From assembly GCA_016788115.1 (NCBI GenBank), contig JAEURR010000006.1, forward strand, positions 310,001 through 374,000: 64,000 nucleotides of DNA, given 5' to 3'. Each line of letters starts with the position of its first letter. Positions within the stretch are counted from its first letter, which is position 1. This DNA comes from Chthonomonas sp. GTDB taxonomy: Bacteria > Armatimonadota > Fimbriimonadia > Fimbriimonadales > Fimbriimonadaceae. The notes beneath the pieces are model-generated. The model did not search any database. It saw only the letters and a list, made by a program, of their open reading frames with translations, and was not told the origin of the DNA. A program made the position numbers and the translations under genes. Shown one piece after another: positions 1 to 64,000 of this stretch.

Positions 1-1110
1 CGCTACCATGACGTGCTCGCTGAACACGAGGTCACCCATCTGTCGCAAGTTCGCCATCATCTGGTCCGATCGAACGGAGATGCCGGTCAGAATCTTCGCG
101 AATCTGTTCAACATGAAATCCAACAAGTTGAACGTATCCGGGAAAACGATGCGCTCAAGCGAAGAGTTCGTCAGGTCGCGTTCGTGCCAGGTCATCACGC
201 TCTCGAGCATCGCATGGCAGTTCCCGCGCACAACGCGCGAGAGCCCGCACAGTGTCTCGCTGTTCCAAGGGTTTCGCTTATGGGGCATCGCACTACTGCC
301 GGTCTGGCCCGCCGCGAACTCCTCCTGCACCTCTAGGATCTCAGTCCGCTGCAGGTTTCGTAGCTCGGTCGCCCAGCGCTCAATCGAGCCCGCCAGGACG
401 GCCAGCGCGCAAAGCAAGTTGGCGTGCCGGTCTCGGGCCACGATCTGCGTCGAGCTTGGGTCGGCGCCCAGCCCCAAACGGCGGCAAATGTTCGCCTCCA
501 TCTCTGGGCTGACGTGCGCGTGGATCCCCACTGCACCGCTTATCTTCCCCACCGCGATCTCTTCGCGGCAGAACTGCAATCGACGGATGCTGCGATCCAG
601 CTCTTGCACCCAACCGTTCACCTTGAACCCGAACGTAATTGGCTCCGCGTGGATGCCGTGGGTCCGACCAATGCACGGGGTACCCACGTGATCCACCGCA
701 AGGTTACGCATCGGCTCACGTAATCTTCGCGCCGATTCGATGAGCACATCGCACGAGTCGCGCATCATCATGCCCAGCGCACTGTCGATGACGTCGTAGC
801 TCGTGACTCCAAAGTGGATCCAGCGCGCAGGCGTCGGCTCGCCCTCAGTCAGATTTGCGGACTGCGTCACGTACTCGCTCATGCAGCGCACGAACGCCAT
901 CAAATCGTGGCGCGTTTCCTTCTCGATTTCGTCGCACCGGGGAATGTCAAACCCTGCCCCGGACCGGATCCGAGCCATGTCCTCGGCCGGGATTTCGCCT
1001 TGCTCGGCGTACGCCTCGCAGATCGCGACTTCGACCTCCATCCAACGCTGAGCCTTGGCCTCGCGGCTCCACAGTGACTGCATGGCGGGGGTGGTGTATC
1101 GATCGATCAT
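1..1110 (-). CDS. purB: Adenylosuccinate lyase, 3' end cut by window edge
   Basis: The enzyme cleaves SAICAR to AICAR and adenylosuccinate to AMP, releasing fumarate, in cytosolic purine synthesis. The 370 visible residues start with MIDRYTTPAM and contain the fumarase/lyase superfamily pieces: GRTHG near residue 149 with the catalytic His, SGAVG near 191, and the flexible signature loop SSAMPHKRNP near 272-281. The reading frame runs off the left edge, so the C-terminal part lies outside the window. The ATG at 1110 is the only good start; no Shine-Dalgarno site is visible and a TACCCT box lies 10 bases upstream. It diverges from the PLP enzyme gene at 1172 with 61 bases between. Confidence 0.95.
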   Translation of the reverse strand, partial: MIDRYTTPAMQSLWSREAKAQRWMEVEVAICEAYAEQGEIPAEDMARIRSGAGFDIPRCDEIEKETRHDLMAFVRCMSEYVTQSANLTEGEPTPARWIHFGVTSYDVIDSALGMMMRDSCDVLIESARRLREPMRNLAVDHVGTPCIGRTHGIHAEPITFGFKVNGWVQELDRSIRRLQFCREEIAVGKISGAVGIHAHVSPEMEANICRRLGLGADPSSTQIVARDRHANLLCALAVLAGSIERWATELRNLQRTEILEVQEEFAAGQTGSSAMPHKRNPWNSETLCGLSRVVRGNCHAMLESVMTWHERDLTNSSLERIVFPDTFNLLDFMLNRFAKILTGISVRSDQMMANLRQMGDLVFSEHVMVA

Positions 1111-1171
1111 GGGCCCCCAGAGGGTACCCGCCGACCGACGGTCAAACGAGCCCACCGAGTATCCTGTGCCC

Positions 1172-2425
1172 ATGGCAAAGGCAGGCAAAGACGCTCGCAA
1201 ACGCTTCAAACCCGAGTCGCTCATGATGAGCTACGGATACAAGCCGGAACTCAGCGAAGGCGCAATCAAGCCTCCTGTCTTTCTGACCTCCACCTTCGTT
1301 TTCAAATCGGCTGAAGAGGGCAAGCGGTTCTTTGAAGTCGCCTACGGCCACGCGAACCTCGACCACGGCGAGGAACTGGGACTCATCTACAGCCGCATCA
1401 ACAACCCAGACATGGAGATCTTGGAAGACCGGCTCGCTGTCTGGGATGATGCCGACAGCGCACTCGTCTTCAGCAGCGGCATGGCCGCCATCTCGACGGT
1501 GATGCTTGAGTTCCTCAAGCCGGGAGACGTCTTGCTGCACAGCAATCCGCTGTACGGCGGAACTCACCACTTCATCCACCACGTGTTGCCTCTATGGGGG
1601 GTCCACGGGGTGGCATTCTCGCCCGGCGAGAGCGAGGAGACCATCTTGCAGCGTGTCGCCGACGCGGGTGCGATTGACAAGGTCCGCCTTGTACACATTG
1701 AGACCCCTGCCAACCCCACCAACGAACTCATTGATCTAGAGATGATCGCCCGCATCGCCAAGAAGTTGGGAGCGACCTCGAGCGTTGACAATACGTACCT
1801 CGGCCCGGTCTTTCAGCGTCCGCTCAAGTTCGGGATCGACTTGGTGCTGTACTCCGCGACCAAGTACATCGGGGGTCACAGCGACCTCATTGCAGGCGCG
1901 GTCGCGGGCCACGCCGAGCCGGTCCAGCGGGTACGGGTGCTCCGAACGTTCCTCGGCAACATGAACGGTCCTTGGACTCAGTGGCTCATGCTTCGTTCGC
2001 TCGAAACGCTACGCGTGCGGATGGATCGCCAAGCCGCCTCGGCAAAGATCGTCGCCGATTTTCTGCTGGGCCACCCCAAGGTCGAAAGGGTGTACTACCT
2101 GGGGCACCTCGAAGCCGGAACCGCACAGCATGCAATCTTTCAAAAGCAGTGCGAATCGGCGGGCGCGATGATCTCATTCGACGTCATCCGCGGCGAGAAG
2201 GCCGCATTCCGATTCCTGAACGCGCTCCAGCTCATTAGCCTGGCCGTGTCGCTCGGCGGCACGGAGTCGCTGATCGAGCACCCCGCATCGATGACGCACT
2301 GCGATATCCCGCTGGACGAGCGCGCAAAGATGGGCATCTCGGACAAGTTGGTGCGACTGAGCATCGGGCTCGAAGATCCGCACGATCTCATCAGCGACCT
2401 CGACGCGGCTTTGCGAGAAATCTGA
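1172..2425 (+). CDS. Cystathionine gamma-synthase family PLP enzyme
   Basis: A 417-residue Cys/Met-metabolism PLP-dependent enzyme (fold type I). The PLP-lysine motif YSATKYIGGHSD, the substrate/cofactor segment FSSGMAAIST and the YGGTHHF loop are all visible. The start MAKAGKDARK followed by LMMSYGYKPELSEGA resembles the subfamily usually named cystathionine gamma-synthase family protein or methionine gamma-lyase-like, so the exact reaction (gamma-synthase, sulfhydrylase or lyase) cannot be set from sequence. The frame is open upstream to 1055, but ATG 1172 fits the family N-terminus. A TATCCT box ends 6 bases before this ATG and there is no Shine-Dalgarno site, suggesting a leaderless mRNA. 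Confidence 0.9.
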   Translation: MAKAGKDARKRFKPESLMMSYGYKPELSEGAIKPPVFLTSTFVFKSAEEGKRFFEVAYGHANLDHGEELGLIYSRINNPDMEILEDRLAVWDDADSALVFSSGMAAISTVMLEFLKPGDVLLHSNPLYGGTHHFIHHVLPLWGVHGVAFSPGESEETILQRVADAGAIDKVRLVHIETPANPTNELIDLEMIARIAKKLGATSSVDNTYLGPVFQRPLKFGIDLVLYSATKYIGGHSDLIAGAVAGHAEPVQRVRVLRTFLGNMNGPWTQWLMLRSLETLRVRMDRQAASAKIVADFLLGHPKVERVYYLGHLEAGTAQHAIFQKQCESAGAMISFDVIRGEKAAFRFLNALQLISLAVSLGGTESLIEHPASMTHCDIPLDERAKMGISDKLVRLSIGLEDPHDLISDLDAALREI

Positions 2426-2510
2426 TCGCGCGGCAACGATCTGTTGTCGCCGTTGCTTAAAGTTTGTGGAATTTCAATATTAGAAGCCTCGTAGCGCTAA
2501 AGTAACCGCG

Positions 2511-4217
2511 ATGCCTACACCGGTCTTCGATCGATATCTGCGCTACGACGAGCTCACGGCCCTGCTCCTCGCCTACGCGTCCGAGTTTCCGGAACTCGTC
2601 ACGCTCGAGAGCATCGGCCAGAGCCACGAGGGCCGAACGATTTGGCTAGTGACGGTCACGCTGGCCGGTACCAAACCTGCCAGCGACAAACCCGCGGTCT
2701 GGTGCGATGGAAACATACACGCGAGCGAGGTAAGCGCAAGCACTGCAGTACTCCACATCTTGCACACTGTGACGTCGAAGTACGGGAAGGACGCAGACAT
2801 CTCGCGCCTGCTGGAGACGCGCACCCTCTACCTCGTCCCACGCCTGAACCCGGACGGAGCGGAGTGGGCGCTCGAATCTCCTCCGCGGATTGTCCGCAGT
2901 TCGACGCGGCCCTACCCGTTCGACGAGCTCGATCCCGAAGGTCTAGAGCAAAAGGACCTAGATGGCGATGGCCGGATCCTCAGCATGCGTTTGCGCGACA
3001 CGAACGGTGCGTGGGTCCAGAGCGAAGTTGAACCGCGGCTTATGCGCAAGCGTCGCCCGGACGAGTCTGGCGGCACCTACTACCGCCTCATACCTGAGGG
3101 GCTTTTCCACAACTACGACTCGGTGACCATGCGGGGCCAGAAGATCCCGCAAGGCCTGGACTTCAACCGAAACTTCCCGAGCGCTTGGCGACCCGAGGCG
3201 GAACAGTACGGCGCAGGACCGTACCCCACGAGCGAGCCCGAAATTCGTGCGTGCGTCCAAGCCATCTGCGACCGGCCCAATATCTGCGCCGCGTTCACAT
3301 ATCACACATTCAGCGGCGTCCATCTGCGTCCGCCCAGCCGTTACCCCGACACCGACCTGCCGGCCGAAGACCTCTGGCTTTACAACGCCTTCGGCGAGAA
3401 AGGGACCGAGCTCACGGGCTACCCAGCGATCAGCAACTACCATGAGTTCAAGTACCACCCCAAGGAGGTGATTACCGGCGTCTTCGACGACTGGATGTAC
3501 GAGCACCGAGGCGTCTTCGCTTGGACCACAGAAATCTGGTCGCCGCAACGCCAAGCCGGCATCACCGATTACAAGTACATCGAGTGGTTCCGCGACCATC
3601 CCCATGAGGACGATATCAAGCTCCTGCAGTGGTCCGATAACAAGCTCGACGGCAAGGGATATGCGGACTGGACCCCGTTCGATCACCCACAGCTTGGCCC
3701 AGTTGAGATCGGAGGGTGGAACCACCACTTGGCATTTCGCAACCCGCCGACCCAGTTCCTGGAAGCAGAGATTGAGCACTTTGTGGACTGGGTTGTCTAC
3801 ATGGGGCTGGCATCGCCGCAGCTCGAAGAGCGATTGCTCACCATCCTTCCCATTGCGGGCGGCTGGCACATAAAGTGGGCGGTTCACAACACAGGCTACT
3901 TGCCAACCAACGTGACCAAGCTGGCCGCGGAGAAGAAGTTGTGCCGCGGAGTGGTACTAGAAATCAGACGAGACGGCGAGGCCTGGACCGAGGCCGGAAC
4001 CAACAAGCCCGCGTGGCTGAGCGCAGGCAAACTTCGGACGGTAGCGGGGCAACTTGCGGGATGGTCCCACGTCACCAGTAGCGGCTTCGGCGGAACAATC
4101 CAAGCCACCGACGACGTAGCTTATGTTGAGTATCACATCGCGCAGCCTGGAAAATACACCTTGACTGCGTCCCACGAACGTGCCGGAACCGTCACTACCG
4201 AGATCGAATTGGCATAG
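2511..4217 (+). CDS. M14 family zinc carboxypeptidase
   Basis: A 568-residue metallopeptidase. The zinc ligands are visible as H70-x2-E73 in GNIHASE and H265 in TYHTFSG, with the general base E341 in TTEIWSP; RLNPDG near 111 is also typical of M14. A DLDGDGR stretch near 149-155 resembles a calcium-binding loop. The last ~170 residues form an extra domain after the peptidase domain. No signal peptide is seen, so a cytoplasmic or non-classical location is likely; the substrate (protein C-termini or peptidoglycan peptides) is unknown. TAAAGT lies 7 bases before the ATG with no Shine-Dalgarno site, again suggesting leaderless expression. Confidence 0.9.
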   Translation: MPTPVFDRYLRYDELTALLLAYASEFPELVTLESIGQSHEGRTIWLVTVTLAGTKPASDKPAVWCDGNIHASEVSASTAVLHILHTVTSKYGKDADISRLLETRTLYLVPRLNPDGAEWALESPPRIVRSSTRPYPFDELDPEGLEQKDLDGDGRILSMRLRDTNGAWVQSEVEPRLMRKRRPDESGGTYYRLIPEGLFHNYDSVTMRGQKIPQGLDFNRNFPSAWRPEAEQYGAGPYPTSEPEIRACVQAICDRPNICAAFTYHTFSGVHLRPPSRYPDTDLPAEDLWLYNAFGEKGTELTGYPAISNYHEFKYHPKEVITGVFDDWMYEHRGVFAWTTEIWSPQRQAGITDYKYIEWFRDHPHEDDIKLLQWSDNKLDGKGYADWTPFDHPQLGPVEIGGWNHHLAFRNPPTQFLEAEIEHFVDWVVYMGLASPQLEERLLTILPIAGGWHIKWAVHNTGYLPTNVTKLAAEKKLCRGVVLEIRRDGEAWTEAGTNKPAWLSAGKLRTVAGQLAGWSHVTSSGFGGTIQATDDVAYVEYHIAQPGKYTLTASHERAGTVTTEIELA

Positions 4218-4239
4218 TTCTTGCGAAGGACTAAGCGTC

Positions 4240-4920
4240 ATGAAGTCGATGATCAAGAGCTTGACCCTGGTGGCTGGGGTTGCATTGGCCCTGATGGGTT
4301 GTGGTGGCGGCGGAAAGAGCGGAATCACGGGGCCCACCGTAAGTGTCCGGGCCGTGAACCTGGCACAAAGCGCCGGAAAGATTGATTTGCGCACCGGACG
4401 CGACCAGCGCGCGAACGGCATGGACTACCTGCAGCGAACCAACTTCGTCGTGGGTGCAGGTTCTGTCCAGTTTATTGCCTACGCAGCTGGAACGCTGACT
4501 CTCGTCGGAAACCAGCTCGTGAACCTCCCTGAAGCAAACAAGGCGGCGACTGTCGTCATCTTGCCCAAGTCGGGCGGCGGAGTTGAATTCCGCGGGTTTG
4601 CCGAGACCGCGCGCCAACCGTCGGCCGGTAGCGCGACGATCCGGTTTGCACACGTCGGCTCGTCGGTGGGCACGGTCGATATGAGCGTCGTGACAGGGCC
4701 GACCCCGCATGTCGCCACCGGCCTGACATTCGGCAATGCGAGTGCATACGTGACCGTGGCAGCTGGCTCGTATCCGATCCGAATTACGAAGGGCGGAACG
4801 TCCCAGACGACAACCGGAAGTGTGAACTTCGCCAGTGGAACGATTACTACGGTGTACGTGGGGAACCCACCGAGCTCGACGGCTTTTGCCAACTTTATGC
4901 CGGTGGTCGAAGCCCCGTAA
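4240..4920 (+). CDS. Lipoprotein with DUF4397-like repeats
   Basis: A 226-residue predicted lipoprotein: a short basic start, a hydrophobic core and the lipobox LMGC followed by a glycine run. Two similar segments, VRAVNLAQSAGKIDLRTG near the N-terminus and IRFAHVGSSVGTVDMSVVTG in the middle, look like the DUF4397 repeat of surface-exposed beta proteins. GAAGGA at 4225-4230 is a good ribosome binding site 9 bases before ATG 4240, which decides this start over longer upstream options. It follows the peptidase gene by 22 bases and may be cotranscribed. Function unknown; probably an envelope structural or adhesion protein. Confidence 0.75.
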   Translation: MKSMIKSLTLVAGVALALMGCGGGGKSGITGPTVSVRAVNLAQSAGKIDLRTGRDQRANGMDYLQRTNFVVGAGSVQFIAYAAGTLTLVGNQLVNLPEANKAATVVILPKSGGGVEFRGFAETARQPSAGSATIRFAHVGSSVGTVDMSVVTGPTPHVATGLTFGNASAYVTVAAGSYPIRITKGGTSQTTTGSVNFASGTITTVYVGNPPSSTAFANFMPVVEAP

Positions 4921-4929
4921 GACGAGATT

Positions 4930-5004
4930 TGGAGCGGGAAACGGGACTCGAACCCGCGACCTTGACCTTGGGAAGGTCCTGCTCTACCACTGAGCTACTC
5001 CCGC
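4930..5004 (-). tRNA. tRNA-Gly (anticodon CCC)
   Basis: On the minus strand the acceptor stem GCGGGAG pairs with UUCCCGC (one G-U), the D arm is GCUC...GAGC, the anticodon loop is UUCCCAA giving anticodon CCC, and the T arm holds GGUUCGAGUCC. The 3' CCA is encoded at 4930-4932 after a U discriminator. The lipoprotein gene stops at 4920, only 10 bases from the 3' end of this convergent tRNA gene. Confidence 0.95.
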
Positions 5005-5023
5005 TCGCGAACTTAGTATAACC

Positions 5024-6070
5024 CTAGTTCTCGATCAAATATTCTGCGATCAATTGCGCAGTATCGTGCAGGGCGTCGATGTGCGTGCGTTCGTAACCGT
5101 GCGATGTATCGACGCCTGGTCCAATGAGGGCCACTTCAGCCTGACCACCCGCTCGCCAGTACACCCCGCCATCCGAACCGTAGAACGGGTAAATGTCGGG
5201 CTTCAGCTCCAGTGCCGACTGATCCGCGATCGTGCGCAGCTTCTCGGTCAGGCGGCGCGAGTACGGTCCGCTCGAATCCTTGAGACAAATCGAGCAGTGC
5301 GTTTCGTCTCCTTGCAGGCCTTCGCCGACGCAGGCCATGTCGAGCACCACGAACTCGGCCAAGTCCTCCGGCAATCCGTCGCACCCACCGTGCCCGACCT
5401 CTTCGTAGTTGCTGAAGAGCACGTGCGTTCGCTGTGCCGGGCTCACGCCCGCACCCCGCAGCGCCTTCAGGGCCGCGATGAGGCAGGCGACGCACGCCTT
5501 ATCATCGAGGAATCTGGAACGAATAAACCCGCTATCAAGAATCTCGAGCCGAGGATCGAAGTAAACGAAGTCGCCCACGTTGATGCCAAGCACCCGGGTC
5601 TCTTCGTCCGAGTTCGTCCGCTCGTCGAGTCGAACTTCAAGAGTGTCGGCATTTCGAGGAGCGGTTGCCGCCTCTTTGTTCACGTGGGCCGCACCGTTGA
5701 CGAGGACCATCGAGCCTCGCACTTGCCGACCTTCTCGTGTTTGCACCCAGATGCCCTCACTCTCCACGGTTGGCCACATGAGCCCGTTCAGCGCCGTAAG
5801 TTTCAGTCGGCCATTCGGCTTGATTTGCGCGACCATTGCCCCGAGGGTGTCCACGTGTGCGGAGAGACCGCGTGGACGGTCGTCCTGTAGGCCTTCCAAG
5901 TAGGCCACGAGGGCACCCTTGTTAGTGCGGTAACTGGTCACACCCATGCTTTCCAGCTCCTGTTCTACAAAACTGACCGCCCACTCGGTGTCCCCGGTGG
6001 GACTCGGGGTCTGAATGAGATCCGACAGGACTCGCTTCAGATAGTCTAAATCGATCGTAAATCGGGCCAT
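5024..6070 (-). CDS. M42 family metallopeptidase (NAGGN-type)
   Basis: A 348-residue aminopeptidase-like protein of family M42 with co-catalytic metal-site motifs: SAHVDTLGA near residue 70, FLDDKA near 188, NYEEVGHGG near 221 and SHGYERTH near 324. The sequence style matches the M42 subfamily found near genes for the osmolyte N-acetylglutaminylglutamine amide, but none of those partner genes is present here, so that role is not supported by context. ATG 6070 is the chosen start; TAAAAT lies 11 bases upstream. It diverges from the HIT gene across a 52-base gap that holds an 18-base palindrome. Confidence 0.88.
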   Translation of the reverse strand: MARFTIDLDYLKRVLSDLIQTPSPTGDTEWAVSFVEQELESMGVTSYRTNKGALVAYLEGLQDDRPRGLSAHVDTLGAMVAQIKPNGRLKLTALNGLMWPTVESEGIWVQTREGRQVRGSMVLVNGAAHVNKEAATAPRNADTLEVRLDERTNSDEETRVLGINVGDFVYFDPRLEILDSGFIRSRFLDDKACVACLIAALKALRGAGVSPAQRTHVLFSNYEEVGHGGCDGLPEDLAEFVVLDMACVGEGLQGDETHCSICLKDSSGPYSRRLTEKLRTIADQSALELKPDIYPFYGSDGGVYWRAGGQAEVALIGPGVDTSHGYERTHIDALHDTAQLIAEYLIEN

Positions 6071-6106
6071 GGTGCCCGCTCATTTTATCCGCAATCGGTG
6101 CTTCGG

Positions 6107-6124
6107 ATATTCTGAACAGAATAT
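6107..6124. promoter_or_regulatory. 18-base palindrome at the HIT gene start
   Basis: ATATTCTG-AA-CAGAATAT is a perfect inverted repeat with 8-base arms and a 2-base spacer. It runs into the ATG (6123) of the HIT gene and lies in the short divergent region with the M42 peptidase gene. A dimeric repressor bound here could block both genes; the regulator is unknown. Confidence 0.45.
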
Positions 6125-6455
6125 GGCCACTCTCTTTACGCGCATTATCCAGCGGGAAATTCCCGCAGAGATCGTGTACGAAGACGACCACGTCGTTGCG
6201 TTCCGCGATATCAACCCCCAGGCTCCCGTACACATCGTCCTCGTTCCCCGCGCCGAGATTTCCGGCGTCGCCGAAGTCCCCGATTCCGGCGACCACATGT
6301 ACCTGCTCAATGCCGCTCGAAAAGTCGCCGAGGCAGAAGGCCTTACGGCCGGATACCGACTGGTGATCAACCAAGGCGCGGACGGGGGGCAGACCGTCGA
6401 TCACTTACACATGCACCTGCTCGGCGGTCGCAGCTTGACGTGGCCCCCAGGCTAG
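6123..6455 (+). CDS. HIT family nucleotide-binding protein
   Basis: A 110-residue histidine-triad protein, full length for the HINT branch. The signature HLHMHLLGGR is near the C-terminus (HxHxH with the catalytic middle His), preceded by QGADGGQTVDHLH; the N-terminus FTRIIQREIPAEIVYEDD is typical. Such proteins hydrolyse purine phosphoramidates or AMP conjugates in the cytosol. ATG 6123 is chosen over an upstream in-frame GTG at 6069 because MATLFTRI matches the family start. The start sits inside a perfect 18-base palindrome. Confidence 0.92.
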   Translation: MATLFTRIIQREIPAEIVYEDDHVVAFRDINPQAPVHIVLVPRAEISGVAEVPDSGDHMYLLNAARKVAEAEGLTAGYRLVINQGADGGQTVDHLHMHLLGGRSLTWPPG

Positions 6456-6498
6456 CCGACCGCCGCTCCAGAGGCTGTCCAACGGGTAAAACCGAGGT

Positions 6499-7593
6499 AT
6501 GAGTCAGCCTTACGAACGCGTCTATAACTTCTCCGCTGGGCCCTGCACACTGCCGGTTGCGGTGTTGGAACAGGTGCGCGACGACCTGATCAATTACAAG
6601 GGCACCGGTAAGAGTGTCATGGAAATGAGCCACCGTAGCAAAGCCTACGAGGCGATTATCGCGCAGACCGAGGCGGACCTACGAACGCTCATGGGCATCC
6701 CGGAGGCGTACAAGGTGCTGTTCCTCCAGGGGGGTGCAAGCCTGCAGTTCACCATGCTCGCGAACAGTTTCCTCCCCGCTGGTAAGACCGCCGAGTACAT
6801 CGTCACCGGAACTTGGGGCAAGAAGGCCGTCGAAGCCGCCCAGTTGGTCGGCAACGTAAAGGTGGTTTTCGATGCCAAGGCGGACAACTACAACCACGCG
6901 CCACATCTCACCGATTTGAACCTGAGCGCCTACGCCGCGTACGTCCATTTCACGAGCAACGAAACGATCCAGGGGGTCGATTTCTTTGCCGATCCTGCGG
7001 TCGCTGGCCGCGTGATTTGCGACGCGAGCTCCAATATCCTCAGTCGCCCGATGGACGTCAGCAAGTACTGCATGCTGTACGCAGGTGCGCAAAAGAATAT
7101 GGGACCGGCGGGCGTCACCGTCGTGATCATGCACGAGGACCTCATTCGCGAAGCACCGACCGGGCTGGCACCGATGCTGGACTACCGACTGCAGTCCGAG
7201 AACGGATCGATGTACAACACGCCGCCCTGCTTCAGCATTTACGTGATGGGGCTGGTTTACCAATGGACTCTCGCTCAGGGTGGCCTCACCGCCATGGCCA
7301 AGCACAACGCCGCCAAGGCCGGACTGCTCTACGACGCCATTGAAGCCTCGGGCGGGTTCTACGAAGCCCACGCGAAGCCCGCGAATCGGAGCCACATGAA
7401 CGTGACCTTCACCCTTCCGAGCGATGATCTGACGGATGCCTTCATCAAGGCTGCGAAGGAGAACAAATTCGAAGAGCTGAAGGGGCACCGGAGCGTTGGT
7501 GGATGCCGAGCCAGCATCTATAACGCGTTTCCGACCGAGGGATGCGAGGAGCTAGCCAGGTTCATGCGGGAGTTCGCCAGCGCGAACGGATAA
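6499..7593 (+). CDS. serC: Phosphoserine aminotransferase
   Basis: A 364-residue fold-type-I PLP enzyme converting 3-phosphohydroxypyruvate and glutamate to phosphoserine (serine synthesis; also used in pyridoxine synthesis in some bacteria). The start YNFSAGPCTLPVAVLE, the loop GTGKSVMEMSHRS and the PLP-lysine motif AGAQKNMGPAG near residue 198 are diagnostic; the C-terminus GGCRASIYNA is also typical. It begins 43 bases after the HIT gene. GAGG lies only 2 bases from the ATG, too close for a normal ribosome binding site. Confidence 0.96.
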   Translation: MSQPYERVYNFSAGPCTLPVAVLEQVRDDLINYKGTGKSVMEMSHRSKAYEAIIAQTEADLRTLMGIPEAYKVLFLQGGASLQFTMLANSFLPAGKTAEYIVTGTWGKKAVEAAQLVGNVKVVFDAKADNYNHAPHLTDLNLSAYAAYVHFTSNETIQGVDFFADPAVAGRVICDASSNILSRPMDVSKYCMLYAGAQKNMGPAGVTVVIMHEDLIREAPTGLAPMLDYRLQSENGSMYNTPPCFSIYVMGLVYQWTLAQGGLTAMAKHNAAKAGLLYDAIEASGGFYEAHAKPANRSHMNVTFTLPSDDLTDAFIKAAKENKFEELKGHRSVGGCRASIYNAFPTEGCEELARFMREFASANG

Positions 7594-7650
7594 AAACAGC
7601 AAAAATGTGCGGCACTTTTGCCCGAACGGCGACATAATTAAAGTAGGTCG

Positions 7651-8064
7651 ATGAAGACAAAGCTACGAAGGCTGATAGGGATACAAGTGGTATGGGCAAT
7701 TACGCTCGTCTGCGCGATCGCTCAGCCCATCGCAAATGCAGTAGCCTGTTGCAATCTTCCGATCCAGAGTAGAGAATGCGCTTGTTGTAGCGCACCCGCG
7801 CACAAGTCTACGGACGCGGCGTGCGAGATCAGCAGCGATTCCTGCGCTTCCTGCGCCATGTGCGCAGCAACCCCGGTGCCGGGCCCCGATCGATACGCGA
7901 TCGCGGTCGCACCAGACAATTCTCCTTTCACACTTCCGGCGGCTCCAGATCTGGGGATCAAGATCTCCATTCCCGAACCGCCGGTACAGGTCGGCTTTAC
8001 TCCATCCGTACAGCACAGTCACGGACCGCCGCCTGACCTTGGTCGCGCTCCACCCATCGCCTAG
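7651..8064 (+). CDS. Secreted Cys-rich protein, function unknown
   Basis: A 137-residue protein that I do not recognise. Residues 1-30 (MKTKLRRLIGIQVVWAITLV...) look like a signal peptide. The next ~45 residues hold a cluster of cysteines, many in CC, CxC or CxxC pairs (ACCN, CACC, CASCAMC), then a Pro-rich tail ending HSHGPPPDLGRAPP. The arrangement suggests metal binding or disulfide-rich periplasmic/surface function. It lies just before the metallothionein-like gene at 8134, and the two could act together. Upstream, CATAAT at 7633-7638 is 12 bases from the ATG. Confidence 0.6.
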   Translation: MKTKLRRLIGIQVVWAITLVCAIAQPIANAVACCNLPIQSRECACCSAPAHKSTDAACEISSDSCASCAMCAATPVPGPDRYAIAVAPDNSPFTLPAAPDLGIKISIPEPPVQVGFTPSVQHSHGPPPDLGRAPPIA

Positions 8065-8133
8065 CGGTCTTAACTCCGCGTACCCCATGTACGCCTGACC
8101 GCTCCAATGGAGCTAGAAACTAAGGAAACAACT

Positions 8134-8358
8134 ATGAAGAAGATGCTATTCGCCCTCGCAATGGGTGCCATGATGCTCGCTCCGGCCTTCGCCGGCTCGT
8201 CCAACGCCTCGTTCGCCGATGGATGTAAGGCCTGCGCCTGTTCTTGCAAGTGCTGCAAGGAAAACTGCAAGGCCTGCTGTGGCGACAAGTGCGGCGAATG
8301 CTGCAAGGACGGCAAGTGCGGAAGCGGTTGCTGTGGCGGCGGCTGCTGCGGCAAGTAA
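8134..8358 (+). CDS. Exported metallothionein-like Cys-rich protein
   Basis: A 74-residue protein with a clear signal peptide (MKKMLFALAMGAMMLAPAFA, cleavage after AFA or AFAG) followed by a Cys-packed domain: 17 cysteines in the last 46 residues, as CxC, CC and CxxCC groups spaced by Lys, Gly and Asp/Glu. This is the composition of a metallothionein, but with an export signal. AAGGA upstream of ATG 8134 fits a ribosome binding site and favours this start over an in-frame ATG at 8107. A strong hairpin terminator follows at 8378. A role in binding soft metals outside the cytoplasm is inferred, not shown. Confidence 0.75.
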   Translation: MKKMLFALAMGAMMLAPAFAGSSNASFADGCKACACSCKCCKENCKACCGDKCGECCKDGKCGSGCCGGGCCGK

Positions 8359-8377
8359 CAGCTCAACCTAGCTAACC

Positions 8378-8413
8378 AGAGGGCTGGTGCACTGAGTGCA
8401 CCAGCCCTCTTTC
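8378..8413 (+). terminator. Intrinsic terminator after the Cys-rich gene
   Basis: AGAGGGCTGGTGCACT and its exact reverse complement are separated by one base (effective loop of a few bases), followed by TTT. The 16-base stem is G+C rich. It lies immediately before the start region of speE. Confidence 0.85.
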
Positions 8414-8434
8414 GCGTGTCATACTCTCCGGGCC

Positions 8435-9358
8435 ATGAGTAGCGACGCAACTGGAATGTTCATCACCGAGACCCACACCGATGCAGCGATCTGGATGTTT
8501 CGGGTTTCAAAAATGCTTCTGGAGGGCCAAACCCAATTCCAGACGTATCAGATCTGCGAAGTCCCCCGATTCGGCAAGTCGCTGTTCCTCGACTACAACA
8601 TTCAGACTAGCCTCATGGACGAGCACGTCTTTCACGAGTGCATGTCCCAGCCAGCGATGACGCTCCATCCCAACCCGCGCAACGTCGTGGTCTGCGGAGG
8701 CGGCGAAGGCGCAACCCTTCGCGAAGCGCTCAAGCACAACACCGTCACCCATGCGACGATGGTGGATATCGACGGCGAACTCGTGGACATGGTGAAAGAG
8801 CATATGCCGGAGTGGCACCAGGGCGCGTTTGAAGACCCCCGCACCACACTCCTGCACCTCGACGCGCGCAAATGGCTTGAGGATCATCGAGGCAGTAACT
8901 TCGATGTCATCCTGTCGGACCTGCCCAACCCCCACGAAGAGGGCCCCGGCCAGATGCTCTTCACGAAGGAGTACTTCCAGATTTGCGCCGATGCGATGGG
9001 TGACGACGGCGTCCTCGCGCTCCAGGCGGGCACCGCTAACCAGAACTACCCAGAGTGCATGCTGAGTTGCATCAAGACTCTGCAAGAGATGGACTGCTTC
9101 GCCCACGTCGCAGGCTACTACGGCATCGTGACCACGTTCTTCCAGCCGTGGGGATTCGTCCTTGCCAGCAAGAAGCATGACCCACTTGCACTTACCGTCG
9201 AAGAGATCAAGCGGCGCTTCACCGAGCGCGGCGTGAAGACCCGCTACTACACCCCCGAATTCCACTCCGCAGTGTTCGCGTTACCGCCCTATCTGATGGA
9301 GCAATGGGACAAGGCGCGAGTGCTCACCGACTCCGATCCGTTTATCTGGACCGCATAA
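8435..9358 (+). CDS. speE: Spermidine synthase (polyamine aminopropyltransferase)
   Basis: A 307-residue enzyme transferring the aminopropyl group of decarboxylated S-adenosylmethionine to putrescine. The Rossmann SAM-binding motif VVVCGGGEGATLRE, the acidic VDIDGELV that holds the nucleoside, and the catalytic-region DLPNPHEEGPGQ (the family has D-x-x-D/N-P) are present; YFQPWGFVLASKKHDP is also typical. ATG 8435 is chosen because TACTCT ends 7 bases before it; no Shine-Dalgarno site is visible and the upstream in-frame start lies inside the terminator hairpin. Confidence 0.93.
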   Translation: MSSDATGMFITETHTDAAIWMFRVSKMLLEGQTQFQTYQICEVPRFGKSLFLDYNIQTSLMDEHVFHECMSQPAMTLHPNPRNVVVCGGGEGATLREALKHNTVTHATMVDIDGELVDMVKEHMPEWHQGAFEDPRTTLLHLDARKWLEDHRGSNFDVILSDLPNPHEEGPGQMLFTKEYFQICADAMGDDGVLALQAGTANQNYPECMLSCIKTLQEMDCFAHVAGYYGIVTTFFQPWGFVLASKKHDPLALTVEEIKRRFTERGVKTRYYTPEFHSAVFALPPYLMEQWDKARVLTDSDPFIWTA

Positions 9359-9404
9359 CCACAAATGTATCGTAAGCACACAAAAACTACCGTACTATTT
9401 GCAA

Positions 9405-10376
9405 ATGGGATATCGGTTTTTGTGTGTTGTGTCGGGCGTTATTGCCGTTACATCAGCCATTGCTTCCTTCGACCTAATGCTCATCCCAGATACGGCGAAC
9501 AACCGTATTTTGCGCTACGACCCGGTAGCCGGGATCTCGCTTGGCCAAATCGCGTACTCCGCTCCACGCCATGTGGCAGCCGTCGCAGGCGATCCGATGG
9601 CAGTGGTCACCGCAACGTACGGAACGCGGCAGTTGAACTATTCAACTGGCGAGCGGGGGAAGTTCACCAATCTCGGGACGTGGAGCTCAGTCATTACCGG
9701 CAACGCGGCCTCCCCGTACCTCGTCATTGCGGGCACCCAGATTTCGATCCTAAATTCTAACCTGGGGCTCGTTGGGTCAACGGCCCTTCCCGCAGGCGTG
9801 ACACTCAGCCATCTCGTTAAGGTAGGGGGCGGGAGATTTCGCGGCATCGGAAGAAATGCAACAGGGGATATCGTCACCACGCTTTACGATTCCAGCTATG
9901 CGCAGGTTGGCAGCGCGTCAACGCTGATACCGGCGTCAAGCACTTCGATAAATGATCCGATTGGCCAACCCACGTACTGGCTAAACAACGGCGGCTCTCC
10001 GTTCTTCTCGTTCGTGTTTCGCACCAATGCATCGAACCTGAACATCCATCGGGTCTCGATGAACGACGGGTTCACCATTTCAGCGACGGCGAATCAATCC
10101 CTCAGCGGGTTCTTCTCGGGTGCGGACCTTATTCCTTCGATGGTGACAGGACACAACGCGATCTACTGCGTCGGCACGAACAGCGGCGGCACTGGCTTGC
10201 AGATCACCGAGTTCGCTGCAGTGACGTCACTCATCGCGACCACGAGCACCACGATCTCGGGAATGACCGCACCGACCGGCAACTGGGGACTGGCCAACGT
10301 CGTCGCTCCCGAGCCCGAGGCGTGGGCGGCCTTGAGTCTGGGCCTTGCGGCGCTGATGTGTCGCCGCAAGAAATAG
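9405..10376 (+). CDS. PEP-CTERM sorting-domain protein
   Basis: A 323-residue exported protein. The N-terminus (YRFLCVVSGVIAVTSAIA) is a signal peptide, the middle has NNRILRYDP-type beta-propeller-like sequence (SMP-30/NHL-like start), and the C-terminus is VVAPEPEAWAALSLGLAALM followed by CRRKK: a PEP motif, a hydrophobic helix and a basic tail. Exosortase (44380) would cut at this site and move the protein to the surface. ATG 9405 is chosen because TACTAT lies 6 bases upstream, so the mRNA may be leaderless; TTG 9399 is an in-frame alternative. Confidence 0.82.
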   Translation: MGYRFLCVVSGVIAVTSAIASFDLMLIPDTANNRILRYDPVAGISLGQIAYSAPRHVAAVAGDPMAVVTATYGTRQLNYSTGERGKFTNLGTWSSVITGNAASPYLVIAGTQISILNSNLGLVGSTALPAGVTLSHLVKVGGGRFRGIGRNATGDIVTTLYDSSYAQVGSASTLIPASSTSINDPIGQPTYWLNNGGSPFFSFVFRTNASNLNIHRVSMNDGFTISATANQSLSGFFSGADLIPSMVTGHNAIYCVGTNSGGTGLQITEFAAVTSLIATTSTTISGMTAPTGNWGLANVVAPEPEAWAALSLGLAALMCRRKK

Positions 10377-10406
10377 TGCAAAAAATACGGGCATTTGCGC
10401 ACTATT
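10372..10406 (+). repeat. Inverted repeat after the PEP-CTERM gene
   Basis: AATAGTGC at 10372-10379 and GCACTATT at 10399-10406 are exact reverse complements, with CAAA/TTTG continuing the stem. The left arm includes the PEP-CTERM stop codon. TATAAT (10411-10416) follows, so this could be a weak terminator for the upstream gene or an operator at the promoter of the next gene. Confidence 0.4.
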
Positions 10407-10450
10407 GCCCTATAATTAGACTAATCACACACATCACTACGTGGGGGACG

Positions 10451-10837
10451 ATGATGTTTCAACCCGTGTACGTCTACATTGCGTCGAATTCTGTCGGCGC
10501 TCTTCACATCGGCACCAGCCGCAATCTTCTCGTAACAATGCGCCAGTTCAAAGAGCGCTCGGTCGTTCCTGCGGGCTGGGTCCTCGGTGTGGACCAGCTG
10601 TTGTTCGTTCGACAATGTATGACGCTCGACGAAGCCCTTCGGTTAGAGTCTTCTTTGCGCCACATGGGACGCAAAACGCTTCAGCGCCTCATCCGATTTG
10701 ACAACCCCGCGATGCTTGATCTCAGCCGGCCCTGGTACGTCGTCAAAGTCGGTGAGAACGGCCCTGATTACATCGAGAACCGGATGCCGAACTACGTGGC
10801 GCATGAGATCGCCGCCACTCAAGCCCTCCTGAACTGA
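10451..10837 (+). CDS. GIY-YIG-like domain protein
   Basis: A 128-residue protein whose first half resembles the GIY-YIG nuclease fold: VYVYIASNSVGALHIGTSRN matches the two Tyr-containing strands, then Arg in TMRQFKER and Glu in DEALRLESSLRHMG at the usual distances. The second motif reads HIG, not YIG, so activity may be altered. No DNA-binding domain is attached. ATG 10451 follows GGGGG; ATG 10454 is an alternative. TATAAT at 10411-10416 is the likely -10 box. Could be a stand-alone nuclease or a degenerate member. Confidence 0.6.
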   Translation: MMFQPVYVYIASNSVGALHIGTSRNLLVTMRQFKERSVVPAGWVLGVDQLLFVRQCMTLDEALRLESSLRHMGRKTLQRLIRFDNPAMLDLSRPWYVVKVGENGPDYIENRMPNYVAHEIAATQALLN

Positions 10838-10868
10838 GCCCGTCGGTTAAACCCGGTACTCTCGGACG

Positions 10869-12113
10869 ATGCTGAGTAGCACCGACTCCCTCGCAGCTGT
10901 GCGCGCCCAAGCGCGAGCGCAGTTCCCCGCCCTCGCATCTGACTTTGCTTTCTTTGAGAACGCGGGCGGCTCCCAGGTCCCGACCAGCGTCATCGAGGCG
11001 ATCCACTCATTCCTGCTCGAATCGTACGCACAGACCGGTGCCAGCTACCCCGCCAGCCTCCAAGCATCTGCCGTCAATGCGGAGGCTCATGCGTTCGTGA
11101 ACGACCTGTTCGGGGGTGCCGGAAGAGGCAAAGTCGCTTTCGCTCAGTCGGCGAGTTCCCACTTCCATACCCTCGCGCAATCCATCCGCCCCACGCTCCG
11201 GCCCGGTGACGAGATCGTCATCGCGGTGGCAAACCACGAGTCGAACGTCGGCCCGTTTGTTCGGCTGCAGGAGTTCGGCGTGAAAATCCGGTGGTGGGAG
11301 GTCCATCCCGAGACCGGCGTGTACGGACCCGATGGGCTTGTTCCCCTTCTGAGCGACCGCACTCGACTGATCTGCTATCCGCGAACCAGCAACCTGCTCG
11401 GAGACGTGCAAGACTGCGCCGCCGTCAGCCGCTTGGCACGTGGTGTGGGTGCATGGACGGTGGTCGATGCGGTGGCGAGCGCGGCCCACGAGCCGCTATC
11501 GGTTGTAGAGTGGGATGTGGATTTCTGCGCCTTCAGCCACTACAAGGTATATGGTCCACACGTCGGTGCGATGTGGATTCGCAACGAATGCCTGGAGAAG
11601 ATCGACGGTCCGAACCACTTCTTCAACCTGCCCGGCGAGTGGGCGAACCGATTCGAGCTGGGCTGTCTTCCGTACGAACTGCTCGCCGGAATTCTTGGGC
11701 TTCGCGAGTACTTACGAACACTCGCTCCGGAAGCGAGCAGCGACCGGGAACGAGTCGCGCAGTCGTTCAAATCGATGCACGCTTTGGAGCAACCCCTGAC
11801 CGAACACATGCTTGCTTGGCTGAAGCTCCGGGACGACCTGCGCATCATCGGCCCGACGAGCCCTTCCGAGCGGCACCCGACGATCAGCTTCGTTCACAAC
11901 CGGCTGAGCAGTGAGACCATCGCGACGGCGCTATGTGATCGTGGATTCGGCGTCAAGTACGGGCACATGTACGCCTATCGGCTGTGCGAGGCGCTTGGTT
12001 TGGATCTCGTCCAAGGCGTCGTCCGGATCAGCGCCGTCCACACGAACACCCCTGACGAGGTGGAGCGTTTGCTGAAAGCACTTGGGTCGATCTTGGAAGG
12101 CGCAGTACAATAG
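10869..12113 (+). CDS. Cysteine desulfurase-like class V PLP enzyme
   Basis: A 414-residue class V aminotransferase of the SufS/CsdA-like group (VC1184-type branch). NAGGSQVP near 31, H123 in ANHESNVGP, D200 in TVVDAVAS and the PLP lysine K226 in SHYKVYGP are visible. The C-terminal loop that in SufS reads RxGHHCA is here KYGHMYAYR, so the persulfide Cys is absent. It is the first gene of a unit with cysteine dioxygenase 13 bases downstream and an exporter. That context suggests it acts on cysteine sulfinate (a desulfinase giving alanine and sulfite). TACTCT lies 6 bases before the ATG. Confidence 0.82.
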   Translation: MLSSTDSLAAVRAQARAQFPALASDFAFFENAGGSQVPTSVIEAIHSFLLESYAQTGASYPASLQASAVNAEAHAFVNDLFGGAGRGKVAFAQSASSHFHTLAQSIRPTLRPGDEIVIAVANHESNVGPFVRLQEFGVKIRWWEVHPETGVYGPDGLVPLLSDRTRLICYPRTSNLLGDVQDCAAVSRLARGVGAWTVVDAVASAAHEPLSVVEWDVDFCAFSHYKVYGPHVGAMWIRNECLEKIDGPNHFFNLPGEWANRFELGCLPYELLAGILGLREYLRTLAPEASSDRERVAQSFKSMHALEQPLTEHMLAWLKLRDDLRIIGPTSPSERHPTISFVHNRLSSETIATALCDRGFGVKYGHMYAYRLCEALGLDLVQGVVRISAVHTNTPDEVERLLKALGSILEGAVQ

Positions 12114-12126
12114 CCGCTGAGGTTCA

Positions 12127-12702
12127 ATGATGAGCAGTTCCCTGTGTCCCGAGCTCCAAGCGTTCCTGGCCGAAGTCGATGCCGCGGTCGAGATCGACTG
12201 TACGACCGCACGATGTCACCGTGTGAAGGATCTGCTCGAAGAGCTCTTCCACTCGGGGCGAGACCTTATTCCCGCCGAGTATCTGCGGCCATGCGAGACA
12301 TCCTACGCCCGACACCTCCTGCACCGCGACCCGGCCGGGCGTTACAGTATCGTGATGATGGTCTGGAACGTCGGCCAAGGCACCTACCTGCACGACCACG
12401 CGGGTGAGTGGTGCGTGGAGTGCGTCTACCGCGGCCAGATCAGGGTCCAGAGTTACGATCTCAAGAGCGAGTCAGAGGAAGGAACCTTCCAATTCGAGAA
12501 GGCCAAAGAGGTCCTCGCCGGAATCGGCAATGCAGGCGCGCTCATCCCGCCGTTCGACTACCACACGATCTCAAACGCACTCCCCGACACCGCTTCGATC
12601 ACCATGCACATCTACGGTCACGAACTCACTTGGTGCCACATCTTCGAGCCTGTCGAAGGAGGATTCAAGCGCGTGCGCCGCGAGCTAGGCTATACGGCGT
12701 GA
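12127..12702 (+). CDS. Cysteine dioxygenase type I
   Basis: A 191-residue cupin iron enzyme oxidising L-cysteine to cysteine sulfinate. The three iron-ligand histidines align as H89 and H91 (YLHDHAGEWC) and H146 (YHTISN). C96 lies five residues after H91, as Cys93 does in mammalian enzymes, and Y163 in MHIYGHEL matches the crosslinking Tyr157; bacterial members usually have Gly at the Cys position. It sits between the class V PLP enzyme (13 bases upstream) and the exporter, whose GTG overlaps its stop. ATG 12127 or ATG 12130 may start it. Confidence 0.9.
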   Translation: MMSSSLCPELQAFLAEVDAAVEIDCTTARCHRVKDLLEELFHSGRDLIPAEYLRPCETSYARHLLHRDPAGRYSIVMMVWNVGQGTYLHDHAGEWCVECVYRGQIRVQSYDLKSESEEGTFQFEKAKEVLAGIGNAGALIPPFDYHTISNALPDTASITMHIYGHELTWCHIFEPVEGGFKRVRRELGYTA

Positions 12703-13709
12703 CCGCCCTCCAAAAGCTTGCTCCGGGTGTACTTTTCGCCACCGGGCTCGCCATCGCCGCGGTTTGGCTCGCCGGTCTCCCCTGGGTCATGCAGACCCTC
12801 CACTGGAGTCCGCTCCTCATCGTGATTCTCCTCGGGATGGCGATCGCCTCGACCACTCAGCTTCCCGAAATGTTAGGTCCGGGCATCAAATGGTGCCAGA
12901 AACCGATGCTTCGCATCGGGGTCGCCTGCCTCGGGATCAAGCTGAGCCTCGGCGCGCTCGCCGAGATCGGCGGTCCCGCGCTCATTGTGGTGGGTATCAC
13001 AACCGCCGTCGGCATGGCGGGTGGCGTTTGGCTCGCTCAGCGGATGGGCGTCGAGCGCTCGCTAGGCTTGCTCTTGGCGACCGGTGGTGCAGTGTGCGGT
13101 GCGTCGGCCATCGTCGCCGCCGACTCGGTAGTCCAAGCGGAGCACAAGGACACCGCCGCCAGTCTCGGGATCGTCACCCTCTGGGGGACGATCGGCATCG
13201 TCCTCTACTCGTTGCTCTCCCACGTTTTCAGCGTTGGCAGTTTCGCATACGGGCTCTTCTGTGGGGCGACGCTCCACGAGGTGGCCCAAGTCGTCGCCGC
13301 ATCCGCAGCGATGGGCTCAGATGCCCAGGGCACCGCAACGGTTGCCAAGCTAGCGCGCGTTGCGCTCCTCGCTCCGATCATCTTTGGACTTGGGTTGTGG
13401 CTGCGTCGCCAGGGACACTCGACGGGTGAAACCAAGACACCGCTGTTACCGTGGTTCGTCACCGCATTCCTCCTACTCGCCGCTCTACGCACTGCGGCTC
13501 CATCGCTGGGGATCGAATCGCTACTCAAGACTCAGTTTGAGCCCTTCGTCCCGTTCGTTTTGAGCATCGGCATGGCCGGAGTAGGCCTTCAAACCGGGTT
13601 TGGCGACCTAGTGAAGGCAGGCTGGCGACCCGTGTATCTTGCGCTCATCCAGTGGGTGCTCATGATCGCCGTGTCGGTGCCGCTCATCATGATGCTTGGG
13701 CACCGCTAG
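12699..13709 (+). CDS. YeiH family putative sulfate/sulfite exporter
   Basis: A 336-residue integral membrane protein of the UPF0324/YeiH family with about ten hydrophobic segments. GPGIKWCQKPMLRIGVACLG near residue 60, GGAVCGASAIVA near 128 and GATLHEVAQVVAA near 190 are typical. The start GTG 12699 overlaps the upstream stop (GTGA), so translation is coupled to cysteine dioxygenase; longer readings begin inside that gene and are rejected. Export of sulfite or sulfate made from cysteine sulfur is the simple reading of the context. It ends by overlapping the convergent MATE gene by 4 bases. Confidence 0.85.
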   Translation: MTALQKLAPGVLFATGLAIAAVWLAGLPWVMQTLHWSPLLIVILLGMAIASTTQLPEMLGPGIKWCQKPMLRIGVACLGIKLSLGALAEIGGPALIVVGITTAVGMAGGVWLAQRMGVERSLGLLLATGGAVCGASAIVAADSVVQAEHKDTAASLGIVTLWGTIGIVLYSLLSHVFSVGSFAYGLFCGATLHEVAQVVAASAAMGSDAQGTATVAKLARVALLAPIIFGLGLWLRRQGHSTGETKTPLLPWFVTAFLLLAALRTAAPSLGIESLLKTQFEPFVPFVLSIGMAGVGLQTGFGDLVKAGWRPVYLALIQWVLMIAVSVPLIMMLGHR

Positions 13710-15184
13710 ACTTGCTGCGTCTTCCACTGTCCCCGCCGAAACACAACAATGGCCATCGCGCCTTGGATCGCTTGGCTCAGGCTCATCGCGATCCACGCGC
13801 CGGTCGGGCCCATGGCAATCGGATGGACTAGGAGCCACGCGAGCGGCACCCGCAACAACCAAAGACACCATATGGTAATCCAGACCGGTCGGACCGTATC
13901 GCCAGCCCCCTGCATTGCGCCGATCATAATCATCGCGTAACTAAAGAGGACCTCGGTGAGACACAACCAGCGGATCAGGCTTACTGCTTCCTCGCGGGTT
14001 TTCTGCTTCCCTGCCAACTCGTCGGGCCGTGCCACGACTGGCTCAACCCGCTTCGACTCAGCTCGGATTGACACGGGCTCGCTAGAGATCATGGTCTTCG
14101 CGACGAGCGGAGAGTAGAGGTAGATCGGGACGACGAGCGCGGCAATGACAAGCGCACCGCTGTGCGCCGCAACCCAGGTCACCCGCTCGGCGCGGTCGGG
14201 CTTCTTTGCGCCCAGGCTCTGACCAACGAGCGCAGACGTAGCCATCGACAGTCCAAACGCAGGCATGAACATGATCGATTCCACCGCGAATGCGACTCCC
14301 ATCGCCGCGATCGCTGGCTCGCCGTTGACCGACTTAGCGATGATCACGGTGAACGCGGTCAGCGAGAGCACGCGCAGGAACGACATGAGTGCGCTCGGGA
14401 TCGAAATCCGAAGGATCCTCGCCGCCCAATCGCGACGGGGCAATCGGATCGAGAGCAAGTTCCCCAATGGCGTGCGGCGTGAGTACACCACGTATACGAC
14501 CGCCGACAACCATGCGCTGATGGTCATGGCGACCGCCGCACCGGGAAGCCCGAGCCCCACGCCCGGCAGCATGAAGTGTGCGCCGAGGAACGTCGCGGGA
14601 CGCGCCGGAAAGATCATGACGAAGTTCAGAAGAATGTGGAGTGCGATCTGCAGGCCCGAGATCACCATCGGGCTCTTGGTATCCCCCACGCCTCGCAGGC
14701 ACGCGGCCAGCGTTTGGATGATGTAGATCGCTGGGAGGCCGAGGGCAAACATCGCCACGTACTGAACCATGAGCTCGCGTCCACGATCCGCATCGGCGGG
14801 CAAGACGTAGTGCCCCACAAAGGGCGTGAGCATAAAACTCAGCAACGCCAAGATCACAGAGGTCACTACTGCCAGATTGAGAGACTGCTGCGCCGCTGCT
14901 CGGTATTCGGGGACATCCTTTGCGCCATAAGCACGGCTTACCAGTGCGGTCGCACCGGTGGCCACCGCCATCGCCAACGAAAACAGCAAGAACGTCAAGT
15001 TCATTGCTGCGCTCTGGGCGCTCAATGCCGACTGCTCCAAGTGACCTATGAAGAATCGGTCCAACAAGTTGTTTAGAACTTGGAGAGAATTCAGAGCGAC
15101 CGCGGGCCAGGCAAAGGCCCAGACGGTCCGAACAAGACGTTCTTGGCCCTCCTGGCCGGGTTCAGATGATGCTACGACGGACAA
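13706..15184 (-). CDS. MATE family multidrug efflux transporter
   Basis: A 492-residue membrane protein with about twelve hydrophobic segments arranged as two MATE repeats (WPAVALNSLQVLNNLLDRFFIG in the first; PSALMSFLRVL and GLSMATSALVGQSLGAKKP in the second). It probably exports drugs or metabolites using an ion gradient. Near residue 370 there is a hydrophilic insertion (SSEPVSIRAESKRVEPVVARP) between membrane segments. No ATG is suitable; TTG 15184 is preceded by GGTGGAG 7 bases upstream, which supports it. Confidence 0.9.
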   Translation of the reverse strand: MSVVASSEPGQEGQERLVRTVWAFAWPAVALNSLQVLNNLLDRFFIGHLEQSALSAQSAAMNLTFLLFSLAMAVATGATALVSRAYGAKDVPEYRAAAQQSLNLAVVTSVILALLSFMLTPFVGHYVLPADADRGRELMVQYVAMFALGLPAIYIIQTLAACLRGVGDTKSPMVISGLQIALHILLNFVMIFPARPATFLGAHFMLPGVGLGLPGAAVAMTISAWLSAVVYVVYSRRTPLGNLLSIRLPRRDWAARILRISIPSALMSFLRVLSLTAFTVIIAKSVNGEPAIAAMGVAFAVESIMFMPAFGLSMATSALVGQSLGAKKPDRAERVTWVAAHSGALVIAALVVPIYLYSPLVAKTMISSEPVSIRAESKRVEPVVARPDELAGKQKTREEAVSLIRWLCLTEVLFSYAMIMIGAMQGAGDTVRPVWITIWCLWLLRVPLAWLLVHPIAMGPTGAWIAMSLSQAIQGAMAIVVFRRGQWKTQQV

Positions 15185-15256
15185 GCAAACACTCCACCCC
15201 TAGTCTACGTTAACGAATACCCCCAAAGGTCCCGCATCGGTCACAATCGAGTTGCC

Positions 15257-15922
15257 ATGCGATACGAACTGCTGTATCAACCATCTTTCGCCATCGCGCG
15301 CGTCATGCTCGATCCAGGTCAGAGTATTCGGGCCGAAGCCGGGGCCATGATGAGCATGTCTCCCAGCATCAACCTGGATAGCAAGATGCAAGGCGGGATC
15401 GGCAAAGCGCTGGGCCGTTTGCTGGGCGGCGAGAGCCTGTTCCAGTCCACTTTCTCGGCGACCACCGGACCAGGCGAAGTGCTTCTCGCGCCGACTCTGC
15501 CAGGCGACATCCTCGGCGTCGAAGTTCAAGGGGGACTGATGGTGCAGAGCGGATCGTTCCTGGCCTGCGACACTCAGCTTGAGCTTACGACACAGGCGAG
15601 CGGTCGCGCGTTCTTGGGCGGCGAGGGGCTTTTCCTGCTCCGAGTGACCGGGGTGGGGACATTGCTTGCCAACGCGTTCGGCGCAATTCACCCGGTGCAA
15701 CTCATGCCCGGCCAGCCGTACATCGTCGATTCAGGGCACATCGTGGCGTTCTCGGAAGGGATGGGCTACGAGGTCCGCACCGTGAACAAGTCGCTGCTGG
15801 GCAGTCTGAAATCGGGCGAAGGATTCGTGGTCCAGCTCACGGGTCCAGGCGTGGTGTATGTCCAGACTCGCACCCCCTCCGGCTTCGCTGGCTGGGTGCG
15901 ACAGGTCGCTCCTAGCGGCTAG
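15257..15922 (+). CDS. AIM24/TIGR00266 family protein
   Basis: A 221-residue beta-rich protein. RAEAGAMMSMSPSINLDSKM, GESLFQSTFSATTGPGEVLLAP and FLGGEGLFLLRVTGVGTLL match the AIM24 (tryptophan RNA-binding attenuator-like) fold family, whose role in bacteria is unclear. The next gene begins directly after its stop codon, so the two are likely coupled. CACAAT lies 9 bases before ATG 15257. Confidence 0.85.
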   Translation: MRYELLYQPSFAIARVMLDPGQSIRAEAGAMMSMSPSINLDSKMQGGIGKALGRLLGGESLFQSTFSATTGPGEVLLAPTLPGDILGVEVQGGLMVQSGSFLACDTQLELTTQASGRAFLGGEGLFLLRVTGVGTLLANAFGAIHPVQLMPGQPYIVDSGHIVAFSEGMGYEVRTVNKSLLGSLKSGEGFVVQLTGPGVVYVQTRTPSGFAGWVRQVAPSG

Positions 15923-16321
15923 ATGCTTTGGCGAAAGGCGTACTCGCCGCACACGATTGAGCTTGCTTCGTTCCCTTCGTGGCGCGGGGTCAGCCTCCTA
16001 GGCGAAAACATGGTGGTGAGCCCGCGTGCCCTCCAAGTCGGTGCAACGGAGCTTGGGGCTGTGCTCCATATCAGGACTTGGCGGCAACTGTGCCATGGCG
16101 AGTTCGGCGGTGCAGTTCCGGTCGTGGCGTGGCTGTTTGGTCCATTCGATCCGGAGGAAGTCAAACTACTGATCCCTGCGAGCGAGCATGGCTTGACCGT
16201 GCTCTGCCCCGATCCGCCCTTGGAGGTGCGGGCACCCATGTTTGGCCTCGCTGGCACGCTGGGTTGCGTCGGACTGCCGAATGAAGACGTGTGGGGGAAA
16301 ATGGCGGACCGGCTGCGTTAG
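15923..16321 (+). CDS. Hypothetical protein after AIM24 gene
   Basis: A 132-residue protein I do not recognise. It has no signal peptide or membrane segment, is rich in Gly, Pro, Val and Leu, and has short beta-like stretches (GAVPVVAWLFGPFDPEEVKLLIP). Its ATG abuts the stop of the AIM24 gene (TAGATG), which supports cotranslation. Its last four bases overlap the convergent gene ending at 16318. Confidence 0.55.
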   Translation: MLWRKAYSPHTIELASFPSWRGVSLLGENMVVSPRALQVGATELGAVLHIRTWRQLCHGEFGGAVPVVAWLFGPFDPEEVKLLIPASEHGLTVLCPDPPLEVRAPMFGLAGTLGCVGLPNEDVWGKMADRLR

Positions 16322-17067
16322 CGCGATCTGACCGCGCCCCTGGGCGGCGAGAAGCGGAAGTTCACCTCGGGACCGAACGAGCTCATTTCGTACAGATCAA
16401 CCGTCCACTCTGTGGAGCGAGCTTCGGTTCCGCGCTTGTCGTCGCGACGGTAGTCAATCCGGTCGAGCCTCCAGCCCGGCCCGTCCGCGCTGAGTTCGTA
16501 GCGCATCGAAGTGTGCACGGGCTTGCCCGCTTCGACGTTCACCGTTGCTAGCGATTTGTCGTCGTTGAACTCCACCCAAGTCTCACCGAGCGGAACGTAC
16601 GGCATCCATGCACCGGATTTCGTGCGACTCGTCAGCCAGGAGTCGGCGAAGAGCCGCGCGATGATCGCGGACTCGCCACGAAAATGCTGTTGCGATTGAG
16701 AGGCCAGCAGGGTGGTCGGATGACCGACCGTGTCGCCGTACTTCGAAGCGGAAAACTCGTTCCGAGCAGGGTTGAACTTCCATAGTTCGACCCCGTCACC
16801 CACTACTCGCGTCACGACTTGGCCATTGCGAAAGAATGTGGCGTCGAGAAACGCGGTGCTGTCCTTGGAGGCCGGCTCCTGCATGAAGTACGCCACGACG
16901 GAGAAGTTGACCCGGTTGCCGCCGGTGACGATGCTGCCCGCCTGCTCCATGCCGATTCGCTCATTCGCGGCGAACCGTGACATCGCCGAGCTCATGACCT
17001 GAGTCGCGGTCTGAGCGGAGGCAACTGCGCTCAACGCGAGGCTGAGCGCCGCAATGAAAGACTTCAT
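16318..17067 (-). CDS. Secreted LolA-like beta protein
   Basis: A 249-residue exported protein: signal peptide MKSFIAALSLALSAVASAQ, then a chain resembling the LolA/DUF2092 lipoprotein-localization fold (FRNGQVVTRVVGDGVELWKFNP, later RYELSADGPGWRLDRIDY). Such folds hold lipid or lipoprotein in the periplasm, but assignment here is by general similarity only. It diverges from thrS; the 146-base gap holds a TTCGCA-aaag-TGCGAA palindrome at 17102-17117. Confidence 0.6.
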   Translation of the reverse strand: MKSFIAALSLALSAVASAQTATQVMSSAMSRFAANERIGMEQAGSIVTGGNRVNFSVVAYFMQEPASKDSTAFLDATFFRNGQVVTRVVGDGVELWKFNPARNEFSASKYGDTVGHPTTLLASQSQQHFRGESAIIARLFADSWLTSRTKSGAWMPYVPLGETWVEFNDDKSLATVNVEAGKPVHTSMRYELSADGPGWRLDRIDYRRDDKRGTEARSTEWTVDLYEMSSFGPEVNFRFSPPRGAVRSR

Positions 17068-17213
17068 GACTGCATGTGAGACTTTGGTCGGATCAGCAGT
17101 GTTCGCAAAAGTGCGAATGACCCAGCACTATTATCGGGGGTTGGGTTGCCAATCTGGTAGCTGGTATCCTACCCTCTGACAACCCATTCCCATTGTTAGG
17201 GAGGAACCAAGCT

Positions 17214-19031
17214 ATGAACTCCGTTGCTTACGAAGAATCGAAACTATATCGATTGCGGCACTCCGCCGCCCACCTGATGGCCCAAGCCATCCTCGAGCTC
17301 TTTCCCACCGCCAAGCTCACGATTGGCCCTCCAGTTGAAAACGGCTTCTACTACGATGTGGATTTTGCCGATCCGATCCAAGAGACGGACCTAGGCAAGA
17401 TCGAGCAGAAGATGCGCGAGCTCGGAAACCTAAAGCAGCCGATCGTGCGCCGAGTTGCAGCAGACCGAGACGGCGCAAAGCGGATCATCCTTGAGGACTG
17501 CGCGAATGGTCAGGGCCCGGACTCCGTCTCGTACAAGTTTGAGCTTCTGGAGGCGATACCAGCTGGGGACGAAATCACTTTCTTCGAGCAACGCGCGACG
17601 GACAAGCAAGGAAAAGAACACCTGTTCGTGGACCTCTGCCGAGGTCCCCACGTAGAATCGACCGCCGAGATCAAGCACTTCAAGCTCATGAGCATTGCCG
17701 GTGCTTACTGGCGCGGCGACGTCAAGAACAAGCAGCTCACGCGCATCTACGGCACCGCATTTGAATCCAAGGAAGAGCTCGAAGAGTACTTGCACTTCTT
17801 GGAAGAGGCGAAGCGGCGAGATCACCGTGTGCTCGGGCGCGAGCTGCACCTATTCATGTTCTCACCGCGTGTTGGTACGGGTCTTGCGCTGTGGCTGCCC
17901 AAGGGTGCCACCCTGCGCGAGACGCTCGTGGAATTTTTGAAGGAGGAGCAGCTCAAGCGCGGCTACCAACCGGTCGTGACGCCGCATCTTGCCAGCATCA
18001 AGCTGTACGAGAAGTCGGGCCACATCATCAACTACCGCGAGAAGATGTTCCCGTTCATGGAGGACGAGGAGAAAGAGACCTTCATCCTAAAGCCGATGAA
18101 CTGCCCGTTCCACATCGAGATCTATCAATCTCAGATGCGGAGCTACCGCGACCTGCCAGTGCGCTACGCCGAGTTTGGAACGGTCTATCGGTACGAGCAG
18201 AGCGGCGAGGTGGCCGGAATTCTCCGCGCCCGCGGCTTTACCCAGGACGATGCCCACGTCTTCGTGACCCCCGAGCAGCTGGAGGACGAGTTTGTCGGGG
18301 TCGTAGAGCTCATGCAGACAGTCCTGAACCGTCTCGGTCTGAGCGACTTCCGCGTGCGCGTCGGTACCCGCGATCCGAAGAGCGACAAGTACATCGGCCA
18401 CCAGGACAACTGGGACAAGGCCACCCATGCGATCATCAACGCGTGCAGCAAGCTCGGCTTGCAGTATGAGATCTCGCCGGGCGATGCTGCGTTTTACGGC
18501 CCCAAGCTGGACATCATCATCAAGGATGCCCTCCGCCGCGACTGGCAGATGGGCACCGTCCAGGTGGACTACAACCTGCCAGAGCGGTTCGAGCTTGAGT
18601 ACATCGCGGAGGACGGCAAGCCTCACCGCCCCGTCATGATCCACCGCGCGCCGTTCGGTTCATTGGAACGCATGATTGGGCTGCTCACCGAACAGTATGC
18701 AGGCGCGTTCCCGCTGTGGCTCGCACCTGTCCAGGTCGCGCTGTTGCCGATCGCAGACCGGCACAACCAGCATTGCCACGCGCTTGCGAAGCAACTTCGC
18801 GGGCACGAAGGCGACCTCGGTGTCAAGCTCCGTGTGGAAGTCGATGACCGACGCGAGACGATCGGTAAGAAGATCCGCGAGAACTCCCGCATGAAGATCC
18901 CTTACATGTTCATTATCGGAGATCGGGATATTGAGCAGGGAACGGTCGGCGTGCGAATCCGCGGCGACGAGGGGGACCTCGGGGCCATGACCCTCGCCGA
19001 AGCGGTCGAGCGCATCAAGTCAGAGATCTGA
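17214..19031 (+). CDS. thrS: Threonyl-tRNA synthetase lacking a TGS domain
   Basis: A 605-residue class II aminoacyl-tRNA synthetase charging tRNA-Thr. It begins directly with the editing domain (RHSAAHLMAQA, with the paired histidines; DLCRGPH near 148 has the editing Cys and His), so the usual N-terminal TGS domain of about 60 residues is missing. The catalytic core has MNCPFHIEIY (zinc Cys), RYAEFGTVYRYE and HRAPFGSLERMIG; the anticodon-binding domain ends the chain. AGGGAGG just upstream gives a strong ribosome binding site for ATG 17214. Confidence 0.96.
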   Translation: MNSVAYEESKLYRLRHSAAHLMAQAILELFPTAKLTIGPPVENGFYYDVDFADPIQETDLGKIEQKMRELGNLKQPIVRRVAADRDGAKRIILEDCANGQGPDSVSYKFELLEAIPAGDEITFFEQRATDKQGKEHLFVDLCRGPHVESTAEIKHFKLMSIAGAYWRGDVKNKQLTRIYGTAFESKEELEEYLHFLEEAKRRDHRVLGRELHLFMFSPRVGTGLALWLPKGATLRETLVEFLKEEQLKRGYQPVVTPHLASIKLYEKSGHIINYREKMFPFMEDEEKETFILKPMNCPFHIEIYQSQMRSYRDLPVRYAEFGTVYRYEQSGEVAGILRARGFTQDDAHVFVTPEQLEDEFVGVVELMQTVLNRLGLSDFRVRVGTRDPKSDKYIGHQDNWDKATHAIINACSKLGLQYEISPGDAAFYGPKLDIIIKDALRRDWQMGTVQVDYNLPERFELEYIAEDGKPHRPVMIHRAPFGSLERMIGLLTEQYAGAFPLWLAPVQVALLPIADRHNQHCHALAKQLRGHEGDLGVKLRVEVDDRRETIGKKIRENSRMKIPYMFIIGDRDIEQGTVGVRIRGDEGDLGAMTLAEAVERIKSEI

Positions 19032-19056
19032 CTGCGCATGTAGAATGGGGGGTGAC

Positions 19057-19968
19057 ATGCCCTCCATTCTTCCCATTTCTGGCACGTTCATCGACGAAAT
19101 CACCCACGACATCCCAAGCCAAAATTGGGGCCCGAAAGAGTGGCGACGCGAATTTGAGCTGTACTCGAAGATCGGAATCGACACGCTCATCATCATTCGC
19201 GCGGGCTACCGCAATAAGTGCATTTTCCAAGCGAAATGCTTGCCAGATCTGCTCCCTGTCTACGAGGACATCGGCGAAATCATCTACTCCACCGCCGACG
19301 AGTTCGGGCTAAAGGTCTTCTTCGGCACGTACGATAGCGGCTACCATTGGTGGCGGCGCACGTGGTGGAAAGAGGTCGACATCAACAAGCTCTTCCTGGA
19401 CGAAGCGTATGAGCGATATGGCCATCACCCCAGCTTCCAAGGCTGGTACCTAACCCACGAAACGGGAAAGAACGACGCCCACATCATCGAGCTGTTCAAC
19501 CACATCGGGAATCACTGCAAATCGCTCGCACCAGTACCGACCCTCATCTCGCCCTACCCTCAGGGGGCGAAGCAGCTCGGTGAGAACGCCTTTACGCTCG
19601 AAGAGAGCTTTGACCACTGGGACCGAATCTTCAGCGAGACACGGAGCGCATACGATATCTGCGCATTCCAGGACGGCCAGGTGCACTACCAAGAACTGCC
19701 AGAGTTCGTGCGCGGCATCGGCGAGATTGGGAAGAAATACGGCGTGACAATCTGGAGCAATCTCGAGACGTTCGACCGAGACATGCCGATCAAGTTCCCA
19801 CCCGCCGATTGGCGATACCTCAGGTTCAAAATGGAGGCCGCAAGCCAAATCGCCGAGAAGATCATCACGTTTGAGTTTCCGCACTTCATGTCGCCAAACT
19901 CATGCTATCCCGCGGCTCACAACCTCTTCCGCCGGTACGCGGAGCACCTCGGCATCGAAATCGATTGA
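19057..19968 (+). CDS. DUF4434 domain protein (TIM-barrel, glycosidase-like)
   Basis: A 303-residue protein matching DUF4434: ISGTFIDEI at the start, NWGPKEWRREFELYSKIGIDTLII, then GYHWWRR and GWYLTHETG, the last placing acidic residues at the end of a barrel strand as in glycoside hydrolases. No signal peptide is visible. Substrate unknown. ATG 19057 is preferred, since GGGGGG lies just upstream and TAGAAT ends 9 bases before; ATG 19045 is in frame. Confidence 0.75.
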   Translation: MPSILPISGTFIDEITHDIPSQNWGPKEWRREFELYSKIGIDTLIIIRAGYRNKCIFQAKCLPDLLPVYEDIGEIIYSTADEFGLKVFFGTYDSGYHWWRRTWWKEVDINKLFLDEAYERYGHHPSFQGWYLTHETGKNDAHIIELFNHIGNHCKSLAPVPTLISPYPQGAKQLGENAFTLEESFDHWDRIFSETRSAYDICAFQDGQVHYQELPEFVRGIGEIGKKYGVTIWSNLETFDRDMPIKFPPADWRYLRFKMEAASQIAEKIITFEFPHFMSPNSCYPAAHNLFRRYAEHLGIEID

Positions 19969-20042
19969 GCACCCACTGATCTTTTTGCCGGTCGGTTGCG
20001 TCACTGCAGTTGGGACGGACTCTTTCTGTCCGAGGAGACGCT

Positions 20043-20432
20043 ATGTCAACACGCAATACCGGTATGTTCGTCGGCGGAATCGCTTTGCTCGCCATGGTGG
20101 GTGTGCTTTCGGCCCCGTCCTTTGCTCAGTCGGACAACATGGAGAGCCAACCGCAAGTAGGCGGCCAAGGCGGACTCCCGCCGCAGATCGATGGCATGGG
20201 TCAGGGCGGTGGCGAGGGCCAGATGCCTGGCCGCATGATGATGATGGGATCTGGCCCTCAGCTCGAGGTGGACGGCAACTGGGTGTACGTCCTTCGCGGT
20301 GACCAACTGATCAAACTGTCCAGCGATTTGAAGGTCGTCGCGCAGGTCAACTTGCCACCCCAACGACCGATGGGAGGTGGCCCTGTTGGTGGAGGCGGAG
20401 GCGGAGACCGTGGCGGGGCCCGCGGCGAGTAG
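20043..20432 (+). CDS. Secreted Gly/Met-rich protein
   Basis: A 129-residue exported protein with signal peptide ending APSFAQ. The mature part has a low-complexity Gly/Met/Gln stretch (GQMPGRMMMMGSGP), one ordered segment VDGNWVYVLRGDQLIKLSSD that reads like a beta-propeller or quinoprotein blade, and a Gly/Arg-rich tail. GAGGAG upstream of ATG 20043 supports this start. An intrinsic terminator follows. Function unknown. Confidence 0.6.
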   Translation: MSTRNTGMFVGGIALLAMVGVLSAPSFAQSDNMESQPQVGGQGGLPPQIDGMGQGGGEGQMPGRMMMMGSGPQLEVDGNWVYVLRGDQLIKLSSDLKVVAQVNLPPQRPMGGGPVGGGGGGDRGGARGE

Positions 20433-20458
20433 CGCGGCATCAAACTCGGCTAAAAGAT

Positions 20459-20482
20459 GGGGGCTCTGCGCCCCCCTTTTTT
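20459..20482 (+). terminator. Intrinsic terminator
   Basis: GGGGGC-TCTGC-GCCCCC stem-loop followed by C and six T. It ends transcription of the Gly/Met-rich secreted protein gene. Confidence 0.85.
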
Positions 20483-20561
20483 CGGTTTTGTGCGAACCCC
20501 GCGAAAGCACCGGTGGTCCTACTCTAACGAGTCTGTCAAAATAGAGGGACCGCGGGAGCAT

Positions 20562-21953
20562 ATGATCACGAAATCCATTCGTTGTTTAACGGCGTTGTTG
20601 TGCGCCGGTGTCTTGGGAGCTGGCCCTGCGCTTGCGCAGTTGCGCGTCGGCCAGTGGAACATCACCAACTACTCCAGCGGGCGCGTCGCCGACTTCCAGA
20701 CTGCGCTCTACGGTGAGTACCAGGGGCGCAAATTTGCGCCAGACGTTCTCGCTGTTCAGGAACTTACGTCCTCATCGGGCGTTACGAACTATCTCAGTAT
20801 CCTGAACACTGCCCCCGGCAGCCCCGGCGATTGGGCGGCGGCACCGTGGATTGTTCCAGGTAATGACACCCAGAGCGGCTTCTTCTACCGGACCAGCAAG
20901 GTCCAGTTCCTCGGTGCGACGCGATTCTTCAAGGCGACTTCCAATACCGCGTTCCCTCCTCGAGACTGCATCCGATACGACGTCCGCCCGATCGGGTACT
21001 CGGCCAGCGCTGCCACGCTGGCAATCTACTCCAATCACATGAAGTCGGGGACCGACTCCGCAAGTTTGGCCCGGCGGCTGCTTGAAGCCCAATACATCCG
21101 AACCAATGCGGAATCGCTTCCGGCCGACTGGCAGTTCGTCATTTGCGGTGACTTCAACGTCCAAGCAAGCACCCAGGATGCATACGTTGAGATGACAGTT
21201 AGCAAGGCGAACAATGCTGGACGAGCATTTGACCCGATTATGCGCCCCGGGACTTGGGAGAACTCGAGCTCGTTCAAGACGATCCACACCCAAGAGCCAT
21301 CAACCCAGATGGACAGTCGCCACGACCAAATTTTGCTTTGCGGTCAGCTGCGCGACGGCGCGGGTTTTGACTATATCGGTAGCCTGACCATCCCCTACAG
21401 TTCGACCACTTGGAACGATCCTAACCACTCGTATCGCTGTTGGGGAAACGACGGCACTACATTCGATGTTCCGCTCAACCCAGCCACGAACACGATGGTG
21501 GGCCCGACCATCGCCCAGGCCCTCGTCAACTCGGTCAATGGCAACGGCCACTTGCCCGTGATGCTGGATCTCAAACTACCCGCACTGATGACGGTTTCGA
21601 CCAACTTCATCGACTTCGGCATTGTCGATCAGGGTGCCAGCGTGAGCGCGCCGATCACGGTCACGAACTCGGGCAACACCGCCCTCTGGACCGCGGCCGG
21701 GCTCGCAGATCTGAAGTACTCCTTCACCCCGAGCACCGGAATCTCCGCGCCCGTAGGGACGCAGGTCGCGACCCCGGGCAACGGAACCGTTTCCAATATC
21801 ACGTTGAACACCTCGACCCCGGGCATCCGTTCCGGCACGTTGACGATCACCGGAGATACGACCGAGACACCGACGAGAGTCATCCAGTGGCAAGCAATCG
21901 TTGTGGAGAAGTTTGGGTGGACACCACCCAAAAAGCGGCGCTTCCAAGACTGA
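20562..21953 (+). CDS. Secreted endonuclease/exonuclease/phosphatase-fold protein
   Basis: A 463-residue exported protein. After the signal peptide (cleavage near GPALAQ) comes an EEP-fold domain: LRVGQWNITNY, catalytic Glu in VLAVQEL, CGDFNVQ with Asp and Asn, DSRHDQILL and a final NGNGHLPVMLDL with His. From about residue 345 a second beta domain (FGIVDQGASVSAPITVTNSG) resembles HYDIN/choice-of-anchor-D modules. It likely cleaves nucleic acid or a phosphoester outside the cell. ATG 20562 has GGGAG only 3 bases upstream. Its stop abuts the convergent purD stop. Confidence 0.8.
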   Translation: MITKSIRCLTALLCAGVLGAGPALAQLRVGQWNITNYSSGRVADFQTALYGEYQGRKFAPDVLAVQELTSSSGVTNYLSILNTAPGSPGDWAAAPWIVPGNDTQSGFFYRTSKVQFLGATRFFKATSNTAFPPRDCIRYDVRPIGYSASAATLAIYSNHMKSGTDSASLARRLLEAQYIRTNAESLPADWQFVICGDFNVQASTQDAYVEMTVSKANNAGRAFDPIMRPGTWENSSSFKTIHTQEPSTQMDSRHDQILLCGQLRDGAGFDYIGSLTIPYSSTTWNDPNHSYRCWGNDGTTFDVPLNPATNTMVGPTIAQALVNSVNGNGHLPVMLDLKLPALMTVSTNFIDFGIVDQGASVSAPITVTNSGNTALWTAAGLADLKYSFTPSTGISAPVGTQVATPGNGTVSNITLNTSTPGIRSGTLTITGDTTETPTRVIQWQAIVVEKFGWTPPKKRRFQD

Positions 21954-23210
21954 TCAGGACGCGCCGATATCCCGGCGAAACTGCATCCCTTCAAAGTGGA
22001 TGTTGGCGACCGCCGTGTATGCCTCAGCGCACGCAGCCGCCAGGTCTGAGCCAACCGCGGAAACACCCAGCACCCGCCCGCCTTTGGTGACGATCTGCCC
22101 GGCTTCAAGCGCAGTACCTGCGTGGAAGAGCTGCACTCCTGTGGGCATCTCGCCGATCGTGATCGGGAACCCGGCCTTCACCTTGCCCGGATAGCCCGCG
22201 CTCGCGAGTACGACCGTGCAAGCAGCCTGTCGAAGCACTTCGATTTCCGGCAGCGGCGATCCTGTCGCTGCGGAATGAAGCAACTCATAGAATCCCGCGC
22301 CCACCCGTCGCAGCACCGTTTGGGTTTCGGGGTCACCAAAGCGTACGTTGTACTCCAGGCAGTACGGCTTCCCGTCTTCGACCAGGAGCCCGCTGAACAG
22401 CACTCCGCGGTAATCAATCCCCTGGCATCGCAGGCGTGCAAGTATGGGCCGAACGACCTCGGCCTCCGCGCGCTCGACCCAGCCGTGCTCCAACCACGAG
22501 ACGGGCGAGTGAGTCCCCATTCCGCCGGTGTTGGGTCCGCGATCACCATCAAAGATGCGCTTGTGATCTTGAGCCACGGGCAGACTGACAAGGTCCTCCC
22601 CACTGACGACCGTAAGTAAGCTGAACTCGCGCCCCACGAGCCGATCTTCGACGACCACCGTCCGGCCCGCTTCCCCCAGCTCTCCTTCGACGAGCATCGC
22701 TCCAATGGCGTCCTCTGCTTGATCGAGAGAATCGCAAACCACAACCCCCTTCCCGAGTGCGTTGCCGCTGGCTTTGACCGCGACCCCACGGCCAGCATCA
22801 AATCGGGACATGGCGAACTCCAGAGCGGCCCCGGCATCAGTAAACGACTGAAAGTGCGCCGTCGGGACACCGGCCGCAGCCATCTCAGCCTTGCTGTGAG
22901 CTTTGCTCGCTTCGAGCTTCGCCCCGTCTGCCCCCGGTCCAAAGACCGCGTGGCCGCTCGTCCGGAGATGCTCCGCAAGACCGTCCACCAGCGGATCCTC
23001 CGGGCCTACCACCACAAGATCCGGACGCAACCGATCAGCCAGAGTGGTTAGTCCCACAGAGTCCTTCGCCGCGACCGAGAAACATTCACCCTGCGCCGCG
23101 ATGCCTGGATTGCCCGGCGCGGCAAGGATCTCAGCTTCTTGGGCTAGCTTCCAAGCCAGCGCGTGCTCGCGCCCTCCGCCGCCGATGACCAGCACGCGAG
23201 GCTGGCTCAT
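21954..23210 (-). CDS. purD: Phosphoribosylamine-glycine ligase
   Basis: A 418-residue ATP-grasp enzyme joining glycine to phosphoribosylamine in purine synthesis. VLVIGGGGREHALAWKL starts the N domain; VVGPEDPLVDGLAE, NTGGMGTHSPVSW and EYNVRFGDPETQ are diagnostic. ATG 23210 overlaps the recR stop by 4 bases, making purD the last gene of a dnaX-ybaB-recR-purD unit. Confidence 0.96.
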   Translation of the reverse strand: MSQPRVLVIGGGGREHALAWKLAQEAEILAAPGNPGIAAQGECFSVAAKDSVGLTTLADRLRPDLVVVGPEDPLVDGLAEHLRTSGHAVFGPGADGAKLEASKAHSKAEMAAAGVPTAHFQSFTDAGAALEFAMSRFDAGRGVAVKASGNALGKGVVVCDSLDQAEDAIGAMLVEGELGEAGRTVVVEDRLVGREFSLLTVVSGEDLVSLPVAQDHKRIFDGDRGPNTGGMGTHSPVSWLEHGWVERAEAEVVRPILARLRCQGIDYRGVLFSGLLVEDGKPYCLEYNVRFGDPETQTVLRRVGAGFYELLHSAATGSPLPEIEVLRQAACTVVLASAGYPGKVKAGFPITIGEMPTGVQLFHAGTALEAGQIVTKGGRVLGVSAVGSDLAAACAEAYTAVANIHFEGMQFRRDIGAS

Positions 23211-23800
23211 AGCTCGCGCCGATACTCCAGTGCACTAAGCAGCGTCGCCGAATCCGCAAAGTCAAGTTCACCGCCTATGGGCATCCCGTGCGCCAGTCGG
23301 GTGACCTTGATGCCCATCGGCTTGAGCTGGCGGCTAAGGTACAGCGCAGTCGCATCGCCTTCCAGGGTGGGATTCGTGGCCAAGATGATCTCGGTGACGG
23401 TCCCATGCAGCCGAGCAAGGAGCTCGCGGATGCGCAGTTGCTCGGGGCCAACCCCGCTCATCGGGTCTAGCAACCCGTGCAGGACGTGATAAACGCCCCG
23501 AAACTCGTTCAGCCGCTCCAGCGCCGCCACATCGCGGGACTCGCCCACCACGCACAGCGTGCTCGTGTCGCGACTAGAGTCCATGCAGATCTCGCAGCGC
23601 GGACCTTCGGCCACGTTCTGGCAGACCTCGCAATGCTGAAGCTTTTCGGACGCGCTGATGAGCGCCTCGGCGAGCCGCCGAACGTCATCTCCGGGCATCC
23701 GCAGGACGTGGTACGCCAACCGTTGAGCAGATTTCGGGCCGACCCCAGGCAGCCGCTCTAACTGACCTATGAGCTCGGCCAGCGGCTTGGCAAACAGCAT
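23207..23800 (-). CDS. recR: Recombination mediator RecR
   Basis: A 197-residue protein acting with RecF/RecO to load RecA at gaps. The helix-hairpin-helix LPGVGPKSAQRLAYHVL, the four-Cys zinc finger (CEVCQN...CEICMD) and the Toprim start LCVVGESRDVAALE are present. It begins 5 bases after ybaB and overlaps purD (ATGA). Confidence 0.96.
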   Translation of the reverse strand: MLFAKPLAELIGQLERLPGVGPKSAQRLAYHVLRMPGDDVRRLAEALISASEKLQHCEVCQNVAEGPRCEICMDSSRDTSTLCVVGESRDVAALERLNEFRGVYHVLHGLLDPMSGVGPEQLRIRELLARLHGTVTEIILATNPTLEGDATALYLSRQLKPMGIKVTRLAHGMPIGGELDFADSATLLSALEYRREL

Positions 23801-23805
23801 CCGAA

Positions 23806-24156
23806 TTAGATCAGGCCCTTGAGACCGGGGATATCGGGCATGTTCGGCATGATCTCATCGACCTTCTTCTGCCGGATCTCCGTCGCCTTCTGGAAGCCAT
23901 CACGCGCCGCCGCGACAATCATGTCCTCAAGCATCTCCAGGTCGTCCAGATCTACCACCGACTTGTCCACGATCTTGAGCCCGGTCATCGCTCCACGTCC
24001 GTCAAAGGTCACCTTGATCGGGCCCTTATCGAGTTCGAACGACTCGCCTGCCAGCTCGTCTTCAAGGTTCTTTGCCCGGTCCATCGCCGACTGGGCTTGC
24101 TTCATCATGTCCGCCATGTTTGGCGCGCCAAATCCGAAATTCTTAGGAAGCTTCAT
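23806..24156 (-). CDS. YbaB/EbfC family nucleoid-associated protein
   Basis: A 116-residue DNA-binding protein of the YbaB family, with a typical MKQAQSAMDRAKNLEDEL helix and GRGAMTGLKIVD strand and a C-terminus of PDIPGL. The position between dnaX and recR is the usual one. TACAAT lies 10 bases before ATG 24156, so it may have its own promoter. Confidence 0.92.
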   Translation of the reverse strand: MKLPKNFGFGAPNMADMMKQAQSAMDRAKNLEDELAGESFELDKGPIKVTFDGRGAMTGLKIVDKSVVDLDDLEMLEDMIVAAARDGFQKATEIRQKKVDEIMPNMPDIPGLKGLI

Positions 24157-24184
24157 GAGTCTTGGTATTGTACTCTCGCGAAGT

Positions 24185-25741
24185 TCAAAGGTCCTTCAGT
24201 TCGTCCTCGACCAGCTTCTTCAGCCGCTCGCCCTCGGCGGGCACGTCCATGATCGCCTCCTCGATGACCGGGCCCGTAGAGCCCGTGTCCTCGGCAAGCG
24301 TCAACTTCTGATCTCCTTCGGGGCGGCACTTGGCCCAAGTGTCTTCGAGCAGCGGCAAGAACTTGGGCTTCTCGCGCACCCACTCCAGGTCCATCGACCG
24401 CTCAAAACCGATCGTCACAACGCCGTTGGTCGCAGATAGAATCCGGGTTCGTTGCAACCGCAAGGCGGCAGCCTTAGAAGTCAAGCCGATGGTGTCAATG
24501 GTCTTCAGCCATGCGGCTTCGTGCGGGTCGCTGGACGTTCGCTCAGGTGCTGGCTTCGCCACAGGCTTGGGAGCAGCGACCTCCACGACCGCCGTCGTCT
24601 CTGCGGCGCGCTTTGCGGGCGCAGGTGCGTGCGCGGGCACAGGGGCAACGGGCAGCGGCTGCGGATTGGCCAGCCCTACAAGTTCGGCCTCCAACCACAA
24701 TCGAGGCAGCGAGACCTCCCGGACGGAACGCTGCGAATCCGCGATCATACGGCGAATCCGCGCTAAATTGTCCTTGCCCAGCTTCGAGGCGGTCGCGTGC
24801 ATCGATGCCTGCGCGCTCGCATCCACCGTCCCCGAACTATCGACGCCAAAGAGCACCCGAGTCAGGTCGCTCGTTCTGTGCAGCAGCGACTCCAAGATCG
24901 ATCGAGGATCGCGTCCGGCCGCATTCAGTGCGTCCAGCTTTGAGAGTAAGTCGGGCACATTGCCGTCCCCAATCGCGACGAGTACCGCGTCCACCTCGTC
25001 ATCGGGAATCAGCCCGAGTTGGTCATACACCTTCTCTGCTGTCAGATGTCCGTCTGCAGACAGGATGGCCTGCTCCAACAGCGTCAATGCGTCACGGTAT
25101 CCACCGTCCGCCAAGCGCGCAATCGCCGCGATCGCTCCCGGGTCCGCGCCGACACCCTCTGCCTTCAAGACATGGTCGAGCCGCGTCGTCAGATCGCCCA
25201 ATGTCGCGCGGTGAAACTCGTACTTTTGGCACCGCGAACGGATAGTGGGAGGGACCTTGCTGTACTCCGTAGTTGCGAGGATGAAGACGATGTGCTGGGG
25301 CGGCTCTTCGATGGTCTTCAGCAGCGCATCGAACGCTTTGGCTGACAGATCGTGAACCTCGTCAATGATGAAAATCTTGAACCGGCACGCCGCCGGCTTG
25401 TACTCGCTTGCCGCGATGATCTTTTCGCGGACATCGTCCACCGTCGATTCACTCGCGGCGTCCATCTCGAAAACGTCGAAACACGTGCCCGCGGTGATCG
25501 CCACGCAATGGTCACAGGTGTTGCATGGCTCGCTCGAAGGTCCCGTTTCGCAATTGAGCGCCTTGGCAAGGAGGCGAGCGGTGCTGGTTTTGCCCGTTCC
25601 ACGCGGCCCGGTGAAAAGGTACGAGTGCCCGATCCGATCGGACTTCAGACTGTTTTGCAGGGTGCGTACCACATGCTGCTGGCCGACAAGATCGCCAAAC
25701 GTCTGGCTGCGATATTTTCGGTAGAGGGCAATGTGGGCCAA
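24185..25741 (-). CDS. dnaX: DNA polymerase III gamma/tau subunit
   Basis: A 518-residue clamp-loader ATPase. Walker A GPRGTGKTST at about 44-53, zinc Cys at about 64, 73, 76 and 79 (CETGPSSEPCNTCDHC), DEVHD near 126 and SRCQKYEF with the sensor/arginine finger are visible; a Pro/Ala-rich linker near 365-400 precedes a tau-like tail. The only possible start is TTG 25741: a stop lies two codons upstream and AGGA is nearby. No slippery frameshift site stood out. SRP RNA is immediately upstream. Confidence 0.95.
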   Translation of the reverse strand: MAHIALYRKYRSQTFGDLVGQQHVVRTLQNSLKSDRIGHSYLFTGPRGTGKTSTARLLAKALNCETGPSSEPCNTCDHCVAITAGTCFDVFEMDAASESTVDDVREKIIAASEYKPAACRFKIFIIDEVHDLSAKAFDALLKTIEEPPQHIVFILATTEYSKVPPTIRSRCQKYEFHRATLGDLTTRLDHVLKAEGVGADPGAIAAIARLADGGYRDALTLLEQAILSADGHLTAEKVYDQLGLIPDDEVDAVLVAIGDGNVPDLLSKLDALNAAGRDPRSILESLLHRTSDLTRVLFGVDSSGTVDASAQASMHATASKLGKDNLARIRRMIADSQRSVREVSLPRLWLEAELVGLANPQPLPVAPVPAHAPAPAKRAAETTAVVEVAAPKPVAKPAPERTSSDPHEAAWLKTIDTIGLTSKAAALRLQRTRILSATNGVVTIGFERSMDLEWVREKPKFLPLLEDTWAKCRPEGDQKLTLAEDTGSTGPVIEEAIMDVPAEGERLKKLVEDELKDL

Positions 25742-25759
25742 TGGTCAGTCCTAAAAATC

Positions 25760-25913
25760 AAAGAGAAGGAACGCCGGGAAGAATGCATCGCACAGAGGTT
25801 CGACTTACCGTTGCTACCTTCCGGTCCTGGCGGAGTTCACCGGCCTGCTGCCGCGCAGTTCCCGGCGATGTGCCGCGTGGACACATCGCTGGGACCGCGT
25901 CCCTTCTCTTACT
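25760..25913 (-). ncRNA. ffs: Signal recognition particle RNA
   Basis: The minus strand has the conserved helix 8 core with CCAGGACCGGAAGGTAGCAA (GGAAG loop and GCAA), flanked by GGTGAACTC and GGTAAGTCGAACC. The outer arms AGAGAAGGGACG (5') and CGTTCCTTCTCT (3') pair nearly completely, and a 5'-domain hairpin GCGATGTG...CACATCGC is present, so this seems to be a long-form bacterial SRP RNA. Ends are approximate. It lies 18 bases before dnaX, a common arrangement. Confidence 0.9.
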
Positions 25914-25930
25914 GAGATTACTTGATTCCG

Positions 25931-27319
25931 TCAGTTTCCGGGCTTCACGACGCTCGGCTCTGACAGAAGTCCTGGCACGTTGATGATGTCCTTGTTGAGG
26001 TTCGATCGGTTGAGCTCGACGAAGTTCGGGGTCTGGATGACCGGGGTCTTCTCGGCCCACTCGCCACGTCGCAGCAGCTGATCGCGCGTCATCGTGAACG
26101 ACGTGTACATCACTCTTACGCCCGGTCGTGCGTCGAGGTTCAAGAAGTTTTTGTCTGTGAACCCTTCACCGTTCCAACCAAACTTATCTTGGATGTGAGG
26201 AGGAGCGTTGCGCGCGCTGTAGTAGAACTCCAGCACGTACTTGTCCCGAGACATGGGGTACATGGTCGGGTCCTTGCTCATGTCCACCTTCTTCAAGAAC
26301 TGGCGGTTGCGCACGTAGAGCTGTTCTTGCATGAACGTTCGATCGCGGGGCGGATCCAGATTTACAGTCGTCGCGTCTTTCTCCCAGTGCACCGAACCCG
26401 GGTAAGCGTTCGGATAGTCCTCATCGCGCAAGATTGCGCGAATTCGAGTACCAACCGGCAAAACATTCCAAGTCCCTTCAAACTGGATGACCTTGGCTTC
26501 AACGACCGTTGCGCGGACCGAGAACCCAGTTTCGAACGGAGGCTGCGTGTCGGCCGGGATCGGATTCTCCGCCGGGTTGTTGCGGGTGAACCAGCCGCGC
26601 TGTGACATGCGAACGAGCATCGTGTCGATGTTGTTCTCGATCGTATCGCGGTTTGTTCGGTTCTGGAAGTTGTCCTTGTCGTTCTTCAGGGCAAGCTCGG
26701 CCTTGTCGAGCAGACTGTAGTAGTAGTCCAACGCGCGATCGATCTTGCCTGCCTTCATGTAGGCGTTGGCCAGCACGTTTCGGCGCGCCGGGAGCATATC
26801 TTGCTTCGTTCCGGCTTGTTCAAACCAATTCACTGACTGGTCGAAGTCGTCTTCGATCTTGTGGTACCACATCCAACCCGTTTCGAAGTACATCTCGTAC
26901 GTCGCGGGGTTGTTCTTGGCACCCTCCATGCCGAGAGCGAGCGCTGACGGCAGATAGCGCCGGTCGGAGCGCTGCTCTTCGTCCGTGAAGTTGTAGCCGA
27001 TGTGCCACATACCCGTGGCGTAGACGTCGATCTGGCTGGGATCCAGCCAGGTGACCAGCCGGACGATCGGCAAGATCGCGTCGTAGTTGCCCGTGTCAAA
27101 GAACGAATCCGCACGAACCCACAGGATGCCTGCGATCATCTCGCGGAAGCCCGCCAGTGCCGCAAGCAACTGATCTGGCGAGAGCCCTTCTGCGATGCCA
27201 GTCTGCTTGGGCGCATAGTCCTTGGCCCAGCGCGGCTGCACCACATAGTTGTGGATCAGGCCTTGCCCCACAAAGAGGACCGCCGCAAGCATCTTCAGGA
27301 CATTGCTGTTCTTTCGCAT
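25931..27319 (-). CDS. TPR-like protein linked to ABC transporter
   Basis: A 462-residue protein starting with a membrane segment (VLKMLAAVLFVGQGLIHNYVV). Residues ~80-230 are helical with TPR-like repeats (AYMKAGKIDRALDYYYSLLDKAE); the rest is beta-rich with no family I recognise. It begins 2 bases after the permease stop (ATG 27319 with GAGG upstream; TTG 27325 is an in-frame alternative) and is the third gene of an ABC unit, so it may be an accessory subunit or cargo partner. Confidence 0.65.
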   Translation of the reverse strand: MRKNSNVLKMLAAVLFVGQGLIHNYVVQPRWAKDYAPKQTGIAEGLSPDQLLAALAGFREMIAGILWVRADSFFDTGNYDAILPIVRLVTWLDPSQIDVYATGMWHIGYNFTDEEQRSDRRYLPSALALGMEGAKNNPATYEMYFETGWMWYHKIEDDFDQSVNWFEQAGTKQDMLPARRNVLANAYMKAGKIDRALDYYYSLLDKAELALKNDKDNFQNRTNRDTIENNIDTMLVRMSQRGWFTRNNPAENPIPADTQPPFETGFSVRATVVEAKVIQFEGTWNVLPVGTRIRAILRDEDYPNAYPGSVHWEKDATTVNLDPPRDRTFMQEQLYVRNRQFLKKVDMSKDPTMYPMSRDKYVLEFYYSARNAPPHIQDKFGWNGEGFTDKNFLNLDARPGVRVMYTSFTMTRDQLLRRGEWAEKTPVIQTPNFVELNRSNLNKDIINVPGLLSEPSVVKPGN

Positions 27320-27321
27320 CG

Positions 27322-28113
27322 TCAAACCTCGCGCTGCTCAAAGATCAGCATGCCGATGATGAGCAGGACGCCGATATAGATCACTCCGTAGCCCGTTGCG
27401 GCCAAGTAGTACTGCGTTTCGTTTTGAATCTGGCTGACGGGGTTGATGATGGGGTTCTGAACGTTGAACTTGGCGAAGTTCGGCAAGATCGAGCTCACGA
27501 TGAGCGCGAAGTATTTGGTAAACGCCGGCATGTTCGGGTTTTCGTTCATCGTCTGGAAGACGGTGGACAGCAGCGAGCCGATAAGGTACAGGCCCCCGCT
27601 AAGGAAGAAGTTCACCAAGGGCGTCACGAACGTCGAGAGGCAGATTGCGAGAGCCGCCAGCAGCGACATCTGTACAAAGTACATCATTGGAGGCTTGGCC
27701 AAATCGGCCAACGCGCTCATGTTCCCGCCACGGTTCTGCACCGCGTAGACCACCAGCAGCACCGATGTCATCAGCGACATCATCAGCGCGAGTGCGGCGA
27801 CTGCGCCTAGGTACTTGCCGAGCAGGAACTGCGCTCGGAGGACGGGCTTCGACAGGATAGTGTAAATCGTGCGCCGTTCGATCTCGTTCGGGATCAGATA
27901 GACCGTGAGAACGATGGCGATGACCACGCTCGTGAGCTGGATGATGCCCAGCGTCAACCCTTTCAGAACCGCCTCTTCTTGACGAGCAGACAGAACCTGC
28001 AATCCGGGAGCGATCGCGACGAAGAGAACGCCGATGAACAGAATGATCAGCAAAACCTTGCGGCGAATCGCTTCGCCGACGGTGGTCGCTGCAATGGAAT
28101 AGATGACTCTCAT
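27322..28113 (-). CDS. ABC-2 type transporter permease
   Basis: A 263-residue membrane protein with about six segments; RRKVLLIILFIGVLFVAI, ERRTIYTILSKPVLRAQFLLGKYLG (the coupling-region motif of ABC-2/NosY-like permeases) and a final LLIIGMLIFEQREV. Its ATG overlaps the stop of the ATPase gene (ATGA). Substrate unknown. Confidence 0.88.
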   Translation of the reverse strand: MRVIYSIAATTVGEAIRRKVLLIILFIGVLFVAIAPGLQVLSARQEEAVLKGLTLGIIQLTSVVIAIVLTVYLIPNEIERRTIYTILSKPVLRAQFLLGKYLGAVAALALMMSLMTSVLLVVYAVQNRGGNMSALADLAKPPMMYFVQMSLLAALAICLSTFVTPLVNFFLSGGLYLIGSLLSTVFQTMNENPNMPAFTKYFALIVSSILPNFAKFNVQNPIINPVSQIQNETQYYLAATGYGVIYIGVLLIIGMLIFEQREV

Positions 28114-29063
28114 GCCTGTGAAACCTCGGTGGCTCTCTTGCCTGCGGCCGTGTCGGCGTCCGCAACAATCTCAACGAACAAATCTTCTAGCCGCTTACGA
28201 CGTGGGATGACGCTGCTGACAGTCCCGCCACTGGAGCGGATCGAGTCGATTACGGAGTTTGGATCGCGTTCGTCGGGCATATCCAGAATCAGTCGCCCGC
28301 TGTTGTACGAAACCAGAGCGTCCGACAGACCGTGGAGCTCCTTACTTAGGGCCTCGCTGACCCCATTTGCGGTGATCTCAATGCGTCCGCCCTTCAGCAG
28401 GTCCTCAAGACGACCCTGCGTCGCGACCGTGCCTTTTACGATGATCGCCACGCGGTCGCAGATGCGCTCGACGTCACTGAGCTCGTGACTCGAAATGAAA
28501 ACCGTCTTGCCCTCATCGCGGAATTGGAGGATCAAGTCACGAATCTCGACGTGCGCGATCGGGTCCAGACCGCCCGTGGGCTCATCCAGAAAGAGCAGCT
28601 TCGGGTCGTTTAGCAGGCTCTGCGCGAGGCCGATCCGCTGCTGCATACCCTTCGAGTACTGCGAGATCATCTTCGACATGTCACCAGCCAAGTTCACCTT
28701 CTCGAGAAGGGCCTGGCACTTGGCCTCGTCCTTGATCCCGAAGAGGCTGGCGTAAAACCGCAAGATCTCGATGCCAGTCATGTGCTCGTAGTAGTACGGC
28801 TTCTCCGGCAAATAGCTGATGATTCGGTGGACGTCCATGTCGTCCACCTCTTTGCCAAAGATCTGGGCCGTCCCCGACGTCGGGTTGATGATGTTCAGCA
28901 ACATCTTGATCGTCGTGGTCTTGCCCGCGCCATTGGGCCCGAGGAACCCGAAGATTTCGCCTTCTTCGACGTGTAGATCGAGGCTCTTGACGACGTCTAC
29001 AGAACCGCGTTGCTTTGACCGGTAAGTCTTCGTGAGTGATTTGGTCTCAATGGCTGCTCCCAA
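28110..29063 (-). CDS. ABC transporter ATP-binding protein
   Basis: A 317-residue ATPase: Walker A GPNGAGKTTTIK, signature YSKGMQQRIGLAQ, Walker B KLLFLDEPTGGLDP and the H-loop SSHELSD. A C-terminal extension (~80 residues) follows, as in export-type/NosF-like ATPases. No ATG begins the domain; TTG 29063 with AGGAGG 8 bases upstream is the best start, though the frame is open to 29144. The unit ATPase-permease-TPR is an exporter of unknown substrate. Confidence 0.9.
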   Translation of the reverse strand: MGAAIETKSLTKTYRSKQRGSVDVVKSLDLHVEEGEIFGFLGPNGAGKTTTIKMLLNIINPTSGTAQIFGKEVDDMDVHRIISYLPEKPYYYEHMTGIEILRFYASLFGIKDEAKCQALLEKVNLAGDMSKMISQYSKGMQQRIGLAQSLLNDPKLLFLDEPTGGLDPIAHVEIRDLILQFRDEGKTVFISSHELSDVERICDRVAIIVKGTVATQGRLEDLLKGGRIEITANGVSEALSKELHGLSDALVSYNSGRLILDMPDERDPNSVIDSIRSSGGTVSSVIPRRKRLEDLFVEIVADADTAAGKRATEVSQA

Positions 29064-29180
29064 GGGGGGCACCTCCTGCGATGATTGCGCCGGAATTATA
29101 CCTGCGAGGATGCTCGTACGAACGCTAGGACCAGCCTTTGCCAAGCTTGCAAATTTGTGACACTAGATTATGGTAATTAG

Positions 29181-29208
29181 TATTATTGTGCTAATATGCA
29201 CAATAATA
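29181..29208. promoter_or_regulatory. 28-base palindromic operator
   Basis: TATTATTGTGC and GCACAATAATA are perfect 11-base inverted arms around TAATAT. The site overlaps a promoter-like TTGTGC (29186-29191), 17-base spacer and TACGAT (29209-29214) on the plus strand. It fits a dimeric repressor site controlling the RNA described at 29220. Confidence 0.6.
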
Positions 29209-29219
29209 TACGATGCTGG

Positions 29220-29365
29220 GAGCACTATGGGCGGTACTATAACTCTACAAACCGAAAGTACTCAGGTGATCGCCAACGCGCGGTCGGAGAGGCCTAGAGG
29301 AAGGTTTGAACGAACTAGCGGGAACGTGCTTTGCTCTCCTTTCAACGTTCCCGCGTTTTTTTTTT
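29220..29365 (+). ncRNA. Candidate small RNA gene
   Basis: The 303-base region between the ABC ATPase and trpF has no convincing protein gene. It contains a promoter-like pair (29186-29214) with an operator, then about 145 bases ending in a strong terminator (29318-29365), and no plus-strand gene follows for 4 kb. GGCG...CGCC and TACT...AGTA pairings are possible near 29228-29275, and GGAGAG (29286-29291) can pair with CTCTCC (29334-29339) as an alternative to the terminator hairpin. A 47-codon frame from ATG 29227 reads through the terminator and is unlikely to be coding. Confidence 0.4.
29318..29365 (+). terminator. Strong intrinsic terminator with ten T
   Basis: GCGGGAACGT and ACGTTCCCGC form a perfect 10-base stem around a 17-base loop, followed by G and ten T. 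The T run is on the plus strand, so it terminates a plus-strand transcript although both neighbouring protein genes are on the minus strand. Confidence 0.85.
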
Positions 29366-29366
29366 G

Positions 29367-29951
29367 CTAGACCCCTTCTACTGCAGCGAAGAAAGCTCGC
29401 AGTCGGTCCGCAGACTTCATTCCTGGCTCCGACTCCACACCACTACTCACATCGACTGCGTATGGACGTGTCCGCCGGATTGCCTCAGCGACATTGGCGG
29501 GCGTTAGTCCGCCAGCTAGAATCACTGGCACCGTGCTCAGCGCAACGATCTGCTCGGCGACACCCCAGTCGATGGTCTGCCCCGTCCCACCGTACTGTCC
29601 CGCCACGTGCGCATCGAGGACCACCGCATGCACGCCAGGGGCGATCCGACTGAGCGCCAGTACCGGCGACTCCCCCTCCGCCACCCGTAACGCTTGGATC
29701 CGCCGACCCACGCCACCCTTGACGGTCTGCATCGCGTCAAACTGCTGCAGGTCCAGGCCCGATCGGTACTCACCGAATACCGCAACACGTGTGACGAACG
29801 GGGCTAGGTCCTCCAGCCAGGGCAGCTCAGCGGGATCGACGCACCGAGGGCTGGTCGGTTCGACCACGAACCCGACCGCATCCGCTCCGAGCTCGACCGC
29901 AAGTTCGGCATCCTCGCGCCGCGTGAGCCCACAGATCTTGATGCGGGTCAC
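29367..29951 (-). CDS. trpF: Phosphoribosylanthranilate isomerase
   Basis: A 194-residue TIM-barrel enzyme of tryptophan synthesis. The N-terminus TRIKICGLTRREDA is diagnostic, with the catalytic Cys in ICGL, and VDVSSGVES near the C-terminus binds phosphate. GTG 29951 overlaps the trpC stop (GTGA) and matches the family start, so it is preferred to GTG 29963. Confidence 0.95.
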   Translation of the reverse strand: MTRIKICGLTRREDAELAVELGADAVGFVVEPTSPRCVDPAELPWLEDLAPFVTRVAVFGEYRSGLDLQQFDAMQTVKGGVGRRIQALRVAEGESPVLALSRIAPGVHAVVLDAHVAGQYGGTGQTIDWGVAEQIVALSTVPVILAGGLTPANVAEAIRRTRPYAVDVSSGVESEPGMKSADRLRAFFAAVEGV

Positions 29952-30742
29952 TGGCTGCTCCACACCGGGGCCATCATCTCCGCCACCTTTTGCCGGATAT
30001 CGGGCGCGGAACAGAACGCCGTCCCGATAAGCACGGCCCGTGCCCCCGCGTCAGCCATGCGCCGGACATCCTGCGCCGACTCCAGCGCGCTCTCGGCGAC
30101 CACGTACTGCTCACGGGCGTAGTGTGGGATTAGCTTCTCGCCAACCGAGACCGATGTCTGAAAAGTCTCCAGATCGCGGTTATTGATCCCAAGCAGTTTC
30201 GCTCCGCTCGCAATCGCCCGATCCGCTTCGCCTTCGCTGTGGGCCTCCACCAAAACATCCATGGCCAACGATTCGGCAAGCGCTCGCAAGTCGCGCAATT
30301 CATGATTGTCCAAGCCGTTAACGATAAGCAGGATGGCGTCCGCTCCGAGCGAGCGCGCCTCGATCACGTGGTACTCACTTGTCGTAAAGTCCTTACGTAG
30401 CACCGGCAGACCCGACGCCTCACGCGCAAGATTCAGATTTTCGGGCGCGCCCTGGAAGAATTCAACATCGGTCAGCACGCTTAGGCAGGCCGCTCCAGCG
30501 GACGCGTAGTCGCGTCCGATTGCCGCGGGATCAAAATCGGCGCGAATGGTCCCCTTGGAAGGGCTCCCCTTTTTCACTTCTGCGATCAAGGCCAGCCGGT
30601 CCGCACCTCGGAGGGCCCGCTCAAAACCGCGGGTCGGCGACTGGTCTGCGGCGAGCGCACGCAAGTCGGCTAGCGCGGCGGCAGTTGACTTCTCCGCGAC
30701 CTCCGCCCTCTTGGCGGCGAAAATCCGGTCAAGGACATTCAC
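29948..30742 (-). CDS. trpC: Indole-3-glycerol phosphate synthase
   Basis: A 264-residue TIM-barrel enzyme of tryptophan synthesis. IAEVKKGSPSKG near the N-terminus (catalytic Lys), VLRKDFTTSEYHVIEARSLG and LLGINNRDLETF are typical. GTG 30742 overlaps the stop of the methylisocitrate lyase-like gene (GTGA), and trpF overlaps its end, so the three are translationally coupled. Anthranilate phosphoribosyltransferase (trpD) is far away at 47135. Confidence 0.96.
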   Translation of the reverse strand: MNVLDRIFAAKRAEVAEKSTAAALADLRALAADQSPTRGFERALRGADRLALIAEVKKGSPSKGTIRADFDPAAIGRDYASAGAACLSVLTDVEFFQGAPENLNLAREASGLPVLRKDFTTSEYHVIEARSLGADAILLIVNGLDNHELRDLRALAESLAMDVLVEAHSEGEADRAIASGAKLLGINNRDLETFQTSVSVGEKLIPHYAREQYVVAESALESAQDVRRMADAGARAVLIGTAFCSAPDIRQKVAEMMAPVWSSQ

Positions 30743-31629
30743 GAATCGTCGCCCTGACTCCAAGCCTGCCCCCGCGCGGTGTACTCGTCGTACCCGATCG
30801 TGGCGTAGAGCTCCTTGCGTGTCCGCATCCGATCCATCCAACCTGCTTGAGTCCCCGTGCTCAACAAATCGGCATAGAACTCCTCCATCGATTTCAGAAT
30901 CACTCGCAGCGCCGTCACGGGAAAGATCACCATCTGATAGCCGAGATTCTCGAATGTTGATGCGGAGATCAGCGGAGTCTTTCCGAACTCAGTCATGTTG
31001 GCGAGCAGCGGAACGCCGACCGCCTTGCGGAACGCTGCGAACTCCTCCTCGCTGATCAAGCCTTCCGGAAAGATTGCGTCCGCGCCCGCATCTACGTAGG
31101 CACGAGCACGGTCCACAGCGGCATCCATCCCTTCGACGCCTCGCGCGTCGGTGCGCGCAATGATCATGAAGCTCGGGTCGGCCTTCGCCGCCACAGCAGC
31201 TCGGATCTTGGCCTGCATCTGGTTGCACGAAACGACGTCCTTACCGTCCAGGTGGCCGCACCGCTTGGGGCTCACTTGGTCCTCAAGGTGGATCCCTGCC
31301 AAGCCCGCCCGCTCCATTTCCAGTACCGTTCGGACGACGTTCCACTCCGCCCCCCAGCCGGTATCGGCATCTGAGATGATCGGGACATGCGCGACTTGAG
31401 AGCACCGGGCAGCGGTCAGTGCCATCTCTTCGAGCGAGATGAGTGCAATGTCGGGGGTCCCAATGAGGGCGTTGGTGGTGGCACCGCCCGAGATGTACAG
31501 CGCCTGCGCGCCTAGGTTTGCTGCGCTCTTCGCACTCAGGGCATTGAAAACACCAGGCATCACCACGATGCCTTTCTCAAACAGCGCACGAAGCTGACTT
31601 CCAGGGCGCGGGAGAGCCGGACCAAGCAT
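30739..31629 (-). CDS. prpB: Methylisocitrate lyase / PEP mutase family
   Basis: A 296-residue isocitrate lyase-superfamily enzyme. The catalytic-loop motif KRCGH in EDQVSPKRCGHLDGK, metal-binding ISDADTGWG and IARTDARG are present; the KRCGH form fits (methyl)isocitrate lyases over PEP mutases. It would split 2-methylisocitrate to pyruvate and succinate, but no other methylcitrate-cycle gene is here, so specificity is uncertain. ATG 31629 is chosen; upstream readings cross the DoxX gene. It overlaps trpC. Confidence 0.8.
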   Translation of the reverse strand: MLGPALPRPGSQLRALFEKGIVVMPGVFNALSAKSAANLGAQALYISGGATTNALIGTPDIALISLEEMALTAARCSQVAHVPIISDADTGWGAEWNVVRTVLEMERAGLAGIHLEDQVSPKRCGHLDGKDVVSCNQMQAKIRAAVAAKADPSFMIIARTDARGVEGMDAAVDRARAYVDAGADAIFPEGLISEEEFAAFRKAVGVPLLANMTEFGKTPLISASTFENLGYQMVIFPVTALRVILKSMEEFYADLLSTGTQAGWMDRMRTRKELYATIGYDEYTARGQAWSQGDDS

Positions 31630-31660
31630 TCCCAGAGGGTACCTGCTAGCCCGTTGGACG

Positions 31661-32113
31661 CTAGCGGCGGCGACGCTTGGCGAAGAAGTGCGCTTCGAGC
31701 GACCAGTCCCCGCTACCCAAGAGCATGAGTGCCAGCGCAATCGCGCCCAACGCCATTGGGAAAGCCGCCCCGTTGATGGGGAACGGGTTTGTTTGGGTCG
31801 CTACCAGTGACTCAATCTTCTGAACGTTCGTGTACGTGGCGACCGCCATCGTACACAGGACGCCAAACGCAGCGACCCGAGTGAACACGCCCAAGACGAG
31901 TCCAAGTCCGCCGAAGAATTCCGCAATCACGGCAAGCACCGTCATGGGAGTCGGAATCCCCATCGAGTTCTTGAAAGCTACGATCGTGTTCGTGAGCCCC
32001 ATCCCTCCGAATGCGCCGAGGAACTTCTGCGAGCCAAAGTACAGCAGGATCAGCCCGGCGGTAAGTCGGAGCATCAGCAACGCAAAATTCGTCATTCCGT
32101 CGTTCGACTTCAT
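31661..32113 (-). CDS. DoxX family membrane protein
   Basis: A 150-residue protein with four hydrophobic helices (LMLRLTAGLILLYFGSQKFLG, VLAVIAEFFGGLGLVLG, FGVLCTMAVATY, MALGAIALALMLLG), matching the DoxX/DoxD superfamily. The GGGGGAGGG ribosome binding site fixes ATG 32113. It lies between a FAD oxidoreductase and prpB in the same direction. Confidence 0.88.
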   Translation of the reverse strand: MKSNDGMTNFALLMLRLTAGLILLYFGSQKFLGAFGGMGLTNTIVAFKNSMGIPTPMTVLAVIAEFFGGLGLVLGVFTRVAAFGVLCTMAVATYTNVQKIESLVATQTNPFPINGAAFPMALGAIALALMLLGSGDWSLEAHFFAKRRRR

Positions 32114-32175
32114 AGGCCCTCCCCCGCATTTTTGCATACCTCGCCTGTCAAACCGCTGCACTAGGACGATTTTCG

Positions 32176-33426
32176 TTACTTGGTTGGGTTGGTAGCGGCG
32201 CTTTCTCCCGCCACGTAGCCGGTCGCCCACGCCGCCTGAAGGTTGTAACCGCCTACCGGACCCGCAATATCCAGCACTTCGCCCGCAAGGAACAGTCCTG
32301 GACAGCGCAAGCTCGCCATCGTTTTTGGATCGACCTCATCCAGCGCAATCCCGCCGGCCGCGACCTCGCCCTTAGGCAAAATGACCTCGCGAACCCTTCC
32401 CAGCGGGAACGCCTTGAGGCATTCCACCAGCCGATTCTTCGACTTCTTCGCCAAGCCACCTGCAACGGTCGTCTCATCGAGCTCCGTTAGCCTCAGCACG
32501 TCCTCGGCTACCCGCGCAGGAGCAAACCGCTCGATGAATCCGCTCAGCTTCTTACGCGGGTTTTCAGTGCCGAACTCTTGCACCGATTCGCCGAGCCCTT
32601 CGAACGTGAGATCAGGACAGAGGTCGGCCTCCACCGTGACCGTCTGACGATCCGCCATCGCCTCGGCGACCACCCGGCTCAGCCCGAGAACCGTCGGACC
32701 GCTGAGTCCGTGATGCGTAAAGAGCATGTCGCCACGCCAACGGGTGAGTTCCTTCCCGGCGACCCGACCCTTGAGAACAATATCGCGGAGCGCCACACCG
32801 GGAAGCCCACTGGCGGGTTCCGGATCGGTCAGGACGGGTGCGAGGGCGGCGCGAATCGGCACCATCGAATGCCCCAATCCCTCGGCCCATCGCCAGCCAT
32901 CGCCGGTCGTGCCTGAGTTCGGGTAGGTGCACCCACCTACCGTGACGACAACCCGTGTCGCCGGGATTCGCTTCTGGTCCACCCACAGCGCTTCGATGCC
33001 ATGCTCCGATCGCTCCAGCTTCTCCACCGCTGCATCGAACCGGATCTGGACTCCGACCTCTTTTAGAATCGAGTGCAGAATTGCCACCACGTCCTTAGCC
33101 GTTTGGTCAACGGGGAAGATCCGTCCATCGGGTCGTGTGTACACCTTCAGTCCGCGCTCAGTAAGGACTTCGAGAATCGCGGACGGTGGAAAGCGGTAGC
33201 ACGCGGGCCGAATGAACCGTGCCTCGTTGGGCCGAAACGCCTTGAGCACGTCCTCAAGCGGCCCGTCGTGAGTGATATTGCACTTCCCGCCTCCGGAGAT
33301 CAGGATCTTTGTGCCCACGCGGTGGGTCTTTTCGTACAGAGTAACGCGGGCACCAAGCGTCCGGGCTCGCCACGCCGCGATGATGCCGGCTGCACCCGCT
33401 CCCACCACCGCCACGTCTTGCGCCAT
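32176..33426 (-). CDS. HI0933/BaiN family FAD-dependent oxidoreductase
   Basis: A 416-residue flavoprotein. The dinucleotide-binding VVGAGAAGIIAAWRA at the N-terminus, ISGGGKCNITH, VVTVGGCTYPNSGTTGDGW and the C-terminal GPVGGYNLQAAWATGYVAG are signatures of this family. Substrate unknown. CATAAT lies 6 bases before ATG 33426 with no Shine-Dalgarno site (leaderless-type start). It heads a minus-strand run with doxX, prpB, trpC and trpF. Confidence 0.9.
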   Translation of the reverse strand: MAQDVAVVGAGAAGIIAAWRARTLGARVTLYEKTHRVGTKILISGGGKCNITHDGPLEDVLKAFRPNEARFIRPACYRFPPSAILEVLTERGLKVYTRPDGRIFPVDQTAKDVVAILHSILKEVGVQIRFDAAVEKLERSEHGIEALWVDQKRIPATRVVVTVGGCTYPNSGTTGDGWRWAEGLGHSMVPIRAALAPVLTDPEPASGLPGVALRDIVLKGRVAGKELTRWRGDMLFTHHGLSGPTVLGLSRVVAEAMADRQTVTVEADLCPDLTFEGLGESVQEFGTENPRKKLSGFIERFAPARVAEDVLRLTELDETTVAGGLAKKSKNRLVECLKAFPLGRVREVILPKGEVAAGGIALDEVDPKTMASLRCPGLFLAGEVLDIAGPVGGYNLQAAWATGYVAGESAATNPTK

Positions 33427-33510
33427 ACGACCATTATGAAGGGTCAGTCAACGACCGAAAATGAACTCAGGGCGCCCAAATGCGCCTGCGGTAGACTCAC
33501 GGAAGCTCGT

Positions 33511-34452
33511 ATGGCGAAGAAAGTTCTCGTTACCGGCGGTGCCGGATTCATTGGTGGCCACCTTGTGGAAGGCCTTGTCGCGGCTGGCCACTCGGTCGCA
33601 GTACTTGACGATCTCTCAACCGGCAACCTCGCCAACCTAGAGTCAGTCAAGGACTCCGTCCGTTTCTTCGAGGGTTCGATACTTGACGAAGCGCTGGTGA
33701 ACGAGGCGACTGCGGGCGTCGAGTGTATCTTCCACCTTGCCGCCATCGCGAGCGTCCCGCAGAGCATCGCCGAGCCGGTGATGACGCACCACGTCAACGC
33801 GACGAGCATGATGATCCTGCTCGAAGCGGCCAAGGCCAACGGCGCACGCGTCGTGATGTCCTCAAGCTCCGCCGTTTACGGCGACGGCCCCGAGCCGATC
33901 AAGCACGAGGGCCTGCCAACCGGTCCCATCTCGCCCTACGGCGCGCAGAAGCTTATCTGCGAGAACTACCTCAAGTCGTATAGTGTGTTGCACGGCCTGG
34001 CGGGCGTCTCCCTCCGATACTTCAACGTTTTTGGAACGCGGCAGAACCCGTTCAGCGAGTACGCCGCGGTCATCGCCAAGTTCATGGATCGCGCCCGGGC
34101 AGGCACGGACCTGACGATCTTCGGCGATGGTTCACAGACTCGCGACTTCATCCACGTGAGTGACGTCGTCCGCGCGAACTTGCTCGCGATGGAGACGCCG
34201 AAATCGGACGGCAGCTCTTTCAACATCGGCACGGGTCAGGCGACCGACCTGAACGAGCTCGCTACCATGATCCTGAAGGTCACTGGCTCAAGTGCCAAGG
34301 TCATCCATGCCGAGCCCCGCGCGGGCGACATCAAGCACTCGTGCTGCACCGCTGAGCTCGCCCGGCAGCACCTCGGATTTGTACCGAAGCTCGATTTGGA
34401 AGCGGGCCTGCGTCAGGTTTTCGAAGCACAATCGGCGACGGCATCCCGATAG
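33511..34452 (+). CDS. NAD-dependent sugar-nucleotide epimerase
   Basis: A 313-residue extended short-chain dehydrogenase. GGAGFIGGHLVEGL binds NAD, SSSAVYG holds the catalytic Ser, YGAQK the Tyr-Lys pair, and RYFNVFGTRQNP is typical of UDP-GlcNAc/GalNAc-type C4 epimerases (WbpP-like or GalE-like). It opens the polysaccharide locus. ATG 33511 is chosen since MAKKVLVTGG is the family start; the open frame upstream is antisense to the oxidoreductase gene. Its 3' end overlaps the convergent glycosyltransferase by 40 bases. Confidence 0.88.
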   Translation: MAKKVLVTGGAGFIGGHLVEGLVAAGHSVAVLDDLSTGNLANLESVKDSVRFFEGSILDEALVNEATAGVECIFHLAAIASVPQSIAEPVMTHHVNATSMMILLEAAKANGARVVMSSSSAVYGDGPEPIKHEGLPTGPISPYGAQKLICENYLKSYSVLHGLAGVSLRYFNVFGTRQNPFSEYAAVIAKFMDRARAGTDLTIFGDGSQTRDFIHVSDVVRANLLAMETPKSDGSSFNIGTGQATDLNELATMILKVTGSSAKVIHAEPRAGDIKHSCCTAELARQHLGFVPKLDLEAGLRQVFEAQSATASR

Positions 34453-35573
34453 ATCGCTTCGAGACTCGCCAGGTTTTGCTCCGGGGTGTACCGCGCTTCG
34501 TAGGTGGCTCTTGCTGCGGGTCGCAATTCTGCCAGCCCTTCTCGATGACTCAATAGTTCGTTGAGCTTTGTGGCGAGTTGTTCTTCGAACGGCGCTTCGT
34601 AAGTCAAGGACGCTTCTTGACCCAGCCCTGGCATCGCCCCGTGATTCGGGGTGAGCACAGGAGTCCCGCACGCCAACGCCTCGATGATCGTCATCGGCAA
34701 CCCTTCGTAACACACGCTCGGTAGCACCATCAGCGCGGCATCCTGCATCCTCTTCATCACCTCAGACGGCTCGAGCTTGCCCAGCCACTGGACGCCTTCT
34801 AGCTGAGCAACGCGCTGACGGACCTCGTCCTCCATCGGCCCGGTACCGACGATGAGCATGCGCTGGTTTCGCACCGACTTCCACGCTTCCAACAACACTT
34901 GGATCCCTTTCTCGTGACTGAGCCGCCCTACGTACAAGACGTAGCCGCCCGAGCCGGACCCGACTCCCGGATCGCGGAGCAGCGCATTGGGCTTGACGGT
35001 GATTCTCGCTGCCGGCAACCCTCCTTCGATAAACTTGCGCTTGCCAAACTCGGTGAGCGCGACGAAGCGCGTCACGTCTTCGCGGTAGATCGGGCGCGAT
35101 CGGCTGAGCATCAAAGCGACCGCAGTGCTCCCCGCCTTGCCACGGTAGCAACCGAACTTGATCGCAGGCCATTTCAAGCTCTTCGTCACGCAAAGCTCGC
35201 AGGCTCCGTCCTCTCGGTACAGCAACCCGTTTGCGCAGAGCAGCCGATAGTTGTGGAGCGTTTGCACGACCGGAACTCCAAGCTGGTGCGCAACTCGAAT
35301 CACCAGCGGTGAGATGACTTGAAAGGTATTGTGGACGTGAACGACATCCGGAGGATCTTCTTGAAGGAACGCCCGGAACTCTTCGGCAACGGCGTGGTTT
35401 GCGATCGTGATGCTGGCTTGTCGCACGGGTGACATCTCGGTCAGAACTTCGTTCCGCCTCTCGAAGAGCCGGACCGTGTGCCCGGCTTGCTGAAGCAGCT
35501 CGATTTCCTGATCAACGACCGAATCTTCGCCCCCGCGGTGCACGTACCGTGCGTGGACGATCACGATCTTCAC
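34413..35573 (-). CDS. Glycosyltransferase family 4 (first)
   Basis: A 386-residue GT-B glycosyltransferase. HARYVHRGGEDSVVDQEIELL at the N-terminus, LYVGRLSHEKGIQVLLEAW and the E-x7-E donor motif in CYEGLPMTIIEALACGTPV identify GT4. It likely adds a sugar to a lipid-linked polysaccharide. GTG 35573 overlaps the upstream glycosyltransferase stop (GTGA). Confidence 0.9.
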   Translation of the reverse strand: MKIVIVHARYVHRGGEDSVVDQEIELLQQAGHTVRLFERRNEVLTEMSPVRQASITIANHAVAEEFRAFLQEDPPDVVHVHNTFQVISPLVIRVAHQLGVPVVQTLHNYRLLCANGLLYREDGACELCVTKSLKWPAIKFGCYRGKAGSTAVALMLSRSRPIYREDVTRFVALTEFGKRKFIEGGLPAARITVKPNALLRDPGVGSGSGGYVLYVGRLSHEKGIQVLLEAWKSVRNQRMLIVGTGPMEDEVRQRVAQLEGVQWLGKLEPSEVMKRMQDAALMVLPSVCYEGLPMTIIEALACGTPVLTPNHGAMPGLGQEASLTYEAPFEEQLATKLNELLSHREGLAELRPAARATYEARYTPEQNLASLEAIYRDAVADCASKT

Positions 35574-36670
35574 TTGCCGATCACCCGGCGCATGTCGCCG
35601 CGGATCATCGCGCCGACCTCCTCAAAGCTCTTCAGCCGTTCGGGTTCGGCGGGAGCGATGTCGCCCTGCACGGCCCGATCAAGGATCTCCGTGAACGCGT
35701 CCAGGTCGGTCGGATCAAAGACATTCTTGGGGTCCACCACCTCTTGGTTGCAACCTGCGAACTTGCTGACGAGCACGGGCACGCCACAGAGGATCGCCTC
35801 GTTGGCAACCAGCCCCCAGACGTCTTCGAGAGTCGGAAAGACAACGACGTCTGCGCTGCGGTAGATGCCGGGCATCTCTGCCGGTTTGCACGCGGGTTTC
35901 CAGTGGACATTGTTGAGCCCAAGTTCAGCGGCGAGCCCTTCGAGGTTGGCTTTCTCGTCGCCACCCCCCACCAGCACCAGGCTGAAAGTTCGACCGCGCC
36001 GCCGGACCTGCGCCGCAGCCCGCAGGAGCAAATCGATCCCTTTCCGGTTGATGAGTTGCCCCACGTGCAACAGCACAGGATGCTCCAAGTCCGTCCAAAC
36101 GGGCTCGACATCGGTGGAGAACCGCCGCCTATCGACGCAGTTCTGGATTTCCAGGACCGCCTCCGGCTTCACCCCGATCGAGACCAAATACTCCGTGCTT
36201 GTCTTGCCGTAGCTGATCCACCGACGCACCCGCCGGACAAACCAGTTGCGCAGCATCCGCTTGCCGCGACCAACATCCGCCTCGGTATGGAGCGTTCCGC
36301 CCCACCAGACCCATACGGGCTTACGGAAAATCGAACCATAGATGAGTGCGGTCATCGCCCGGAACCCCATCTCGTTGCAGACCACCGCGTGCGGCCGCAT
36401 CGCCACAAGGTCGAAGAAGTAGCCGGGAGTGATGTGCACGAACCGGTGGTCGAAAACCTTGCCATCCTTCATTCGTGGGATCTTGAGCGTGAAACCCCAC
36501 GATTTCTTGAACTGAATTCCCGTAGCCTCCGCGGTCAAGTTGCTCCACGTTGTCCGGTTCGACTCACCACCACTTGTGAAGACCTGTAATTGACTGTCCT
36601 GAGCGATGACTTCGTACACCGGGATACGGTACGGCGCAACAATGTTGACGAGCAAGGCGATTCGGGTCAT
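35570..36670 (-). CDS. Glycosyltransferase family 4 (second)
   Basis: A 366-residue GT-B enzyme. IALLVNIVAPYRIPVYEVIA is the acceptor-domain start, VLLHVGQLINRKGIDLLLRA the donor-domain motif, and DVWGLVANEAILCGVPVL the E-rich nucleotide-sugar site. ATG 36670 overlaps the preceding gene's stop (ATGA); GTG 36676 is an alternative. Confidence 0.9.
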   Translation of the reverse strand: MTRIALLVNIVAPYRIPVYEVIAQDSQLQVFTSGGESNRTTWSNLTAEATGIQFKKSWGFTLKIPRMKDGKVFDHRFVHITPGYFFDLVAMRPHAVVCNEMGFRAMTALIYGSIFRKPVWVWWGGTLHTEADVGRGKRMLRNWFVRRVRRWISYGKTSTEYLVSIGVKPEAVLEIQNCVDRRRFSTDVEPVWTDLEHPVLLHVGQLINRKGIDLLLRAAAQVRRRGRTFSLVLVGGGDEKANLEGLAAELGLNNVHWKPACKPAEMPGIYRSADVVVFPTLEDVWGLVANEAILCGVPVLVSKFAGCNQEVVDPKNVFDPTDLDAFTEILDRAVQGDIAPAEPERLKSFEEVGAMIRGDMRRVIGK

Positions 36671-37701
36671 CGGCACACCTGCTCATAGGCCGCCTTGGTT
36701 TGAGCCCCAATCACCTTCCAATCGAACTTCGAAAGGTCGGGTTGGCTACCTGCGGCGGGTAGTTCCTGCGCGATGGCCGCACCGAGGGCCTCGTCGCTGA
36801 ACGGCGGTTCGTACAACCGCACCCACTCCGCTCCAGCCGCTGCCGAAAGCTCAGGCATTGACCCCAGCCGGGGCACCACCACCGCACGCGAGCACGAGAG
36901 CGAGAACAGTGCCGACCCACTGTTGAGAATGTCCGTGTACGGAAAGACCATCAGATCGCAGGCGACGTTCACCTGCTCCATCTCCTCATCACTCAGAAAC
37001 TTATTCAAGAATGTCACGCGAGGGTCGCCCGATATCGCCTGTTCGATCTCCGCGATCAGCTCAGGCTCAGACGACTTCCCCGCGATGAGAAGCCGTACCC
37101 CCTCGGGTGCGACCCGGCGAAACGACTCGATCAACACGGGCAAATTCTTGTAACGCCGCACCGCTCCTACGCTCCCGATCATCAACGCGTCGGTCGGTAG
37201 GCCGAGCGCTTGGCGAGCCGCATCACGCGTCACGGTTCCGCCCAACGTCGGCCGATAGTCGCCGTGGGGGATGACGAAGATGGGTGTCTGCCCAAGGTCG
37301 GGGTAGCGCTCGACGAGCGGACCCTTCGACGCCTCCGACAGGCAAATCACTCCGCTGATGCAGTGGATCCACTTTCGGTAGAAACGGGTCTCGAGACCGT
37401 CGTCAAGCCGCTCATGCGGACGAAGATTGTGGGCGGTCCAGACGATTTTGGCTCCCCGCATCCTGGCGTAGCGGATGCCCGACCAGAACTTCAGAAGGCG
37501 TAATTGACGCCACAGCGGTCGCTTCTCGGAGAGCGAGTACTCGGGCCAGTGGACGTGGACCACGTCCGCGGCCCCCTCCTTCAAGGTGGTCAGCGGGTCG
37601 TATTCGCGGATGGTAACGCCCAGGGCCTCCAGCGACTGGCACAGCAAAGCGTTATAGGTGTTGGACTTTGCCTTGTAGCCTGGAAAATGGTCAACGAGCA
37701 T
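36667..37701 (-). CDS. Glycosyltransferase (GT-B type, third)
   Basis: A 344-residue protein with GT-B features: VVHVHWPEYSLSEKRPLW, VWTAHNLRPHE, IGSVGAVRRYKNLPVLIESF and FPYTDILNSGSALFSLSCSR. The style resembles mannosyl- or glucuronosyl-type transferases of exopolysaccharide loci, but the donor is unknown. It begins 9 bases after the GDP-fucose synthase gene and overlaps the next gene. Confidence 0.85.
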   Translation of the reverse strand: MLVDHFPGYKAKSNTYNALLCQSLEALGVTIREYDPLTTLKEGAADVVHVHWPEYSLSEKRPLWRQLRLLKFWSGIRYARMRGAKIVWTAHNLRPHERLDDGLETRFYRKWIHCISGVICLSEASKGPLVERYPDLGQTPIFVIPHGDYRPTLGGTVTRDAARQALGLPTDALMIGSVGAVRRYKNLPVLIESFRRVAPEGVRLLIAGKSSEPELIAEIEQAISGDPRVTFLNKFLSDEEMEQVNVACDLMVFPYTDILNSGSALFSLSCSRAVVVPRLGSMPELSAAAGAEWVRLYEPPFSDEALGAAIAQELPAAGSQPDLSKFDWKVIGAQTKAAYEQVCR

Positions 37702-37710
37702 GAGTTCGCC

Positions 37711-38652
37711 TTACCGAGCGAGCGCGTTCAACTCAAGATAGGCTTGGTAGGCCAAACCGATGCCCTCTTCGAGCGAGTGCTGCGGCCTCCAGCCTAGACC
37801 GAAAAGTCGTCCAACGTCATTGGTCTTCTCCGGAAAACCGTCCGGCTTCGATGAATCCCACACAATCTCGCCATCGTGACCGATCACGCGCTGAACGGTC
37901 TCCGCCAGTTCGCGGATGGAGATCGAGGTTCCGACCCCGATGTTGACCATGTCAGGCACGTTGTCGTGGTCCATGAGGAAGACGATCGCCGAGGCCACAT
38001 CATCGCTGAAGAGGAATTCGCGCCGGGGCGAGCCGGTCCCCCAGCACGTAACGGGCGTGTTGCCCGCTATCTTGGCCTCATGGAACTTGCGGATCAGCGC
38101 AGGTAGCACGTGGCTCGTCTGCAAATCGTAGTTGTCGCCGGGCCCGTAGACGTTCGGAGGCATGCACGTAAAATAGTTCCGTCCGTGCTGCTTGCGGATC
38201 GATTCGCACATCACCAGACCCGCGATCTTTGCGACCGCGTAGGGTGCATTGGTGGGCTCGGGCTTGCCAGTCAGCAGCGCCTCTTCGGGGATTGGCTGCT
38301 TGGTTTCGCGCGGGTAGATGCAACTCGAACCTAGGAAGCAGAAGTTGGGCACCTCGGCCAGGTGTGCGCCCCAGATCAGGTTGCACTCCATCACCAAGTT
38401 CAGCCCGATAAAGTCGGCGGGATAGGTCGAGTTCGCGCCAATGCCACCCACTTTAGCCGCGGCCATGACGATCCAGTCCGGCTTCTCGGCGGCAAGGAAG
38501 TCGTTCACCGCCGATTGGCTTTCGAGGTCTAGCTCTTGCCGGGTCTTGGTGACGATGTTCGTGCAGCCTCGTGCCCGAAGAGCGCGGACGATGGCCGAAC
38601 CGACCAACCCCCGATGCCCCGCGACGAAGATCTTAGCGTCCTTCTTCAGCAC
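37711..38652 (-). CDS. fcl: GDP-L-fucose synthase
   Basis: A 313-residue short-chain dehydrogenase/epimerase converting GDP-4-keto-6-deoxymannose to GDP-L-fucose. [44 protein letters not shown] with the catalytic Ser, and YAVAKIAG with Tyr-Lys are diagnostic. GTG 38652 is the likely start, overlapping the gmd end by 20 bases; no strong ribosome binding site is seen. It works directly after Gmd. Confidence 0.93.
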
Positions 38653-39727
38653 TCTGATAAACCTTGAATCCCTCTTTTTGGACGAGCGCATCGCGCTTTG
38701 CCGTCTCGAGGTCGGCATCCACCATCTCTTCGATCAGTCCTCGGAAGGTGACCTTTGGGGTCCATCCCAGCTTGATCTTCGCTTTGGTCGGGTCACCAAG
38801 CAGGGTCTCGACTTCCGTCGGTCGGTAGTACGCCGGATCGACGGCGATGACCACGTTCCCGGTCTTGCGGTCGCGGCCCGTTTCTCGCTCGTCCTGGCCG
38901 TCCCATTCCAGTTCGATACCCACCTGACTAAATGCGACTTCGCACAGTTCGCGGATCGAGTGCTGGACGCCCGTCGCGACGACGAAGTCATCAGGGACGT
39001 CCTGCTGCAGCATCAGCCACATCGCTTCGACGTAGTCGCGAGCATGGCCCCAGTCGCGCAAAGCGTTCAGATTGCCAAGGTACAGCTTGCTTTGCAGTCC
39101 CACAGCGATGCGCGCTGCTGCCCGAGTGACCTTGCGCGTGACGAAGGTCTCGCCGCGCAGGGGGGACTCGTGATTGAAGAGGATTCCGTTGCAGGCATAC
39201 ATTCCGTATGCCTCGCGGTAGTTGACCGTGATCCAATAGCCGTACATCTTGGCCACGGCGTACGGCGATCGCGGATAGAACGGAGTGGTCTCCTTCTGCG
39301 GGATCTCTTGGACCAAGCCATACAGTTCGCTCGTCGAAGCCTGGTAGAACCGCACCGAATCCTGCATGCCTAGGATGCGAACCGCTTCCAGGATGCGCAG
39401 CGTACCGATGGCGTCCGAGTTGGCGGTGTATTCGGGTTCCTCGAAACTCACCTTGACGTGACTCTGGGCACCCAGGTTGTAGATCTCGTCCGGCTTGACC
39501 TCTTGGATGATGCGGATAAGCGAGGTCGAGTCGGTCAAGTCTCCGTAGTGAAGCCGCAACGGGGGGCCGTCATCGTGCCGGTCGTGATACAAATGGTCGA
39601 TGCGCTGGGTGTTGAACAGCGACGTACGACGCTTGATTCCGTGCACGGCGTACCCCTTGTTCAGGAGCATCTCTGCCAGGTATGCGCCGTCCTGTCCGGT
39701 AATTCCAGTGATAAGAGCTGTCTTCAT
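38633..39727 (-). CDS. gmd: GDP-mannose 4,6-dehydratase
   Basis: A 364-residue NADP-dependent dehydratase making GDP-4-keto-6-deoxy-D-mannose. [39 protein letters not shown], and [10 protein letters not shown] are diagnostic. It precedes fcl, giving the two-step GDP-fucose route. Confidence 0.97.
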
Positions 39728-39742
39728 AGTCGTAAATCGCCG

Positions 39743-41044
39743 TTAAGCCATGGTGCGCTTGCCGATGGTGTGGTATTCCAGTCCCGAAGCCTCGGCTGCA
39801 GCGCGGATCACCGCGCGTCGTCCGTCAAAAAGAATCGGTTGCTTCATGCGTTTGGCGATGGCCGCCAGGTCGAGCGAGCGGAAGTCGTTCCATTCGGTCG
39901 CCAGGATGAGCGCATCTGCGCCGTCCACGGCGTCGTAGGCGTCCCGCGTATAGCGAATGTCGGGGAAAATCCGTTGGACATGGGTCATCGCGATCGGGTC
40001 GTAAACCTGCACCGCGCCGCCGCGCTTGAGAATCTCTTCGATAAGCACGAGCGACCGCGAGTCGCGGATGTCGTCGGTGTTCGGCTTGAACGCCAGCCCC
40101 AGGATCGCAATCGTCTTGCCCTCCAGTGAGCCGAGTCGCTTCTCCACACGGTTGAGGAAGCTGAGCGCCTGCTCGTCGTTGATCTTCACGACCTCGCGCA
40201 GGAGCCCAAAGTCGTAGCCCATCCGCTCGGATATCTTGATCAGACCACTGACATCCTTGGGGAAGCAACTGCCTCCCCAGCCCAGTCCCGCACCGAGGAA
40301 GTGTGGATTGATCCGCTGATCCATCCCGATCCCCTTTGCGACTTCGCCGACATCCGCTCCGGTCATCTCGCAGAGGCGGCTGACGGCGTTGATGAAACTG
40401 ATCTTGGTTGCCAGGAAGCAGTTGCTGGCGTACTTGATGAGCTCGGCGCTGTTTCGGTCGGTGATCAGCACGGGCGCACCCAGAGGAGCGTACATATCCG
40501 CGAGCTTCTGAGCTGCGGTCGCATTGTTGCCTCCGATGAGCACGCGATCGGGCTGCAAACTGTTCTTGATCGCGGTCCCTTCTTGCAAGAACTCAGGATT
40601 GCTGAGGATGAAAACCTGGCCCTCGGGGACTCCAGCTTCGAGCATCAATTGTTGAAGGCGATCGCCGGTGCCGATGGGAACCGTCGACTTGGTCACGACG
40701 AGCGTCGGCTTGTCGATGGCGCGCGCCACTTCAAGCGCTGCATTCTCGAACTCCGTCATGTCCGGATAGCCGTCAGCCCCTTCTGGGGTTCCGACGGCAA
40801 GGATCACGACTTCCGCGGCGCGGACGGCGGCGGTGAGGTCCGTGGTCGCGGTGAATCGACCGTTGGCCAGACCTTCTCGCAGGAGATCTTCCGTACCTGG
40901 CTCGTGGATCGGGCTGCTGCCCCCGCGAATCCGCTCGACTTTCGCGGGATCGCGGTCCACGCACAACACAATGTGTCCAATATGAGCAAGCACGACGCCC
41001 GTAGGAAGCCCTACATATCCCGTGCCGACAATCGCAACTTGCAT
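39743..41044 (-). CDS. ugd: UDP-glucose 6-dehydrogenase family
   Basis: A 433-residue UDP-glucose/GDP-mannose dehydrogenase. The NAD site GTGYVGLPTGVVLA, the catalytic Cys motif GWGGSCFPKD near residue 260, and GLAFKPNTDDIRDSRS are all present. It most likely makes UDP-glucuronate for the polysaccharide; a GDP-mannose dehydrogenase role cannot be excluded. It precedes gmd by 15 bases. Confidence 0.92.
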   Translation of the reverse strand: MQVAIVGTGYVGLPTGVVLAHIGHIVLCVDRDPAKVERIRGGSSPIHEPGTEDLLREGLANGRFTATTDLTAAVRAAEVVILAVGTPEGADGYPDMTEFENAALEVARAIDKPTLVVTKSTVPIGTGDRLQQLMLEAGVPEGQVFILSNPEFLQEGTAIKNSLQPDRVLIGGNNATAAQKLADMYAPLGAPVLITDRNSAELIKYASNCFLATKISFINAVSRLCEMTGADVGEVAKGIGMDQRINPHFLGAGLGWGGSCFPKDVSGLIKISERMGYDFGLLREVVKINDEQALSFLNRVEKRLGSLEGKTIAILGLAFKPNTDDIRDSRSLVLIEEILKRGGAVQVYDPIAMTHVQRIFPDIRYTRDAYDAVDGADALILATEWNDFRSLDLAAIAKRMKQPILFDGRRAVIRAAAEASGLEYHTIGKRTMA

Positions 41045-41104
41045 AGAAATTTGAGTTTACCCCTGCCCCATTATCGGCTCTTGGCGGCAGAGATTTAGGT
41101 TCGA

Positions 41105-42169
41105 TTAAGGCAAGTGTACTTCGCTGCGATCACCGAGCACCAACTGTATTGCTCGGGGGCGCGAATCGACTCGCGAAGCCCGCACTTCCCGCCCGACCAA
41201 ACTGCTCTCCAAACGATAGGGCAAGTCCTCAATCACCGCATCCGACAGGACAATCGAGTTTTCGATCTCAGATCGCCGAACCTGCACTCGGGCATCGATT
41301 GACGTGAACGGGCCGATGAATGAGTCCTCGATGAAGCACCCGGGGCCGATGATCGCAGGGCCACGCACGGTCGAATTCACGAGCCTCGCCCCCGCGCCGA
41401 TCCGCACCCTACCTTCGATCCGCGACCGAGCATCGCAGTCGCCTAAATTCTCGTGCACCTGGTCTTCAAGGATCAGTCGATTCGCCTCCAGCATTGCCTC
41501 GACTGTGCCGGTGTCCTTCCACCACCCCTCGACGATGTGCGATCGAACCTCTAGTCCCTCGTCGATAAGCCCCTGGATCGCTTCGGTGATCTCGTATTCA
41601 CCTCGACCCGACGGGCTCAGGCGCGCGATAGCATCGTGGATCCGCCGATCGAAGAGGTACACGCCGACGAGCGCCAAGTTCGAGCGCGGCTCTTTGGGCT
41701 TCTCCTCCAGCCGCACGACGCGCCCTTCGCGCATTTCCGCAACCCCAAACTGCTCGGGATTCGGTACTTCTGTCAGCAAGATCGTCGCCGCGGGCCGTCG
41801 AGATGTGAATTCCGTTACGAGCGAGTCCACACTTGATTTCATCAAGTTATCCCCTAGATACATAATGAAATCGTCATCTCCCAAGTACGGGCGCGCGGTC
41901 GCGACTGCATGGGCCAGCCCCAGTGGATCCGGCTGAGGGATGTAGGTGATTCGGATTCCCCAGCGAGAGCCGTCTCCGCAAACTTGCATGATCTCCGAGG
42001 CTGCATCGGCCACGATGATCCCGAAATCCTTCACACCCGCGGCCGCGATCGCTTCGATACCGTACTCAAGAACGGGCTTATTCGCGACAGGCACGAGCTG
42101 TTTGGCCATCGAAAACGTCAACGGTCGTAAACGCGTCCCTTTGCCTCCGGCGAGAATGAGAGCTTTCAT
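41105..42169 (-). CDS. rmlA: Glucose-1-phosphate thymidylyltransferase, long form
   Basis: A 354-residue nucleotidyltransferase making dTDP-glucose. MKALILAGGKGTRLRPLT and SMAKQLVPVANKP carry the catalytic and substrate residues; the C-terminal ~110 residues form a left-handed beta-helix (RVRIGAGARLVNSTVRGPAIIG), so this is the long type. It diverges from the membrane protein gene with an 18-base palindrome in the gap. Confidence 0.92.
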   Translation of the reverse strand: MKALILAGGKGTRLRPLTFSMAKQLVPVANKPVLEYGIEAIAAAGVKDFGIIVADAASEIMQVCGDGSRWGIRITYIPQPDPLGLAHAVATARPYLGDDDFIMYLGDNLMKSSVDSLVTEFTSRRPAATILLTEVPNPEQFGVAEMREGRVVRLEEKPKEPRSNLALVGVYLFDRRIHDAIARLSPSGRGEYEITEAIQGLIDEGLEVRSHIVEGWWKDTGTVEAMLEANRLILEDQVHENLGDCDARSRIEGRVRIGAGARLVNSTVRGPAIIGPGCFIEDSFIGPFTSIDARVQVRRSEIENSIVLSDAVIEDLPYRLESSLVGREVRASRVDSRPRAIQLVLGDRSEVHLP

Positions 42170-42184
42170 AATAGTGAATGTCGC

Positions 42185-42202
42185 GTAGAATCCAGATTCT
42201 AC
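42185..42202. promoter_or_regulatory. 18-base palindrome upstream of rmlA
   Basis: GTAGAATC-CA-GATTCTAC is perfect, with 8-base arms. TAGAAT within the left arm can serve as a -10 box for the plus-strand membrane protein gene, and the same sequence read on the other strand gives one for rmlA. A shared operator is plausible. Confidence 0.45.
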
Positions 42203-42234
42203 TAGATGGTTTCGGTACCATCACGACGAAAGAG

Positions 42235-42759
42235 ATGGGTGAACGTGATCGAATAAATGAACCTGGCGAGACGTCCGGGTTCAAGCGTCTGGTGCGGCGC
42301 GTCCTCATGGTGCTTCTGCCCGTCGCCATGGTGCCTGTCTTTCTTCTGAGTTTGATCATTCACTACGTGGTGCCCGACTCGCCCGAGACCCGCCGCCGCG
42401 TCTCGCAGCTTCTGAACGTTGTCGCCGTTGCCGGGTTTGCGTGTTGCATCTGGTACTGGCTTTCAGTCCGCCGTGGCTACGGTGTCTCCGCGTTACTGAT
42501 GTTCTTCAATCTGCAGATCGCGGACGCGTACGCATCGCTCGTCCCGAAACTCCCTGCCAAGCTCGGCACCGCCATCCTGTTCGGGGTCGGCTGGGCGGTC
42601 GCGATCACCATGTGGATGCTCCGCTATTCGGTGGAAACGCCCCGTAATATCGTCGCCGTCGGACTCTTCGTCGCGATGGTGGCGGTGTACCTCGTAGCGA
42701 CGATCGCGCTGCTCATCCCCGAGCACGAGACCGCAAAGTCGCTTGCCCCCGAAGACTAA
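42235..42759 (+). CDS. Membrane protein of unknown function
   Basis: A 174-residue protein I do not recognise, with about four hydrophobic segments (VLMVLLPVAMVPVFLLSLII, LNVVAVAGFACCIWYWL, a third near the middle, and VGLFVAMVAVYLVATIALLI) and a short acidic tail. ATG 42235 leaves room for the promoter in the divergent region; ATG 42178 is in frame but lies within it. It overlaps the convergent rmlB by 4 bases. Confidence 0.6.
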   Translation: MGERDRINEPGETSGFKRLVRRVLMVLLPVAMVPVFLLSLIIHYVVPDSPETRRRVSQLLNVVAVAGFACCIWYWLSVRRGYGVSALLMFFNLQIADAYASLVPKLPAKLGTAILFGVGWAVAITMWMLRYSVETPRNIVAVGLFVAMVAVYLVATIALLIPEHETAKSLAPED

Positions 42760-43778
42760 AGGTCTTCGCCGAGCCCCGGACCGTAGTAGCGACGAACAAA
42801 CTCGACCTGCTCAGGCTTACTCGTGACCTCTCGCCACCACGGCTGGTGCTCGCGGTACCAGCGCACCGTCATCCGCAGTGTCTCGTCGAACGGGTGCTCC
42901 GGCTTCCAACCGAGCGCGTTGAGTTTGTCGCACCGCATCGAGTACCTCGCGTCGTGCGCGCCTTGTCGGGGGTCCGGGATGTGCTTTACGAGCGAATCCT
43001 GTTGTCCTGTCTCCTCCAATAAGATGCGGACGATGTCCATGTTTCTGCGCTCATTGGTATCGCCAACGTTGTACGCCTCTCCCGGAAGACCTGCGTCGAG
43101 CACCTTCAGGATGCCAGCGCAGTGGTCACGAACGTAGATCCACTCGCGGACCTGTGAGCCGTCGCCGTAGACCGGGACTTTTTTGCCGTCGATCAGTCGC
43201 GTAACGAAGAACGGGATGAGCTTCTCCGGGTATTGGAACGGACCATAGGTGTTCCCTCCCCGCGTGATGCTGACCGGCGTACCATAAGCGCGGTGATGCG
43301 CGCGGCATTGCAGGTCACCCCCCGCCTTGCTCGCGCTGTAGAGCGTGTTGGGTTCAAGAGGCGAGCTTTCCGTGAACTCGCCAGTGGCGATCGAGCCGTA
43401 CACCTCGTCGGTGCTCACATGGACCATTTTCGCCAGCTCGAACTTCCTTGTCGCTTCGAGCAGGGTGTAAGTTCCGCCCACGTTTGTGTCCAGAAACTCG
43501 GCTGCGCATTCCATCGAGCGGTCGTTATGGCTCTCCGCAGCGAAGTTGACGATGTGGGTAACCCCCTCAGATTCGACGATACGATTCATCGCCGCCGCAT
43601 CCTGAATCCGAGCCTGATGGAACGTGACTCGGTCGGCAAAGTCGGCCATCGTGGAGCGATTCCCCGAGTAGGTCAGCGCATCCACCACGACGACCAGGAC
43701 TTCGGGACGATCCTCCAGCACAAGCCGAACGAAGTGCGAACCAATGAACCCAGCCGCCCCTGTGACGAGCAGATTCAA
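42756..43778 (-). CDS. rmlB: dTDP-glucose 4,6-dehydratase
   Basis: A 340-residue NAD-dependent dehydratase forming dTDP-4-keto-6-deoxyglucose. LLVTGAAGFIGSHFVRLVL, HVSTDEVYG with the catalytic Thr-Asp-Glu, and YSASKAGGDLQCRAHHRAYG are diagnostic. The start is TTG 43778, overlapping the stop of the upstream cupin gene (TTGA). Confidence 0.94.
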   Translation of the reverse strand: MNLLVTGAAGFIGSHFVRLVLEDRPEVLVVVVDALTYSGNRSTMADFADRVTFHQARIQDAAAMNRIVESEGVTHIVNFAAESHNDRSMECAAEFLDTNVGGTYTLLEATRKFELAKMVHVSTDEVYGSIATGEFTESSPLEPNTLYSASKAGGDLQCRAHHRAYGTPVSITRGGNTYGPFQYPEKLIPFFVTRLIDGKKVPVYGDGSQVREWIYVRDHCAGILKVLDAGLPGEAYNVGDTNERRNMDIVRILLEETGQQDSLVKHIPDPRQGAHDARYSMRCDKLNALGWKPEHPFDETLRMTVRWYREHQPWWREVTSKPEQVEFVRRYYGPGLGEDL

Positions 43779-44224
43779 AACTGAAACCTCGAGTCTTCAT
43801 CGTCTTCGTGCCGAATCTCATCCACGGGCTCTCTGCGCCCTTCGCCAGCATAAAGCTGGTCCGGGAAGTTCAGCACGAAAGCTGGAGCATCGCCTACATT
43901 TCGGTATGCGTGCACGACGCCAGGCGGAACCCAAGCGGCCATCGGGTTTGTCGCGCCGACCGCGTGGATCTCGTGCGCTGGCATTTCACCCTCTCGGTTC
44001 TCCCATACGTGCAATTCGTACTCACCATCCAAGAAGACGAACAGGTCGGTTTGGTGAACATGCTCGTGCGGACCGCGTGCGACTCCCGGCAACGTGACGC
44101 TCAGGTAGCTCATCGCCGGTCGAAATCCTTCGGGCAACTCATCGTCCCGGTACAACTCGGTAAGCCAACCTCGGCTATCCGAGTAACGGCTCAGTGGCTT
44201 GAGATGGACTCCCCTTATCGACAT
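43775..44224 (-). CDS. dTDP-4-dehydrorhamnose 3,5-epimerase-like cupin
   Basis: A 149-residue RmlC-like cupin, shorter than RmlC (about 180 residues). The start IRGVHLKPLSRYSDSRGWLTELYRDDE and ARGPHEHVHQTDLFVFLDGEYELHVWE resemble the epimerase family, and PPGVVHAYRN is the second cupin motif. It may be an epimerase or a ketoisomerase on the RmlB product; no RmlD is in the window. It is coupled to rmlB. Confidence 0.8.
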   Translation of the reverse strand: MSIRGVHLKPLSRYSDSRGWLTELYRDDELPEGFRPAMSYLSVTLPGVARGPHEHVHQTDLFVFLDGEYELHVWENREGEMPAHEIHAVGATNPMAAWVPPGVVHAYRNVGDAPAFVLNFPDQLYAGEGRREPVDEIRHEDDEDSRFQF

Positions 44225-44379
44225 CGTCAGCCGAATTTACCTGCCAGAAGCGACCGGCAATACTAGCGGGTTCGCCCAAACGGGCCATAATCTGGAATGA
44301 AACTTGCCTTCGTGACGTTGACTTAATCGTGCACCTGCACCCTAACATCGAAACTTTCACGTAGGAAAAAAAGAGATTT

Positions 44380-45270
44380 ATGAGTACGGCAAATCCCGAA
44401 ACCCTCGACGGGCAGCCAGGACTCCTAGGGATTGATTGGATCAAAGTTCGAAATAGCCCCGCATTTGTACCGGGACTTATCGTGCTCGCCTCCATCATCT
44501 TTGGGTTCTTCGCGCTGCTCCAGAAGCTCCCGGACATGTGGTTCGACGACGAGGGCTACTACTCCCACGGCGTTCTAGTTCCGTTCATCGCGGGATACAT
44601 CGTCTACAAATGGTGGCCGAAGCTTTCCACCATTCCGGTTCGGCCGTTCTACCCGGCGATCGCAATCGTCTTAGGGGCACTGTTCGTATACCAACGCGCA
44701 TACGTTGCTGGGATCGATCAGTTCATGTCCGCGGCCTTCGTGCTCGCGTTGCTTGGCGGAGCTTGGTTCACCCTCGGGTTCAAATGGACGCTTTACCTGG
44801 CCGTCCCGATCCTGTACTTGGCATTCATGCTGCCCGTATGGACCGGTGCGATCGACTCATACACGAACCCGTTGCAGCTCCTCAGTACTAAGATCGCTTA
44901 CGGAATGCTTGACATCGGCGGTTTCAGGCCGTTCCAAGACTCCCCGACAATCATTTACTTGAACCGCTTCACGCTTGACGTCGGCGTACCCTGTTCGGGG
45001 TTCAAGCTGGTGCTTGCGGTTAGCTGCTTCATGATCTTCTTCGTCTGCATCGCGCGGCTCAATATCTGGGCGAACATGATCATGTTCGTCAGCGTGCTGC
45101 CGCTATGTCTGTTCATCAACGGCCTGCGCATCGCGCTAATCGGCGTCGTGGGGGACGAATTCGGCCAGGATGCGGGACATAAATTCCACGACTACAGCGG
45201 ATACCTCACGTTGCTGATCTGCTTCTTCGTGCTCTTCAAATTAGCGAGGATACTAGGATGGAAGGACTAA
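44380..45270 (+). CDS. Exosortase
   Basis: A 296-residue membrane protease-like enzyme with about eight membrane segments. The catalytic Cys lies in DVGVPCSGFKLVLA, the Arg in INGLRIALIG and the His in HKFHDYSGYLTLL, the three residues of the exosortase/archaeosortase site. It would process PEP-CTERM proteins and attach or release them at the surface. AAGAGA precedes ATG 44380. It overlaps the EpsI gene by 13 bases. Confidence 0.92.
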   Translation: MSTANPETLDGQPGLLGIDWIKVRNSPAFVPGLIVLASIIFGFFALLQKLPDMWFDDEGYYSHGVLVPFIAGYIVYKWWPKLSTIPVRPFYPAIAIVLGALFVYQRAYVAGIDQFMSAAFVLALLGGAWFTLGFKWTLYLAVPILYLAFMLPVWTGAIDSYTNPLQLLSTKIAYGMLDIGGFRPFQDSPTIIYLNRFTLDVGVPCSGFKLVLAVSCFMIFFVCIARLNIWANMIMFVSVLPLCLFINGLRIALIGVVGDEFGQDAGHKFHDYSGYLTLLICFFVLFKLARILGWKD

Positions 45271-45920
45271 ACACCCGATCAATGTTTCTGGCCTGCGTGA
45301 TGGCATCTGCTGGCGCGTGGGTCATGTTCTCAAGCAAGGTAGACACCCTCAAGCGTACTGAGGACGAACTCCTGGCCATGGCACCCATGAAGGTCGCCGG
45401 AATGGACTATCTGCCGGCAGCCGAGGACGGTCGCTTCTCGTACAAGATGGATGAGATGACCTATCGGGTCCTTGCACCTTTCGGCATCGTTGCCAGACAG
45501 TACACCGATGGTGTGAAAGGCTTTGATGCCGTACTCATCGCGAGCCGGTCTAAGGCAAGCTTCCACGACCCACGGGTGTGCTTCTCCGCCCAGGGATTCA
45601 CCCTGGAAAAGATGATCCCTTCGACTGTCGTGACGAAATCACGCGGCACAGTGCCCATCACGCTCATCACGATGACCTCGGATAAGATGCGCAACCAACT
45701 GGCTGCGTTCTTCTATCGCGGTCCGGGCGGAAAGTTCTACGGCAGCACCCAGAAGCTCAAACTCGCACTCCTTTGGGAGCAGTTCAGCTTCGGAAAGGAC
45801 ATTGACGGCGTGTTCTATCGCGTCTTCCCGACCAACGAGACCACAACCGAGGAAGAACTCAAGAAGTTCATCGGCGACTGGCTCGACGCAGCCAACGAAA
45901 GCAGCAAGGGCTACTTCTAA
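45258..45920 (+). CDS. epsI: Exosortase-associated protein EpsI
   Basis: A 220-residue protein with an N-terminal membrane anchor (MFLACVMASAGAWVMF). The EpsI signature is FHDPRVCFSAQGFTLE with the Cys; ITMTSDKMRNQLAAFFYRG follows. EpsI is often next to, or fused with, exosortase and is needed for polysaccharide export in some species. ATG 45282 is an alternative start. Confidence 0.85.
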   Translation: MEGLNTRSMFLACVMASAGAWVMFSSKVDTLKRTEDELLAMAPMKVAGMDYLPAAEDGRFSYKMDEMTYRVLAPFGIVARQYTDGVKGFDAVLIASRSKASFHDPRVCFSAQGFTLEKMIPSTVVTKSRGTVPITLITMTSDKMRNQLAAFFYRGPGGKFYGSTQKLKLALLWEQFSFGKDIDGVFYRVFPTNETTTEEELKKFIGDWLDAANESSKGYF

Positions 45921-45940
45921 TCTGAATTGACTCAAAGAGA

Positions 45941-45983
45941 GATGGGGTCCGCTCAACACGTTGAGCGGACCCCATCTTCGTTT
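45941..45983. terminator. Bidirectional terminator between epsI and nuoC
   Basis: GATGGGGTCCGCTCAA and its exact reverse complement surround CACG: a 16-base stem, then TTCGTTT on the plus strand. It separates converging genes. Confidence 0.8.
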
Positions 45984-45993
45984 ATCTGCGTGA

Positions 45994-46599
45994 TTACCGG
46001 CCGCTGACGCCTTCGCTGCCCGTCTTTCCGGCGAAGCTCTCACCCGCATGGGGCATGGAGATGTCTTCCACGGCTGGTCCGAGCGTGTGCTGATCAAACA
46101 CGACGTCCTCGCCTCCGAGCGGGACCTCTTTGCGGAGCGGGTATCCCACCCAATCGTTGGGCAGCAGGAAACGCTCTCCCTTGATTGGACCGTTCCCTTC
46201 AAACTCAACGCCATACAAATCTTGGATCTCGCGCTCGGGGTACTCCGCGCCGAGGAAGATGTCCTTCACCGTCGGTACCGGCTGGCCGTCCTCAACGGTT
46301 ACCTTCAGGAAAAGTCGCGAGAAGGTCTTCGTTGACATGAAGTTGTGGACAACCTCAAATCGCTTGGCTTCGCCAGCGGGCCAGTCGCGTGCATGCGTCC
46401 ATGTGGAGTAGTCCACGCCCACGCACTCGCTGTAGTAGTCGAAGTTCATCGCTTGCTTCAGGAACGTGACGACCTTGTGCAGGTCGCCCACCGCGACGCC
46501 AATGAACAAGTCGTCCCGTTTCAGGGTTGCGAACCGAATCGCATCGCCGAACTGCTCCTTGAGCTTAGAAACCTCTGCTCGGTCGGTCACCACACTCAC
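45994..46599 (-). CDS. nuoC: NADH-quinone oxidoreductase subunit C
   Basis: A 201-residue 30-kDa subunit of complex I. GVDYSTWTHARDWPAG, FLKVTVEDGQPVPTVKDIFLGAEYPEREIQDLYG (the family ERE-x-x-D-L-Y-G motif) and the DWVGYPLRKE region are present. GTG 46599 overlaps the nuoA stop (GTGA). The C-terminal tail is longer than usual. Confidence 0.93.
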   Translation of the reverse strand: MSVVTDRAEVSKLKEQFGDAIRFATLKRDDLFIGVAVGDLHKVVTFLKQAMNFDYYSECVGVDYSTWTHARDWPAGEAKRFEVVHNFMSTKTFSRLFLKVTVEDGQPVPTVKDIFLGAEYPEREIQDLYGVEFEGNGPIKGERFLLPNDWVGYPLRKEVPLGGEDVVFDQHTLGPAVEDISMPHAGESFAGKTGSEGVSGR

Positions 46600-47084
46600 T
46601 GGGCACCACCTGCCGCCGGAATCACGCGGCTCGAAATCGGCTCGCCCAGCGTATCGGTCGAGTCGTGCATCTCAGCCTTCACCTCGCCAAGCTTAATTGG
46701 GTCGAGCGAAGTCGATTCGTCCCAGTCGATCGCATTTTTGCGGAGAACGTAGAAGTCCCCCACCAACCACAAGAACATGTAGATCGCAATGACCGTGAAC
46801 GTGAACATCTGGAAGCCTGTGTCGGCGAATCGGTACACGGTGAGCCAACTCCACAGGAAGACGACTTCGATGTCAAACAGGATGAAGAGCATCGCGACGA
46901 GATAGAACTTGACTGGGAACCGTTCCCGCGCGTCGCCCTGAGGTGCCACGCCGCACTCATAAGGAGACTGCTTGTAAGGAGTCACCTTTTTCGGGCCCAA
47001 GACCCAAGAGAGGGTGACCATCGCGGCACAAAGGAATGATGCGAGCGCGATGAGAATCAGAACCGGAGTGAAGTCGCCGTTCAT
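46596..47084 (-). CDS. nuoA: NADH-quinone oxidoreductase subunit A
   Basis: A 162-residue membrane subunit with three hydrophobic segments. KVTPYKQSPYECGVAPQGDAR with the conserved Cys and Glu, and FILFDIEVVFLWSW, are diagnostic. The C-terminus has an extra hydrophilic tail. ATG 47084 is chosen. nuoC follows directly, where nuoB usually would. It diverges from trpD by 50 bases. Confidence 0.94.
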   Translation of the reverse strand: MNGDFTPVLILIALASFLCAAMVTLSWVLGPKKVTPYKQSPYECGVAPQGDARERFPVKFYLVAMLFILFDIEVVFLWSWLTVYRFADTGFQMFTFTVIAIYMFLWLVGDFYVLRKNAIDWDESTSLDPIKLGEVKAEMHDSTDTLGEPISSRVIPAAGGAQ

Positions 47085-47134
47085 GCTCACGTGAGAATGT
47101 ACCCGTTGAGAGCCCGCGAGTAGAATCAACCCCG

Positions 47135-48127
47135 ATGAACCTTGAGAAAGCGATCGAAGCGGTCATGGAGGGTGCGGTGCTGTCAGAAGTGGAGGCGTCC
47201 GACATCATGAGCGCGATGATCGTCCCCGAGGCTTCTGTCGCCCAGGTCGCGGCGCTCCTGATCGCTATGCGGATGCGCGGCGTCCAATCGGTCGAGCTCA
47301 CCGGCTTCGTGAAAGAACTGCGCACCCAAGCCGTCAAGGTGCAGACCTCTTCGGACCGTCTTGTGGACACCTGTGGCACAGGCGGCGGCTACCCCAGTTT
47401 CAACCTCAGCACCGGTGCAGCAATCGTCGCCGCGGCCGCCGGAGCCCGGGTCGCCAAGCACGGCAATCGCGCGGTGACGAGCAAGTGCGGGAGCGCAGAC
47501 GTCCTCAAATCGCTCGGGGTCAAGATGGCCGATTCGGCTGCAACAGCTGCGGACGAACTGAAGCGGCTGGGAATCACATTTTTGTTTGCCCCTGCGTTCC
47601 ACCCTGGGCTGAAGAACGTCGGGGCCCTCCGCCGAGAACTCAAGGTCCGAACGGTGTTCAACATCCTTGGGCCGCTTCTCAACCCCGCGGGTGCCAAGCG
47701 CCAAGTCATCGGGGTCTATCGCCCTGAGTTTGTCCGACCTATGGCCGAGACCTTGTTGCAGCTTGGATGCGAACGGGCCATGGTCGTACACGGGGCGGGC
47801 ATGGATGAAATCTCGGTCACCGAGCCCTCCACCGCGATCAAGGTGGAGCACGGAAGGCTCACAGAATGGACACTTTATCCATCCACCTTCGGGCTTGGCG
47901 ACGGGATCGACATTTCGCCCGGGGACACGCTCGAGGAAAGCGCTGAGATTTTGCTCCAGGCCCTCAGTCCTGGCAACACAAGCCGCAACGAGGCGCTCAT
48001 CCCGGGTTCCGCTGCTGCGCTGTGGGCGGCAGGGGTCATCGAGGACCTCCCAGCGGGAGCTGAGCTGGCCCGAAACACCATCGAGTCGGGAGCCGCTCGG
48101 GCCAAGCTGGAAGCATGGCGGAGCTGA
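47135..48127 (+). CDS. trpD: Anthranilate phosphoribosyltransferase
   Basis: A 330-residue enzyme of tryptophan synthesis. TCGTGGGYPSFNLSTG binds PRPP; KHGNRAVTSKCGSADVLKSLG, HPGLKNVGALRRELKVRTVFN and MDEISVTEPS are diagnostic. TAGAAT lies 8 bases before the ATG and no Shine-Dalgarno site is visible. It is separate from trpC-trpF (29-31 kb). Confidence 0.96.
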   Translation: MNLEKAIEAVMEGAVLSEVEASDIMSAMIVPEASVAQVAALLIAMRMRGVQSVELTGFVKELRTQAVKVQTSSDRLVDTCGTGGGYPSFNLSTGAAIVAAAAGARVAKHGNRAVTSKCGSADVLKSLGVKMADSAATAADELKRLGITFLFAPAFHPGLKNVGALRRELKVRTVFNILGPLLNPAGAKRQVIGVYRPEFVRPMAETLLQLGCERAMVVHGAGMDEISVTEPSTAIKVEHGRLTEWTLYPSTFGLGDGIDISPGDTLEESAEILLQALSPGNTSRNEALIPGSAAALWAAGVIEDLPAGAELARNTIESGAARAKLEAWRS

Positions 48128-48226
48128 CGGCGGCCCATGGGTCATAATCGGGCAGCTTGAACACCCTCATGCAGACTTTGCCCCTCATCCCATACGCCCG
48201 ACCTGTGCAGGACGGTCACTGAGCGA

Positions 48227-48808
48227 ATGTTTACTGGTCTGGTCCAAGCCGTCGGCACAGTCAAGGAAACACGCCCGGGCAAGCTCATCTTGTCCCCGAT
48301 CGACCTCGGTGATGAGCCCGTTCAGCTCGGCGAGAGCATTGCCATCAACGGTTGCTGCCTCACCGTAATCGAATTCGAGCCGGGCATGACCTTTGAACTC
48401 AGCCCCGAGACCTACACCCGTACCAACTTTGGCGACGTGGTGCCCGGGTCGGGCGTGAACCTGGAGCGGGCATTGCGGGTCGGCGACCGGCTTGGCGGCC
48501 ACATCGTCCAGGGGCACGTCGATGCGATTGGACGCATCCTCGATATTCAAGAACGAGGCGAGCACACGGTCTATCGATTTGAGGCACCCGATGCCCGCTA
48601 CCTCATCGACAAAGGGAGCGTCACCGTCGATGGAATCAGCCTCACGGTGGTCCATCCGACCGACGCCCATTTTGAGGCTTGGGTGATCCCTCATACGCGT
48701 CAACACACGAATCTCATGGACCGAAAGGTCGGCGACCGGGTCAACTTGGAGTACGACGTTCTGGCGAAGCACGTCGAGCGACTGATCAACTTCCGTATCA
48801 ACGGCTGA
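48227..48808 (+). CDS. ribE: Riboflavin synthase alpha chain
   Basis: A 193-residue enzyme forming riboflavin from two lumazine molecules. MFTGLVQAVGTV and the two lumazine-binding repeats are clear: INGCCLTV in the first and VDGISLTVV in the second, with GHIVQGHVDAIG between. It lies 4 bases before plsC. Confidence 0.96.
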   Translation: MFTGLVQAVGTVKETRPGKLILSPIDLGDEPVQLGESIAINGCCLTVIEFEPGMTFELSPETYTRTNFGDVVPGSGVNLERALRVGDRLGGHIVQGHVDAIGRILDIQERGEHTVYRFEAPDARYLIDKGSVTVDGISLTVVHPTDAHFEAWVIPHTRQHTNLMDRKVGDRVNLEYDVLAKHVERLINFRING

Positions 48809-48812
48809 GAGC

Positions 48813-49556
48813 ATGATGGACAGAGGCACATGGTGGTACCGATTTATCTGTGACGCGACGCGTACGCTGGTCTTCCGGCCGTTCGGTGGACTGCGAGCGA
48901 TCCACCCCGAGAAAATCCCAGACGATGGGCCGCTCATCTTCGCCCCCACCCACATGAGCAACTTCGACCCGCCTGCGTGCGCGTGCTGCCAACCGCGCTG
49001 CCTCACCTTCATGGCCAAGCGCGAGCTGTTCAAAGTGCCGGTCATTGGGCCGATCATCCGCTCCGTCGGCGCGTTCCCCGTGCGCCGTGGAGAGAACGAT
49101 TCTGAAGCGATCCGCCTCGCGATCAGGTTGCTGGAGGAGGGCCGGGCCGTCTTGGTGTTTCCTGAGGGCACGCGTGGTGACGGAACTCATATGGGTCCGA
49201 TTTCGTCGGGCCTTGCGATGCTGGCCAAGCGAACGAACGCTCGAATCCTCCCGATCGCGATGATCGGTTCGCACATCACGCTGCCAAAGGGTCGTAGCTG
49301 GCCCCGACGACATCGCATCGACATCGTTTTTGGAGACTCGTTCACGTTTGACGAAGTCGCGGGCGAGGGGAACGAGCGCTTGAAGCGCGTGCGGTTTGTC
49401 AACGAGCTTGCAAAGCGATTGGCGGATCTCAGCGCCGCCCACGGTCAGCCGCTGATCATCGCAGAGTCCAATCGAACGACACCAGACTCCGGTTCTGCTG
49501 AAACTGAATCCGGAACTTCAGCTCCTGCGTCGCCTGAAACTCAAAGCCAGCCCTGA
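48813..49556 (+). CDS. plsC: 1-acyl-glycerol-3-phosphate acyltransferase
   Basis: A 247-residue membrane-associated acyltransferase of phospholipid synthesis. The catalytic HxxxxD in PTHMSNFDPP and the FPEGTRGDGTHMG motif are present. The last ~30 residues are low complexity (Ser/Thr/Glu/Pro) and overlap the convergent gene by 101 bases. ATG 48813 or ATG 48816 may start it. Confidence 0.92.
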   Translation: MMDRGTWWYRFICDATRTLVFRPFGGLRAIHPEKIPDDGPLIFAPTHMSNFDPPACACCQPRCLTFMAKRELFKVPVIGPIIRSVGAFPVRRGENDSEAIRLAIRLLEEGRAVLVFPEGTRGDGTHMGPISSGLAMLAKRTNARILPIAMIGSHITLPKGRSWPRRHRIDIVFGDSFTFDEVAGEGNERLKRVRFVNELAKRLADLSAAHGQPLIIAESNRTTPDSGSAETESGTSAPASPETQSQP

Positions 49557-50061
49557 GGTCGCGGGAATCGTGCTGCGAAGTGAGGCTGAATCGATCGGTG
49601 AGCGGTAGTTTCATTCCGAAAAGCAGTCCTCGATAGCGCCCAGTACCCCCTCCGAGCGTGAGCTCCGCTGGCACGTTTCCGTTCGACTCCCCCTGGAGTC
49701 CGAACTGCCAGGTCGCGACGAGGTAGAGCGACCGCCCGTCGCGTGTGCGATTGGGCAGGTCCACTACGCCGATCGAAATCCCCGGGATGGCATCGGGGAA
49801 CGGAATCAAAAACTGGTACGCCAGATCCACCGAGGCACGCCTCCCTCGCTCGTCGTAGGTGAGGGCGGTCTCCCACGCCTCACCGATCGGTGCCTGTACG
49901 GCAAACTCCCGCCGATCTCGGAGGTTCAGCGAACTCGCCCCATGCAGCCGCAAGGTCCGCTTTAGGACCTTATGGGCGTTCGGAATCTCACCTACCAAGC
50001 CGGGATCAGCCCACGCTACGACCGCAACGAGCGTTCCGAGAGCGAAGCACAGCGCTCTCAA
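49456..50061 (-). CDS. Small exported beta-barrel-like protein
   Basis: A 201-residue protein, function unknown. The TTG start abuts the rmuC stop (TAATTG) and is followed by a signal peptide (LRALCFALGTLVAVVAWADPG). The remainder has alternating polar/hydrophobic strands with glycine turns (LVATWQFGLQGESNG, LRAGFEFQATQELKFRIQFQ), as in small outer-membrane barrels. Its 3' end overlaps plsC on the other strand. Confidence 0.6.
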   Translation of the reverse strand: MRALCFALGTLVAVVAWADPGLVGEIPNAHKVLKRTLRLHGASSLNLRDRREFAVQAPIGEAWETALTYDERGRRASVDLAYQFLIPFPDAIPGISIGVVDLPNRTRDGRSLYLVATWQFGLQGESNGNVPAELTLGGGTGRYRGLLFGMKLPLTDRFSLTSQHDSRDLRAGFEFQATQELKFRIQFQQNRSLVSFDWTLR

Positions 50062-51477
50062 TTAGGCGTCGCTCCCCTCTTCGAATAGCCCCGCGCTCGC
50101 GGGAAGCGCGGACACTTCGGGAGCATGGATCGTGCGGGCCGAAATGTCGATGTCATTCAGGTCCACCACTGCGGCCTCCTGCGCACCGCCAAGAGACTTG
50201 AGTTTGCGCGCCTTCGGCAAGATGTTCCGTTCGAGCGAACCGACGCTGTCATTGTAGGCATCCACCGCCTGGGTGAGCTTCTTCCCCATATTCTGGTAGT
50301 GGTCGGCGAAAACTCGGAACGCCGAATGGAGATCGCGTCCCAGCGTCGTAATATGCCGCGCCTCTTCGGCGAGCTTCTCTTGCCGCCAGCCTGCTGCGAC
50401 CGACCGAAGCAGCGCGATGAGCGTTGTTGGCGTCGCAATGAGCACGTTGTTGTTCACCCCAAACTCGATGAGGCTTGGATCCTGTTCGAGCGCGGCGCTG
50501 TAGAGAGACTCGCCAGGCAAGAACAGGACCACAAACTCGGGCGACGACTCGAACTGCTTGTCGTATGACTTGGCGCTGAGCTGCTCCACATGCTTCTTGA
50601 CCTGTCGTGCGTGCTCGACCAGCATTGTGCGCCGCGCGTCCTCCTCTTCGGCATCGACGCTCGAGAGGTAAGCATCGAGCGGAGTTTTGGCATCGACCAC
50701 CACCGTTCGGTTATTGGGCAGCTTCACGATGAGGTCGGGTCGCAATCGTCCGTCATCGGTGTTCAAGTTCTTCTGCGTCTCGAAATCGCAGTACTCGAGC
50801 ATGCCCGCCATCTCGACGACCCGCTTGAGCTGCAACTCACCCCACTGCCCGCGCCGGACCGGGTTGCGCAGTGCTTGGACGAGATTCCGCGTCTCGCGCT
50901 GCAGCCGCTCATGGTCGCCCTTGACCGTTTCGAGAGACTTGCGCAACTCGCCGTACGCCTCGGTGCGGGCCCGCTCCATGTCCTGTTGCACGACGTTGAA
51001 GTTGCCGAGCTTCTCCTCAATCGGCTTCAATAGGGCCTCGATCGCGACTTTGCGCTTGTCTAGATCGGACTCGCTCGCCCCGCGGAGCTTTTCGAACTCC
51101 GACTTGGCGAGTTCGAGGAAGGTGCCCTGGCTCGTCTGGACGGCGGTGTTCGCGAGATTCTGAAACGCCTCGCGCATACGATTCTCAGCGTCCGCCAGGA
51201 GTTGCTTTTGTTCGGCAAACTGTCGATCGCGCGCGGCGGCTTCCGCATCCAAAGTGGCAATCTTCTGCCCCAGCTCATTGGCTTCGGCCCGGGAGCGGTC
51301 AAGCGCCTCTTGCAGCGGACCCACTGCAGAGGCACGCTCAACGAGTGTGGCCTTCTCGACTTTTAGGGCATCGAGCTCGCCCACCTGTCCCAGGCGCGGG
51401 CGCAACAGGATGTAGACCAAAATTCCGACGAGTACGCCACCCGCGACGAAAACACCTAGACCTATGACGAGTGGCAT
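50062..51477 (-). CDS. rmuC: RmuC family DNA recombination protein
   Basis: A 471-residue protein with an N-terminal membrane segment, a long coiled coil (about residues 35-195) and a nuclease-fold RmuC domain: GQWGELQLKRVVEMAGM, DLIVKLPNNRTVVVDAKTPL (with the Asp-x-Lys of the fold) and VVLFLPGESLYSAAL. It limits DNA inversions in E. coli; the same role is inferred here. Confidence 0.93.
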   Translation of the reverse strand: MPLVIGLGVFVAGGVLVGILVYILLRPRLGQVGELDALKVEKATLVERASAVGPLQEALDRSRAEANELGQKIATLDAEAAARDRQFAEQKQLLADAENRMREAFQNLANTAVQTSQGTFLELAKSEFEKLRGASESDLDKRKVAIEALLKPIEEKLGNFNVVQQDMERARTEAYGELRKSLETVKGDHERLQRETRNLVQALRNPVRRGQWGELQLKRVVEMAGMLEYCDFETQKNLNTDDGRLRPDLIVKLPNNRTVVVDAKTPLDAYLSSVDAEEEDARRTMLVEHARQVKKHVEQLSAKSYDKQFESSPEFVVLFLPGESLYSAALEQDPSLIEFGVNNNVLIATPTTLIALLRSVAAGWRQEKLAEEARHITTLGRDLHSAFRVFADHYQNMGKKLTQAVDAYNDSVGSLERNILPKARKLKSLGGAQEAAVVDLNDIDISARTIHAPEVSALPASAGLFEEGSDA

Positions 51478-51492
51478 GAACTGAATTCTATC

Positions 51493-51780
51493 TCAGCCAC
51501 CCAGCATCTCGCGCACAAATTCTCCGCGCACGACGCCCACGACCCACTCGGTCTCCTCCTCGGTCGGCCGTTGATGCCAATCGTACATGAACCCTTCCAC
51601 CAGGTCGTCGCGGTGGACGGTTTTGTTCAATTGGTATACAGGCAAGTAGGTCTCCCGGAGGACGGGATAACACTTGTTGGGGAGTGGCGGCTGCATCACC
51701 GCGTAGTCGTCCGTGACGTCGATGATCACTACTTTTGTAAGGTTAAAGCGCCAAAGTTCAGCATCCATGCGTGCACTCAT
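51493..51780 (-). CDS. Small hypothetical protein
   Basis: A 95-residue protein I do not recognise; no signal peptide, acidic C-terminal half (PTEEETEWVVGVVRGEFVREML). It lies 15 bases before rmuC in the same direction. ATG 51768 is an alternative start. Confidence 0.5.
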   Translation of the reverse strand: MSARMDAELWRFNLTKVVIIDVTDDYAVMQPPLPNKCYPVLRETYLPVYQLNKTVHRDDLVEGFMYDWHQRPTEEETEWVVGVVRGEFVREMLGG

Positions 51781-51951
51781 ACGTGTCCCTAGAGACGGAC
51801 CAGCAGCAAGTGATGATGCATTTCGATGAGTCTTTGCGCGCGTCTTGCTCTTTTGAACCCAACCTAGGATAAAATGAACTCGGAATAATTCCTACACCCG
51901 ATCAGCAACGGCGCTGCTCTGGCCATATTAAACAACGAGGTAACTCTCACA

Positions 51952-52881
51952 ATGAAGCGCAAGGCTTTTACTCTTATTGAACTGCTGGTCGTCATTGCGA
52001 TCATCGCGATCCTCGCGGCGATCCTCTTCCCTGTTTTCGCGCAGGCGAAGCTGGCAGCGAAGAAGACTCAGATGATCACGAATGCTAAGCAGACGGGTCT
52101 GAGTATCATTCTCTACACCGACTCAAGCGACGATTCGTATCCGATCTGCGTCGTTCCCAACCTCACCGCTGCGGTCGAGACTTACCGGCCGTTCGATAAC
52201 ACGGCTCAGGCGCCCAATGGCTGGTTCAACTACCCAGGAGCCCAGGACGAGTACGCCCTGATCTGGACGAATACGACCGAGCCGTATCGCAAGAACTCTG
52301 GCATCGTCGAGATGCCCGGCGCAAAGGTCGTGCAGATCTCGGCCGCACCGTGGGCCGCAGGCTACGGCGCGAAGCTGAAGACACCATGGAAGACCAACCT
52401 GACCATGAACGGCAACCTGCATACGATGTCCACCAGTGGCGTCGCTTCGGTCAGCCGCATGCCGCTTGCCTGGCAGGGCTTTGGCGACATCACCCAGGAG
52501 GGTGCGACCATGGCCAACCCGCGCTTGCTGTGTAATGGTACGGGTCCGTGCCGCTTCAATCCCGGTGGACTGCCGCAAGGCAACGCCACAGGCACGCGCG
52601 GCGACGTCTTCACCATGAGCAGCCGCTCGCAGGGTGGTCCTCGCTACGCACCGTTCGGTGGTCAGAACATCTACGTGTTCTGCGACAGCTCGGCCAAGGC
52701 GATCAGTTTCGGTTCTGGCAACAAGTCGTCCTACCCATCGAGCACGAACTCGCTGGTGCCGCTCCAGTTCCTGGATTCGGAGACGTATGCTGAGTCGAAC
52801 TTCATCCGCGGCCGTTTCGCAGGCTCGACTTCGATCCTGTACGTCGCGGCGTTTATGCCGGATAACGAGTTCTCGAACTAA
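51952..52881 (+). CDS. Prepilin-type major pseudopilin-like protein
   Basis: A 309-residue protein with the type IV prepilin N-terminus KRKAFTLIELLVVIAII, the hydrophobic helix and the PVFAQAKLAAKKTQ segment. The residue before Phe is Ala rather than the usual Gly of the prepilin peptidase site. The long C-terminal beta domain (RYAPFGGQNIYVFCDSSAKAIS) is like pseudopilins common in this kind of genome. It may form surface pili or a secretion pseudopilus. A GAGG lies 11 bases before the ATG. Confidence 0.88.
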   Translation: MKRKAFTLIELLVVIAIIAILAAILFPVFAQAKLAAKKTQMITNAKQTGLSIILYTDSSDDSYPICVVPNLTAAVETYRPFDNTAQAPNGWFNYPGAQDEYALIWTNTTEPYRKNSGIVEMPGAKVVQISAAPWAAGYGAKLKTPWKTNLTMNGNLHTMSTSGVASVSRMPLAWQGFGDITQEGATMANPRLLCNGTGPCRFNPGGLPQGNATGTRGDVFTMSSRSQGGPRYAPFGGQNIYVFCDSSAKAISFGSGNKSSYPSSTNSLVPLQFLDSETYAESNFIRGRFAGSTSILYVAAFMPDNEFSN

Positions 52882-52893
52882 GGTACAAATCTG

Positions 52894-53130
52894 ATGATGA
52901 AGAAGCTTAGTTTGCTCCTCGTTTTGGCCGTCGCCATCATGGCTGTCGGTTGCGGCAAGAAGGAAGAAGCTGCGGCACCTGCCACAGCACCGGACGCCAC
53001 GGCAGCAGCTCCTGCCACAAAGACTGACCCCAACGCAGCAGTTGGCGGCGCGGCAACCACCGCTCCTCCGCAGGAAGCGACCAACACGGGCGTTCAGGAC
53101 GTCAAGCCGACCGACGCAGGGACCCGCTAA
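52894..53130 (+). CDS. Small Ala-rich lipoprotein
   Basis: A 78-residue lipoprotein: hydrophobic start and lipobox AVGC, then a Lys/Glu patch and an Ala/Thr/Pro-rich disordered tail. It follows the prepilin gene by 12 bases and ends at a terminator. Function unknown. Confidence 0.65.
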   Translation: MMKKLSLLLVLAVAIMAVGCGKKEEAAAPATAPDATAAAPATKTDPNAAVGGAATTAPPQEATNTGVQDVKPTDAGTR

Positions 53131-53152
53131 GAGTCCTCGTCAAAGGCAATGA

Positions 53153-53189
53153 GAAAGGGCGGCGCGAGTTTCGCGCCGCCCTTTCTTCA
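53153..53189. terminator. Bidirectional terminator between lipoprotein and motB
   Basis: GAAAGGGCGGCGCGA and its exact reverse complement surround GTT: a 15-base stem followed by TTC. It serves converging genes. Confidence 0.85.
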
Positions 53190-54116
53190 TCAGTCCTTCT
53201 TCGGGACCAATTCCGTCGCCGGTCCGACATCGACGGGTCGTTTGAAGACCCCCTGAATCTCGCTATTCAGCAGATCCCGCGGCATGCCAGGCGCTTTGTC
53301 TCCGCCGCGCCAAGTAAAGGGGAGCAAGACCGTAACGCGACGATTGCTAAAGTGATACGGGTCTTCCGGTACCTTCAAGCGCGTCGGGCCGTACGCCCGG
53401 ACCTCCAGAAACTGATTGCTCGGGACGCCGCTGCCGCGGAGAGCCCGTCGCATGGCGAAGGCACGATCGTTACTCAAGTCCCAGTTGTCATAGCCGTTCC
53501 CCACGTAGGGGCGAGCATCGGTGTGTCCCTCAATCACGATCTTGCGATTGACACGCGTCAGGATGGGTGCCACTCGTCGGATCAGCGTTAACGCTCCCGG
53601 CCGGATCTGCGAGGAACCCACTTCGAAGAACACCGCGCCCGCGTTCTCCACAAAGTCGATCACGAGCCCTTCGTCGTTGACCGAGACTTCGACGTTCTTG
53701 TACAGTGCCTGGACGGCTGCGTCGTTTGGCCCGGCACCGGTCCCGGACTCGTTGGCGGCTCCTTTCAGAGCGTTCTTGATTTCGGCTGCGGCACGCGCGG
53801 CCTCGGTTCGCTCGGTTCGGATCTCCGTGTCGCCTGCACCTTTGCTACTGGACTTCGACGTGCTGTACGGACTGCCATTGCTAGGCTGGATATTAACGCG
53901 CGACTTGGGCTCGTTCTTGGTAAAACCGAGCGGGTCGTTGAAGTATCCCTGGATCATGCTCCGGGTGGAGTCGGTCATTCCCATGATCCACATAACCATG
54001 AAGAACGCCATCATCGCCGTGACGAAGTCCGCGTAGGCGACCTTCCAGGCACCACCGTGGTGACCGTGGCCATGACCCTTCTTCTTCTTGATGATAATGG
54101 GAGTGCCGTCAGCCAT
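53190..54116 (-). CDS. motB: Flagellar motor stator protein MotB
   Basis: A 308-residue protein with a basic, His-rich start, the membrane segment with the proton-channel Asp (WKVAYADFVTAMMAFFMVMWI), a plug-like region (SMIQGYFNDPLGF) and a C-terminal OmpA-like peptidoglycan-binding domain (KIVIEGHTDARPYVG, NWDLSNDRAFAMRRAL). It pairs with motA 15 bases upstream. Confidence 0.92.
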   Translation of the reverse strand: MADGTPIIIKKKKGHGHGHHGGAWKVAYADFVTAMMAFFMVMWIMGMTDSTRSMIQGYFNDPLGFTKNEPKSRVNIQPSNGSPYSTSKSSSKGAGDTEIRTERTEAARAAAEIKNALKGAANESGTGAGPNDAAVQALYKNVEVSVNDEGLVIDFVENAGAVFFEVGSSQIRPGALTLIRRVAPILTRVNRKIVIEGHTDARPYVGNGYDNWDLSNDRAFAMRRALRGSGVPSNQFLEVRAYGPTRLKVPEDPYHFSNRRVTVLLPFTWRGGDKAPGMPRDLLNSEIQGVFKRPVDVGPATELVPKKD

Positions 54117-54131
54117 AGCGATTCGCGCTCG

Positions 54132-54989
54132 TTAAGCGGCCTTCTCCTTCACCGCCGTCTCCAACTCAGTGAAGCCAGGTCGGAGGGCGGGAACGATGTT
54201 GCGGCGAGCGAACTCCACGCAGGTGATCGGCGATTCGCCGCGGGCAAAACTGAAAAGGGCAAACCGGATGCAGTTCATATACTGCTCTTCGGATTTGAGA
54301 CGAATCTCCATCGCCTTGGCCATCGGGCCGAACACGCCGTACGCGAGCAAGATACCGACGAAAGTACCGACGAGAGCGGCAGCAACCGACTGACCGATTG
54401 CGGCGGCTTCGCCACCAATCTTTCCCATCGTGATGATAACGCCCAAAACGGCAGCGACGATACCGAAACCGGGCATGGCGTCGCCGACGGTCTGGATTGC
54501 ATCGACAGGTACTTTGGCTTCAGCGTGGGCGACCTCGAGGTCAAGCTCCATCATCTCGGCGAGGTCGTGCGGACCGACGGCACCGGTGAGGATCACCTTC
54601 AGGGTATCGCAGAAGAAGTCAGTGGCGTGGTGATTCGCCAGGAATGTAGGAAACTTGCTGATGATGTCGGACTCCGACGGCGATTCGACGTGCTTTTCGA
54701 GGCCGAGCAGACCTTCCTTCCTCGCGATCGTGAAGAGCTGGTACATCATCTTCAGCAGATCGACGAACGCCGGCTTTGTGAATGGGTCTGGCTTCAGCAG
54801 CCCCATGACCGCCTGGATACACGCCGTGAAACCGGACATGCCGTTGGCAGCGATGAGCGATCCCGCAGCACAACCACCCAGGATCACGAATTCGTTGATC
54901 TGGATGAGAACGGCGATGTTACCGTGGTGCATGACATAGCCAATCAAGGTGGCTGCCAACACGATAAAGATTCCAATGAAGGTGAACAT
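54132..54989 (-). CDS. motA: Flagellar motor stator protein MotA
   Basis: A 285-residue protein with four membrane segments; FILGG-like EFVILGGCAAGSLIAANG, the cytoplasmic loop with charged residues, and MPGFGIVAAVLGVIITMGKIGG with the conserved Pro are typical. With MotB it forms the ion-driven stator. No other flagellar gene is in the window. Confidence 0.93.
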   Translation of the reverse strand: MFTFIGIFIVLAATLIGYVMHHGNIAVLIQINEFVILGGCAAGSLIAANGMSGFTACIQAVMGLLKPDPFTKPAFVDLLKMMYQLFTIARKEGLLGLEKHVESPSESDIISKFPTFLANHHATDFFCDTLKVILTGAVGPHDLAEMMELDLEVAHAEAKVPVDAIQTVGDAMPGFGIVAAVLGVIITMGKIGGEAAAIGQSVAAALVGTFVGILLAYGVFGPMAKAMEIRLKSEEQYMNCIRFALFSFARGESPITCVEFARRNIVPALRPGFTELETAVKEKAA

Positions 54990-55090
54990 AACCTTTGCGC
55001 GCGGGAGACAGTCGGTCTCCTAGCAGATTTATCGGCAAGATGCGGCCCAAAACGCAGGCTGTGATCGGAGTCGGTACACTTTCCGGGTCC

Positions 55091-56293
55091 ATGACCCTCG
55101 AACAGCAAATCGAATTCCTCTCTCGCGGTACGACCGAGATCATCAACCGCGACGACCTCACGAAGAAGCTCGCATCCGGGAAGAACCTGCGCATCAAGCT
55201 GGGCGTGGACCCGACTGCTGCCGACGTGACCCTCGGTTGGGCGGTGGTCCTGCGCAAGCTCCGCGACTTCCAGCGCCTGGGCCACACTGCCTGTCTGGTG
55301 ATCGGCGATTTCACCGCCCAGATCGGCGATCCGAGCGGAAAGAGCAAGACCCGTAAGCAGCTTACGCGTGAGGAGGTGCAGTCCAATGTTGAGGCGGTCT
55401 CGCAGCAAGTCTTCAAGATCCTAGACCCGGATCGCACCGAGATCAGCTACAACCGCGATTGGCTGGGAACGATGACCTTTGAAGACGTGATTCGGCTCGC
55501 ATCGCGCACCACCGTCGCGCGTATCCTCGAGCGCGACGATTTCTCCAAGCGACTCAAGGAGGAGCGACCGATCGCGCTCCACGAGATCCTCTATCCGCTC
55601 TGCCAAGGGTATGACTCGGTCGCACTGCGAGCCGACGTCGAGCTCGGTGGGAACGATCAGATGTTCAACAACCTCGTCGGCCGGACGCTGATGAGCCAGT
55701 ACGAGATGGAACCGCAAGTCGTGGTGCTCTCGCCGTTGCTCATCGGCACCGACGGAACCGAGAAGATGTCCCAATCGCTCGGCAACTACGTCAGCATCAT
55801 CGACACGCCCCGAGACATGTACGGCAAGACCATGTCGATCCCGGACTCACTCATCGAGAACTGGCTGGTGCTGTGCACCGATGTTCCCATTGATGAGATC
55901 GCGACGCTCGTGAAGAGCTGCCACGACGGCAGTGTCAACCCGCGCGACGTTAAGCGGCGGCTCGCCCGCGAGATCGTTTCCCTGTACCATTCGGCTGAGG
56001 CCGCGGAGGCGGAGGACAACTACTTTATCGAGACGTTCTCCAAGAAGACCCAGGTGGGCGACGCCGAAGAGGTGAAGATCCCCGAGAGCTGCATCCACGA
56101 TGGTCAAATTGCCATGCATGCGCTGATCACGACGCTCGGGTTGGCCAAAAGCAATAGCGAGGCCAAGAGCAAGATTCAGCAAGGTGGCGTCGCACTGGAT
56201 GCGGACAAGGTGTCCGACTTGCTGATGCCCATCGACCAGGTTGTGGGCCGAATCTTGCGGGTCGGAAAGCACGAATTCCGCCGCCTATCGTAG
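55091..56293 (+). CDS. tyrS: Tyrosyl-tRNA synthetase with altered HIGH motif
   Basis: A 400-residue class I synthetase of the TyrZ/Thermus-like type. GVDPTAADVTLGWAVVL occupies the position of the HIGH motif but reads TLGW, so both histidines are replaced. KMSQS (from GTEKMSQSLGNY) matches the KMSKS loop, IGDFTAQIGDPSG and YPLCQGYDSVALRADVELGG match tyrosine-binding regions, and the C-terminus has an S4 domain (NSEAKSKIQQGGVALD). ATG 55091 is chosen; TACACT lies 10 bases upstream. Confidence 0.93.
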   Translation: MTLEQQIEFLSRGTTEIINRDDLTKKLASGKNLRIKLGVDPTAADVTLGWAVVLRKLRDFQRLGHTACLVIGDFTAQIGDPSGKSKTRKQLTREEVQSNVEAVSQQVFKILDPDRTEISYNRDWLGTMTFEDVIRLASRTTVARILERDDFSKRLKEERPIALHEILYPLCQGYDSVALRADVELGGNDQMFNNLVGRTLMSQYEMEPQVVVLSPLLIGTDGTEKMSQSLGNYVSIIDTPRDMYGKTMSIPDSLIENWLVLCTDVPIDEIATLVKSCHDGSVNPRDVKRRLAREIVSLYHSAEAAEAEDNYFIETFSKKTQVGDAEEVKIPESCIHDGQIAMHALITTLGLAKSNSEAKSKIQQGGVALDADKVSDLLMPIDQVVGRILRVGKHEFRRLS

Positions 56294-56324
56294 TCAGCGA
56301 AACCGACCTCCACAAACTAAGGAG

Positions 56325-56350
56325 GGCAGAAGCGGATTTCCGCTTCTGCC
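56325..56350. terminator. Hairpin terminator between tyrS and PEP-CTERM gene
   Basis: GGCAGAAGCGG-ATTT-CCGCTTCTGCC is a perfect 11-base stem with no long T tract. It lies between converging tyrS and the PEP-CTERM gene and could end either transcript. Confidence 0.65.
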
Positions 56351-56382
56351 ATTCAGTAGTGTTTTCGGGAGAGGCCTGTGCC

Positions 56383-56997
56383 TTACTTGGACTTGCGTCG
56401 TCGGGCAACGAGTGCAAGGACACCAAGTCCCATCGCGGCGATCGAGGCTGGCTCAGGCACAGCCTTGATGAATCGCTGCTCAACCAGGCCGATACCAGCG
56501 AGGTCGCGGGCGTCAGTGTTTGGAGCACTCAGGAAGATCGACTTCTTAACCTTGATGAACTTAGCTGGCTTGCGCAGTGTCCACGCCTTGTTGAACGAAC
56601 CCGAGGTCGTCGAAGTCACGAGCACGCCATCGTTGATGCCGTTCGTAAAGTCGTTCTGATCCTCGACGATCTCCGAAACCTGGACGAGACCGCTGCCGGT
56701 CGCGAGAGCGTTACCAGCAAGCTGGACGCCGGTGATCATCTCGTTCGCACCTGCGGTCACGAGGAACGTGATCGAGATGGTCGTGCTGCGGAGCGGCAAG
56801 TTATCGCCAACCCATGCCTTGTTGAATGTGATGTCAACGTCGCAATCGTAGGTCTTGATAAAGTGGTCGGTACCAAGCGTACCGATGATGCCAGCATCAC
56901 CCGTGATGACGAAGTTCGAGAACGTGAGGGCATTTGCACCCACGGCTGCAGTCGCCACCAGCGCAACCGCAATCATCTTTCCTGTAATTTTCTTCAT
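56383..56997 (-). CDS. PEP-CTERM protein (second of tandem pair)
   Basis: A 204-residue exported protein. Signal peptide MKKITGKMIAVALVATAAVG, then a beta-rich domain, and C-terminus VPEPASIAAMGLGVLALVA followed by RRRKSK. It is a paralogue of the next gene: LTFSNFVITGDAGIIGTLGT aligns with ITFSNVSITGPSQLLGTLGT. AGGGAGGACAG precedes ATG 56997, identical to the site of the neighbour. Surface location is inferred. Confidence 0.85.
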   Translation of the reverse strand: MKKITGKMIAVALVATAAVGANALTFSNFVITGDAGIIGTLGTDHFIKTYDCDVDITFNKAWVGDNLPLRSTTISITFLVTAGANEMITGVQLAGNALATGSGLVQVSEIVEDQNDFTNGINDGVLVTSTTSGSFNKAWTLRKPAKFIKVKKSIFLSAPNTDARDLAGIGLVEQRFIKAVPEPASIAAMGLGVLALVARRRKSK

Positions 56998-57045
56998 TCT
57001 GTCCTCCCTAGGGCAAAAGCCCAGAAAAATCAATCGAAACGAAAC

Positions 57046-57657
57046 TTAAGCTCGGTTGCGTCGACGTCGAGCTGCGAGACCTGCAATACCCAGGCCAATC
57101 GCCATCATCGTGCCCGGCTCAGGGACGAGCTTGATGTTCTGCTCAACGAGGCCCACACCTGCGAGGTCAAGCGCCTGAGTGTCGAACGCGTCCATGAAGA
57201 TCGTCTTCTTGACCTTGATGTGCGTCGATTGTCGCGAGAAGACAATGTTCTCGGCGATGGCGAATGTGCCTGCGTAGTAGTCCTTCGAGAAGCTGGCGAT
57301 CACACCGGGGTTCACGACGTCTTCGATCGTCTCGACGACGCGAAGGTGGCCGCTGCCCAGCAGAAGCGTGGTAGCCGAGAGCTTGAGTTCGTTAAGAACC
57401 ATTGCCGTCGGGCTCTTGGCCTCGTAGGTGATGTTGATCGTGCCGAAGCGGAGCGGCTGTGCGTCTCCGACTAGGGCCTTGTTGAACGTGAAGTCGATGT
57501 CCGTTGCGCCAGGCGTAAAGAAGTGGTCGGTACCGAGGGTTCCGAGCAACTGCGACGGGCCAGTGATCGACACGTTCGAAAACGTAATCGCGTTTGCGGC
57601 TGCAACTGCGCCAAGCGCAGCAACGGCCATAAGAGCCTTACTAAATACTTTATTCAC
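57046..57657 (-). CDS. PEP-CTERM protein (first of tandem pair)
   Basis: A 203-residue exported protein. The signal peptide is VNKVFSKALMAVAALGAVAAANA; the tail is VPEPGTMMAIGLGIAGLAA plus RRRRNRA. GTG 57657 is the start: AGGGAGGACAG lies upstream, and longer readings run through the 5' leader. A good promoter (57748-57776) precedes it. It is followed 48 bases later by its paralogue. Confidence 0.85.
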   Translation of the reverse strand: MNKVFSKALMAVAALGAVAAANAITFSNVSITGPSQLLGTLGTDHFFTPGATDIDFTFNKALVGDAQPLRFGTINITYEAKSPTAMVLNELKLSATTLLLGSGHLRVVETIEDVVNPGVIASFSKDYYAGTFAIAENIVFSRQSTHIKVKKTIFMDAFDTQALDLAGVGLVEQNIKLVPEPGTMMAIGLGIAGLAARRRRNRA

Positions 57658-57747
57658 TACTGTCCTCCCTTGGGAAATCCCAAAAAGTGGGCCGAAACGA
57701 CCCTGAATCATTTGCATCGCACCCATGAAGGGCTTTGATACGAACTG

Positions 57748-57776
57748 ATTATAACCCAGGGGAGCCCAAATGCAAA
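57748..57776 (-). promoter_or_regulatory. Sigma-70-type promoter of the PEP-CTERM pair
   Basis: On the minus strand, TTTGCA (or TTGCAT) is 17 (16) bases from TATAAT at 57748-57753. It leaves an ~85-base leader before GTG 57657. Confidence 0.6.
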
Positions 57777-57872
57777 GAGCGGATTTCGAGTTTTTGTCAA
57801 TATTTGCAAGTTCGGCGTCACATTTCAGTCTGTTCACGGTCCTATCTTCGGCAGAAACTAGTAACCTTGCTA

Positions 57873-57892
57873 GTAGCTCGCACGCGAGCTAC
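57873..57892. promoter_or_regulatory. 20-base palindrome upstream of the fusion gene
   Basis: GTAGCTCGC-AC-GCGAGCTAC is perfect, with 9-base arms. CTAGTA repeats at 57858 and 57870 lie just upstream. It is 44 bases before the ATG of the fusion gene and may be an operator. Confidence 0.45.
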
Positions 57893-57936
57893 CCGCGTGC
57901 CCGGGCGAATAGGCCACAATCGGGGGAGAGAAAACG

Positions 57937-60438
57937 ATGAAAGCAGTCGTGATGGCGGGCGGCGAAGGATCCAGGCTACGGCCCATTACAGCGAACCGGC
58001 CCAAGCCGTTGGTCCCCGTGGCCAACGAGCCGATCATGCAGCACATCGTACGGCTGCTCAGCCGCCATGGGGTGAAAGAGGTCGTGAGCACCCTCCACTA
58101 CCTGGCCGACGAAATTCAGGGCTATTTTGACGACGGTAGTGATTTCGGGGTCAAAATGCACTACAGCATTGAGGACACTCCCCTGGGCACCGCTGGCTCG
58201 GTCAAGAAGGCGGAGGCACTGCTGCAGGGCGAGACCTTCTTCATCGTCTCTGGTGACGCTCTCACCGACTGCGACCTAAGCAAAGCACTCGCCTTCCACC
58301 GAGAAAAGAAGAGCCTCGCCACCCTCGTCCTGTACCGCGTGACTTCCCCGCTCGAGTTCGGTGTGGTCATCACCGATGACGACGGGCGCGTCGTACGATT
58401 CCTCGAAAAGCCCAGTTGGAGCGAGGTCTTCAGCGATACCGTCAACACCGGCATCTACATCCTCGAGCCTGAGATTCTCGAGATGATGAAGCCCGGCAAA
58501 CAGTACGACTGGAGCCAGGACATATTCCCTGAATTGCTCCGCGAGGGCAAACCCCTCTACGGCTACGTCATGGACGACTACTGGTGCGACGTCGGGACGC
58601 TGGAGCAGTACCGCGAAGCTCAGGAGCACCTCCTATCCGGGCGGATCCACCTACCCATCCTGGGCGAGCAAATTGAACCAGGCATCTGGGTGGGTCCCAA
58701 CACCAACATCGATGAGCGTGCGGTCCTCATGCCTCCCATCGTCATCGGCCGTAACACGAAGATCAAAGGCGACGCCAAGATCGGCCCGTATACCGTCATC
58801 GGCGACAACGCGCTGCTCGAAGAGGGCGCCCACGTCGAGCGCTCGGTGGTCTGGGACGGGAGCTACATCGGACCGAACGTCACCGTCCAATCGGCCATCA
58901 TCGGAGCGCGCTGCACAATCAAACGCGACTGCCAGATCGGCGAGGATGCGGTGGTTGGAGATCGCTGTCTGATCGACACCGGCTGCACTATTCGTCCCCG
59001 AATCAAGCTCTGGCCGGACAAGGTCATCGAGCGTGGCTCGACGGTCACCATGTCGCTGGTCTGGGGCAACAAATGGCGCGGCAATCTGTTCCGCGAGCTA
59101 GGCGTGGCCGGACTCTCGAACGTCGAGATCACGCCCGAGTTTGCCACACGATTGGGTTCTGCGTTCGGCTCAATCCTGCCCAACAAGGCCACGATCGTTA
59201 CCTCACGCGACAGCAGCCGCAGCAGCCGCATGATCAAGCGGGCCATCATGGCCAGCCTGCTCAGCGTGGGCTGCGAAGTCCTGGATATGCAGAGCTCCGC
59301 GGTCCCGGTGGCGCGGCACTTCATCCGTACAAGCGGCGCTTCGGGCGCAGTCAACGTCCGCAAGATGCCAGGCAACTCTCGCGTCACGCTGATTGAGCTA
59401 TTCGATGCACGCGGCAACTACCTGAGCAAGTCGCACGAACGCAAAGTCGAGACCGCGTTCTTCCGCGAAGACTTTCATCGGTGCGATCCGGACGATCTGG
59501 GCGCAATCGAATACGCGAGTCGCGCCATCGAGGACTACACGAACGACTTCTTTCACCAGCTCGGCCCGATCCAGCAGGGTCGACGTCTGCGGGTGGTTTG
59601 CGACTTCGGCTACAGTGCCATCAGTTCGTTCTTTGCCGCAATGGCCGGACGGCTTGAGATCGACACCATCAACATCAACTCCTTCAGCGATTCGAAGCGA
59701 GCCCCGCGCAGCCCGAGCGAGATTGCCCGGCACATGGAGAACTTGCAGCAGATCGTGGGGACGCTCGGCTACGACTTCGGGGTGCTCTTCACGAACGAGG
59801 GAGAGCGATTGACGGTGGTTGACAGCACCGGAGCGATCCTGAGTGGTACCCAACTTTTGGCGGCAATGAGCATTCTGAAGGCTCGCACGAACAAGAACCC
59901 GACCCTGGCCCTGAACGTCACAGCATCCAGCGTTCTCGAAGATCTGCTCGTGTCGAACGGAGCTTGTGTCGTCCGTACCAAGGCCGACTCGCGCGCCCTG
60001 ATGGCGGCAGCCATGAACCCGGAAACCCAGTTCGCAGGTGACTCCAGCGGTGGATTTATCTTCCCCAGCTTGCACCCGGGCTTCGATGCCATGTTTGCAC
60101 TTGCCAACTTGGTCCTGATGCTCGAACGCGCCGAGACGACCCTGCGCGACGTTGTCGCCGGCCTCCCCGCCTTCCACGTCAAGTACCAGCAGGTGCGCTG
60201 CCCGTGGGAGTCCAAAGGGACCATCATGCGGGTCCTTACGGAGTCTCAACACCCGGACCAAATGGAACTCGTGGACGGCGTCAAGCTACTTCAGCCGGGC
60301 GGGTGGGCGCTGGTGCTTCCCGACTCGTTTGAGCCCGTCTTCCATATTTTCGCCGAGGGCGAGACGGACGAAATGAGCCAGGAGTACCTGGACCGGTACG
60401 TCCACCAAATTGAGGAGATGCAACAACATCCCGCGTGA
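57937..60438 (+). CDS. NDP-sugar pyrophosphorylase fused to PMM-like domain
   Basis: An 833-residue fusion. Residues ~1-230 are a nucleotidyltransferase (MKAVVMAGGEGSRLRPIT, KPLVPVANEPIMQHI), ~245-370 a left-handed beta-helix, and ~380-830 a phosphomannomutase-like domain. In the last, the usual TASHNP phosphoserine loop is replaced by GAVNVRKMPGNSR and the DGDGDR metal loop by TNEGERLTV, so mutase activity is doubtful. The family is usually named mannose-1-phosphate guanylyltransferase. GGGGGAGAG precedes the ATG. It is coupled to an acyltransferase. Confidence 0.9.
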   Translation: MKAVVMAGGEGSRLRPITANRPKPLVPVANEPIMQHIVRLLSRHGVKEVVSTLHYLADEIQGYFDDGSDFGVKMHYSIEDTPLGTAGSVKKAEALLQGETFFIVSGDALTDCDLSKALAFHREKKSLATLVLYRVTSPLEFGVVITDDDGRVVRFLEKPSWSEVFSDTVNTGIYILEPEILEMMKPGKQYDWSQDIFPELLREGKPLYGYVMDDYWCDVGTLEQYREAQEHLLSGRIHLPILGEQIEPGIWVGPNTNIDERAVLMPPIVIGRNTKIKGDAKIGPYTVIGDNALLEEGAHVERSVVWDGSYIGPNVTVQSAIIGARCTIKRDCQIGEDAVVGDRCLIDTGCTIRPRIKLWPDKVIERGSTVTMSLVWGNKWRGNLFRELGVAGLSNVEITPEFATRLGSAFGSILPNKATIVTSRDSSRSSRMIKRAIMASLLSVGCEVLDMQSSAVPVARHFIRTSGASGAVNVRKMPGNSRVTLIELFDARGNYLSKSHERKVETAFFREDFHRCDPDDLGAIEYASRAIEDYTNDFFHQLGPIQQGRRLRVVCDFGYSAISSFFAAMAGRLEIDTININSFSDSKRAPRSPSEIARHMENLQQIVGTLGYDFGVLFTNEGERLTVVDSTGAILSGTQLLAAMSILKARTNKNPTLALNVTASSVLEDLLVSNGACVVRTKADSRALMAAAMNPETQFAGDSSGGFIFPSLHPGFDAMFALANLVLMLERAETTLRDVVAGLPAFHVKYQQVRCPWESKGTIMRVLTESQHPDQMELVDGVKLLQPGGWALVLPDSFEPVFHIFAEGETDEMSQEYLDRYVHQIEEMQQHPA

Positions 60439-61550
60439 GCGAATCCGGCAAGATCCGTAGCATCGAAAGCCTGCGGGGTCTCGCCGCCCTCTACGTTGCG
60501 CTCGGCCACATCGTGACCATGGTCGATCCTGAACGTAACGCCGCTCGCACCGGTAGTTTGCCTGCTTGGCTCGCCCAAGTGACCCACCCAATGTGGTACG
60601 GACACCTGGCCGTGGCTGCGTTCATTGTCCTCTCCGGTTTCAGTCTCCAACTCTCGCTGTACCTGCGTAACGGCGACGGGCAACTCAAGGACCTCCGCCG
60701 GTACTTGGTGCGACGCTGCCGCCGGATCTTGCCGCCTTACTACGCGTGCCTGGCGTTCTCGCTGCTGGTTTGCGTGCTCGTCACCACAAAACTACCCGGG
60801 CTTCCTTTCACACAATATTTACCGCTGACCGCCGAGAACGTTGGTGCACACCTGCTACTTGTCCACAATTTTGATCCAACGTGGATGTACAAGGTCAATG
60901 GCGTCCTCTGGAGCATCGCCATCGAGTTCCAGCTATACTTCGCGTTCCCGGTCCTCGTCTGGGTGCTCATGCGGTTCGGAAAACTGGCCGTGGTGACCTG
61001 CACGTCTGTCGCCGCCTGGCTGCTGATCCTCCAAGTCCCGGGCGGGATAAAGCTTTACTTCTGGTACGCCGCGCTCTTCGCACTCGGCATGGTCGCCGCG
61101 CGGATGGCAATGGATTCGCGGGAAGAGCCCCCAACGCACGGTGTGCTCATGCTGTGCGCTGGCGCGCTGTTTGGCGCGTCGGTTTGGTTTGCCACTTCGC
61201 GCAAAGACCTATGGGTTGCGGACGCGTTCATCGGCCTCGCGGTCGCGGCCGTCCTCATTGCGATCACTCGCTACCGCGGCTCATGGTCGGACAGGATGCT
61301 CGGCGCACGCCCGCTAGTCTGGTTGGGAAGCTTTTCTTACAGCCTCTATCTGATGCACCATCCGCTGCTCCAGGTCGGTTACTTCCTGCGCCCCGAGTGG
61401 GCGGCGACGCCCACCCGTCAGACCGCCTGGCTGCTGGCCTGGTTTCCGCTGGTACTGCTCGGGTGCTACGGGTTCTACTGGGTCTTCGAGCGGCCGTTCA
61501 TCTCGTCTCGCCGCCACACGCCTTCCCCCGAACCCATTACGTCCGCTTGA
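60435..61550 (+). CDS. Acyltransferase 3 family (O-acyltransferase)
   Basis: A 371-residue membrane protein with about ten segments. IESLRGLAALYVALGHI carries the conserved Arg and His, and FIVLSGFSLQLSL, then GVLWSIAIEFQLYFAFP, are typical of OafA/ExoZ-like enzymes that acetylate sugars. GTG 60435 overlaps the fusion-gene stop (GTGA), linking acylation to the sugar-nucleotide step. It overlaps convergent mutL by 14 bases. Confidence 0.9.
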   Translation: MSESGKIRSIESLRGLAALYVALGHIVTMVDPERNAARTGSLPAWLAQVTHPMWYGHLAVAAFIVLSGFSLQLSLYLRNGDGQLKDLRRYLVRRCRRILPPYYACLAFSLLVCVLVTTKLPGLPFTQYLPLTAENVGAHLLLVHNFDPTWMYKVNGVLWSIAIEFQLYFAFPVLVWVLMRFGKLAVVTCTSVAAWLLILQVPGGIKLYFWYAALFALGMVAARMAMDSREEPPTHGVLMLCAGALFGASVWFATSRKDLWVADAFIGLAVAAVLIAITRYRGSWSDRMLGARPLVWLGSFSYSLYLMHHPLLQVGYFLRPEWAATPTRQTAWLLAWFPLVLLGCYGFYWVFERPFISSRRHTPSPEPITSA

Positions 61551-63306
61551 ACTTGCGCAGGAGTTCGCCCTTCCCCATCACGATGGTGATCGGACGCCCG
61601 TGGGGGCACAGGTACGGATTCTCGGTTTGAGCCAGATCGATGATGAGCTTCTCCATCTCGGCAAAACTCAAGGGGTCGCCAGCCTTTACCGCCATCTTGC
61701 ACGATGCGGTAACCCATAGATCCTGGCGCGCCGGACTGACGCACCCGCCCATCCCCTCCATCATCTCGTCCGCGATCTCGCGCAGCACCTGCTCGGGCGC
61801 AACACGCAACGCAGCAGGCACGGCGCGAACCAAGATCGCATCGTCCCCGAACTCCGAGATCTCAAATCCTAGCGCCCGCAAGGTGTCGGTCTGATCGAGC
61901 AACGCACCAGTCGAACGCCGGTCCAGCGTCACTGTAACCGGGACCAAGAGCGGTTGCTGCTCAACCATCCCAGACCCTCGTTGCCGCACCAGCATTTCGT
62001 ACAAGATCCGCTCGTGCGCGACGTGCTGGTCGATCACCAGCAACCCTTCGCAGTTCTCCGCGATGATGAACGTGTTCATCGACTGACCGATGACGCGCAG
62101 GTCTTCAAGGAGCGAGCAATACGCGTTCGGCGGGACCGGGGTCGTCAGCAACTGGGGACCCTCGCCAGGCGCAAACAGGGGCTGCTGTGCGTCGATTGAA
62201 GCCTGAGCCTGGCTTAGCGTTGCGTGCCAAGGCGGAGCCGAAAGCTCATCGAGCGCTTGGTTGACGCGCATGAGACCAGCGGCATCCGGGATCATTCCGT
62301 GGTGAAGCAGCGCTTGCTTGACTGCGTGCCGGACTGCGTCGTTCACCGAGACTTCGTGCTGGAATTTGACTTCAGACTTAGTGGGAGATACGTTCATATC
62401 GACCCGAGCAGGATCGACATCGATGATCAACGCGGTCAGCGGGAACCGCTTTTCGGGGGTCAATACCCGATACGCCAGATCGACCGCTACCTGTAGCGCG
62501 CGCGATCGGATCGGCCGCCCATTGACGAAGAGCCACTGGAACGCGCGAGTTCCCTTGGTAAAGTGCGGTGGGCTGATAAACCCCCGGACCCGGACACCTT
62601 CCTCAAAGTGATCGAGTTCGGCCAACGCGCGCGCCGCATCACGACCCCAGACCTCTGCCAGCGCCCCGAGCAGGTCGTCGTCCCCCGCGCTCTGCAGCAC
62701 GACGGTCTTGCCGCTTCGGATGGTGAACCGGACGTCCGGCCGGACCACCGCCAGCCTCTGCACGACGTCGACGCACGCATTCAGCTCAGTGGTGTCGCTC
62801 TTCAAAAACTTGAGCCGCGCGGGGGTGTTGAAGAACAGATCCTCGACGACGACCTCTGTCCCCTGGGGGCCGCTCACCGTACGAATGGGCTCAATCACGC
62901 CCCCATCCACGACAAGTTCGTACCGGATGCCATCGCCCGTTCCCGTGGTCACGCGCATGCGAGAGACCGAAGCGATGCTTGGGAGCGCCTCCCCGCGGAA
63001 TCCCAAGCTCGCCGTTCGGCTCAGGTCCTCGATCCGCTGTATCTTGGAAGTCGCGTGGCGTTGCAGGGCGGTCGTCAGGTCGTCCGCGTCCATACCGCAG
63101 CCATTGTCCCGCACAAGCAGACGTTCGATCCCACTGCGATCTAGCTCGACTTCGATCCGCGTTGCCCCGGCGTCCAGGGCGTTTTCGACGAGCTCCTTGA
63201 GCGCAGACGCCGGGCGATCCACAACCTCGCCCGCCGCGATCTGGTTGATCGTGTGGGCGTCCAGCAAACGGACGCGGGCGCGAGGAGTCTCAACAGGGGT
63301 GCTCAT
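61537..63306 (-). CDS. mutL: DNA mismatch repair protein MutL
   Basis: A 589-residue mismatch-repair ATPase. The GHL motifs are LDAHTINQIAAGEVVDRPAS, VRDNGCGMD (motif II) and TASLGFRGEALPSIASV (motif III). The C-terminal domain has VIDQHVAHERILYE and CPHGRPITIV, with an acidic motif and a Cys-His motif, which fits the MutL type with nicking activity. GGAG precedes ATG 63306. Confidence 0.95.
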   Translation of the reverse strand: MSTPVETPRARVRLLDAHTINQIAAGEVVDRPASALKELVENALDAGATRIEVELDRSGIERLLVRDNGCGMDADDLTTALQRHATSKIQRIEDLSRTASLGFRGEALPSIASVSRMRVTTGTGDGIRYELVVDGGVIEPIRTVSGPQGTEVVVEDLFFNTPARLKFLKSDTTELNACVDVVQRLAVVRPDVRFTIRSGKTVVLQSAGDDDLLGALAEVWGRDAARALAELDHFEEGVRVRGFISPPHFTKGTRAFQWLFVNGRPIRSRALQVAVDLAYRVLTPEKRFPLTALIIDVDPARVDMNVSPTKSEVKFQHEVSVNDAVRHAVKQALLHHGMIPDAAGLMRVNQALDELSAPPWHATLSQAQASIDAQQPLFAPGEGPQLLTTPVPPNAYCSLLEDLRVIGQSMNTFIIAENCEGLLVIDQHVAHERILYEMLVRQRGSGMVEQQPLLVPVTVTLDRRSTGALLDQTDTLRALGFEISEFGDDAILVRAVPAALRVAPEQVLREIADEMMEGMGGCVSPARQDLWVTASCKMAVKAGDPLSFAEMEKLIIDLAQTENPYLCPHGRPITIVMGKGELLRKFKRT

Positions 63307-63350
63307 GGAGTCGTCTCCTATTAAAGACGATTCCCCGCCGATTTTCTGCG

Positions 63351-64000
63351 CTACATCAGCTGGAATTCTGGTGTGCCAAAGATGAGCCCGAGTGCCGCAG
63401 CCGTGGGCTTGTCGACATTCAGCGCGGTAATGCGCGACGGCATGGCGGCTCGGACGGCATCCTCGACTCGGGCAAGTTTGTCCGCCGGGAGTTTCACATC
63501 CAGCAGTGCCGTCAGCCTTTGGGCATACTCGGTGGGCGTTCGGAGATCCAGCACAATCGACTGCAAGAGCCGTGATCGCTGGAGCCCCTGGACCAAGATC
63601 TTACCGAACTTGATGCGCTCTATCATGGTTGCCGAGCTGATCCATTCGGCTCCGACCTTCCACCCCGACACATCCGGCGGGTTCAGAACCTCCATCCCCA
63701 TCGCCTTGGTCGAGGTGAAAATGGGCGCGAGGGCAGCGGCTCGTGGAATCTTTGTCTCCGTGCCGCGAGCATCCTCGATGGACCTCTGAATGGACCCGCC
63801 GATCCCAAACTGCCGGTACGTCGCGACGCATAGATCGAGCGGGTTCTTGATCAGGCGTCCCACGCATCGCTCGCTATAGAACTCTGGAGCCTCCATGATC
63901 GCCCTGAGGGTGGACCGAATCGAATAGTGGCTGTTCGTGAAGGCCGCAGCGATCAGTTCGACCACCGCGGGTTCGGGGTTGTCGTAGGCGAACCATGTCC
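63351..64000 (-). CDS. DUF1800 domain protein, 5' end outside window
   Basis: The visible C-terminal 216 residues match DUF1800: SIRSTLRAIMEAPEFYS, RLIKNPLDLCVATYR, VLNPPDVSGWKVGAEWIS and a C-terminus near GTPEFQLM. The frame continues past the right edge (WFAYDNPEPAV...). Members are often next to DUF1501 genes; the role is unknown. It is upstream of mutL in the same direction, 44 bases apart. Confidence 0.85.
   Translation of the reverse strand, partial: TWFAYDNPEPAVVELIAAAFTNSHYSIRSTLRAIMEAPEFYSERCVGRLIKNPLDLCVATYRQFGIGGSIQRSIEDARGTETKIPRAAALAPIFTSTKAMGMEVLNPPDVSGWKVGAEWISSATMIERIKFGKILVQGLQRSRLLQSIVLDLRTPTEYAQRLTALLDVKLPADKLARVEDAVRAAMPSRITALNVDKPTAAALGLIFGTPEFQLM

Follow-up and report, generated by a model that had tools for sequence, protein, structure and literature searches.

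A putative exported metallothionein-like peptide encoded behind a probable metal-sensing arrest leader in Fimbriimonadaceae

The window analysed here, a whole stretch of 64 kb from a Chthonomonas sp. genome, carries two small plus-strand genes flanked by serC and speE (window 6499-9358). The second gene, ORF2 (8134..8358; ATG 8134, TAA 8356-8358), encodes a 74-aa peptide that appears to be an exported metallothionein-like protein. Its translation is MKKMLFALAMGAMMLAPAFA followed by GSSNASFADGCKACACSCKCCKENCKACCGDKCGECCKDGKCGSGCCGGGCCGK, with the cut after residue 20 read by eye from the AxA motif. The first part (8134..8193) is a predicted Sec-type signal peptide, in which KK, a hydrophobic core and AFA ahead of G21 were judged by eye. 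The Cys region extends from C31 to C72 (8224..8349), and all 17 Cys are held within the last 46 residues, arranged in CC, CxC and CxxC motifs; ORF2 is rich in Gly and Lys and is without a Tat motif. No Phe, Trp or Tyr is present in the Cys region of ORF2 or in those of seven relatives, as is typical of metallothioneins. When all stop-free stretches of at least 46 aa across the 64 kb (798 including ORF2) were compared in segments of 46 aa, the maximum among the other 797 was 9 Cys. Since the next densest stretch has 9 Cys and relatives in other genera show the same layout, the Cys richness of ORF2 is not a product of chance. The gene is present in one copy in the host genome and is preceded by a Shine-Dalgarno-like AAGGAA at 8122..8127. 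The count of 17 Cys, the signal peptide and the separate ribosome-binding site had all been given in a preliminary description of this DNA, and our results agreed with it on these points. Its identification of the product as an exported metallothionein-like peptide is upheld by the signal peptide, the Cys density, the lack of aromatic residues and the relatives in seven further genomes, but Pfam and NCBIfam gave no match up to E 1, so no known metallothionein profile recognises the peptide and we call it metallothionein-like only.

Downstream of ORF2, a perfect 15-bp hairpin (8378..8410, plus strand) followed by a short U tract is a probable terminator or 3' stabiliser, and the 70-80 nt after the gene fold with about -33 to -35 kcal/mol. 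The hairpin described earlier as a very strong terminator is thus real, but its U tract is just TTT, so that a strict terminator scan did not call it. A comparable hairpin was found within about 70 nt of the gene in 7 of the 8 metallothionein-type loci, and that of G018 was shorter. An Rfam match to ncS01 (8329-8413), which overlaps the hairpin and lies far below the gathering score, was dismissed. Antisense to ORF2, a Pro/Gln/Leu-rich open frame of 126 aa (8070-8450, minus strand) most likely reflects the Cys codons on the opposite strand.

The first gene, ORF1 (7651..8064, plus strand), ends 69 nt upstream of ORF2 and encodes a predicted exported protein of 137 aa with 10 Cys and the C-terminus DLGRAPPIA. 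From its sequence, it is a probable metal-sensing arrest leader of ORF2. Residues C65-A-S-C68-A-M-C71 (7843..7863) form a candidate metal site, and the RAPP codons (residues 132-135; 8044..8055) lie three codons ahead of the stop. C45, C68 and RAPP were invariant across 23 aligned members of the ORF1 family. Published filters for CutF/CruR-like leaders select proteins of fewer than 150 aa with a signal peptide, PP in the last 15 residues and a close downstream gene on the same strand (PMC9973294); ORF1 passes them with 137 aa, a signal peptide read by eye and PP at 134-135, and its CxxC at 65-68 provides the Cys metal motif expected in the mature part, as a putative site. RAPPIA at the end of a small exported protein also corresponds to the RAPP/RGPP signature near the C-terminus of arrest peptides. 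Pfam gave no DUF2946 or other match to ORF1, and DUF2946 was also absent from 22 relatives. Neither a sigma-70 promoter near ORF1 nor a CsoR-type palindrome upstream of it was found. An inverted repeat between serC and ORF1 (7598-7622) has the appearance of a minus-strand terminator and could also be an operator.

The host genome contains Omp85, so that an outer membrane and a periplasm are likely. It also carries, elsewhere, a full-length RND transporter and a csoR-copZ-copA cluster (G000:C3:204644-205322), which is preceded by the CsoR-type palindrome ATACCCATTGGGGTAT, a likely CsoR operator. In the same genus, the speE gene of G001 follows an apparent SAM-decarboxylase (speD-like) gene, and this gene and its neighbour are missing from the window.

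Relatives of ORF1 were found in 30 of the 291 genomes of the phylum with the full profile, among which one or two of the weakest look false, and in 45 of the 291 with a profile from which the last 20 residues, and hence RAPP, had been removed. Among the 27 loci checked from the RAPP-free search, 24 ended in RAPP; the remaining three comprised a variant with LAPP, a truncated frame and a RAPP with a 3' extension. That RAPP reappears in matches to a profile lacking it argues well for conservation of the motif, with the reservation that the rows of the profile were taken from members carrying RAPP and that a few of the 27 loci almost duplicate those members. The relatives mostly stand directly upstream of metal genes (YHS, YtkA, CusB-like), usually with 54-93 nt to the downstream start. 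The 22 scanned genes directly downstream contained 15 YtkA, 11 YHS and 2 CusB-type HlyD domains, and CsoR, an HMA domain at the start of a CopA-like protein and DUF305 were further neighbours, each in at least one locus; csoR and copA were found once next to an ORF1 relative.

Direct searches with ORF2 gave one clear relative (G026), with 46% identity that includes the linker after the signal peptide, and a two-row profile added G089 and G066. In these three genomes and the host, a Cys-rich exported protein with a RAPP end precedes the peptide by 38-69 nt. A scan of every ORF1 locus for open reading frames dense in Cys gave four more metallothionein-type pairs (G018, G021, G073, G075), and reading three leftover matches gave a weaker ninth pair with fewer Cys (G064). 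An exported Cys-rich peptide is therefore the next gene after ORF1 in nine genomes including the host, and it is metallothionein-like in eight of them; the nine belong to five genera (g1, g16, g17, g20, g25) of one family. ORF2, which had been treated as a stand-alone gene in the preliminary description, is instead the second of a two-gene unit headed by ORF1. The relatives of this layout in seven further genomes all have a similar N-terminus. The Cys spacing, by which the preliminary description proposed to test its reading, is kept in part: Cys density and the CC, CxxC and CxC motifs recur, but the exact spacing does not, and the number of Cys ranges from 13 to 25. The relative in G021 (L130 1894-2300) is longer (134 aa, 25 Cys) and consists of repeated CKDCxCG-type units. 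In G073 (L131), a Trp codon replaces the stop after RAPPVS, by which ORF1 becomes about 20 residues longer and overlaps the metallothionein start; this may be a real change or an assembly error.

Other candidates were rejected. The low-scoring matches L003, L024, L025 and L026 were out of frame or unrelated, the PHROGs matches were at chance level, and L047 (G017) and L048 (G036) were left out as exported peptides with no RAPP leader within the 400 nt read upstream. Genome contigs, viral contigs, plasmids and PDB sequences yielded no ORF2 relatives, of which low-complexity filtering may hide some; ORF2 is either narrow in sequence or has relatives concealed by such filters.

Between the two genes, an RNA hairpin is predicted at 8063..8103 (plus strand), with a 5' arm that starts inside the stop codon of ORF1, within the expected footprint of a stalled ribosome. 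In RAPP arrest, the codon of the third residue occupies the P-site and that of the fourth the A-site (PMC12992588, PMC10987492); the footprint was taken as 16 nt from the P-site, and downstream pairing was compared with dinucleotide shuffles. The RAPP region proved to be coupled to the initiation region of the next gene. Pairing between the footprint and the downstream RNA reached 85.7 in the eight metallothionein loci against 45.5 +/- 8.3 after shuffling (0/400), and 400 in 34 loci of the ORF1 family against 216 +/- 17 (0/200). When the 5' arms were swapped between loci, with identical arms collapsed to 30, the duplex weakened from -13.5 to -8.95 +/- 0.47 kcal/mol (0/5000 permutations); the counts from shuffles and permutations should not be read as strict probabilities, as the loci are related and not fully independent. 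Since swapping weakened the duplex in 5000 of 5000 permutations, each arm matches its own partner, a covariation-like signal. The region of the second Pro codon of RAPP is predicted to pair with the Shine-Dalgarno site in 25 of the 34 loci. That codon is CCT in 23 of the 34 loci, against 28 of the 165 Pro codons in six window genes, a rough comparison in which the window represents one genome.

Blocking the footprint raised the predicted mean openness of the Shine-Dalgarno site from 0.26 to 0.46, and 18 of the 34 loci gained more than 0.2. In six of the eight metallothionein loci, a closed site (0.03-0.35) was predicted to open to 0.38-0.77, and the strongest locks were predicted for G066 and G021. 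At the window locus, the hairpin does not cover the Shine-Dalgarno site, the predicted openness of which was 0.76 in the free RNA and 0.84 with a stalled ribosome, and the hairpin was modestly better than shuffles (10/200 shuffles as stable; 4%). The G089 site was likewise predicted to be open with or without a stalled ribosome. Because the site of the window is open in both states and its fold is modest against shuffles, ORF1 is held to be the arrest leader of this locus with moderate confidence, and from the folding predictions the chance of Shine-Dalgarno unlocking at the window locus appears well below even.

The reading that we prefer, to which we give a probability of roughly 0.6 on the evidence of the sequences, is that ORF1 and ORF2 constitute a two-gene copper-response unit of an arrest leader and an exported Cu(I) metallothionein-like peptide. 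Accordingly conceived, the ORF1 nascent chain, Sec-exported and Cys-rich, would sense copper and stall its own translation at the C-terminal RAPP. The halted ribosome would alter RNA folding just downstream and in this way set the translation of ORF2, as in SecM and in CutF of Rhodobacter capsulatus, and we infer that copper induces ORF2. The product would be exported and, as a probably periplasmic peptide, use its Cys thiolates to bind several Cu(I) or other soft metal ions. The Omp85 and csoR-copZ-copA genes of the host are in keeping with this reading. ORF1 points to copper and translational control because it is predicted to be exported, is Cys-rich and has an arrest-type RAPP end; RAPP by itself does not suffice for arrest (PMC12992588). 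The peptide of the preliminary description is real and, in its context, the effector of a probable copper-sensing arrest-leader unit.

The closest published counterpart in layout is CutF, a Sec-exported copper sensor with a Cys motif and a Pro-rich end, by which copper induces cutO (PMC9973294). Control is exerted through a stem-loop over the Shine-Dalgarno site of cutO (PMC9973294). Like CutF of the cutFOG operon, ORF1 is a small protein predicted to be Sec-exported that combines a Cys metal motif with a C-terminus rich in Pro, and both loci have a short intergenic region, a stem-loop and a downstream metal gene, putative in the case of ORF2. The downstream gene of CutF, however, is a multicopper oxidase and not a metallothionein-like peptide, ORF1 has more Cys, a RAPP in place of a general Pro-rich end and no DUF2946 match, and the stem-loop of the window leaves the Shine-Dalgarno site of ORF2 uncovered. 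CruR of Bordetella pertussis is a CXXC/RAPP leader by which copper silences the following gene with the help of Rho (PMC9426467), and in vitro work has demonstrated arrest at its RAPP (PMC12992588). ORF1 resembles it in predicted export, a CXXC-type motif, a C-terminal RAPP and its position as first gene of a putative metal operon; the differences are that copper turns a transporter off through Rho in CruR, that the CruR intergenic region has 162 nt, and that Cys and RAPP are separated by 45 residues in CruR and by 63 in ORF1 (C68 to R132). Since DUF2946 is not matched and the Cys-to-RAPP spacing differs, ORF1 is best regarded by its layout as a relative in kind of CutF and CruR, not as a demonstrated family member. 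SecM, ApdA, ApdP and the RQH family share with ORF1 a RAPP-like C-terminal arrest motif (PMC10987492), and in SecM and one RQH member ribosome stalling unfolds a stem-loop that covers the Shine-Dalgarno site of the following gene (PMC10987492). These proteins act as monitors of protein export that regulate sec or yidC genes, whereas ORF1 is Cys-rich and its family precedes metal genes.

The choice of copper rests on the neighbours of ORF1 relatives and not on the window locus, where serC and speE flank the pair. It is unlikely, but conceivable, that ORF2 is an exported metallothionein for Zn, Cd or Ag and that ORF1 senses the same metal, since Cys-rich peptides also bind these metals and YHS and YtkA domains leave the identity of the metal undecided; the CsoR, CopA-type HMA and CusB-type neighbours and the copper response of CutF and CruR, the studied proteins of the same layout, argue for copper. 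The direction of control could also be the reverse, with arrest sustaining transcription past a Rho site and copper shutting ORF2 off as in CruR, or the two genes could be linked by mere translational coupling. Such an arrangement would agree with the RAPP of ORF1, which is that of CruR and not a plain Pro-rich end (PMC9426467), and with the predicted open Shine-Dalgarno site of the window. We nevertheless hold it to have a small chance, as the intergenic region has 69 nt against 162 nt in CruR, base pairing between the RAPP region and the Shine-Dalgarno site across the family agrees with unlocking, and a metal-binding sponge repressed by copper would make little sense.

For ORF2 itself, a disulfide-rich structural, redox or antimicrobial role in place of metal binding is improbable. 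The Cys of an exported ORF2 may meet an oxidising compartment, and the ORF2 profile is weakly similar to a venom peptide (E 5.7). Against this stand the CC, CxC and CxxC repeats, the odd number of Cys (17), the Gly/Lys-rich sequence without aromatic residues, the variable Cys number and spacing among relatives, which is unlike disulfide frameworks, and the position behind a leader family tied to metal genes. The metallothioneins SmtA, MymT and PmtA are comparable to ORF2 in being small and Cys-rich with no hydrophobic core expected; without its metal, a metallothionein has no predictable fold. They are described as cytosolic, PmtA being also found at the surface by no known route (PMC7558416, PMC11237414); ORF2 differs in its predicted N-terminal signal peptide and in matching no metallothionein profile. 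A precedent for exported copper storage is Csp1, which holds many Cu(I) through Cys (PMC7558416), but Csp1 carries a Tat signal and is pre-folded as a four-helix bundle, and ORF2 is short, Gly/Lys-rich and equipped with a Sec-type signal.

An accidental pairing with independent transcription of ORF2 is very improbable: the pair is patchy, being present at fewer than half of the ORF1 loci, and the two other members of the host genus yielded no ORF2 relative, but all three true relatives from the ORF2 search are immediate downstream neighbours of ORF1, in genera and chromosomal contexts that differ, and the five peptides of G018, G021, G073, G075 and G064 were reached through ORF1, not through ORF2.

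For the family as a whole, we tentatively propose, at slightly less than even odds, that these proteins are lineage-wide metal-sensing arrest leaders in which the RAPP Pro codons themselves lock the next ribosome-binding site, so that stalling is unlocking, and that five genera have combined this switch with a metallothionein-like peptide that is exported, which would give them an extracytoplasmic copper sponge induced at the level of translation. In published surveys, the genes that follow CutF-like or RAPP leaders encode RND efflux, TonB, PCuAC, YcnI and similar proteins; the surveys searched name no metallothionein in this position, and a full-text literature search combining 'metallothionein' and 'arrest peptide' returned nothing relevant and no published description of the pairing. 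If the proposal is true, bacteria can use a nascent exported sensor to increase their extracytoplasmic metal buffering by control of translation. The ORF1 family would then offer a stall-to-unlock RNA switch in 34 natural versions open to simple reporter assays, and these bear on whether selection has given arrest codons an additional part in RNA pairing. Some ORF1-YHS operons are near-identical across genera: L072, L073 and L074 (G023, G007, G031) share 99.4% of their DNA over 3.2-3.4 kb, and L057 and L058 (G009, G095), from different genera, share 99.95% over 2.2 kb, which suggests a recent transfer of copper operons or a shared contamination.
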